From NCBI GenBank assembly GCA_013151865.1, contig JAADHN010000152.1, positions 1-33,446 of the forward strand: a stretch of DNA of 33,446 nucleotides. The letters run 5' to 3'. Shown here in pieces: positions 1 to 33,446 of the stretch. This stretch comes from Kiritimatiellota bacterium (lineage in GTDB: Bacteria > Verrucomicrobiota > Lentisphaeria > Oligosphaerales > JAADHN01). Each line of letters starts with the position of its first letter. Position 1 is the stretch's first letter. The notes beneath the pieces are model-generated. The model searched no databases. It saw only the letters and a program-made list of their open reading frames with translations, and was not told the DNA's origin. The translations under genes and the position numbers were made by a program.

Positions 1-805
1 AATAGAACGACCGGAACCCGAACCTCTTGACGCAAGCCTCGATTTCATCGACCACTTTGATCGGATCACGGGCCCGATACCGATTTCCACCGTACATGAG
101 TTGTGGCCAAAGACAGAAGCTGCACAGGTGGGGACACCCTCGGGACGCCAGCACCTGGAGTGACGGTTGGGGCACGTCCACAGCCGTGTCCACATAGCAA
201 CGCGGGTCGACGCTGTCACGGTCCGGCCAAGGCAGATCGTCCAAGTTGTCGAACAGGTTGTACTCGAGATTGACGTGGAAGCGGCCGTCCTGGCGACGGA
301 ACAGGAGGCCGCGGATTCCGTCGAGGGCATCGCCGGCATTCAGTCGGACAATCAGCTCCAGCGCGGTTCTTTCATACTCGCCGACCAGCACGCCGTCGAT
401 GTGGGGCAATGCGGTCAACGCGGCTCTGTCGAACAGGTGGGCATGCGGACCAGCCAGGAGCAGCACGGCACGCGGGAAATGCTCGCGCAGGCGCTTGCTG
501 AAGGCTCGGTCCACCTCCCACGACGGTGTAGAGACTTCCTGGATCAAAGCGTCCGGCGTAAAAGCTGCGACTTCATCGAGAAAGGTTTCGTGGCTTTGCC
601 GTACGGCGATGCCGTCGAACAAACGGGTTGCGAATCCGTTTCGCCGCAGCAACGCTGAGGTGTAACCCAAGAAGAACGGGTAAGGTGCATATGGATTGGC
701 CCGGGGTTCGAGGTGGGGCCACCGGGAGCCGGCGCGGACCCCCAGAAGGTCCCCGACCTGCCACGGAGGATTCAGGAGCGCCACCCTTTGAATCTTGCAT
801 GACAT
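1..805 (-). CDS. B12-binding domain radical SAM protein (partial, C-terminus beyond left edge)
   Basis: The first 268 residues are visible. Residues 1-200 form an alpha/beta region typical of the N-terminal cobalamin-binding domain of BchE/HpnJ-type enzymes. The motif CPHLCSFC (C224, C228, C231) is the CxxxCxxC cluster of radical SAM enzymes that binds the [4Fe-4S]/SAM cofactor. No DxHxxG cobalamin-ligand motif is visible, which is common in this class. ATG at 805 is chosen because GAGG lies about 9 bases upstream and it falls 14 bases after the previous stop (820). It is the last visible member of an operon with two nucleotide-sugar epimerases and a glycosyltransferase. A role in modifying a sugar or lipid of the same envelope glycan is therefore likely (inference); the exact reaction cannot be read from the sequence. 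The cysteine cluster makes the superfamily assignment safe. Confidence 0.88.
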   Translation of the reverse strand, partial: MSCKIQRVALLNPPWQVGDLLGVRAGSRWPHLEPRANPYAPYPFFLGYTSALLRRNGFATRLFDGIAVRQSHETFLDEVAAFTPDALIQEVSTPSWEVDRAFSKRLREHFPRAVLLLAGPHAHLFDRAALTALPHIDGVLVGEYERTALELIVRLNAGDALDGIRGLLFRRQDGRFHVNLEYNLFDNLDDLPWPDRDSVDPRCYVDTAVDVPQPSLQVLASRGCPHLCSFCLWPQLMYGGNRYRARDPIKVVDEIEACVKRFGFRSFY

Positions 806-819
806 GGGACGAACCTCAT

Positions 820-1914
820 TCAACACGCCGGATCCTCTGCAGGGCCAAGTCCGCGAAGGCGACGGTCGACGGCATCCACAGTTTGGCCCACGATGTCCTC
901 CAGCGTGTGACGATACGCCCAGTCGGGATAGTCCCCGCGAAAACGGGAAACATCCGAGATCCACCAGATATGATCCCCCTTGCGCGGTCGGGCGTCATAA
1001 CGCTGCGTCAGGCGTTTTCCTGTGATTCGCTCGCACAGATCGATGGCCTCCAGTACCGAACAGTTGCTGTGACGTCCGCCGCCCGCATTGTAGACTGCAC
1101 CGCGGCCCGGGTTGCGATAGACTTCCCAGAACATGCGGACGAGGTCTTCGCTGTGGAGATTGTCCCGAACCTGTTTTCCCTTATAGCCGAACACGGTGTA
1201 AGGCAGGTCGCGCAATATGCACTGAACAAGGTAATTGAGGAACCCATGCAATTGGGCGCCGCTGTGCTGCGGACCAGTGAGGCACCCACCGCGGAAAACG
1301 GTCGTGCGAAGCCCGAAATACCGTCCGTATTCTTGGACCATGAGGTCGGCGGCAACCTTGCTCACCCCGAAGAGGGAGTGCATGCACTGGTCGATCGACA
1401 TGGTTTCGTCGATGCCTCGTTCCGCATACGGATGGGTGGGCGCCACTTCCCAGCGGCTGTCCAGTTCCACCAACGGGAGTGTGTTCGGTCGGTCCCCGTA
1501 GACCTTGTTGGTGGAGGTGAAAATGAACACGGCCTCCGGGCAAAACGTGCGCACGCCTTCGAGCAGAGTCAGTGTGGCCGACGCATTGACTTCGAAGTCG
1601 ATGAACGGGTGGCTTGCTGCCCAGTCGTGACTTGGTTGGGCCGCAGCGTGAATGACCAACCGGATGTCTTTTCCGTAATCGCGGAAAAGATGTTCCACGG
1701 CCGCTCGATCCCGAATGTCTGCGTCGATGTGGCGGTAGTTGGCCGCGTGTTTTTCGAGGGCATTTCGGCGCCACGCCGTGGACGCGTCCGGTCCGAAATA
1801 CGCGGCCCTCGAATCGTTGTCGATTCCCAGTACCCGGTCGAAGCGTTCAGCGAAAAAGGTTACAGCCTCACTGCCGATCAGACCGGATGCACCGGTGACT
1901 ACGACTATGTTCAT
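820..1914 (-). CDS. NAD-dependent sugar epimerase, CDP-paratose/tyvelose 2-epimerase-like
   Basis: This is a 364-residue extended short-chain dehydrogenase. The Rossmann motif TGASGLIG is at 7-14 and the STNKVYGD segment at 134-141. The active-site tetrad region reads SLFGVSK: Lys186 is present but the usual catalytic Tyr is Phe182. The FRGGCLTGP segment, the HSGAQLHGF segment and [11 protein letters not shown] fit the CDP-paratose 2-epimerase-like subgroup of NAD(P)-binding epimerases. It would act in the cytoplasm on a nucleotide sugar destined for the surface polysaccharide. Its ATG overlaps the stop of the preceding epimerase by four bases (ATGA), with GAGAGG about 9 bases upstream, so translation is probably coupled. 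The exact substrate is uncertain. Confidence 0.87.
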
Positions 1915-2984
1915 GAAAACAACCTCTCTATCCGGTCACGCCGACGGTGCATCCACGAGGCGACATCGACGACCGTGTCGCGCACCGAACGCCGTGGACG
2001 CCAGTCGGCGGCGGCATGAATACGTCGGGCGTCCGTCACATACCACGGAATGTCTCCGGGGCGTGTACGGGGGTCGCTCCCGACCGGGATGGTCCGGCCG
2101 GTGACGTCCCGGCAGATCTCGGTGAGAGTGCGCAGGGAGACCGCGTTGTCGGCGCCCCCGCCCACGTTGAAGGTCTCGCCGGCGAACACGCCGAAATCCG
2201 CGGTGATCTTCAGCACCAGATGCGCCAAGTCCGCAATGTGCAATACGTCTCGGACCTGGTCGCCCCGGCCGCCGAAACCGATGGTGGTCAGCCCGTCTCC
2301 AAAGAGGTGCCGCGCCACCCACAGCGCCACCACTCCTTGATCCGTGCGTCCGAATTGCCAAGGGCCGGCGATCAGACCGCAACGGAGCACCACGGCGTCG
2401 ATCCCGTACATCTCGGCGTATTCGCGGATAAGCAGTTCCGAACACAGTTTCGTGGCCCCGTAAAGCGTGCGTGCCCCGTTCAGGGGGAATTCTTCGTTGA
2501 TGCCCGAGTTCGAGCAGCCGCGGCACGGAGCCGGGGTCCCCAGATAGAACCCGCAAGGGCCGGTTTCGAGCGGCAGTACCCGCAGGCGGGTGTAAGGGTA
2601 GACGCGACTCGTGGAGACGAACAGCAGGCGGGCGCCGCGGTCGCGGGCCGCTTCGAGGGCGTTTACCGTTCCCACGAGATTGGTGTCGATTGCATAGCGC
2701 GGCGAGCCGTCGACGCCGGCCAATGCCGAAGGCTCCGCCGCACAGTCCACAATGAGGTCGCACGGACCGACATTGACCAAAGCCCCTCGGCGGCGAACAT
2801 CGCCTTTCACAAAACGGACCCCCGCGTCCGTCAGGCGTTCGAGGTTTTTCTCGCTGCCGCGCCGGTGCAGGTTGTCGACCACCGTGACGGTTGCGTGCGA
2901 CCGTTCCGTGCGGAAGGCTAGGGCGAGGGACGACCCCACGAACCCCGCACCGCCCGTGATCAGAATATGTGTAGGTTCATCCAT
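1911..2984 (-). CDS. NAD-dependent epimerase/dehydratase (extended SDR)
   Basis: This 357-residue protein has the nucleotide-binding motif GGAGFVG at 11-17, STSRVYP at 124-130, and the catalytic YGATK (Y175, K179). The C-terminal half has NVGGG and the substrate-domain pattern of GalE/RmlB-type enzymes. An unusual CRGC pair at 154-157 lies in the loop before the active site. An in-frame upstream ATG at 3044 would deepen the overlap with the glycosyltransferase. ATG 2984, directly before the conserved first beta strand, is preferred, though its ribosome-binding site is weak and translation may be coupled (8-base overlap). It probably interconverts a nucleotide sugar together with the following epimerase. 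Confidence 0.86.
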
Positions 2985-4230
2985 TGCTGCTGTCTTCTGT
3001 CGGGCCGCTGCGACGGAACCGTTCGAAGAGCGCCGTCCAGCCATTCACTGCGTCCAAACAGATCAACGGAAAGACGGGGAACATGATTCGCTTCGATCCA
3101 TAAAAAAGCATCACCGCCACAAGCGTAGCCGCGTAGAACGGAAAACGTTCCCGGACCAAGTGCGGGCGCAGCCAGAGCCCCGCAAGAAACCCGAACATCA
3201 CACTCCAGGCCAGCAGCACCGCAGGTCCCTTGATAAAAAGCGGCGCCCCGGCCGGAACCCCCGGACTGGGATACAAGGCCGAAAACACTTTGTTGACAAG
3301 CAGGCGTATATTCTGTTCCAGAGAATGCGCCAGCATGCTTCGGAGTGCAGCACGCGCCAGGACCTTATTCTCTTCCCATTCGTCTTTTCCCTGTGGAACC
3401 CGTTTGCGCGAAAGGCACTCCGACGGCGGCACCCAGCGGCCCATGCGATCACCCCTTTGATATGCCTCGGGACAATAACTGCCGTACAAGACCCATCCCG
3501 TGCCGCTGGTTAGGATGGGCCATCGCCCCTGCTCGCGGCGGATAGCGACATTCCAAAGCGCCAATCCAACGGCTGCGGTTCCGGCGGCGGTCACGACCCA
3601 TGAGGACAGGCGTCGTCGCCGGAGTACCTCGGCGGCGATGCAGGCGGCCAGAATGAACAGCCCCTGGCCCCGGGTGAGAACGGAGACGCCCAGCAATACC
3701 CCCGCCCCTTTCAACCGGCCCGTCGAGGCCCGGCCCACATTCTGCCCCCGCCGGGTCAGGAGAAGAGCGATGGCCGTCACCATGGGGGTGAACACATTCT
3801 CGCTCAGGAGCATCCCGGCAAAGCGGAACAGGTGGGCGTCCGCCCCCAGCAGCAACACTGGGACAAGCGCCCATCTCCGTCCGCGTCCGACCCGTTCCGC
3901 CATCAACCAAGTCAGCCACACGGTCAAGGCGGCAAGCATTGCATTTGGGACGCGCATGACTGCCGGGTTCGCACCGAAGGTCCGATAAAACCCCGCCATG
4001 ATCAGCGGGTAGACAGGGAACCGGTACGCCGTGCCGAAGCGACCATTGGCGGCCAAATCGACCGCGATTCGATGATAGTCCAGCTCGTCCCCAGTCAGTG
4101 GCCGGCGGCCCAGATCCGAGTTTGCCCACAGCGCAACGAAGAATGCCAAGGCCGCGAGCAGCACCGGAAACCCCCGCGCCAGGGGCGAGCGGTCCGGCGA
4201 CGTCCCCCGCCATGGATCAAGGATGTTCAC
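2977..4230 (-). CDS. GT-C type membrane glycosyltransferase (ArnT/PMT-like)
   Basis: This 417-residue polytopic membrane protein opens with a hydrophobic helix (about 20-38). The acidic motif GDELDY (D48, E49) follows in the first external loop, the catalytic position in GT-C transferases that use polyprenyl-phosphate sugars. Several further helices alternate with Arg-rich loops. The start is GTG 4230: it has GAGGAG about 8 bases upstream and overlaps the regulator stop by only 14 bases, whereas the upstream ATG (4344) would run through 128 bases of the regulator gene. It would transfer a lipid-linked sugar at the outer face of the cytoplasmic membrane. The two epimerases behind it may make that sugar (inference). 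Confidence 0.82.
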   Translation of the reverse strand: MNILDPWRGTSPDRSPLARGFPVLLAALAFFVALWANSDLGRRPLTGDELDYHRIAVDLAANGRFGTAYRFPVYPLIMAGFYRTFGANPAVMRVPNAMLAALTVWLTWLMAERVGRGRRWALVPVLLLGADAHLFRFAGMLLSENVFTPMVTAIALLLTRRGQNVGRASTGRLKGAGVLLGVSVLTRGQGLFILAACIAAEVLRRRRLSSWVVTAAGTAAVGLALWNVAIRREQGRWPILTSGTGWVLYGSYCPEAYQRGDRMGRWVPPSECLSRKRVPQGKDEWEENKVLARAALRSMLAHSLEQNIRLLVNKVFSALYPSPGVPAGAPLFIKGPAVLLAWSVMFGFLAGLWLRPHLVRERFPFYAATLVAVMLFYGSKRIMFPVFPLICLDAVNGWTALFERFRRSGPTEDSSNG

Positions 4231-4846
4231 GGATGATCTCCTCGCCCGGTGCGGCAAAGACCCAGAGAAAGCGCCGGTCCGGAGACACGCCTTGCGGAAG
4301 AAAGCCGCGGCGCATGGGTTCGGTCCGGTCATAGAGACAAACAATGATCCGCTCGGCGGGACAGGTCGCCAGGTCCGCCATCGGGGCTATGCGCAAACGG
4401 AGAAAGCGCTCGCCGGACCGCTCGTTGTCGAATACGCCCGCCAGCTCGAGCCCCCACTCCCGAATCCCCAAGAAAACGATTTCGGCCAATTCGTTGGCCC
4501 CGAGAAGCCCCACACGGCGCACGCCGTTCTCGGCCAGCTCCCGACACACGGTCGCGCTGCGCCGCCGCGCTTCCCGATAGAACTCCAAGGTGAAATCGAG
4601 GAATTGAAGCGTGAGCCGCGCCTTCTCCGACATGCCCGAAGGGGTCAAGAAATAATCCCAGCGTCGAGCATTGTGCTTCTTGATGTGAAGCCAGCCCTTG
4701 GCCACCATGCGCCGGAGGGTCTGGTGGGCAAGCTTGACACTCACGCCGAGCTTCTGTGCGGCCAGACGGTTGTTTAGCCGCGGCGTCTGCTCGACATGGT
4801 TCAGGATCGCCAGCTCGCGGTAGCGTTCGGGATCGAGGGATGTCAT
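4217..4846 (-). CDS. EPS-associated MarR-type winged-helix regulator with Rossmann-like C-domain
   Basis: This is a 209-residue protein. Residues about 10-75 form a winged helix: LNHVEQTPRLNNRLAAQKLG, then a recognition helix and the KGWLHIKKHNARRWDYFLT wing. This matches the MarR family found beside exopolysaccharide loci. Residues about 105-209 (VRRVGLLGANELAEIV onward) look like a CoA/nucleotide-binding Rossmann domain as in Rex or PglD-type N-domains, so it may sense a nucleotide sugar or cofactor (inference). It is the first well-defined gene of the operon. Its ATG overlaps, as ATGA, the stop of a possible short upstream frame (4843-4995), and its own ribosome-binding site is weak. It probably controls this operon. 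Confidence 0.85.
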   Translation of the reverse strand: MTSLDPERYRELAILNHVEQTPRLNNRLAAQKLGVSVKLAHQTLRRMVAKGWLHIKKHNARRWDYFLTPSGMSEKARLTLQFLDFTLEFYREARRRSATVCRELAENGVRRVGLLGANELAEIVFLGIREWGLELAGVFDNERSGERFLRLRIAPMADLATCPAERIIVCLYDRTEPMRRGFLPQGVSPDRRFLWVFAAPGEEIIREHP

Positions 4847-5049
4847 GGTCTCGGTCGCTCGGGGTACTGACGCACCTCGTAATCGTCCGGGGTGCGAGCG
4901 AACGTCCAGCGTCTATAGGCCGCCCCGGGGAATTCCGCGACGCTCCGAGAAGCCCCGCAGGTTTCGTCCAGGCCATGCCGGCGAATTGTGCATCGTCACT
5001 CGTGTCGGCCGGCGGCGTACTCCCATTTCTCCCAGAGGTACGGCATGCC

Positions 5050-5076
5050 GGTAACGTTACCGATGGTAACGATAAC
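5050..5076. promoter_or_regulatory. Tandem operator-like palindromes
   Basis: GGTAACGTTACC at 5050-5061 is a perfect 12-base palindrome. A second copy, GGTAACGATAAC at 5065-5076, matches it at 10 of 12 positions and begins 15 bases later. A central AACGTT is usual for LacI/GalR-family operators, but which protein binds here cannot be told. The sites overlap the predicted -10 and start point. Confidence 0.42.
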
Positions 5077-5096
5077 TCCACGGCGCGGAAAGTCAA
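5069..5096 (-). promoter_or_regulatory. Predicted sigma70-type promoter of the polysaccharide operon
   Basis: On the minus strand a TTGACT -35 box (5096-5091) is separated by 16 bases from a TATCGT -10 box (5074-5069), so transcription would begin near 5062. The -10 box sits inside the second palindromic site and the presumed start point lies just beside the first, the classical layout for repression. The match to consensus is 5/6 and 4/6. It is inferred from sequence alone. Confidence 0.4.
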
Positions 5097-5191
5097 TCGA
5101 ACCCGGATACGGCGCCCCTCGGGGATGCGTTCGGACGCCGAACCATGGTGGGAGAAGTCCGTACCCGGTCGGAGGAGGGTCATGGCCCGAG

Positions 5192-5965
5192 TCACAGCCG
5201 GTCGACCAGCAGCCCGCCGTCCACGTGAAGCACCTGACCGGTCGAGTACCCCAAGTCTCCCCGGGCGAGCATGGCGACGGCGCGGCCCACATCCTCGGGT
5301 TCGCCCCAGCGACGCTGGAGACAGAGTCCGTCGGCAATCAGGCGGTCGTACTTCTCCGCCACGCCGGCGGTCATATCGGTCCGTGTAATACCGGGACGGA
5401 CCTCGTAAACCGGGATGTCGAACTCGGCCAGACGCACGGCCCAAAGTCGGGTCGCCATGCTCAATCCCGCTTTCGAGATGCAGTACTCGCCCCGGTTCGG
5501 CGAGGCAGCCACGGCGGAGACGGAAGAAATGTTGACGATACAGCCGGCGAAGTCCGATGTTTCCCGCCGTTGCCGGACCATCCAGTTGGCCGCGGCCTGC
5601 GTCAGGAAATAGGGTCCCTGCAGATTGATCCGGAGCACCCGCTCGAAGCTCTCTTCGCCGGCCTCGAGCATGTCGGCGCGCACCCGGGGCGCCACCCCCG
5701 CATTATTGACCAGAAGGTTCAGCCTGCCGAAGGTCTCGGCGACTCGTTCGAGGGTTCGGGCCCGGTCCGTTGCGACGCTCACGTCGCTCCGGCAGTAAAG
5801 CGTCCTCACGCCGCGATTCTCGAGGGCGGCCAGTCGTTCCCGTAGGTCCTCCGCCGGTCTGCGCCCCATGAGGGCCAGGTCCCACCCTTCGTCGGCCAGC
5901 GCGCAACAGATCCCCCAGCCGATGCCGCGTCCTCCGCCGGTGACCAGGGCAACTCGTGAAGCCAT
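5192..5965 (-). CDS. Short-chain dehydrogenase/reductase, FabG-like
   Basis: This 257-residue classical SDR has the cofactor motif TGGGRGIG at 9-16, NNAG at 87-90, and the catalytic Ser148 and YCISK (Y161, K165). The segment RPGITRTDMT follows the active site and the C-terminal GQVLHVDGG is typical. It resembles 3-oxoacyl-ACP reductases, but solitary copies like this often act on sugars or polyols, so the substrate is open. ATG 5965 has GGAG about 9 bases upstream. The gap to the deacetylase gene ahead of it is 43 bases, so the two are probably co-transcribed. Confidence 0.88.
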   Translation of the reverse strand: MASRVALVTGGGRGIGWGICCALADEGWDLALMGRRPAEDLRERLAALENRGVRTLYCRSDVSVATDRARTLERVAETFGRLNLLVNNAGVAPRVRADMLEAGEESFERVLRINLQGPYFLTQAAANWMVRQRRETSDFAGCIVNISSVSAVAASPNRGEYCISKAGLSMATRLWAVRLAEFDIPVYEVRPGITRTDMTAGVAEKYDRLIADGLCLQRRWGEPEDVGRAVAMLARGDLGYSTGQVLHVDGGLLVDRL

Positions 5966-6008
5966 CGTATTGTTCTCCGTAGACTCGCAACAGCCCGAAG
6001 CCGGCGAT

Positions 6009-7034
6009 TCACTGCGTCACATCCGTCTTCGGAGCGTCGTCCTTCCGGGCTTGTCCCCGTCCCGCCGGCCGTGGCGGTGACATTTGCTCATGCATCGGAC
6101 GCCAGCCCATCAGTCGTATGCCGCGCTTCCGGAGCAGGTCCCGCGTCTCCGGATCGGTGAAAATGCGGAATTCGTTCCAGCGGTTGCGCCATGAATGAGT
6201 GACATGCTGGATTTCCGGATCGTTCCCGGCAACGTGAATGATGATTTGATTGACTCCCGGGCGGAGCGAGTCAAGCACCTTGAACCAAGCCGCTTTTCGT
6301 TCGTCGTACGTCTTGCCCTCGACCCCGGTGTATAGCATATCGAGTCCGGGTATGCCGTACCGGGCGGGAAGCGCAATGGCCTCTTCCGAAAGCTTTACCC
6401 CGTTTGCAGCCATGACCTTGCGAGTGACCGGACCGGGCTTTAGCGTCATGGCCGGGATGCCGTATTCCCGGGACAGGCGGATATAGACGCGATAGAACGC
6501 CTCGGACGCAAACAGCGTCCCCATGTGCGTATCCAGGTGCGTCGGGCGCATGCCGGCGGCGAGCGCCCGCTCGATCTGCGCACGCACCTCGACCTCCACC
6601 TCGTCGGCCGAAGCATGGCGCACCACGTCCGCCACGCGCCCCCACAAATAGCCGTCCGGATCCACCAGTCCCGGGACCCGGTCGCGCGCCGCCACCGGCC
6701 CCCAGCGGTAGCCTTCCCATTCGCTGGTCAGAGTCAAATGCAGACCCAGGTCCGCCTTGGGGTGGCGCCGCGCCCAGGTCGCCATCTCGGGAAACCACGG
6801 GCAGGGGACCATGACGCTGGCGGAGGTGACAATGCCCGTCTCGAGCGCTTTCATTCCCGCCGCATTGGCGGAATGGCACATGCCGAGGTCGTCGGCGTGA
6901 ACGATCAAGGCCGTTTCTCCGGGAGCGGCCGGGGGCGTCTCCGCCCCGGGGGCCTTGGCGGCGGCCGCGGCCGCCAAACTCATCGCTTGGAGCGTGAGCC
7001 CCAGAAAAGTGGGGAATCGGGGAGAAGAGAACAT
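6009..7034 (-). CDS. Exported YdjC/ChbG-like carbohydrate deacetylase
   Basis: This 341-residue protein begins with a hydrophobic, alanine-rich segment (about 8-26) that looks like a signal peptide. The metal-binding HADD motif (H46, D48, D49), the GLHLTLTSEWEG segment (H99) and THLDTHMG match the YdjC/ChbG family, which removes N-acetyl groups from chito-oligosaccharides and related sugars. E. coli ChbG is cytoplasmic, so a signal sequence points to periplasmic use here. ATG 7034 directly precedes the signal region and has GAGAAAG about 9 bases upstream. An upstream in-frame start at 7223 would add an unlikely 63-residue polar extension. The C-terminus is Pro/Arg/Lys-rich and may be disordered. 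Confidence 0.84.
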   Translation of the reverse strand: MFSSPRFPTFLGLTLQAMSLAAAAAAKAPGAETPPAAPGETALIVHADDLGMCHSANAAGMKALETGIVTSASVMVPCPWFPEMATWARRHPKADLGLHLTLTSEWEGYRWGPVAARDRVPGLVDPDGYLWGRVADVVRHASADEVEVEVRAQIERALAAGMRPTHLDTHMGTLFASEAFYRVYIRLSREYGIPAMTLKPGPVTRKVMAANGVKLSEEAIALPARYGIPGLDMLYTGVEGKTYDERKAAWFKVLDSLRPGVNQIIIHVAGNDPEIQHVTHSWRNRWNEFRIFTDPETRDLLRKRGIRLMGWRPMHEQMSPPRPAGRGQARKDDAPKTDVTQ

Positions 7035-7253
7035 GTTCCGTACTTTCTCTATCTGGGACTTGGAATGATCCCGTGGTCCCGTTCGGTCCACGGATACAGA
7101 GTCGATCGAACCCGCGGAACTGTATCCCCGGACGGGCCGAATGGCGCGGCCCGCAACGCGGTTTGTTTCGAGCTCGAAGGTCTCACGGCACGTCTTCGTC
7201 TCGATCCGGCGCCGGGAATCCATGAGGTATCCTTCAAGAGCCGGATCGCCACA

Positions 7254-8177
7254 TCAACGAAATGCCTCGGGATGGCAAATCCGGGCCAGTTGTCGGGCCG
7301 TGCCCGCAACCCGGGGACCGGGAATCTGGACGGCCGGGTCCGTAACGAAAAAGATCCGACCCGCCTTTACTGCCGGAATGCTCGAAAGCATCTGCCAATC
7401 CCGCAGAAAGGCTCGACGCAACTGTGGGGTCAGGCGCAGTCCGGGGAGGGTTTCGATGATGATCTGGGGCGCGCGGCGTTGAACGGTTTCCTTGCCCGCC
7501 TCCGGGTACGGTCGTCCGGCATCGGAGAAAATGTTGTCGGCGCCGGCGGCATCCAGGAGCTGATCGAGAAAACTGCCCGGTCCCACCGTGTACAAGCCGC
7601 TGAGGTCTCCGGCCCGTCGACTCAATGTGACAAATACCCGAGGACGGGGGCGGCCCGCCACGGCCCGACGAACGGCGGCAAGCTCCGCAGTGATCCGCGC
7701 GGCCAGCTCCCGGGCCGAATCGCGACGCCCCAGCAAGACGCCGAGGCGGTGGATGCCGCTGAGAACACTCTCCAACGTTTCCATGCGAAGCGCCTCGAAG
7801 CGGATACCGTGTTCGCGGCAGAACGCCGCCGCGCGCGCGTTCGGCATTTGGGCCAGCAGAAGGTCCGGGCGCAGTACCGCGATGCGTTCGAGGCTCGGAT
7901 TGACCGGGCCGCCGACCCGCGTGCGCTTCGTCGCAGCCGGCGGGTATTCGCAGAAGTCCGTGACCCCCACTACACTGTCGCCCGCGCCCAACGCGAATAC
8001 GGTTTCCGTGATGTTCGGCGCGAGACAAACAATGCGCCGCGGTGAGCCCGTTGCCGTCGATCTCCCCTCCGGGGACCGTCGGGGAGACAGGCGGTTTTCG
8101 AGTTCCAAGGCCAGGAAGGCGAGGATCCCGCCGATTCCGAGAAAACCGAGAACCAAAATGCCCGACCAACGCCGCAT
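7254..8177 (-). CDS. BtuF-like periplasmic metal-chelate/cobalamin-binding protein
   Basis: This 307-residue protein has an N-terminal hydrophobic segment (about 5-25) serving as signal or anchor. The mature part starts with RRIVCLAPNITETVFALGAG and continues through VGVTDFCEYPP, the pattern of the BtuF/FhuD helical-backbone receptors. A central long helix and the second lobe (PRVFVTLSR...GSFLDQLLDAAGADNIF) complete the fold. ATG 8177 is chosen because GGAGG lies 8 bases upstream; the TTG at 8192 is less suitable. No BtuC or BtuD gene is adjacent. The protein may serve a distant ABC transporter for cobalamin or an iron chelate. The B12-dependent radical SAM gene in the window shows the cell uses cobalamin. 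Confidence 0.85.
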   Translation of the reverse strand: MRRWSGILVLGFLGIGGILAFLALELENRLSPRRSPEGRSTATGSPRRIVCLAPNITETVFALGAGDSVVGVTDFCEYPPAATKRTRVGGPVNPSLERIAVLRPDLLLAQMPNARAAAFCREHGIRFEALRMETLESVLSGIHRLGVLLGRRDSARELAARITAELAAVRRAVAGRPRPRVFVTLSRRAGDLSGLYTVGPGSFLDQLLDAAGADNIFSDAGRPYPEAGKETVQRRAPQIIIETLPGLRLTPQLRRAFLRDWQMLSSIPAVKAGRIFFVTDPAVQIPGPRVAGTARQLARICHPEAFR

Positions 8178-8237
8178 ACGAGGGACCTCCAATGTGGCCC
8201 GGAGAGAGACCGAGCGAACTTCCCCTCAACCCCCCGT

Positions 8238-11200
8238 TCACAAGGACGCCGCCGACCGCAGCAGGAGCGTCCGAATCTCGAACGGCCGGAATGCCAGCGG
8301 AACACGCCCGTCTTGGATCGGAAGATGCGCCCGGGCTTCTTCCATGATGCCGGCTTCGAGCACTTCAACGACGTCGGCGCGGGGGCGGAGTTCGCACCGG
8401 GCGCGCCGCCCGAGCGGTTCGTAAAGTCGAACGACCCAGGCAGTCCCGTCTTCGGCCCGCTTGAGGGCCTCCAGGACGACGCAGGCGCCGTGCACGGTGC
8501 AGGGGAGGACGGCGTCCACGCGCCCGGGGATGACCGCGGGCGGTTGGTTCAGGCTGTGTGCCGCGGCAAGGACCGCTGCGGACGTCCCGCCCGTATGCGG
8601 AAAGAGACTGTACGTAAACTCGTGTCTGCCCCGGTCGGCTTCGGGGTCCGGGTACCAGGGGGATCGCAGCAGGTTTAAATCCAGGACGTTGTCCTTCACA
8701 CGGTAGCCGTACTTGCAGTCGTTCAAGAGCGCCACGCCCCCGTCGGCGTCCGCAAGGTCGGCGAATCGGTGGCCACACACTTCGAACTGAGCCATGTCCC
8801 AGCTCGTGTTGTTGTGCGTCGGCCGGCGGAACAGGCCGAACTGGATCTCGAATGCCGCCTCGCGTGCTTCCACGTCCACGGGAAACGAGACGCGCAGCAT
8901 CTTCCGGCACTCGTGCCACTCGGCACGAGTCACAAAATCCAGACGTGCGGAGTTCGCGGGCAGCCGGACTTCCTGTCTGAGCGCACTTTGGCCGACGTGC
9001 CATTCCAGTTCGAGGATGGCCAGCGCCGGGCCGGCCGCCTTGAGGCGTCGAGAAACGAGCCGGGCCGTCTCGATCAATTCTTCACGATAGGTGAGGTCCA
9101 GTTCCCAGGCATCCCAGTTGTGGGGCCAGTCCTGGTACAGACTCAAAATGTTCCCCGGCTCGCCGGGCCGCATGAACTCTCGGCCGGAGGGTTTGTCCAG
9201 GACCCGACAGAGACGGCCGTCCGCATCGAACTCGTACCGGATCAGCTCGTTTTCCAGGAAGTCCTCGGCGGCCGACAGCGTCGTCGTCGCGGAAACCCGT
9301 GCTCTGCCGTCCGCTGCCGCCCCAAAGACCCTTCGGCCGTGGGGCGGTAAATCGACCGCAACCCAGGCGCCGCCGTCCTCGTCCGGCTGCGCCGTTCCCT
9401 CGGGGAGCGGCGCAGACTCGGGGAGGCGGACTGCTCCATTGAAAGGCAAGGAAAGCGTGTTCACCACCGTGACCGCCCCCGTGTCGTCGAGATTCTCGGT
9501 TGCGGCGCGGAGACGTTCGGTCGCCTCGGATTCGAGGGCGTTGAGTTCTTTCTCGATGGCCGCATACTCGCGCAGGCTGTCTTCATAGACTCTGTGGATG
9601 CTCGAGCCGGGGATGATGTCGTGGAATTGGTTTGTCAGAAGCGTCTTCCACATTCGTTCGAGAGCGTCGGCCGGGTACTGATCGAGCGACAGACAGCTCC
9701 AAAAGAGTTCCGCCCGGCGCAAGGCGAGTTCGAGCCGCCGGTTCATGCGCTTGTTGGCCGCCTGTGTGGTCAGGGTGCCCCGATGCAGCTCGAGGTACAG
9801 TTCTCCGCGCCATTCCGGCAGTTCGTCCCAGTGCTCGCGCAGCCTGTCCAGAAAAGGTTGGGCAGGACCGAACTCGACCCGGGTGCATCCGGCAAGGTCC
9901 CGCTGCCGGAGACCGAGTTCGACGTTTTCTTCTTTCGGTCCGCCGCCGCCGTCTCCCACGCCGAAGAGCGTGAGGAAGCCGGGCAAGGTCCCCTTTTCTT
10001 CGAAGTTTTCCGCCGCATATCGCAGGCGCTGGGGTTCGAGCATGCTGTTGTACGTGTCCTCCGGCGGAAAGTGGGTGAGGATGGGCGTGCCGTCGATTCC
10101 TTTCCAGATAAACGTATGATGGGGAAAGGAGTTGAACTGACTCCAAGAGATCTTTTGCGTCAGGAAGCTGTCCACCCCCGCCTGGCGCAGAATCTGGGGA
10201 AGGGCCGCGCTGTAGCCGAACACGTCGGGCAGCCAGAGGTTGCGCACGTCCACGCCGAATTCTTCCCTGAAAAACCGCTTTCCGTACAGCACTTGTCGGA
10301 CCAGAGATTCGCCGCTCGGGACGTTGCAGTCGGCCTCGACCCACATGGCGCCCTGGATTTCCCATCGGCCGGCGCGGACCGCGCTGCGAATCCGTTCGAA
10401 CAGGCCGGGGTAATGCTGTTTGACAAAAGCATACAGTTGCGCCTGCGAAGCCCCGAACACGTAATCCGGGTACCGTTCGATCAGGCGAAGCTGCGTGGAA
10501 AACGTCCGCGCACATTTGCGGACCGTTTCGCGTATGGGCCAAAGCCAGGCGGTGTCGATATGCGCGTGTCCGACGGCCCGGGTGGCGAGGCGGGCGCCGT
10601 CCCCGTGGAGTTTCAGGGCCGGCGCCAGGAGACTTCGGAGTTCCGCGGGGTTCGGTCGGTCGTAGCGGAACGCACTCACAGCCCGGTCCAGTACGTGCAG
10701 CAGGCGTGCCCGCAGAGGGGCTCGCTCGGGCAGACTGTGCATGAGCCGTTCCAACAGGAAAACATCGAGCTGCAAATGGTGGAGTTCCTCGTCGAAAACA
10801 CACAATCGGGCGAGCCGCACTCGCCCTTCGAACCCTTCGTTGTACGGCCGGTTGGGGATCGGATGCGCGTCCCGGGAGAGGCCGAAGAGATCGTTCGCGG
10901 CAGCCTCCACCCACAAACGCACCGGTTCCCCGCCGGCGGCGGGTTCGAACAAGCGAAACCGCTCGCGGACAAAGCCAAGGTTGAAAATGGACCCGGAAGT
11001 GAGCCCTTGGAGCGGTTCGCCCGCCTCCGAGAACACGCACGCCTCGCCGGCGAAGTTGAGGCGCGCAACCACTGTTTTCCCGGTCCACTCCTGCGGGACA
11101 CGTCCCTCGATTCGGAACCAGGCCGAACTCCAGTCTCGTCCCCAGACTTCGCCTTCAGAGATCTTGCGAAACTCTCTTGTGCTCAGACTTTCGAAAGGGA

Positions 11201-11324
11201 TGGGGTCCGGGTCGGTCGTTACGGTGAGCCGCATCTCGGCTTCGAGCGGATACAGCAAGTTGGGCAGATACTCCAGGAAACTGCGGATGCGGTTTTGACG
11301 GAAACGGATCTCGGCCGATGTCAT
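8238..11324 (-). CDS. Alpha-mannosidase, glycoside hydrolase family 38
   Basis: This is a 1028-residue enzyme of the cytosolic MAN2C1/bacterial type without a signal peptide. An N-terminal beta-rich domain (to about 240) precedes the catalytic domain. The motif HAHIDTAWLWP supplies zinc ligands H255 and D257, and LWLPDVFG holds the expected nucleophile D367. The helical-bundle region contains RMNRRLELALRRAE and FHDIIPGSSI, and the C-terminal part has the beta-sandwich domains (WDMAQFEVCGHRFADL, YGYRVKDNVLDLNLLRSP). It would release alpha-linked mannose from imported oligosaccharides. ATG 11324 is preferred over 11435 because GGAG lies about 11 bases upstream and homologous sequence begins there. 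The length is normal for the family. Confidence 0.95.
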   Translation of the reverse strand: MTSAEIRFRQNRIRSFLEYLPNLLYPLEAEMRLTVTTDPDPIPFESLSTREFRKISEGEVWGRDWSSAWFRIEGRVPQEWTGKTVVARLNFAGEACVFSEAGEPLQGLTSGSIFNLGFVRERFRLFEPAAGGEPVRLWVEAAANDLFGLSRDAHPIPNRPYNEGFEGRVRLARLCVFDEELHHLQLDVFLLERLMHSLPERAPLRARLLHVLDRAVSAFRYDRPNPAELRSLLAPALKLHGDGARLATRAVGHAHIDTAWLWPIRETVRKCARTFSTQLRLIERYPDYVFGASQAQLYAFVKQHYPGLFERIRSAVRAGRWEIQGAMWVEADCNVPSGESLVRQVLYGKRFFREEFGVDVRNLWLPDVFGYSAALPQILRQAGVDSFLTQKISWSQFNSFPHHTFIWKGIDGTPILTHFPPEDTYNSMLEPQRLRYAAENFEEKGTLPGFLTLFGVGDGGGGPKEENVELGLRQRDLAGCTRVEFGPAQPFLDRLREHWDELPEWRGELYLELHRGTLTTQAANKRMNRRLELALRRAELFWSCLSLDQYPADALERMWKTLLTNQFHDIIPGSSIHRVYEDSLREYAAIEKELNALESEATERLRAATENLDDTGAVTVVNTLSLPFNGAVRLPESAPLPEGTAQPDEDGGAWVAVDLPPHGRRVFGAAADGRARVSATTTLSAAEDFLENELIRYEFDADGRLCRVLDKPSGREFMRPGEPGNILSLYQDWPHNWDAWELDLTYREELIETARLVSRRLKAAGPALAILELEWHVGQSALRQEVRLPANSARLDFVTRAEWHECRKMLRVSFPVDVEAREAAFEIQFGLFRRPTHNNTSWDMAQFEVCGHRFADLADADGGVALLNDCKYGYRVKDNVLDLNLLRSPWYPDPEADRGRHEFTYSLFPHTGGTSAAVLAAAHSLNQPPAVIPGRVDAVLPCTVHGACVVLEALKRAEDGTAWVVRLYEPLGRRARCELRPRADVVEVLEAGIMEEARAHLPIQDGRVPLAFRPFEIRTLLLRSAASL

Positions 11325-11669
11325 GGGGTGTCTTTCTCCAAATTGTTTGAGAAGCCGGATCGAAAAAAAGGTGTTCCCGGGAGCCTGGTCCGAATAATGC
11401 ATGAGCCATCTGCTGCGACGACGCATCTCACACATCTTCAGAACATTGCCGCCGCTCCCCGACCGAGACGGCGTTTCAACACGGCTTTGCCCGGCGCTCT
11501 ACGCCATGACTTGAATCCGTATGAGCCACGCCCTCTCGCGACGAAGTTCGTGAATTAATCAGCCTGGCCCGGCCCTGGCGGGAGTTCCGCTCCGGACCAG
11601 CGGCTCGCGAGGCCGCTCAACCTTCAACGGTCGCCCGCTCAGTACCGGGCGACGCACCGTAGGTGGACG
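11325..11669. other. Intergenic interval upstream of the alpha-mannosidase gene
   Basis: These 345 bases contain no convincing gene. The part next to 11325 probably includes the mannosidase promoter, but no clear -35/-10 pair was found. The distal part, just after the stop of the unassigned minus-strand gene at 11670, holds two strong short hairpins (11599-11617 and 11631-11652). Confidence 0.5.
11599..11652 (-). terminator. Tandem hairpins after the unassigned gene
   Basis: TCGCCCG at 11631-11637 pairs perfectly with CGGGCGA at 11646-11652 around an 8-base loop. A second stem AGCGGC/GCCGCT (11599-11604 with 11612-11617) follows in the minus direction. Both come within 75 bases of the stop at 11670. 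There is no T-run, so these may be weak terminators or RNA 3'-end stabilisers. Confidence 0.4.
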
Positions 11670-12413
11670 TCAACCGGCGACCGGCAGGAACGGGGGTTCC
11701 CCGCGCACGGAATCGACGAGTTCCTCCGCTCGGCCCAGGCCGTCTTTGTCTCCGTACAGGGCAAGCCAAACGGCTCCCTCGGCGCCGCCGATCCCGCCGG
11801 CGCCCACCGGTACGGCCAACACGCCGCAAACAACGTTGAACGCTTCGATTTCCGTGAAGATTTCCCCGGGAGTGACCCACAGCGTCGGGCCGCGTCCCTC
11901 GCGTTCCTTCATCATCGCCGCCGCTTCGTGCAGATCGCCGGGGATGGACTTTTCGAGCCCCACCGGTTGGAGCAGGTGGACCCGCCGGGCCACCAGCGTC
12001 CCGAGCGTGGCGCCCACAGTGCCGCCTGTCGAGTCCCCGATCAGGACGCCGGCCTGGCCGAGATCGTAGTTGAGGGCGTTGGCGCCCTTGACGAAAACGT
12101 CCCCGGGCCCCATGTCGGCCACGGCTTCTTTGACGCCGACACTCAGGCGTTCCCCGCGCCGGATCACCAGGTCGGGGGCATTGTACGAGACCCGTGGCCC
12201 TCGATAGCCGGCCGGGAGCGTGTGGCCGGTGACGTAGCGGGTCTTGTCAAAGCTCTCGCCCGTAATCTCCTCGATGACGTACCCATCCGTGGTGCCGCTG
12301 GCCACGGCCAGCATCCCGTCGTTGCGGGCCCGAATCACGCGTTCGTCTCGGGCGACGCCCTTGGCAATCAGGCGCTTGCTTTCGGCAACTGTCAAACTGA
12401 CTGTGATATGCAT
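11670..12413 (-). CDS. Conserved-looking protein of unknown function (247 aa)
   Basis: I do not recognise this family. The 247-residue sequence is soluble-looking, without signal or membrane segments. Its central glycine-rich stretch (GVLIGDSTGGTVGATLG) is followed by LLQPVGLEKSIPGDLHEAA and a C-terminal Gly-rich loop (VPVGAGGIGGAEGA). Composition and codon use match the neighbouring genes, supporting a real gene. ATG 12413 has AAGGAG 7 bases upstream; a TTG two codons earlier is less likely. It follows the etfA-like gene by about 180 bases and ends before two hairpins. No function is proposed. Confidence 0.75.
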   Translation of the reverse strand: MHITVSLTVAESKRLIAKGVARDERVIRARNDGMLAVASGTTDGYVIEEITGESFDKTRYVTGHTLPAGYRGPRVSYNAPDLVIRRGERLSVGVKEAVADMGPGDVFVKGANALNYDLGQAGVLIGDSTGGTVGATLGTLVARRVHLLQPVGLEKSIPGDLHEAAAMMKEREGRGPTLWVTPGEIFTEIEAFNVVCGVLAVPVGAGGIGGAEGAVWLALYGDKDGLGRAEELVDSVRGEPPFLPVAG

Positions 12414-12595
12414 GGCCAATCTCCTTGTTCCGGGGAGGCATTGCCTGTGATACTGAACATTCGGAAAGAAAGTTATGACGAAGAATGGGGCATCATTCTT
12501 GGAACAACGCTTTGTCCGGTTCGTGCCTTTCCAGGGGGCGAGGGCCGTTTGTTGTCCCGGTCTGCTCGTTTACTTGTCGCTTCCGCTCCGCGAGG

Positions 12596-13834
12596 TCATG
12601 CCGGTTCTTTCGCGCGATCGAGTTCCTGGAGGATGGCGGGAACGATTTCGAAAAGGTCGCCGGGGATCGCCACGTCGGCATACCCGAAGATCGGGGCTTC
12701 GGGATCGCGGTTGATGGCTACGATGGTTTCGCTGTTCTGCATTCCCACGATGTGCTGAATCGCGCCAGAGATTCCGCAGGCCACGTACAGTCGGGGCTGC
12801 ACCGTGCTTCCGGTCTGACCCACTTGGTGCGGGTAATCCACCCAGCCGGCGTCCACGACCGCGCGGCTCGCCCCGAGCACCCCCCCCAGGGCCCGGGCCA
12901 GGCGCGCCACCAACGCCACGCCCTCCGGACCGCCTGTGCCGTAACCGGCCGAGACGATCACCTGGGCGCCGCGGACACCCCCGCCGTCCGCCGTTCGGGG
13001 ACGAAAGCCCCGCCAGAATTTCGGGAATGCCGTCAGATGCGGCAAGGGAGGCGTGACGATCTCGCCGGTGCGCTCCGGGATCGGCTCGGGGTGGGGAAGG
13101 ACCCCGGGGCGAACGGTGGCCATTTGAGGGCGATGGTCTCGACAGGTGATGGTGGCCAGGATGTTGCCGCCGAAGGCCGGGCGCGTCTGGAGAAGCAGCC
13201 CGGTTTCGGGGTCGATCTCCAGTTCAGTGCAGTCTGCTGTAAGACCGGTGTGAACCAGGACCGCTACGCGCGGCAGCAGGGACCTGCCGATCGCTGTGGC
13301 CCCGCCCAGCAGGATTTCCGGGGCCTGCTCGCGGACCAGACCCGACAAGACGGTTGCATAACGTTCGTCGTCGTATCGGGCCAACTCCGGGGAATCCATG
13401 CACAGCACACGGTCCGCTCCGAAAGCGATGGCGGCTCGACACGCATCCTCGAGTTCGTGCCCGATGAGGACGGCGGCCACGCGGTTGCCGCGAGCCGCCG
13501 CAAGTCGGGTTGCCGCCCCCAGTAAATCGGCGGAAACTGTGCGCAGCCCCCCGCAGAGGCCTCCGCCCGTTTCGGCAAATACCCATACCTCTCCGACCGT
13601 CCCGGGGCGCCCGGCTCCCGGCGCGAGGCCCGCGGCGGCGGTTCCGTGGATCGCCTCGAATTTCCGGCAGGCCGGAATACATGCCCCGCACAGCGTGCAG
13701 CGTTCGGGATCGATCGCCGCCTTGTCGTCCTCGATCACGATGGCTCCGAACGGGCAGGCCTTGAGGCAAAGTCCGCAGCCGACGCAACGCTCCGCGATGA
13801 TCTCGATTCGGTCAAACTGTTCGGGGTTTGCCAC
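12596..13834 (-). CDS. etfA: Electron transfer flavoprotein alpha subunit with N-terminal ferredoxin domain
   Basis: This 412-residue protein opens with two CxxCxxCxxxC clusters (C17, C20, C23, C27 and C46, C49, C52, C56), binding two [4Fe-4S] centres. The EtfA N-domain runs from about 75 to 260. The C-terminal FAD domain contains [32 protein letters not shown] and NRDPEAPIF, all diagnostic. Ferredoxin-fused EtfA subunits occur in anaerobes and pass electrons between acyl-CoA or lactate dehydrogenases and ferredoxin/NAD. The partner EtfB, normally just upstream, is absent from the window. The start appears to be GTG 13834 with AGGA about 9 bases upstream, because no ATG precedes the ferredoxin motif at a suitable place. 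Confidence 0.93.
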
Positions 13835-14047
13835 GGCAATGGTCCTGTCAAAACGGTTCGGCGGAACTCACTGGATCTGTGTCGTGAGACGCCCATTGTT
13901 TTCTTTTGTTGCAGCGCACAGGCGCCCAAAAACGGAACCGATTCGCCGCCCGCCAGGTAGGTCGCAGTATGAAAACGGGCTCGCACATACCGAAAACGGG
14001 ATTGCCCGTGCCGGAAGGCGCGGGGGCGTCCCTCCGGGAAGAACAGG

Positions 14048-15433
14048 TTATTCCGTGCTTGGCTGGACGGTGCGGAGCCAGCGGTTCACCAGCAGTGAAA
14101 GTGTTCTTGTGTTGATGGGTTTGGTCGTGTAATCGTCCATGCCCGCTTCGCGAACCCGGCCGAGAGTGGCAGGATCCGAGTGCCCGGTCATCGCCACGAT
14201 GGGAACGTGTCGCCCCGTCTGTCTCTCATGTTTCCGAATCGTCCGGGCTACGGCGCAACCGTCCGCATCCGGCATCTCCACATCCATGAAAACCAAGTCG
14301 TACTCGACCGCTCGGGCGAAATCGAGGGCTTCATTGCCGTTGCAGGCGGTTTCGACCGCGTGCCCCTGACGTTTGAGGAGCGCCGACAACAGTTTCCGGT
14401 TCGTCAAACTGTCGTCCACCACCAGGATGCGGGCTTTGAAAGGAGCGGTCCCCGCCAACGGCAACGCAAAGCTGAAACAGGCCCCTGCACCGTCCGACCG
14501 GTTTTCCGCCCAAATGCGGCCTCCGTGCAATTCGACCACCTTGCGTGCGATGGCGAGCCCGAGCCCATGTCTCGTTTCATCTGCCGTCGGGGTGGCGGAC
14601 AGCAACTCGAATTCATGAAACAGCCGCTTCAGATCTTCGCGGGAGAGTCCCGGACCACGGTCCAAGACGGAGAACCCGCCTTCTTGGCCTTGTTGCCAAA
14701 CACGTACGGCGATCTCGGTCCCCGGTCGGCCGTACTTGATCGCGTTGGAGATCAGATTGTCCACGACCTGACGAATGCGCCGTGGGTCGGCGATCACTTC
14801 CACCGGGTCCGAGACGAAATCGGCCGCCAGCTCCTGTTTCTTGCCGGCTGCAAAGGTGTGGAAAAAACGCAGGGCCTGTCGAGCCACCGCCTGCAATTCC
14901 ACCTGTTCCGGCCGCAAGGTCAATCGGCCCTGCCGAACGCGCGAGACGTTGAGCAGGCTTTCCAGAAGATCGAGCAACCGGGCGCTTTCGTCGTGAATGA
15001 GCCGCACGTACTCTCCGGCCTCGGCGCTCGCACCGGTCAGTTGTCCGGCCAATACGTCCGCCAATCCAAGAATGCCGCCGATCCCGCCGCGGAGATCGTG
15101 CGCGGCAATCCCGAGGACACGGCTCTTCTCCTCATTGGCTTGATTGAGCTTGCGATTGGTGCGCTCCAGTTCGCTCTTGCGCTGCTCCAGCTCGACCACC
15201 AGTTCGGCCGCTCGAGCATTGGCCTCGGCCAAAACCGTGTTCATCTTGCGAATCTGGCTTTCCTTGATTTCGATCTCAGCCATGAGTTCCGCGCTCCGGG
15301 CATTGGCTCGCGCCAACGCCCGGTTCAGCTCCTCCAGGCGCAGGGCACGCTTGCGGAGCCGGTCCATTTCATCGCCGGCCGGCCGGGCGACTGGAGCGCC
15401 GTCGGCGCGCAAATTCTCGTTTTTTTTCGACAT
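14048..15433 (-). CDS. Soluble hybrid sensor histidine kinase with receiver domain
   Basis: This 461-residue protein has residues 25-105 as a coiled coil with two related repeats (LARANARSAELMAEIE and LAEANARAAELVVELE). The dimerisation/phosphoacceptor H-box has H112 (IAAHDLRGG). The ATPase domain has an N-box (DNLISNAIKYG, 225-235), G1 (DRGPG, 258-262) and G2 (HGLGLAI, 289-295). A receiver domain follows with the phosphoacceptor D384 (VFMDVEMPD) and the acidic pair DD at 340-341. There is no transmembrane helix or separate sensor domain, so the coiled coil or a partner must sense the signal. ATG 15433 precedes the coiled coil; longer starts read through the preceding intergenic sequence. It lies 74 bases after the DsrE-like gene. 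Confidence 0.92.
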   Translation of the reverse strand: MSKKNENLRADGAPVARPAGDEMDRLRKRALRLEELNRALARANARSAELMAEIEIKESQIRKMNTVLAEANARAAELVVELEQRKSELERTNRKLNQANEEKSRVLGIAAHDLRGGIGGILGLADVLAGQLTGASAEAGEYVRLIHDESARLLDLLESLLNVSRVRQGRLTLRPEQVELQAVARQALRFFHTFAAGKKQELAADFVSDPVEVIADPRRIRQVVDNLISNAIKYGRPGTEIAVRVWQQGQEGGFSVLDRGPGLSREDLKRLFHEFELLSATPTADETRHGLGLAIARKVVELHGGRIWAENRSDGAGACFSFALPLAGTAPFKARILVVDDSLTNRKLLSALLKRQGHAVETACNGNEALDFARAVEYDLVFMDVEMPDADGCAVARTIRKHERQTGRHVPIVAMTGHSDPATLGRVREAGMDDYTTKPINTRTLSLLVNRWLRTVQPSTE

Positions 15434-15507
15434 CGACGCATTTCCGCATTGCGTGGCTTTCGGCCGAGAGGGGCGACGGCCCTTCGACGCCGCTTGCTCC
15501 GGCTCCC

Positions 15508-15909
15508 TCAAAACGTCACCGTGGTTGTCTCCGGTCCCGTGCGGGCGACGACCGTGGCCAAACCTACGAGCGTGGCTTCCGACCTCAGCTTGCCGCGCAT
15601 GGCCGCCCGGTCGAAACTGCAGTAGAATTCGCTGCAAGGAGCACAAACCAGCAGTTCGCCGCCCAAGGCGAAAAACTGTTCCAAATAGTTGGCCAACGGT
15701 TCGAAGCCGCCCACTTCAACGCCTTGCTCGGAATTCTGGATGGCCCAGATCGTGCCGTCCATCGTCAGGTATACCGCCACATTCTTGCCCAGTGCCAAGC
15801 CGGCACAGGCCCAGGAAAAAGCCAGGGTGGCACGGGTGCCGCGATCCTGTTTGCCCGTGGTCAAGACAACCATTATGGAGTTTCCGTTTGATGCAATCGC
15901 GGGCGTCAT
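15508..15909 (-). CDS. DsrE-family sulfur-relay-like protein
   Basis: This small 133-residue protein starts with a beta strand (SIMVVLTTG), then TRATLAFSWACAGLALGKNVAVYLTMDG, the DsrE/TusD-type fold. A C-terminal cysteine group (VCAPCSEFYC) may carry persulfide sulfur. ATG 15909 is preferred because a very strong AAGGAGG lies 5-6 bases upstream. The same frame stays open for about 150 bases before it (an ATG exists at 16008), so a longer form cannot be excluded. It lies after a second DsrE-like gene and a TusA-like gene. It probably forms a hetero-complex handling protein-bound sulfur (inference). Confidence 0.82.
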   Translation of the reverse strand: MTPAIASNGNSIMVVLTTGKQDRGTRATLAFSWACAGLALGKNVAVYLTMDGTIWAIQNSEQGVEVGGFEPLANYLEQFFALGGELLVCAPCSEFYCSFDRAAMRGKLRSEATLVGLATVVARTGPETTTVTF

Positions 15910-16064
15910 GCATACCTCCTTCTCCGACTCCCTCGCTCCGCCGTGGGCCCCTGAGTCGGGCAGCACGCTTGTGCCGCGTACCTCGAGTTCAACCGTCACT
16001 TCCGTCATCGGCACGGCCGCGACACCCGCCGGCGCCGGGCCGCGATCCGAATCAAACACCACGA

Positions 16065-16637
16065 TCAGATGAAAAACACCGCCCGACTCTTGAGGGCGAG
16101 GGCGAGAAACGTAGCCGCGCCGCATCGGTCGCATCCCGGAATCCGGCCGATCTCGGCATCCGACCAGCCGAATAGACTGACCGATGTGTCGCAAACGTGA
16201 AAATGCACCCCCAACTCCCGGGCTTCCGCCATCAGGGTCGTCAGGTCGGCAACCCCTTTCTTTTTCATCATCGAGCGGAGCATACGTCTGCCGATGCCGA
16301 AGAAGTTCATCCTGGAGAGCGGCAGGTCCTCAATGCTTTTGGGCATCAACAGATCGAGGAGACGCTGGGGCCACGGTCGCTTGTGGGATCGACAGGGGGT
16401 TGCCGGCCCGCCCCGCAAGAGGGAGGCGCCCCAAAACGTGCAGAAAACGTGAACTTCAGATCCCAGGGCGAGGGCGGAAGTTGCCAGGGTCAAGGCGGCA
16501 AACACCTTGTCCCATTCGCCGCTGAAGCAGATAATACAAACCAGATCCTCGGGGCGGCGCTCCGCAAATTCCGCCCGAAGCCGGGAAAGTTCCTGCTCGA
16601 GGTTCGCGAGTCGCTGTTCGAGGTTGGTTTCAGGCAT
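16065..16637 (-). CDS. DsrE/DsrF/DrsH-like family protein
   Basis: This is a 190-residue protein. An N-terminal coiled-coil segment (LEQRLANLEQELSRLRAEF) precedes the core: VCIICFSGEWDKVFAALTLATSALALGSEVHVFCTFWGASLL, typical of DsrE/DrsH-like proteins. Near the C-terminus are GVHFHVCDTSVSLFGW and GCDRCGAATFL, where family members place the reactive cysteine. ATG 16637 is chosen because the core begins just after it; upstream sequence in frame is Arg/Pro-rich and overlaps the TusA gene. Such proteins bind persulfide sulfur and partner with TusA. It acts in the cytoplasm, although the hydrophobic strands may allow membrane contact. Confidence 0.84.
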   Translation of the reverse strand: MPETNLEQRLANLEQELSRLRAEFAERRPEDLVCIICFSGEWDKVFAALTLATSALALGSEVHVFCTFWGASLLRGGPATPCRSHKRPWPQRLLDLLMPKSIEDLPLSRMNFFGIGRRMLRSMMKKKGVADLTTLMAEARELGVHFHVCDTSVSLFGWSDAEIGRIPGCDRCGAATFLALALKSRAVFFI

Positions 16638-16687
16638 AAGAAGTCTCGGTTGGGGCGGGCGATGGGGCGGGACGCCCGCGGCCGGAT

Positions 16688-16703
16688 CGACTCGCCCGAG
16701 TCG
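16688..16703. repeat. Intercistronic hairpin between tusA-like and DsrE-like genes
   Basis: CGACTCG and CGAGTCG form a perfect inverted repeat with two bases between the arms (six pairs with a four-base loop in RNA). It sits in the 119-base gap between the TusA-like stop and the next start. It may stabilise or partly terminate the transcript; chance is possible. Confidence 0.35.
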
Positions 16704-16756
16704 CACGGGGTGCTGTCGGCATCCGGCGTCCCGAGGGCGGCCCGGGCGGCGATGCT

Positions 16757-16984
16757 TCAGATGATTTCCACCACGGCGACGGTCGTCTCTCCCTGTGTGC
16801 GGATTTCCACCAGTCGGTTCGCCGTGGTGTCGCACCAGGCCTTCACGTCGCTTTCGAAAGCCAGATCGTCGGCCGTGATCAGAATTCGGTCGCCGGGCCT
16901 GGCATTCCGGCGGGCTTTGGCCAACTCGATGATGGGGCGCGGGCAGCGCATGCCTCGTGCATCGATCTGCACAGGTTCGGCCAT
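16757..16984 (-). CDS. tusA: TusA/SirA-family sulfur carrier protein
   Basis: This complete 75-residue TusA-type protein carries the signature MRCPRPI, with the sulfur-carrying Cys14 following a short strand. It continues with LAKARRNARPGDRILITADD and a final strand VVEII, which is the two-layer TusA fold. ATG 16984 has GAGG about 9 bases upstream. Members accept persulfide from cysteine desulfurase or rhodanese and pass it on to tRNA thiolation, molybdopterin synthesis or DsrE-type proteins. With two DsrE-like genes downstream it begins a sulfur-transfer gene set. The symbol marks the family; the specific pathway is not known. Confidence 0.88.
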   Translation of the reverse strand: MAEPVQIDARGMRCPRPIIELAKARRNARPGDRILITADDLAFESDVKAWCDTTANRLVEIRTQGETTVAVVEII

Positions 16985-17431
16985 GATGCATCCTCGCGAT
17001 TTCGGATGAACGTGTCGTATCGAGAGGACGACCACGCGGTCGGTCGCGTCATCCGCACGAATCGGGCCCTCCGCAAGCGGTACTCTAGACGACGACGAGT
17101 TCAACTGCAATTCATGCGGACTTCTTTTCGTTGCCGGGCAACTTCCCCTTTCGATCTCGGCGGGATTCTCGGTTGGGGTAGGCGCCGTCTCACACCGTCC
17201 GTCTGCAACGGGCGATGAATGCGGCGTTTTCGGCGCCCGTTTCCACGGCGCGACAGCGCCTTGCCGTAAACCAGGCTGTGCTCGTCCATCGTGCCCGCAG
17301 GGCCTCGACGGTTGGTCTTTGCTGCGCCTTGCGCTCCGGCCGGCAACGACTACGTTTTTCCCATCGGTCGCTCCTTTGCCGCAATGTGGGGGGTGCGGCG
17401 TGGAAAACGAACGAATCGGAGACGGACCTCC
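16985..17431. other. Divergent intergenic interval, 447 bases
   Basis: This stretch separates the minus-strand sulfur-carrier genes from the plus-strand 814-residue gene and should hold promoters for both. A weak minus-strand pair TTGCAG/TAGAGT with a 17-base spacer ends at 17082, about 100 bases before the TusA-like gene. Short minus-strand frames (for example 17101-17289) are rich in Arg and lack family resemblance, so none is called. GGAG at 17418-17421 serves the plus-strand gene. Confidence 0.45.
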
Positions 17432-19876
17432 ATGGACTTCCGCAATGTCACTCTCGAAGTCAGTTTGAAACCGTTCAAGGACGACTCGGAGGCAACGGCG
17501 CGAACCGTGTGCCGCGAAATGTTCCGGCAATGGTACGCTTTGTGCCGACACGCGGACACGGTGTCCGTACTCTTGTGGATCGCCGACGGGTCGGAAATCC
17601 TCGAGTACCGCGGCGATCCGCGGGAGTCGTTCGAGTGGGCCAAATGGCTCGGACGCGCCAACCAGTCGGATACGAGTCCGTGGGACCCGGACGGCATCGG
17701 TCTCCATTCTCGGCCGTACCTCTACCGGGAGGCCCCGCCGGAATTCACTTACGGTTGGTTGCGGCGGCTGGTGTCCATCATCAAGGAAGAGGGCCGGCAA
17801 GTCACGGGCCGGCGAATCCGGGTCGGGGAGACGTTCGACCCCGGTCCCGAGTTCGCCAAGTCCCCGTTCAAATTCGAACGGCACCCGGAGCTCTGCATGG
17901 GCCGGACCATGGGGAAGGCCAGTTTCGCCTGCTGCTATGCACGCCTCCATGCCGACCCCACGCCCTATGCCGGATTTCCGGAGGGCATTCCCGAGGGCTT
18001 GCCATTCGGGGTTTTTCTTGGACGGCAGAGCGAGATTTTCTTGAAGGACATGGGGTTCGACTATCTCTGGCTCTCGAACGGCTTCGGCTTCGGCCTCGAG
18101 CCCTGGGGCCTGCGCGGCGCCGTTTTCGACGGCAAGCGTTTCTCGGCGGAACGCTGCGACGATGTCCGAGCCGAGAATCTCGATTTCTGGCGCCTGTTCC
18201 GGACCGAGTGTCCGGCCGTTCCCATCGAGACTCGGGGCACCAATCTGGGTACCGGCATGGATTTGGCCTCGGACGCCGTGCCCCTGCGCGAAATCTACTC
18301 GGGCGATTTCAACATGACGCCCCCACCCAATTCGCCTTGGGCCGCCATCAATCACGACTTCGGGCTCGAACTTGTGGGCTGGATGTCGCACATCGCGGAG
18401 ATCCCCGGCGACGAGTACCCCTTCCGATTCTACACCCACGATCCATGGTGGATCAACAGCCCTTGGCTGGACCGGTACGGCCGCGAGCCCCACGACATCT
18501 ACCTGCCCCTGGCCGTGTGCCGTCTCGACGGGAAAGGAGTCGCTCGGCCGCCGACCTCCATCCTATTCCTGACCGTGGACGATTCGTACGGGAATATGCT
18601 GCAGCAAGTGCCGGACGAGGTCATCCCCCACATCCTCGCCTGTCGGCGGGAAGCACCGGATCAGGCCGGACCACTGCTCTGGGTCTACCCGTTCGACGAA
18701 TATCACCGCTATACGTTCGAGGCCCCGAACCGAATTGACGAAGTGTTCTTCGGCGATTGGTTCATGCGTGGAGCGGTCAACAACGGACTGCCCCTGAATA
18801 CGGTCGTCAGTACAGCCAACTTCGTCTCGGCCGTTCGAAACGACCCCGGCAGGTTCATCGAATCCGTCCTGGTCAGTCCGGTACCCCTCGACGGCAGTGC
18901 TTGGCAGCGGACGCTCCTCGAACACGTCCGAGCCGGCGGCCGACTCCTGCTGTACGGTCCGGTCGGCGACGCCGGCCCGGAATTGCTCGACGCAATCAAT
19001 GTTCGTCCGGCGGAACCGGTCTCCGGCCAATTCGAAATAGAGGTTTCCGCTCCGACAGACGTTTTTGCGGAGACCGCACCGGGAACAACTCTCCTTCACC
19101 ACGAATTGCTGTGTGCGGGCGGAATGCGCGGGGTCTTGGCCGATGACGGGTGTCCGCATACGAGCGTGTTGGCCCGGGTCGCCAGAGGCGGTGTCGAGCG
19201 GATCGCCGCCTTGACCCGCAGTCTGCCCGAATGGCGGGGAGGGTGTATTGTCTGGGTACGCGGGACAGTGGCGTGCGACCCGAAACGAACGGGCGGGCAT
19301 CTCCTGGTCCCGCTCGACCCGGTCGTGCATTTCCCGGCCGAAGTCTTGATGCGCCATGCATTGGAGGCGTTCGGGTACAGAATCACGGTCGAGAAATACA
19401 CTTCCGGGCAGAAGACGCCCATGACCTGCGTCTCGCGACACGCCAACGCTTTTTTTCTGGCCGGGTTTACGCCCGATACCACGACGGCCCTGCGTCTCCG
19501 TTTTCCCCAGGGCGTCCCGCTGCTGCTGGGACTCGAGACACGCCAAGTGGATGGGCAGGTCCGGTATTCTTTCCCCAAAGCCTGGCGGCGCGAGTGTCGT
19601 GTGTTCGTGGACCAGGCAGCGGACGGTCCCCTGGCCTGCCGGGAAGTCCACTCGGGAATGGTCGGCATCAAGCGGCGAATGCAGGTGGACGGACTCATGG
19701 ACGCCACCGTTCGCTTCTACCACGAACCGGGGACCGAACAGCGGGTCCGGGTCCTGCGGGACCCGCACCCGCCGTATGTGCATGGCGATTTCCGTCCGGT
19801 CGAAGTCTGCCGGGACGCACTCGGGAACTACTGTCGGGTCGAGGGCGTCACCGGAACCATCATGATTTCTTGGTAG
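17432..19876 (+). CDS. Large protein of unknown function, possibly glycosidase-like
   Basis: I cannot name this 814-residue family with certainty. No signal peptide is visible. The N-terminal half (1-440) alternates hydrophobic strands and helices as in a TIM barrel, with acid-rich aromatic motifs such as GETFDPGPEF (133-142), ETRGTNLGTGMD (266-277) and FYTHDPWW (333-340) that could line a sugar site. Around 496-510 EHVRAGGRLLLYGP resembles the amidotransferase-like middle domain of GH42 beta-galactosidases. The C-terminal part is beta-rich. ATG 17432 precedes NVTLEVSLKPF and has GGAG about 10 bases upstream. A Gfo/Idh oxidoreductase follows in the same direction. A role in carbohydrate breakdown is inferred from shape and context only. 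Confidence 0.8.
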   Translation: MDFRNVTLEVSLKPFKDDSEATARTVCREMFRQWYALCRHADTVSVLLWIADGSEILEYRGDPRESFEWAKWLGRANQSDTSPWDPDGIGLHSRPYLYREAPPEFTYGWLRRLVSIIKEEGRQVTGRRIRVGETFDPGPEFAKSPFKFERHPELCMGRTMGKASFACCYARLHADPTPYAGFPEGIPEGLPFGVFLGRQSEIFLKDMGFDYLWLSNGFGFGLEPWGLRGAVFDGKRFSAERCDDVRAENLDFWRLFRTECPAVPIETRGTNLGTGMDLASDAVPLREIYSGDFNMTPPPNSPWAAINHDFGLELVGWMSHIAEIPGDEYPFRFYTHDPWWINSPWLDRYGREPHDIYLPLAVCRLDGKGVARPPTSILFLTVDDSYGNMLQQVPDEVIPHILACRREAPDQAGPLLWVYPFDEYHRYTFEAPNRIDEVFFGDWFMRGAVNNGLPLNTVVSTANFVSAVRNDPGRFIESVLVSPVPLDGSAWQRTLLEHVRAGGRLLLYGPVGDAGPELLDAINVRPAEPVSGQFEIEVSAPTDVFAETAPGTTLLHHELLCAGGMRGVLADDGCPHTSVLARVARGGVERIAALTRSLPEWRGGCIVWVRGTVACDPKRTGGHLLVPLDPVVHFPAEVLMRHALEAFGYRITVEKYTSGQKTPMTCVSRHANAFFLAGFTPDTTTALRLRFPQGVPLLLGLETRQVDGQVRYSFPKAWRRECRVFVDQAADGPLACREVHSGMVGIKRRMQVDGLMDATVRFYHEPGTEQRVRVLRDPHPPYVHGDFRPVEVCRDALGNYCRVEGVTGTIMISW

Positions 19877-20089
19877 GCCCCGTGCCCGCGCGCCGCAGCC
19901 GGCTCTGTCGAGATTGCTTCGCTTTCATCCGGTGATGCAGCCCGCAACAGGTCCGCTCCGGATCGAAGCGGGGGCCATTGGGCGAGCAACCGGCGGTCCG
20001 AAATCTGGGAATTGGAAACGGGGATTGCAGCGGGCCGTCAAACGGTCTCCAGGATACCTCAGGACTCGCACGCCCCAAGCGTCCCCTCC

Positions 20090-20107
20090 CACACACAGGT
20101 GGGACCT
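20090..20107 (+). repeat. Short hairpin before the Gfo/Idh gene
   Basis: TCCCAC and GTGGGA are perfect complements around a six-base loop, about 20 bases before the oxidoreductase start codon at 20128 and just before its GGGAGG site. In RNA it could modulate ribosome access. The rest of the 251-base gap (19877-20127) shows no gene. Confidence 0.35.
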
Positions 20108-20127
20108 TGCGTCGGGAGGAAAAACCG

Positions 20128-21348
20128 ATGAGTTCATCAGCCGTGTCCATTGTACTGGTCGGGGTCGGCGGGTACGGGAATGCCTACGTAAACGCCCTGT
20201 TGGACGCCCCGGACACCGCCGCTTTCAGCATCGCGGGCGTGGTCGATCCGTTTCCGGAGGGCTGTCGGCGGTTGCCGGAACTGCGCGCGCTGGGGAACCC
20301 GTTCTATGCGGACCTCGCATCCTTCTACCGCGAGCACACCGCGGACTTGGCCGTCGTCTCCTCGCCCATTGCCTGGCACTGCGAGCACACTTGCCTGGCC
20401 CTCGATCACGGAACGCACGTGCTGTGCGAGAAACCGCTGTGCGCCACGACCGGGCAGGCGGCGACCATGCGCGAGGCTCGGGACCGCGCCGGGCGGTTTG
20501 TCGCCGTCGGCTATCAGTGGTCCTTCAATGAGGCTACCCAGCGGCTGAAACGCGACATTCTCGCCGGGCGTCTCGGGCGTCCGCGACGTCTGCGGACGCT
20601 GGTTCTCTGGCCGCGGGACGCCGGGTATTACGCCCGCAACGACTGGGCCGGGGCGCTCAGGGATTCCCAGGGGCGCTGGGTGTTGGACAGCCCGGTCAAC
20701 AACGCCACCGCCCATTACCTCCACAACATGTTTTATGCGATCGGTCCGGCGCCCGACCGCAGCGCCGTTCCCGTCCGGGTGCAAGCGGAACTGTATCGGG
20801 CTAATCCGATAACCAACTACGACACCGGAGCTTGTCGGGTGGTCACCGACACCGAGGTCGAGCTGCTGTTTTACAGCTCGCACGCGGTCGACGTGCAGCG
20901 GGGGCCCGAGTATGTCTTCGAATTCGAAAAGGCCGTTGTCACGTACTCGCCGAAGGACGCGGCGATTATGGCGCGGTTCGCCGATGGTTCGGTGCGGCAA
21001 TACGGGGACCCGAATCGCGACGGCATGAAAAAACTCCGGGATTGCCTGGCTGCGGCACGCGGAGAAGGGACCATCGCCTGCGGCATCGAGGCCGCCTCGA
21101 GCCAGACCCTGTGCATGAATGGGATGCAGCTCTCCGGCGGGCCCGTTTCCGAGTTTCCACCCGGGATGGTGTGCGCCCGGGGCCGGGGCGGGGCCCGCGT
21201 CACCTACGGCTCCGGATTGGCGGACGTCCTCTCCACGTGCTGGGAGCGGGGATGCCTGCCGTCGGAGTTGGGCGTTGCCTGGGCGAAGGCCGGACGGGAA
21301 GTGCACGTGGCGGGGCCCGAGTTCCGGTTCCCGCCTGACGGGAGCTGA
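20128..21348 (+). CDS. Gfo/Idh/MocA-family NAD(P)-dependent oxidoreductase
   Basis: This is a 406-residue oxidoreductase. The Rossmann motif LVGVGGYGNAY (10-20) and GVVDPFPEG open the dinucleotide domain. The family signature CEKPLC supplies the conserved Lys of the EKP motif. GYQWSFNEATQRLKRDI, NNATAHYLHNMFY and the following strands form the substrate domain, where the conserved catalytic His lies. Such enzymes oxidise or reduce sugars, inositols or amino sugars. ATG 20128 is fixed by GGAGG about 9 bases upstream; longer in-frame starts would add nonconserved Pro/Gly-rich sequence. It follows the 814-residue gene by 251 bases, and they may work on the same sugar. Confidence 0.92.
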   Translation: MSSSAVSIVLVGVGGYGNAYVNALLDAPDTAAFSIAGVVDPFPEGCRRLPELRALGNPFYADLASFYREHTADLAVVSSPIAWHCEHTCLALDHGTHVLCEKPLCATTGQAATMREARDRAGRFVAVGYQWSFNEATQRLKRDILAGRLGRPRRLRTLVLWPRDAGYYARNDWAGALRDSQGRWVLDSPVNNATAHYLHNMFYAIGPAPDRSAVPVRVQAELYRANPITNYDTGACRVVTDTEVELLFYSSHAVDVQRGPEYVFEFEKAVVTYSPKDAAIMARFADGSVRQYGDPNRDGMKKLRDCLAAARGEGTIACGIEAASSQTLCMNGMQLSGGPVSEFPPGMVCARGRGGARVTYGSGLADVLSTCWERGCLPSELGVAWAKAGREVHVAGPEFRFPPDGS

Positions 21349-21351
21349 CAG

Positions 21352-21407
21352 TCGCACCTCCAAATCCTCCCTCCGGCGTCGGAGCGGGGGAGGCCCTTTC
21401 GGTGCGA
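21352..21407. terminator. Bidirectional stem-loop between convergent genes
   Basis: TCGCACC (21352-21358) pairs with GGTGCGA (21401-21407). Inside it, CCTCC-CTCCG (21366-21375) pairs with CGGAG and GGAGG (21380-21384, 21389-21393) around a GCGT loop with a four-base bulge. It fills the 69-base gap between the stops at 21348 (plus) and 21418 (minus), so it probably ends transcription both ways. No T-run is present. Confidence 0.6.
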
Positions 21408-21417
21408 GACGGGTTGC

Positions 21418-22260
21418 TCAGCCGACCGTCCTGTTCGAATCCGCGGCCACCAAGTCCAGGAGCACGGACCCCAACGCCCGGGCGCTCATCACGGACCGGC
21501 GCGTGCCGCCGGCCGGTGGTCCCGAGACGTCCACCTCGGCCTCGACCAGGCATTCGGCGTGGCGCCGACCGCGCACCACCATTTCTCCGGCGGGATCCAG
21601 TAGATAACTGTCGCCGTATGCCACCCCTTCGAAACCCATTCCCACATCCGGGCCGGAGCCCACGTTGTTCCCGCGGAAAAACCAGGCCCCGTTTTCAACG
21701 GCGCGGGCGGTGTGGTCCGAGCGCACCTTCTGGAAGTGATCGATCAAGGCCTGCGGGCGCACGTAGTTGTAGTGCGGGGCGAACAGTAACCGCGCCCCTT
21801 TCAGTGCCAGGATTCGCGCCGGTTCGATATACCCTCCGTCGGCGCAGATCAGCACGCCGAACGTCGCGTCCCCGTGCCGGAAAACCGGGAATTCACGCCC
21901 CGGAGTGAAGTAACGGAAGCAGGGAAACGCCTTGCTGTACGTCCCCAAAAGCTCCCCCCGCCTGGCCACCAGTACAGTGTTGAAGAGGCGGTCGCCCCGC
22001 CGTTCGTTGAAACCGACGATGAAAGTGCAATCGAACCCGGCGGTCTTGTTCAGGAACCAAATCAGCTCGGCGCCGTCGCGTTCGAGGCTGTTCGCCCGGG
22101 CCCCGGCCTCGGCCGGGTAATACCCGGTCAGGAAACTCTCCGGAAACGAAACAATTTCGATCCCGCGCCGTGCGGCTTCGGCCAAACCGTCGAGGACTTT
22201 TTCGGCATTCGTCCGGAAATCCCCCGGACTGCACTCGAGCTGCCAATGTCCGATGCGCAT
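21418..22260 (-). CDS. Carbon-nitrogen hydrolase (nitrilase superfamily)
   Basis: This 280-residue enzyme has the complete Glu-Lys-Cys triad: E41 in FPESF, K109 in YSKAFPC, and C138 in LICADGG. The fold strands IGHWQLEC at the start and EVDV near the end are typical. Members hydrolyse amides, carbamoyl compounds or nitriles; the specific substrate is unknown. ATG 22260 has a GGAAG element upstream and lies 27 bases after the phosphatidylserine decarboxylase stop, indicating co-transcription. GADGGY in place of CDxxFPE after the nucleophile suggests an unusual subfamily. Confidence 0.9.
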   Translation of the reverse strand: MRIGHWQLECSPGDFRTNAEKVLDGLAEAARRGIEIVSFPESFLTGYYPAEAGARANSLERDGAELIWFLNKTAGFDCTFIVGFNERRGDRLFNTVLVARRGELLGTYSKAFPCFRYFTPGREFPVFRHGDATFGVLICADGGYIEPARILALKGARLLFAPHYNYVRPQALIDHFQKVRSDHTARAVENGAWFFRGNNVGSGPDVGMGFEGVAYGDSYLLDPAGEMVVRGRRHAECLVEAEVDVSGPPAGGTRRSVMSARALGSVLLDLVAADSNRTVG

Positions 22261-22287
22261 GGCCGTGTCTTCCGCTGTTTCTCCGCC

Positions 22288-23232
22288 TCAAGTCGGGCCA
22301 GGCCCGGACTTGGTCAAGACGGCTCGACCGAGCCGTTCGCCGGCCCGGACCCGGGTTTCGATGCCCTCGCGTGTGCGGGCCGTTAAATCCGGGTCCGGCT
22401 CGAAGCGTCCCGGCTCGAAAAGGAGGACGATCGTCGAGCCCCCGAATTTGAAGTAGCCTTTCTCGTCCATTTTTCGGAACTCGCGTTCGGTGTGTGTCCG
22501 GACAATGGCGCCGACCCCGAACGCACCCACCTCGACGAAGGCCGTGCGTCCGAAATTCACCAGATCGAGCAGGCTCACCCGTCGCCGGTTTTCGGCAAGT
22601 ACCTGCGGCCGCAGCGTCAGGGCAAGGGGATTGACCGAATCGAAGCCGCCCGGCACATCCCATTCCTCGATTGTTCGACCATCGGCCGGATAATGAAAAC
22701 GGTGGTAGTCGGCCGGGCAGAGGCGGGCCACGACCACGGGGCCGCCGGCAAAAGGCGCTGCCGCGCCCGGTTTGCCCAGCAGCTCCTCGTTCGTATACGC
22801 CCGGGCCTTGACTTCGAGCCGCTCGTCGCCTGCCCACCTCGGAAATACACGCACCCGAGAGTCGGCCGGGGAACAGAACACGTCCGGAGCCGGATCGAAC
22901 GGACGTGCATCGGAGCGGAGACGACGGGTGAAAAACTCGTTGAAGGTCCGGAAAGACTCCACCGGCTCGAGGAATTCGCTCGGGTCGATCCCCAGTTGTA
23001 CCATGACTCGCGGGATCTTCCATCGCGACAAGCGGCTGTCGCAGTATCGACCCAGCAGCCGGGAAGCCCAGGCACGGCGGAAGAAGAGCACCCGGCACAG
23101 AGAACGCCAGGGCGGCGCGTAGGCCGCCCGCAGCCAGCGGTCGCCCAGCACAACCTCCCGGACCATGCGTCCGGCCCGGCGGTCGAAAACCCGGATTCCT
23201 TGAGGTGGCCGATCCGGCGGCGCCCCGTTCAT
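22288..23232 (-). CDS. psd: Phosphatidylserine decarboxylase proenzyme
   Basis: This 314-residue proenzyme has the self-cleavage motif FGGST, in which cleavage before S266 creates the pyruvoyl cofactor. D124 in SPADS and the histidines in DYHRFHYP (H177, H180) fit the charge-relay and active-site positions. TFNEFFTRRL near residue 97 is strongly conserved. It converts phosphatidylserine to phosphatidylethanolamine at the inner membrane. ATG 23232 overlaps the permease stop by four bases (ATGA) and has GGAAGGG upstream. The form resembles the roughly 300-residue clostridial/bacterial type II enzymes. Confidence 0.95.
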   Translation of the reverse strand: MNGAPPDRPPQGIRVFDRRAGRMVREVVLGDRWLRAAYAPPWRSLCRVLFFRRAWASRLLGRYCDSRLSRWKIPRVMVQLGIDPSEFLEPVESFRTFNEFFTRRLRSDARPFDPAPDVFCSPADSRVRVFPRWAGDERLEVKARAYTNEELLGKPGAAAPFAGGPVVVARLCPADYHRFHYPADGRTIEEWDVPGGFDSVNPLALTLRPQVLAENRRRVSLLDLVNFGRTAFVEVGAFGVGAIVRTHTEREFRKMDEKGYFKFGGSTIVLLFEPGRFEPDPDLTARTREGIETRVRAGERLGRAVLTKSGPGPT

Positions 23233-24377
23233 GCTTCGGCCCTTCCGCTTGAGTCCGTCTCTTCGGACGGTGGCGGTCCCGGGCGGGCCCCGCCGGTGTC
23301 GGGCCCCGTCCGCTTTGCGTGGAGTGCCGTCAGTAAGAGAATGACGGCACACATTCCGACTGCCAGGAAAAGAATGAGGGACCGCGATGCGGTCTCGGCC
23401 CCGAACTGCTTCAACGCGACGGCGATGCCCCCGGCGATGATCATAAGCGCATAGAGCAGGCGGAGCACCCGACCGTGCAGGACGCGGCCGGCGAAGACCC
23501 CGACCGGGGCCCCGATGAGGGCCCCGACGATCATCAGACCGGAGGCCGTGAATTCGACTCGGCCGTAACGATGAACCGCCTCGACGAGCAGGTGCGGGTC
23601 GACGCCCGTGAGTAAGAAGGCGCCGAGGCCCACACGCCGGACCGATTCGGACACGAATGCGCCCACGCCCGAGTAGGCCAGAACGGCGAACGGACTGGCA
23701 ATCAACAGGCACAGCAGGCTCGTGCCCACTGCGACCGCCGTGGGCGTCCCCACCACATAGACCATGATGGGCATGAGCACGAAACCGCCGCCCACACCCA
23801 TGATGCCCGAAAGAAAACCCACTCCCAGGCCAATGCCCAGGAGCGGCCACAACGAGACCGTGATGCCGCTCCGCGGCAGGCGCAGGAGCGGTCCGGCGTG
23901 AATCCCCTTCAACCAGCCGCGTCGCCGCTCCGTGCTGTCGTCCTCGCCGGGCGCTGCGGAATGCGAGGTCCGCACGTAGTCGATCAACATCAAGGAGCCC
24001 AGTCCCACCAGAAACACCACGTAGACCGCCCGAACCACCGGGTCCGCACGCCCGAGGTGTTCGAGTACCGTCATCAGTTGCTTGCCGACGCGGATGCCCA
24101 CGATCATCGAGAGGCCGAGAACCGACCCCAAGCGCCCGTCCATGTGCCCGTACTTGCGGTGTTGCCAGCCGGACACGCAGGTCATGCCGAAAACGTACCC
24201 GAGCCCCGTGGCCACGGCATAGGGCATGGGCAGGCCGAAAACGTTCAGGGCCGGCGTGACGATCCAGCCGCCGCCCACGCCGAAAAAGCCGCCCAACAGG
24301 CCCACGGCGGCGCCGAGACCCACCAACAGCAGAACCGACATGTGGCAGTCTGCAAGAGAGAGATGAATGGACAACAT
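23229..24377 (-). CDS. TauE/SafE-family sulfite exporter-like permease
   Basis: This 382-residue polytopic membrane protein has two inverted halves. Each carries the family glycine motif (GGFFGVGGGWIVTP at about 29-42 and SGIMGVGGGFVLMP in the second half). About eight to nine hydrophobic helices are visible, with a charged cytoplasmic loop around residues 140-165 (APGEDDSTERRRG). TauE/SafE proteins move sulfite, sulfoacetate or related organosulfur anions. ATG 24377 has GGAG about 10 bases upstream; an internal ATG at 24341 is an alternative. It lies 41 bases after the glycosyltransferase and overlaps psd. The sulfatase nearby would release sulfate, so a sulfur-anion export role is attractive but unproven. 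Confidence 0.9.
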   Translation of the reverse strand: MLSIHLSLADCHMSVLLLVGLGAAVGLLGGFFGVGGGWIVTPALNVFGLPMPYAVATGLGYVFGMTCVSGWQHRKYGHMDGRLGSVLGLSMIVGIRVGKQLMTVLEHLGRADPVVRAVYVVFLVGLGSLMLIDYVRTSHSAAPGEDDSTERRRGWLKGIHAGPLLRLPRSGITVSLWPLLGIGLGVGFLSGIMGVGGGFVLMPIMVYVVGTPTAVAVGTSLLCLLIASPFAVLAYSGVGAFVSESVRRVGLGAFLLTGVDPHLLVEAVHRYGRVEFTASGLMIVGALIGAPVGVFAGRVLHGRVLRLLYALMIIAGGIAVALKQFGAETASRSLILFLAVGMCAVILLLTALHAKRTGPDTGGARPGPPPSEETDSSGRAEA

Positions 24378-24418
24378 GCGCTGTTTCTCCGGAAAAAACG
24401 GCGGCGGCGCGGAATCCG

Positions 24419-25816
24419 CTATCGCTGTCTGTCGTGCCCGAGGAGTCCTTTGGAAGACACGTACTGTAACCGGGATTTGCCGGCATGGACAGTCCGCCGG
24501 GCCAGGAGCATGATCCGGATCATCCCCAACCCCGCGTAGACGGAGAGCACGGGCTCGATGGGGACTCGGAATCGCGGATGGGCCGCCGGACCCGGAACAA
24601 GAAGGAAATAGGCCAGGGCCGCGAGCAAGAGCCGGTCCGTGTCGCTCGTTTTCCTCCCGCTTCGAAATGTTGCCAGGATGCCTGCCCCGGCGGCGATATA
24701 CTTGAGGCCGAGGAGCAGTGCGCACGCCAAGCCGAAAGCGGCCGCCGGAAGGTTGCCGCCGAAGTAATGCCGGGCAGCCGCGAAGACGCCGCGGTCGTGT
24801 AGGACGCCCAAAGTGCCGTGTCCTCCCACATCGACCCCGAACGTCCGGAGAAACTCCCCGGCGGCCGGAAGCAGGGCGCCGAGGTTGGCTCGGAGGTGGA
24901 TTGCCAGCATGCGGAACGGGGCCCTGCCGATGGTTCGCAGCCCCTCGCGCAGAGCCGTACGGGCTTGATCCGCCTGCGACTCGGTCCGGCCGAGGCGCTC
25001 GTCGAACAGCGCTTGCTGCACCGCAAACGGACGTTCGGCCCGGGTCGCCTCGAGGGCCGCGGCCTCGTACCGATAGAGGTTTAGCGCCGAAACAGTGCTC
25101 ACGCCCCAGTAGCCGGCCCGCAGGCCGTTCCGCAGGGTCCATCCCCCCAATACCAGGAACAGGCCCGCCGCCATGGCCCCGGCGGGACGGTATCGCCGGC
25201 GATAAAGAAGCAGGGCGGGCAGGAGTAGCGAAAAGGGGACGAACACCACCCGCCATAGCCCAAGCGAACCCAGGTATAAACCGGCGGCCAATCCCTCTGC
25301 GGTATGCCGGCCGGCGTCCGGGGCCGCCGACGCAAGACGCGCGCCCCATAAGATCGCCAGCAGCAGGAGCGGGGCGAATAGCGAGTCGCTCAAGAGTCGG
25401 CAGGCATATACGCACGAGACCACGGCCGCGGCCTGCCATGCCGCCGCCCATTCCGCCGGCCCCGGTCCGACCCTCTGCAGACCGGTCGATTGCGAAGTCC
25501 GCAGAACGGCGTGGAAAACCAGCAGGCAGAGCATCACATCCGCCATGCATTGCACCGCGAGCGGGACCGTCGGGCGCGGACCCGCGACAGCGAACACGGC
25601 GGCCAGAAAAAGTGGATAGCCGGGCGTGCGGTAGATCTCCGGGGCGCCGTCGCCGCGCTGGAACCGGCCGGTCTCGAGCAAACCTTGGGCGAGCAGGCGA
25701 TAATCGTACGAGTCGGGCGCCATGACCCGCTCGGGGTGAAACACGCCCCCGATGAAAAGCGCCAGGTGCAGCAACCCCGAGAGTGCCAGAACGACGATCA
25801 TGCCTCGAGTACGCAC
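24419..25816 (-). CDS. GT-C type membrane glycosyltransferase
   Basis: This 465-residue polytopic protein has an N-terminal helix (7-24) followed by the acidic external-loop motif APDSYDY (D35, D38) and EIYRTPGYPLFLA, typical of PMT/ArnT-like GT-C enzymes. About ten further hydrophobic helices occur. The start is read as GTG 25816 because GGAGGT lies 6 bases upstream; the ATG at 25801 is the alternative. It would use a polyprenyl-phosphate sugar to glycosylate lipid or protein outside the cytoplasmic membrane. It is distinct from the 2977-4230 enzyme but of the same broad class. It lies 44 bases after the secreted protein gene. Confidence 0.84.
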   Translation of the reverse strand: MRTRGMIVVLALSGLLHLALFIGGVFHPERVMAPDSYDYRLLAQGLLETGRFQRGDGAPEIYRTPGYPLFLAAVFAVAGPRPTVPLAVQCMADVMLCLLVFHAVLRTSQSTGLQRVGPGPAEWAAAWQAAAVVSCVYACRLLSDSLFAPLLLLAILWGARLASAAPDAGRHTAEGLAAGLYLGSLGLWRVVFVPFSLLLPALLLYRRRYRPAGAMAAGLFLVLGGWTLRNGLRAGYWGVSTVSALNLYRYEAAALEATRAERPFAVQQALFDERLGRTESQADQARTALREGLRTIGRAPFRMLAIHLRANLGALLPAAGEFLRTFGVDVGGHGTLGVLHDRGVFAAARHYFGGNLPAAAFGLACALLLGLKYIAAGAGILATFRSGRKTSDTDRLLLAALAYFLLVPGPAAHPRFRVPIEPVLSVYAGLGMIRIMLLARRTVHAGKSRLQYVSSKGLLGHDRQR

Positions 25817-25860
25817 CGCAGACCTCCACGTTCATCCACCTCGCGACCCACTCCTCGTCC

Positions 25861-26307
25861 CTATCGCTTCTTGCCCTCGGTCACATAAACCACTGCCTGA
25901 TACGAACAGATCTTCTGAAGACTCCCCCGAGGGATCTCGGGCAGGTTGGAACCTGTCTGGAGGTCCTTCTGGTCGCCGCCAAGGTCGGCGCTGGAAGAAG
26001 TGCACGCGACAAGATCGCCGTTTTGGTCGAAAAACGCGATGTTGTACGCAACATGCTTCGGCTTGCCCGAAAGGTTGGATATCTTCGGGGTTGTCCCGAT
26101 GACAAACCTGCCGAAGAAGTTCTGGCCGCGCAGGCTGAACACGACTTGGATGTCTCGGCTCTTCAGAACGAGAGTAAAAGCCCTTTTCCGGTCGAACGGT
26201 CCTCCTTCCCGGAGTGTGCACTTTCCCGATTTCACAATCCTGCCGGGCGCCGCCAGGAGACTCGAGCCGATCACCAGGCCCGCAACTGCCGGCAAGTAGT
26301 TCTTCAT
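25861..26307 (-). CDS. Secreted protein of unknown function (148 aa)
   Basis: This 148-residue protein has a classical signal peptide: KN, then a hydrophobic core (about 5-19) ending in LAA, with likely cleavage near residue 20-22. The mature part is beta-rich: FTLVLKSRDIQVVFSLRG, then VAYNIAFFDQNGDLVAC and a final strand AVVYVTEGKK. The pattern resembles small beta-sandwich domains of the FxLYD kind, but the match is uncertain. Four cysteines (30, 102, 134 and the signal-proximal region excluded) leave room for a disulfide. ATG 26307 has AAGGAGAG about 8 bases upstream. It appears to lead the operon with the glycosyltransferase. Confidence 0.8.
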   Translation of the reverse strand: MKNYLPAVAGLVIGSSLLAAPGRIVKSGKCTLREGGPFDRKRAFTLVLKSRDIQVVFSLRGQNFFGRFVIGTTPKISNLSGKPKHVAYNIAFFDQNGDLVACTSSSADLGGDQKDLQTGSNLPEIPRGSLQKICSYQAVVYVTEGKKR

Positions 26308-26481
26308 CAGTAGTCTCTCCTTTGGTTGGCTGAGCGAAAGCCGGCTCGGTCTGCATTGTCGGAGCAGCTTCACCGCCCTTTCCCTTTCTTGGGCCGCATT
26401 CGCGTTCGTCGGACCCGAGAGGGCCGGACAAATACTGCGAACGCCCCTGAAGGCTTCGTCGCTTTCTCCTTGGACTGCACG

Positions 26482-26520
26482 AAAAAAAGCCGTAACGGGG
26501 CACCCGCATCGCAGCCCGGC
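26482..26520 (-). terminator. Possible terminator after the sulfatase gene
   Basis: On the minus strand a GC-rich segment with GCCG and CGGC ends and an inner GGGC/GCCC pair is followed by seven Ts (26488-26482), about 80-115 bases past the sulfatase stop. The stem is imperfect. The rest of the 290-base gap (26308-26597) likely holds the promoter of the secreted-protein operon, but no clear boxes were found. Confidence 0.35.
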
Positions 26521-26597
26521 GCCTGGAGACGGTTGGGTCGCGAGCGTCCGTCTCGGACCCGCACGCCCCATTCCAGAAGGGGGCGGTCGCGCGACAT

Positions 26598-28535
26598 TCA
26601 TCGGCGTTTTGGGACGTCCGGCGCGAATTCCCAGGCTCTGAGGACCGTCCCGTCCGCTCCGTAGACCCGAATCCAGTCGAACGCGATGCGACCGGGCCCC
26701 GTGGCCGGGTCGATCCGCAGTGCGGTCAGCGGGGTTTCGATGGGGACCCGCACCTCGTATTCGTGCCAGCGGCCGTCCCGCTTCGGGACGAACCCGACCG
26801 ACCGGGTATGGTGGAACGGACGAGCCGGGGCGCCCTGCCAGAACACCTGTCCGTTGCCCGGCGCGTCGGTTGTCATCCGGAAACGTATGAGAAACGGCCC
26901 GGGTTTGCGTGGGAAGGGACCGGAGGTGGACACGAACGGGTCCTTCCCCAACGAGCGCACTTCGAGTGCGCCGCCCTCGAGTGTCAGCGTACAGTAACCG
27001 GACGGGGTCCAACCGGCAACCGGCCGAACCCGATCCGGAGGCAGGCACTTGGGATCGTACGCCGGGTTTGGCTTGGGAATAACGGCTTTGATCTCCGCAA
27101 GGTGCTTCGCGATCAGGGCATCGAGAGCGCGGACCCTCTCGGGATACCGCTCCGCCAAGTTGTGCTCTTCGCCGATGTCCTCCCGCAGATTGTACAATTC
27201 GAATCGATCTTTGCCGCCGACGCCGTCCGCGTAGAATCGAATCAGCTTCCAGTCGCCCCGGCGCACGTAACTCGAGGGGAGGTTGCCGGTGCGGATCACG
27301 TAATGCGGAAAATCGCAGAAAACGGCGTCCCGTTTCAAACGCCCGCCTTTCAGGGCCGGCACGATGCTGATCCCGTCGAACTGCTGGTCTGGACGTGGTT
27401 TCATCTCCAGCATTTCGAGTATGCTCGGGTAGAAATCGATGCTCGAGACGATCTCGTTGCTGACGCTGCCGGGTCGAACGACGCCGGGCCAGACCACCAC
27501 CAGCGGCTCGCGCGTGCCGCCTTCGTAAATGGTGGCTTTCCCGCCCCGCAGCGGGGCGTTGCTGGTGACCGGGGCCGGGCCGGTCTTTTCCTCGGCCCAG
27601 TGCACGCCGCCATTGTCGGAGAAGAAAACAATGATGGTGTTGTCCGTGAGCCCGAGTTCGTCCAGGGCGCGTACCACGCGTCCCACGTTGTCGTCCAGAC
27701 TTTCGACCATGGCGCCCATGATCGGATTTCGCTGGGGATTGTCCGGATGGGCGGCGGCTTTCGCTCGGTATTTGGCGATCAGATCTTTCTTGGCGCCGTA
27801 CGGGGAATGGACCGAAAAACACCAATAGTTGAGAAAGAACGGCTTGTCTCGATGCTTGCGGATGAAACGGACGGCCTCCCGCCCCATCCGGTCCTCGATG
27901 TGTTCGCCCGGCTTGCCTTTGAAATTCGGGAAGCGCCACGGGGCGATGTAGCTCCCGGCCGGTCCCGGCCCGGGCCAGTGGGGGATATCGCTGTCGAAGC
28001 CCTGGTGCAGCGGGTCGTACGGTTCGCGTCCGAGGTGCCACTTGCCGAAATGCCCGGTGGCGTACCCGGCGCTTTGCAGGGCTTCCGCCAGCGTGAAATA
28101 CGGGAGATCGAGCCGGGTGGCGCTCCAGGCGATCAGGGCTTTGCGCCACGGCGGGGCCGCCGGCTGAAGCGTCTCCTCGAGAACGACCGGGGCGATGTGG
28201 CAGACCGGGGCCGTAATGCCGATCCGGGCCGGGTAGAGACCGGTCATGATGCTGGCGCGCGTCGGCGAACAGAGGGGATTGGCCGCGTACGCATTGGTGA
28301 ACCGCATGCCGCGCCGGGCCAGCCGGTCGATGTTCGGCGTCTCGTAAAACGTACTGCCGTACAGCGAGGTGTCGCGCCAGCCCAAGTCGTCGGCCAGGAA
28401 AAACACGAGGTTGGGCGGACGCTTTCCGCCGGCGCCTGCGGCCGCGAGGCCGGCGGGGGCGGCCAATGCCGCGGCGCCCCAACCCAGTTTGCCGAGAAAA
28501 GTCCGACGGGACACGGGCCGGTTTTGTGTGGACAT
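26598..28535 (-). CDS. Tat-exported sulfatase (arylsulfatase A-like)
   Basis: This 645-residue enzyme starts with a twin-arginine signal (SRRTFLGKLGW, RR at 10-11) and hydrophobic Ala-rich helix. The sulfatase signature CSPTR (C89-R93) gives the formylglycine, and D49-D50 (FFLADDLGW) and SDNGG are the calcium ligands. GKWHLG is also conserved. Residues about 510-645 form an extra beta-sandwich-like domain that may bind glycan. C89 must be oxidised by a formylglycine-generating enzyme or anaerobic SME, which is not in the window. It removes sulfate from polysaccharide or ester outside the cytoplasm. ATG 28535 has AGGAG about 8 bases upstream. It lies 204 bases after the propeller protein gene. 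Confidence 0.95.
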   Translation of the reverse strand: MSTQNRPVSRRTFLGKLGWGAAALAAPAGLAAAGAGGKRPPNLVFFLADDLGWRDTSLYGSTFYETPNIDRLARRGMRFTNAYAANPLCSPTRASIMTGLYPARIGITAPVCHIAPVVLEETLQPAAPPWRKALIAWSATRLDLPYFTLAEALQSAGYATGHFGKWHLGREPYDPLHQGFDSDIPHWPGPGPAGSYIAPWRFPNFKGKPGEHIEDRMGREAVRFIRKHRDKPFFLNYWCFSVHSPYGAKKDLIAKYRAKAAAHPDNPQRNPIMGAMVESLDDNVGRVVRALDELGLTDNTIIVFFSDNGGVHWAEEKTGPAPVTSNAPLRGGKATIYEGGTREPLVVVWPGVVRPGSVSNEIVSSIDFYPSILEMLEMKPRPDQQFDGISIVPALKGGRLKRDAVFCDFPHYVIRTGNLPSSYVRRGDWKLIRFYADGVGGKDRFELYNLREDIGEEHNLAERYPERVRALDALIAKHLAEIKAVIPKPNPAYDPKCLPPDRVRPVAGWTPSGYCTLTLEGGALEVRSLGKDPFVSTSGPFPRKPGPFLIRFRMTTDAPGNGQVFWQGAPARPFHHTRSVGFVPKRDGRWHEYEVRVPIETPLTALRIDPATGPGRIAFDWIRVYGADGTVLRAWEFAPDVPKRR

Positions 28536-28739
28536 GGAAAGACTCCTGCCGACAGAGTGCTGGGGCGCGCCGGCGGCGGAAATGGGTCCACTCCGAACCC
28601 CCGAACAGGGCGGGCGCCGTCATTCGAAACCGCACGAACCTTGCCTGCGCGCCGGCGTCGTCCGCCCATTTCCGGTCCCGCGGCCGGGTGTTTTCCTTCC
28701 CCGCTTCCGGCTTCGCCCGTCGCTCCCGGGCGTCTCCGC

Positions 28740-31700
28740 CTACTTGGTCGCTCCACCGCGGGCTGCGGACTTTGCGAGACCGGGGAGCGCGTACAGCTCC
28801 AGGTCGAAACTGATGTCCGAACTGCTCGGGTATGCCTGGTGCACCTCGACCGCCAGAACATTGCGGCCGGGCTTCAGCAATTCGACCGGGACCGAGGCCG
28901 GGTAGAACGTCTTCTCCCGGTCGCCGGCGGTTACGGACGCCGCCGGTGTGGCAAGAGTGATCTTGCCTTTCGGCATGTTGCTGCGGAAGGCCTCGACCCC
29001 GTTGAGGTAAACCACCGCACCGTCGTCTCGGAGGAGTCCGGCCACGAGCGTCTTGAACTGCTTCGGGTCCGCCACGGTGAACGTCCGGCGGAAACAGGCG
29101 GTCATGGCCTTGTGTTTCGGGTCTTTCCCGTACTTGAGGACGGTGGCCTCATCGTGGTCGCCGTACCCGAGCTGGGCCGCGCCTTCCGGCCATTTCTCGT
29201 CGTCGAACCCGGGGGCGGTCCAGCCCGCGGGAGGCGCAACGCCGTTGTCGAGGTATTTCCACGTGCTGCCTGGGGCAACCAGGATACGGCCGTCCTTCCG
29301 GGCTGCGGCGAGAGCGCGGGCCGCAGCCGGGTCCCCCCCGACTTTTGCCGGGGCCGGACCCGAAACGGCCTTGGGTGCTTTGGCCAGGGGCTCGGGCCGG
29401 GCCCATTTCGCCGTTTCCGGCATGTACACCATGGCGAACGAAGTCTGGATCGGGTAATTGCAGACGCAGCCCACCGCCAGGTTCGGCACGTTCAGCAAAC
29501 CGTCCGCCGCCACCAGGCTGGCATCGCACCCGGAACGGATGTTGCGGAGCCAGTAGCGGTCGAGCGTTGGCTTCCCGATGTCCGTGTATGAGACGAACGC
29601 ATCCCGGACGAACTCCAGGCGCGTACCCACCACGGCGTAATTGCAGCCGTGCTTCCGCATGGGCAGGCTGCGCTGCATCTGCTGCCGGCCGGTGCGGATG
29701 TCCAGCACCAGCCCGGCCTGCGTAATGCACGTCTTGGCACGGATGATCACCGGTTGAGCGCTGCCGCCTTTGCGTTCCCAGAGTTTCTTGCCTGTGTCGG
29801 CATCGAGCCCATAAATGTTGCTGCTTCGCCCCGCCAGAAGCACTCTGTTGTTGCTCGAATACCCGAGCCAGTCGTCGCGGGAGCGCTGGCCGAGCCAGTT
29901 GCCGGTCGGGAAGTTCTCGTATGGGCTGGTGATCTTCTGTTGCCACTGAACCGCCCCGGTCCGAGCGTCCAGGGCCAGAATGGTCGATTCCACGGTCGAC
30001 AGCGCCACGCCGCGCCGGACCAGGCGCGCACCCTCGACGGGAGAAAAGGAATCCGTGCAGAATACTCGCCCGTCGCCCACCGCGAATGCATTGTTGTTGA
30101 AGCGATTCGCCGCCTCGCGCCGCCAGAGTTGTTTGCCGGTGTTCCGGTCCAGGGCCACCAGGACCTTGCTGTCCCAAAGCCCGCCGACCTGCATCAGTGT
30201 GTAGGCCCCGCCCGCGATGTCGCCGAAACCCACCGCGACCGTGACCGTGTTTTCGGCCACACGAATGTCGCGCGCGACCGGTTTGTCTCGGGCCGGACGC
30301 CCCGTATCGAGCTTGACCTCCATCCGGTTCGCGCCGGTCTCTGCATCGAGGACGATCAGGCGGTCCGCATCCGCCACGTAGACCGCATCCGGAAGCGAGA
30401 CGTAGCGCGTGAAGCGTCCGACCTGCCGATTCCAAAGCTGCCGGCCCGTGTATGCATCAAGCGCGCAGAGCGTGGCGGGAGACCGCTGCCGCAGGACAAT
30501 CACCCGGCCCCCGGCGACCTGCGGCTTCACGCCCGCACCATAGTCGCGGTATTTGTAGAAACCGTATCCGTCGCCGTCGCCGTACCAGAGAATGCCGAGA
30601 GGAGGGCGGACTCGTTCGTCGCGCGAGAAATACGTGCGGGCGGCGTCGGCGCATTCGTGTGTCCAGTCGGCCGCTCCCGGCAGTTTCCCCGGACGGCGGA
30701 GCACGCTCCAGGCGCCCCGGCGCTCGATCCGGGCGTTCTCCTCGAAGGCCGGCGGGCGGACCTTGGTTGCCAGGGCCGCGTGCGCCGTCCGCGAGGTCCG
30801 CAGCAGCATCGTGCCGCCGTACGGCCGCAGACTCCGAAACAATGCCTGCGCCCGCCGTGCGAGGTCCGCAGAATCGGCGAGTTCCGCCACAATCAGGTTC
30901 GCCAGGAACGGCGGCAGACGAAACGCCGTCGGATCGCCTTCCGTTTCAAACACTTCGACGCGATCCCCGTACACGCCGGCGGCAACCAGTGCGTCCCGGA
31001 GCGCCTTGACCGTCGGTGCCTTCGACAGGACCGCAACGACTCGCTGTCCCGGTGTGGCCAGCAGGGCGGCAATCAGCTCCGGAGTGTTGCGGACGCCGAG
31101 CAACACGACGAAACCGGACGTGGCCCCACTGACCGTGATCATTTCTTTTGCGGCGTTCGCAATCGCGGCGGGCGGTGCGCGCAGGGGAACGGTGCGGAGC
31201 GGAAAACGTTTCGCCGTCCGCGCGTCCCCTGTGGCATTCCCGAGGCAGAGCAGCTTGCCGTCGAGCGTGCCGATGAAGAGTTTGCCGTCCGCCGCGGCCA
31301 GTGTGGCCGGCTCGCTCTCCAGCTCCATCGACCATGCGAGACGCGGTTTGTCGTCTTTCGTTTTCGGAAGATCCACCGCCAAAAGAGTGCGTCCCGTATT
31401 GCCGTACAATCGGTTCCCCGCCAGCACCAGCGCCCGGCTGTTCGGGCGTTTCCCCGCCTGGGGTGTGTGCAAGGCCCAAAGTCGCGGCAGGTCCCAGCGC
31501 AACGGTTTGAATTCCCTGCCGCCCTGCGTCTTCGTGTACTCGGTCAGTTTCGGACGGGTCAGGTCATAGCCGTAGAACACACCGTTGTCCAGCCCGTAGA
31601 CCCGCGTCGACGTGACCACGCTCCAGGCATTGCATCCCGGCATGAATTTATAGGAGAAGAACGGTCCCTCGAACAAGTCCCATTTGGTCACGTCGAAACC

Positions 31701-32690
31701 TTGCGGGGCATTTTTCCCGGCGGCTTTCCACTTGCTGCCCATCTCGCGACCCGTATCGACGCTTACCACCGCCGCCCGCCCCACGAACGCAACACGTTCC
31801 GAAGCCGTGACTCGACAGTGTCCCCGGCGGTATCCCTGAATGTAATAGAGCAGTTTGCCCGTCCTCCGGTCGAGACCGGCCGGCATGGACCGCCCGTTGG
31901 GGACCAGCAACCTGTCGCCGACTGCGAGCAGGTACCCCTGCGGCGACAGACCGGCGGAGTAGATCTCGTTATGATCGATCCGGGTCCCCGGGATCCAATA
32001 GCCGGCCTCGTTCGTCCAGACCGGCTTGCCCGTCGCCCCGTTCACAGCGCGGATGTACACACCGAGCGTCGGCCAGATCCCCGCCGCGAAATACACCGTG
32101 CCGTCACTCGCGACCACAGGCCCCCCACGCGCCGCCCACCGGGATACCAGCCGATTGTTCCCCAGTTGTCGGCGGGGTTCCTGCCCCGAACCGTTGACTT
32201 TCCACAGGAGTCTGCCGGTCGCGGCATCCAGGGCATAGAGGAAACCGTCGTCCGAGACAGCGAAAACACGGTCCTTCCAGACCGCCGGGGCAAATCGGGC
32301 CGGACCGGCTGTATAGAAAGACCAAAGGGGTTCGCCGGTGTCCGCGTTCCAGGCCCGGATGCTGCCGTCCACCGGAGACGCAATGAACAGGCGCTTGCCC
32401 GCGATCACCGGTTCATAGGCGAGATCGAACTGGTTTCGGGGTTCCTCCGGCCAAGCCGGGGCGATGGCCGGGAATTCCCGCACCCACTCGAGTTGCAAGC
32501 GGGTGGGCAATGCCTCGGTCGTGGCGCCGCTCCGCAGCGGATCGTGTCGCCACATGGGCCAGTCTCCGGCGAAGCAGGCCAGTCCGCCGGCGGCCAAGAC
32601 ACCAACCAGGGAGCGTTGCAGAAACAGCGCTCGCACGTTCGGTCGGCGACGGGACAGGCGACGGTTCGGTTTGGAGAAGAACAGATGCAT
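28740..32690 (-). CDS. Exported PQQ-like double propeller protein with inserted methyltransferase-like domain
   Basis: This 1316-residue protein has an Arg-rich N-region and hydrophobic stretch (27-41) acting as signal peptide, then DWPMWRHDPLRSG. Residues about 60-500 form a first beta propeller of PQQ/BamB-type repeats (WNADTGEPLW, LDAATGRLLW). Residues about 505-672 look like a class I SAM-methyltransferase fold (FVVLLGVRNTPELIAALL... LRPYGG), with altered ligand motifs. Residues about 695-1115 form a second propeller (LDAYTGRQLW, LDRNTGKQLW). The C-terminal 200 residues resemble a galactose-binding-like jelly roll (WTAPGFDDEKWPEG, AVVYLNGVEAFRSN). Such giant proteins are typical of Planctomycetes and Verrucomicrobia. 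ATG 32690 is supported by GGGAGG about 8 bases upstream; a farther start at 32966 would run through the promoter region. Confidence 0.88.
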   Translation of the reverse strand: MHLFFSKPNRRLSRRRPNVRALFLQRSLVGVLAAGGLACFAGDWPMWRHDPLRSGATTEALPTRLQLEWVREFPAIAPAWPEEPRNQFDLAYEPVIAGKRLFIASPVDGSIRAWNADTGEPLWSFYTAGPARFAPAVWKDRVFAVSDDGFLYALDAATGRLLWKVNGSGQEPRRQLGNNRLVSRWAARGGPVVASDGTVYFAAGIWPTLGVYIRAVNGATGKPVWTNEAGYWIPGTRIDHNEIYSAGLSPQGYLLAVGDRLLVPNGRSMPAGLDRRTGKLLYYIQGYRRGHCRVTASERVAFVGRAAVVSVDTGREMGSKWKAAGKNAPQGFDVTKWDLFEGPFFSYKFMPGCNAWSVVTSTRVYGLDNGVFYGYDLTRPKLTEYTKTQGGREFKPLRWDLPRLWALHTPQAGKRPNSRALVLAGNRLYGNTGRTLLAVDLPKTKDDKPRLAWSMELESEPATLAAADGKLFIGTLDGKLLCLGNATGDARTAKRFPLRTVPLRAPPAAIANAAKEMITVSGATSGFVVLLGVRNTPELIAALLATPGQRVVAVLSKAPTVKALRDALVAAGVYGDRVEVFETEGDPTAFRLPPFLANLIVAELADSADLARRAQALFRSLRPYGGTMLLRTSRTAHAALATKVRPPAFEENARIERRGAWSVLRRPGKLPGAADWTHECADAARTYFSRDERVRPPLGILWYGDGDGYGFYKYRDYGAGVKPQVAGGRVIVLRQRSPATLCALDAYTGRQLWNRQVGRFTRYVSLPDAVYVADADRLIVLDAETGANRMEVKLDTGRPARDKPVARDIRVAENTVTVAVGFGDIAGGAYTLMQVGGLWDSKVLVALDRNTGKQLWRREAANRFNNNAFAVGDGRVFCTDSFSPVEGARLVRRGVALSTVESTILALDARTGAVQWQQKITSPYENFPTGNWLGQRSRDDWLGYSSNNRVLLAGRSSNIYGLDADTGKKLWERKGGSAQPVIIRAKTCITQAGLVLDIRTGRQQMQRSLPMRKHGCNYAVVGTRLEFVRDAFVSYTDIGKPTLDRYWLRNIRSGCDASLVAADGLLNVPNLAVGCVCNYPIQTSFAMVYMPETAKWARPEPLAKAPKAVSGPAPAKVGGDPAAARALAAARKDGRILVAPGSTWKYLDNGVAPPAGWTAPGFDDEKWPEGAAQLGYGDHDEATVLKYGKDPKHKAMTACFRRTFTVADPKQFKTLVAGLLRDDGAVVYLNGVEAFRSNMPKGKITLATPAASVTAGDREKTFYPASVPVELLKPGRNVLAVEVHQAYPSSSDISFDLELYALPGLAKSAARGGATK

Positions 32691-32825
32691 GGCTGTGACC
32701 TCCCGGAAGAAGTCCGCGACACCCGGCAAACGGCTGGGCACGTCGGACTCGACTTGGAAAGTAACCTCCCCGCCCGGAATCGCAACCCGGCGGTCAGGCG
32801 TGTCGGCCGGCTCGAAACAATCGGA

Positions 32826-32871
32826 GTCCGGACGAACTTTCCGCCTCTGCGGTATCGTCCGGACAATACCG
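32826..32871. promoter_or_regulatory. Two operator-like GTCCGGAC palindromes
   Basis: GTCCGGAC occurs at 32826-32833 and 32857-32864, 31 bases apart (about three helical turns). The second copy lies inside a 22-base near-perfect palindrome (32850-32871) with outer arms CGGTAT and ATACCG and only one mismatched pair. It lies in the 285-base gap between the propeller gene (minus) and tRNA-Asn (plus). It most likely regulates the propeller gene; the binding protein is unknown. Confidence 0.4.
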
Positions 32872-32911
32872 AGTCGCCCCGTCTCTCGGCCCGTTTTTTG
32901 GCTTTTGCGGA

Positions 32912-32939
32912 TTGACTTCACGCCCCCGACTGTTAGAGT
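32912..32939 (+). promoter_or_regulatory. Predicted promoter of tRNA-Asn
   Basis: TTGACT (32912-32917) and TAGAGT (32934-32939) are separated by 16 bases. TG at 32931-32932, one base before the -10 box, adds an extended -10 element. The tRNA begins 37 bases after the -10 box, leaving a short 5' leader. It is a sequence-based prediction. Confidence 0.6.
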
Positions 32940-32975
32940 ATGGCTCGATTTGTCTTTGTCAGGCACATGTTCTGC

Positions 32976-33050
32976 TCCGGCGTAGCTCAGCGGTAGAGTA
33001 GGTGGCTGTTAACCACTTGGTCGTAGGTTCGAATCCTACCGCCGGAGCCA
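32976..33050 (+). tRNA. tRNA-Asn (anticodon GUU)
   Basis: This 75-base gene folds fully: acceptor TCCGGCG/CGCCGGA, D stem GCTC/GAGT, anticodon stem GGTGG/CCACT with loop CTGTTAA (anticodon GTT), and T stem GTAGG/CCTAC with loop TTCGAAT. The 3' CCA is encoded and the discriminator base is G. All stems pair, so the gene is intact. An upstream promoter and a downstream terminator are present. Confidence 0.97.
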
Positions 33051-33059
33051 TTTTTTTGA

Positions 33060-33096
33060 ACCCGGGACGTGCTTTTGCGTCTCGGGTCTTTCTTTG
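33060..33096 (+). terminator. Rho-independent terminator after tRNA-Asn
   Basis: CCCGGGACG (33061-33069) pairs with CGTCTCGGG (33078-33086) with one G-T pair, around an eight-base loop, followed by TCTTTCTTTG. The stem plus T-rich tail is a clear intrinsic terminator. Seven Ts also follow the CCA directly at 33051. Confidence 0.8.
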
Positions 33097-33099
33097 TCG

Positions 33100-33260
33100 T
33101 CCGGCGGTGGGATGAGAACCGTAGGTTCGAGCCGAGCGAACGACAATGAGCGAGACGGGCCGCCCGCGAAGCGGGTCGGCAACGAGGCCATAGGCCGAAG
33201 TGGCAATCCTACCACTGGCCTGTCTCGCCGTAGCCGATAGGCCAAGGCGGAAGCCATTTT
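33100..33260 (+). repeat. Degenerate tRNA-Asn copy interrupted by palindromic inserts
   Basis: Four blocks of the upstream tRNA recur in the same order: TCCGGCG (33100-33106), CGTAGGTTCGA (33120-33130), AATCCTACC (33205-33213) and GGAAGCCATTTT (33249-33260; the tRNA has GGAGCCATTTT). The D and anticodon arms are replaced by 13 bases. The T loop is split by a 74-base insert, and the acceptor region by about 35 bases. The inserts contain a hairpin CCCGC-GAA-GCGGG (33163-33175) and a long-range stem GCGAGACGGGCC (33150-33161) with GGCCTGTCTCGC (33217-33228), fully paired in RNA with one G-U. It lies directly before a GIY-YIG nuclease gene. Confidence 0.75.
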
Positions 33261-33289
33261 CCAGAACGCCCGGCCCGTTTTGTTTTCCG

Positions 33290-33446
33290 ATGCCGTACTA
33301 CGTCCTCGCGAACCCCGACGACCGCATCTACATCGGGCAGACGCAGGACCTAGACCGCCGCCTCCGCGAGCACAACGATCCCGCCGACCGCACCACCTTT
33401 CACACCAAGCGTTTCCCGGGCCCTGGCGGTTGCTGCATGTTGAAAC
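33290..33446 (+). CDS. GIY-YIG nuclease family protein, 5' part, apparently frameshifted
   Basis: ATG 33290 begins MPYYVLANPDDRIYIGQTQ, matching the GIY and YIG-type strands (YVL and YIG) of the single-domain UPF0213/YhbQ-like nucleases. DLDRRLREHN supplies the conserved Arg and following helix. After HTKRF the family continues with PGPW-(K/R)-L-x-H. Here that reading (PGPWRLLHVE) lies in the +1-shifted frame, implying one base missing between about 33410 and 33424; in the original frame it reads PGPGGCCML. The first strand is also about two residues short. The gene leaves the window at the right edge. It is therefore either a decaying gene or contains a sequence error. The tRNA-like copy immediately upstream suggests a mobile origin. 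Confidence 0.72.
   Translation, partial: MPYYVLANPDDRIYIGQTQDLDRRLREHNDPADRTTFHTKRFPGPGGCCMLK

Follow-up and report, generated by a model that had tools for sequence, protein, structure and literature searches.

Why should a broken second copy of a tRNA-Asn gene lie between the intact gene and a small gene for a GIY-YIG nuclease? This arrangement is found at the 3' end of the window, that is, the whole stretch of 33,446 nucleotides analyzed here, which is the entire contig G000:C27 of a 6.2 Mb draft genome. A preliminary description had read it as a possible selfish unit in which the nuclease cuts tRNA genes and copies itself next to them, with the intact tRNA regenerated and a repeat of its end left over. 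That reading is supported by the recurrence of the layout, by the match of the copied pieces to the local tRNA, and by a shuffle test of the copy; the steps of cutting and copying are ones that we infer. We consider it likely that the window holds a partly decayed member of a widespread group of minimal selfish elements that reside in or directly beside bacterial tRNA genes and that would home as proposed.

An intact tRNA-Asn gene and a broken second copy

All features described for the window are on the forward strand. The intact tRNA-Asn gene (anticodon GTT, 32976-33050) was called by both ARAGORN and Rfam (tRNA family, 70.6 bits), as the preliminary description had it. Upstream of this gene, a consensus scan found a promoter-like site (TTGACT-16-TAGAGT, 32912-32939), which is weak evidence, with 1 such site against 0.2 expected from shuffled sequences. 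Downstream, an intrinsic terminator-like hairpin (33060-33087), with a 12-pair stem followed by a T-rich tail, separates the intact gene from the split copy. When the window's own genome was searched with 32976-33446, no second tRNA-Asn was found, and the remaining matches were weaker ones to tRNA-Thr and tRNA-Met.

The split copy as a whole covers 33100-33260 and consists of four colinear blocks, so the claim of a second, ordered set of tRNA blocks holds. Three of these are the acceptor 5' half TCCGGCG (33100-33106, tRNA nt 1-7), the 5' side of the T-arm CGTAGGTTCGA (33120-33130, nt 47-57), and the 3' side of the T-arm AATCCTACC (33205-33213, nt 57-65). The fourth (33252-33260, nt 71-79) is the acceptor 3' end with CCA and then Ts. 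The four-block chain scored 16, whereas the maximum was 10 both in 1000 dinucleotide shuffles and in 569 equal-length windows from the two strands of the same contig. As originally noticed, the T-arm is broken inside its loop by a palindrome-rich insert of 74 bases (33131-33204) that folds strongly; RNA of 33096-33265 has a predicted folding energy of -78 kcal/mol (z = -3.85), and 0 of 200 shuffles were as stable.

The fourth block reaches past CCA into the T-run and continues as AGCCATTTTCC, the same 11 bases that end the intact tRNA-Asn directly before the nuclease gene in the related locus L055/L012. Given these shared 11 bases, the broken copy may be the decayed remains of a tRNA end that used to lie immediately upstream of the window's nuclease gene. 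The TCC..GGA hairpin that occupies the anticodon arm in other members of the family is absent from the window's copy, in which the insert sits in the T-loop instead; the insert could be a longer variant on the palindrome theme or a decayed form.

Two other explanations of the copy were rejected. The genome contains the motif CGCCGTAGCC..AAGGCGGA at a single place (33226-33251), and this motif is therefore not a local dispersed repeat. An intron of group I or of the archaeal tRNA type does not fit a tRNA that is intact and complete, and no Rfam intron family was matched. Rfam families besides tRNA were found neither in the window nor in 16 element loci, and in this same set the nuclease gene lies outside any intron or intein, i.e. 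it is free-standing.

The GIY-YIG frame of the window and two more genes in its genome

The GIY-YIG frame reported to follow the copy was recovered, with an ATG at 33290 and a match to PF01541 (E 6.5e-8, residues 4-40), although in truncated and shifted form. Since the window is the whole contig, the gene (33290-33446) is cut off at 33446. Its nearest relative, L055, is 88% identical over 41 columns and also lies beside a tRNA-Asn. Compared with this relative (L055/L012), the window's frame has a one-base shift near 33414-33422, which could reflect either genuine decay of the nuclease gene or a misassembly at the end of the contig. The window's own frame stops before the conserved Glu.

The same genome contains a better preserved locus on contig C64 (L004), in which tRNA-Met, a terminator, a GIY-YIG gene, GGCTCATAA, a palindrome, and a 3' part of the tRNA are found in that same order. 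The palindrome is perfect (TCCCGC-tca-GCGGGA), and the 3' fragment is an exact copy of tRNA-Met nt 48-77 with the same terminator. The end of contig C64 falls within an exact repeat of 91 bases whose unit measures 385 bases, which is what a tandem array would produce.

This genome has one more GIY-YIG gene, its third (L005, G000:C28:1-207), which encodes a protein of the SGSG..RHF type and is truncated at the contig start. All three small GIY-YIG genes of the genome are at contig ends. A junction of contig C28 with C27 was considered and rejected, as the nuclease type differs and the two are not continuous.

Small GIY-YIG genes recur beside tRNA genes

Hits were collected with PF01541 in 60 relatives, with a 15-member profile in 289 genomes of the phylum, and by a protein-level search across 84,980 species genomes. 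The resulting set, from related genomes and several phyla, comprised 202 different small GIY-YIG hits that fall into 180 loci, most of them in metagenome assemblies. A tRNA on the same strand was present within 450 bp of 128 of the 202 hits (122 of the 180 loci). Within this distance, 147 tRNAs were in the sense orientation and 1 was antisense, and the density of tRNAs near the nuclease was 0.87 per kb versus 0.020 per kb beyond 900 bp (∼40-fold). No tRNA was found near the UvrC loci, which are ordinary GIY-YIG genes of the same genomes. About one-third of the loci had no tRNA within 450 bp, and 24 of the 74 hits concerned were near the end of the examined stretch.

The pairing of a tRNA with a small GIY-YIG gene therefore recurs across phyla. 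The layout was found in more than 100 loci, including loci in single-contig genomes, which bears on the suspicion that the window shows a chance resemblance or an assembly artefact. The position of the element at the contig end and its shifted frame could suggest as much, but none of the 1000 shuffles or 569 contig windows reached the observed chain score, and this result together with the recurrence refutes such a reading, to which we give almost no credence.

A phage or plasmid origin was also rejected: L055 had no tblastn match in collections of phages or plasmids, and 11 weak hits on viral contigs lacked a tRNA. When compared with PHROG families, L055 weakly matched "homing endonuclease" (E 7e-4), and L004 had no match.

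A distinct GIY-YIG subfamily, recognized by ILRLRSGQLYVG, was present in L008, L009, L011, and L015. It lies 197-291 bp behind tRNA-Asn or tRNA-Gln in L008, L009, and L015, mostly without fragments, and L011 had no tRNA in the examined stretch. This subfamily may be a separate tRNA-linked lineage.

Flanking fragments are pieces of the local tRNA

In ∼45 loci, the nuclease gene was flanked by a fragment of the same local tRNA. Among nuclease hits with a tRNA upstream only, 31 of 104 had a fragment of that tRNA downstream; among those with a tRNA downstream only, 11 of 19 had a fragment upstream. These are also the counts of the layout that resembles mobile ORFs, in which the nuclease gene lies between an intact tRNA and a piece of the same tRNA. 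When fragments were compared with the local tRNA and with same-isotype tRNAs of other loci (n = 45), the local tRNA matched better in 39 cases, tied in 6, and lost in none. In addition, the copies are not tied to tRNA-Asn, as fragments of nine other isotypes (Met, Pro, His, Ser, Val, Ala, Cys, Leu, and Lys) were found beside other nucleases of the family.

Despite differing tRNA sequences, the fragment breakpoints were constant within a nuclease clade. Fragments of tRNA-Met covered nt 48-77 in 6 of 6 clade I loci, those of tRNA-Pro covered nt 45-77 and 1-28, those of tRNA-His nt 36-77 and 1-25/27, and those of tRNA-Asn nt 1-37 and 49/54-76. In well-preserved elements the fragment usually lay beyond the nuclease gene or upstream of the intact tRNA; the window differs, having a degenerate copy between its intact tRNA and nuclease gene. 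From these results, the trio of tRNA, copy, and nuclease first described in the window is a recurring one, but the order seen there, with a degenerate copy in the middle, is not usual.

Palindromes near the inner edge of the fragments

A perfect stem of at least 5 pairs was found near the inner edge of 50 of 58 fragments (at least 6 pairs in 45 of 58), against 15 and 5%, respectively, in random windows of the same loci. The palindrome usually replaced or interrupted part or all of the anticodon arm, and the common type was TCC-N3-loop-N3-GGA with variable inner pairs. Among 30 hairpins of one type, pairs 4-6 used two to three pair types; these hairpins had been selected as palindromes, and only this variety is informative. 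In several members, L059, L060, and L063 among them, the TAA in the anticodon loop of the fragment serves as the end of the nuclease frame.

Palindromes of the form TCCGYC..GRCGGA, like those of the stubs, were dispersed genome-wide in G321 (168 places; locus L056) and G326 (134 places; L061), and G323 and G324 had only 3-4 of them, some at the tRNA locus. The proposal that all element palindromes are genome-wide REPs fits G321, G326, and perhaps G260, but was rejected as a general one: G323, G324, and G305 have few palindromes, and some or all of these lie at the tRNA locus. A separate palindromic repeat of 75-90 bp in G129 (L211, reverse strand 2441-2529) was found in ∼40 dispersed places (∼80 matches on both strands), with fewer copies in congeners; it looks like a REP-type repeat that is unrelated to the tRNA element.

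The palindromes allow for a hairpin-based mobility like that of REPs and their transposase, in which an enzyme related to structure-specific nucleases of the SLX1 type would recognize hairpins or cruciforms formed by the palindrome or by the tRNA gene. Their high frequency and variable stems, the dispersed copies in G321 and G326, and the fold of the nuclease, which best matches UPF0213 and SLX1 (see below), would all suit such an enzyme, and REP/TnpAREP provides a precedent (PMC8266576). This explanation does not sit well with the few, partly tRNA-bound palindromes of G323 and G324 or with the different, longer structure of the window's insert, and we regard it as unlikely.

The tRNA isotype follows the nuclease tree

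In a tree of 116 nucleases, which was built from 80 columns and has many weak forks, tRNA isotype follows the nuclease tree, requiring 47 changes against a mean of 82.2 when shuffled (0 of 200 shuffles as low). Clade I, to which the window's protein belongs, is mostly found with fragments and is divided into subclades that each keep to one isotype (Met, His, Ser, Pro, or Asn). In clade II, with the C-terminus SGSG..RHF, the gene mostly follows a tRNA (Ala, Val, Leu, Pro, and others) at a distance of 110-300 bp; its members have few detectable fragments, mostly none. The window's protein pairs with that of L055, from a Lentisphaerae MAG, and tRNA-Asn is likewise the neighbor of every one of the next relatives (L056-L060 and L063), which come from Kiritimatiellaeota, Synergistota, Aminicenantes, and Verrucomicrobiota.

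In the Verrucomicrobia MAG OFTM167 (L022/L061), a tRNA-Asn-like palindrome stub is followed by a tRNA-Asn-type nuclease gene that contains an in-frame stop, and the closest intact tRNA-Asn is ∼1.46 kb upstream.

Clade I nucleases are ∼80-95 amino acids long and consist of the bare GIY-YIG catalytic domain (PF01541 match of L055, E 6.9e-15). Residues Y6, Y16, G18, R26, E66, and K70 are invariant in alignments A2 and A3, and catalytic-type residues are conserved. The predicted structure of L055, the nearest intact relative of the window's protein, is one ordered GIY-YIG domain of 84 residues (pLDDT 93.6), and its nearest solved structures are the UPF0213 proteins BH0048 and EF2693 and the catalytic domain of SLX1, an enzyme that acts with SLX4 on branched DNA. 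A separate DNA-recognition domain was not found in the 84-residue L055, and the only other Pfam match was to the related T5orf172. Known GIY-YIG homing enzymes such as I-TevI carry extra DNA-binding parts; judged by the model, a bare domain without an added DNA-binding part would be unusual for a homing enzyme.

The nearness of the UPF0213 proteins, the strict same-strand arrangement, and the closeness to tRNA genes would also be expected of a domesticated, UPF0213-like housekeeping nuclease that uses tRNA promoters, with the fragments as unrelated debris. Such a role is hard to reconcile with the patchy presence of the gene, its tandem arrays, the pair of occupied and empty sites described below, the match of the fragments to the local tRNA, and a tRNA partner that differs by clade. 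We judge a housekeeping role quite improbable.

Tandem arrays and an occupied tRNA-His locus

Loci such as L041, L164, L057, and L069 contain tandem arrays, in which each unit is 361-397 bp long and has tRNA sequence at its borders; in L207 (several copies) and L170, it is the 5' half of the tRNA that is arrayed. A unit of 361-397 bp can accommodate the GIY-YIG gene and nothing more, which leaves no place for an integrase gene. tRNA genes are classic targets of integrases, and 3' tRNA fragments are typical of attR, which is why the fragments could be taken for attachment remnants of integrase elements with the GIY-YIG gene as leftover cargo. Three observations speak against ordinary integration at tRNA sites: the ∼360-400-bp units have a single gene, the fragments are both 5' and 3' and mostly interrupted by palindromes, and the nuclease clade follows the tRNA isotype. 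We consider this origin highly improbable.

Two species of one genus provided the sole syntenic pair of an occupied and an empty site. A tRNA-His locus is occupied in G129 and empty in G205, with both flanks conserved. The order in G129 is the old promoter with tRNA nt 1-27, a palindrome, a second promoter with the whole tRNA-His, and the nuclease gene. The stub's promoter is identical to that of G205 at 46 of 48 positions, whereas the promoter of the intact tRNA is identical to the stub's at 38 of 49. Because of this divergence, the intact tRNA-His of G129 may have arrived with the element. The tRNA bodies of the pair are identical, and no difference is therefore visible by which the intact tRNA could escape being cut by its own nuclease. 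The flanks of the same locus leave no room for a nuclease gene in G309, and in G173 the locus has no nuclease match.

Empty sites were sought for other loci, and these candidates were rejected. For L203, L180, and L205, the flanks were on different contigs or matched paralogues; for L159, congeners have unoccupied tRNA-Val genes, but no alignable flanks.

In G148, one cassette of spacer plus nuclease gene starts directly after the CCA of both tRNA-Val and tRNA-Ala. In this genome, tRNA-Ala is also separated from a clade II nuclease gene by tandem spacer units of ∼180 bp (L155, G148:C5:13850-15100). Parts of the L155 spacer lie behind tRNA-Val or tRNA-Ala in G289, G191, G242, and G227, where the match comes without a nuclease; these are possibly non-autonomous derivatives.

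The arrays raise another alternative, a SegB-like amplifier, in which breaks in tRNA genes would lead to in-place tandem amplification of tRNA plus nuclease and a higher tRNA dosage, with little or no spread. The tandem units bordered by tRNA sequence and the several 5' half copies of L207 resemble its products, given that SegB of phage T6 cuts within tRNA genes and makes 718-bp repeats of tRNA-Tyr plus segB (PMC13096335). Most flanking copies are dead tRNA fragments, however, and tRNA dosage is therefore not raised; the cassette behind two different tRNAs in G148 and the diverged promoter before the intact tRNA at the occupied G129 locus also count against amplification in place, for which we see only a small likelihood.

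Discussion

The reading that we prefer is that of an element that would invade tRNA genes by homing or amplification set off by its nuclease, and that is made up of one small nuclease gene and the intact target tRNA, to which clade I adds one or two leftover pieces of tRNA. The nuclease would cut or nick an unoccupied tRNA gene in a clade-specific way, and a resident element would supply the template for repair of the break, its flanking tRNA sequences serving as recombination arms. Such a repair is predicted to yield a complete, functional tRNA and the nuclease gene, and to leave the split original behind as a remnant with a palindrome. As tRNA sequence borders every unit, recombination between copies could then give rise to the tandem arrays. 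The palindrome may keep the stub from being cut again, or it may be a structure that the enzyme recognizes. The window would accordingly be an array of an intact tRNA-Asn with its terminator, a degenerate tRNA-Asn copy, and a GIY-YIG gene that is broken or truncated at the contig end.

tRNA genes are essential and can be single-copy, and their harmless invasion would for that reason be a neat solution for selfish DNA; a single gene of ∼80 codons with recycled pieces of tRNA seems to be enough for it. If this mechanism is correct, it explains the small GIY-YIG genes beside tRNA genes in many bacteria, and it provides a source of tRNA pseudogenes and possibly of some short palindromic repeats. 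The nuclease would also be a very small natural model for how a target is chosen by an enzyme without an obvious DNA-binding domain.

Are these elements new? In a search of the open literature, with preprints and most subscription papers outside it, no description of the tRNA-element layout was found, and the group is apparently undescribed so far. The earlier statement that no named system has this layout thus stands for the layout itself, but not for the mechanism, as related ones (SegB and mobile ORFs) are published. The stronger proposal is that of a previously undescribed class of minimal mobile elements in Verrucomicrobiota-type, Synergistota, Patescibacteria, Bacteroidota, and related genomes, in which a bare GIY-YIG enzyme is combined with a palindrome-bearing pseudo-tRNA end marker, clades are specialized by isotype, the tRNA is fully regenerated, and the palindrome is perhaps recognized by the enzyme; taken as a whole, we see this proposal as evenly balanced between being right and being wrong.

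Relation to known systems

Two systems share the bare fold or the palindromes. The UPF0213 proteins BH0048 and EF2693 and the catalytic domain of SLX1 have the same bare GIY-YIG fold but are not described as tRNA-linked. REPs with TnpAREP (RAYT) likewise tie short palindromes to a small nuclease-type enzyme, but this enzyme has another fold, and the system has no tRNA fragments.

CPR bacteria contain GIY-YIG proteins in non-intron insertions of rRNA genes (PMC11270868). These resemble the tRNA elements in placing a GIY-YIG gene in a non-intron insertion of a structural RNA gene, and they are found in some of the same bacterial groups; their target, however, is rRNA rather than tRNA, and they are sparse.

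The mobile ORFs of fungal mitochondria (Allomyces and Glomus; atp6, atp9, cox2, and nad3) are nuclease genes inserted at the end of a gene, which carry a replacement gene end while the displaced original stays downstream (PMC3630166). The combination of a nuclease gene with a gene-restoring part and a leftover, displaced original end is common to both systems. The mobile ORFs differ in that they are in mitochondrial protein genes, mostly encode LAGLIDADG enzymes, and have no palindrome described in the remnant. Furthermore, their carried end is a diverged foreign copy, whereas the fragments of the tRNA elements match the local tRNA, and only the promoter comparison in G129 hints at a foreign copy.

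According to the part of PMC13096335 that was consulted, SegB is a free-standing GIY-YIG homing endonuclease of T-even phages that cuts within tRNA genes and drives tandem tRNA plus segB repeats by homologous recombination, and its phage homologues are near tRNAs of many isotypes. A GIY-YIG enzyme beside tRNA genes and tandem repeats of tRNA plus nuclease are therefore features of both systems. In contrast, SegB is phage-borne, and the same part of that source reports no isotype preference and describes no palindrome-bearing tRNA stubs. The tRNA elements share features with SegB, the mobile ORFs, and the CPR rRNA insertions, and they are set apart from them by their host, their target, their isotype-specific clades, and their palindrome-bearing tRNA stub.
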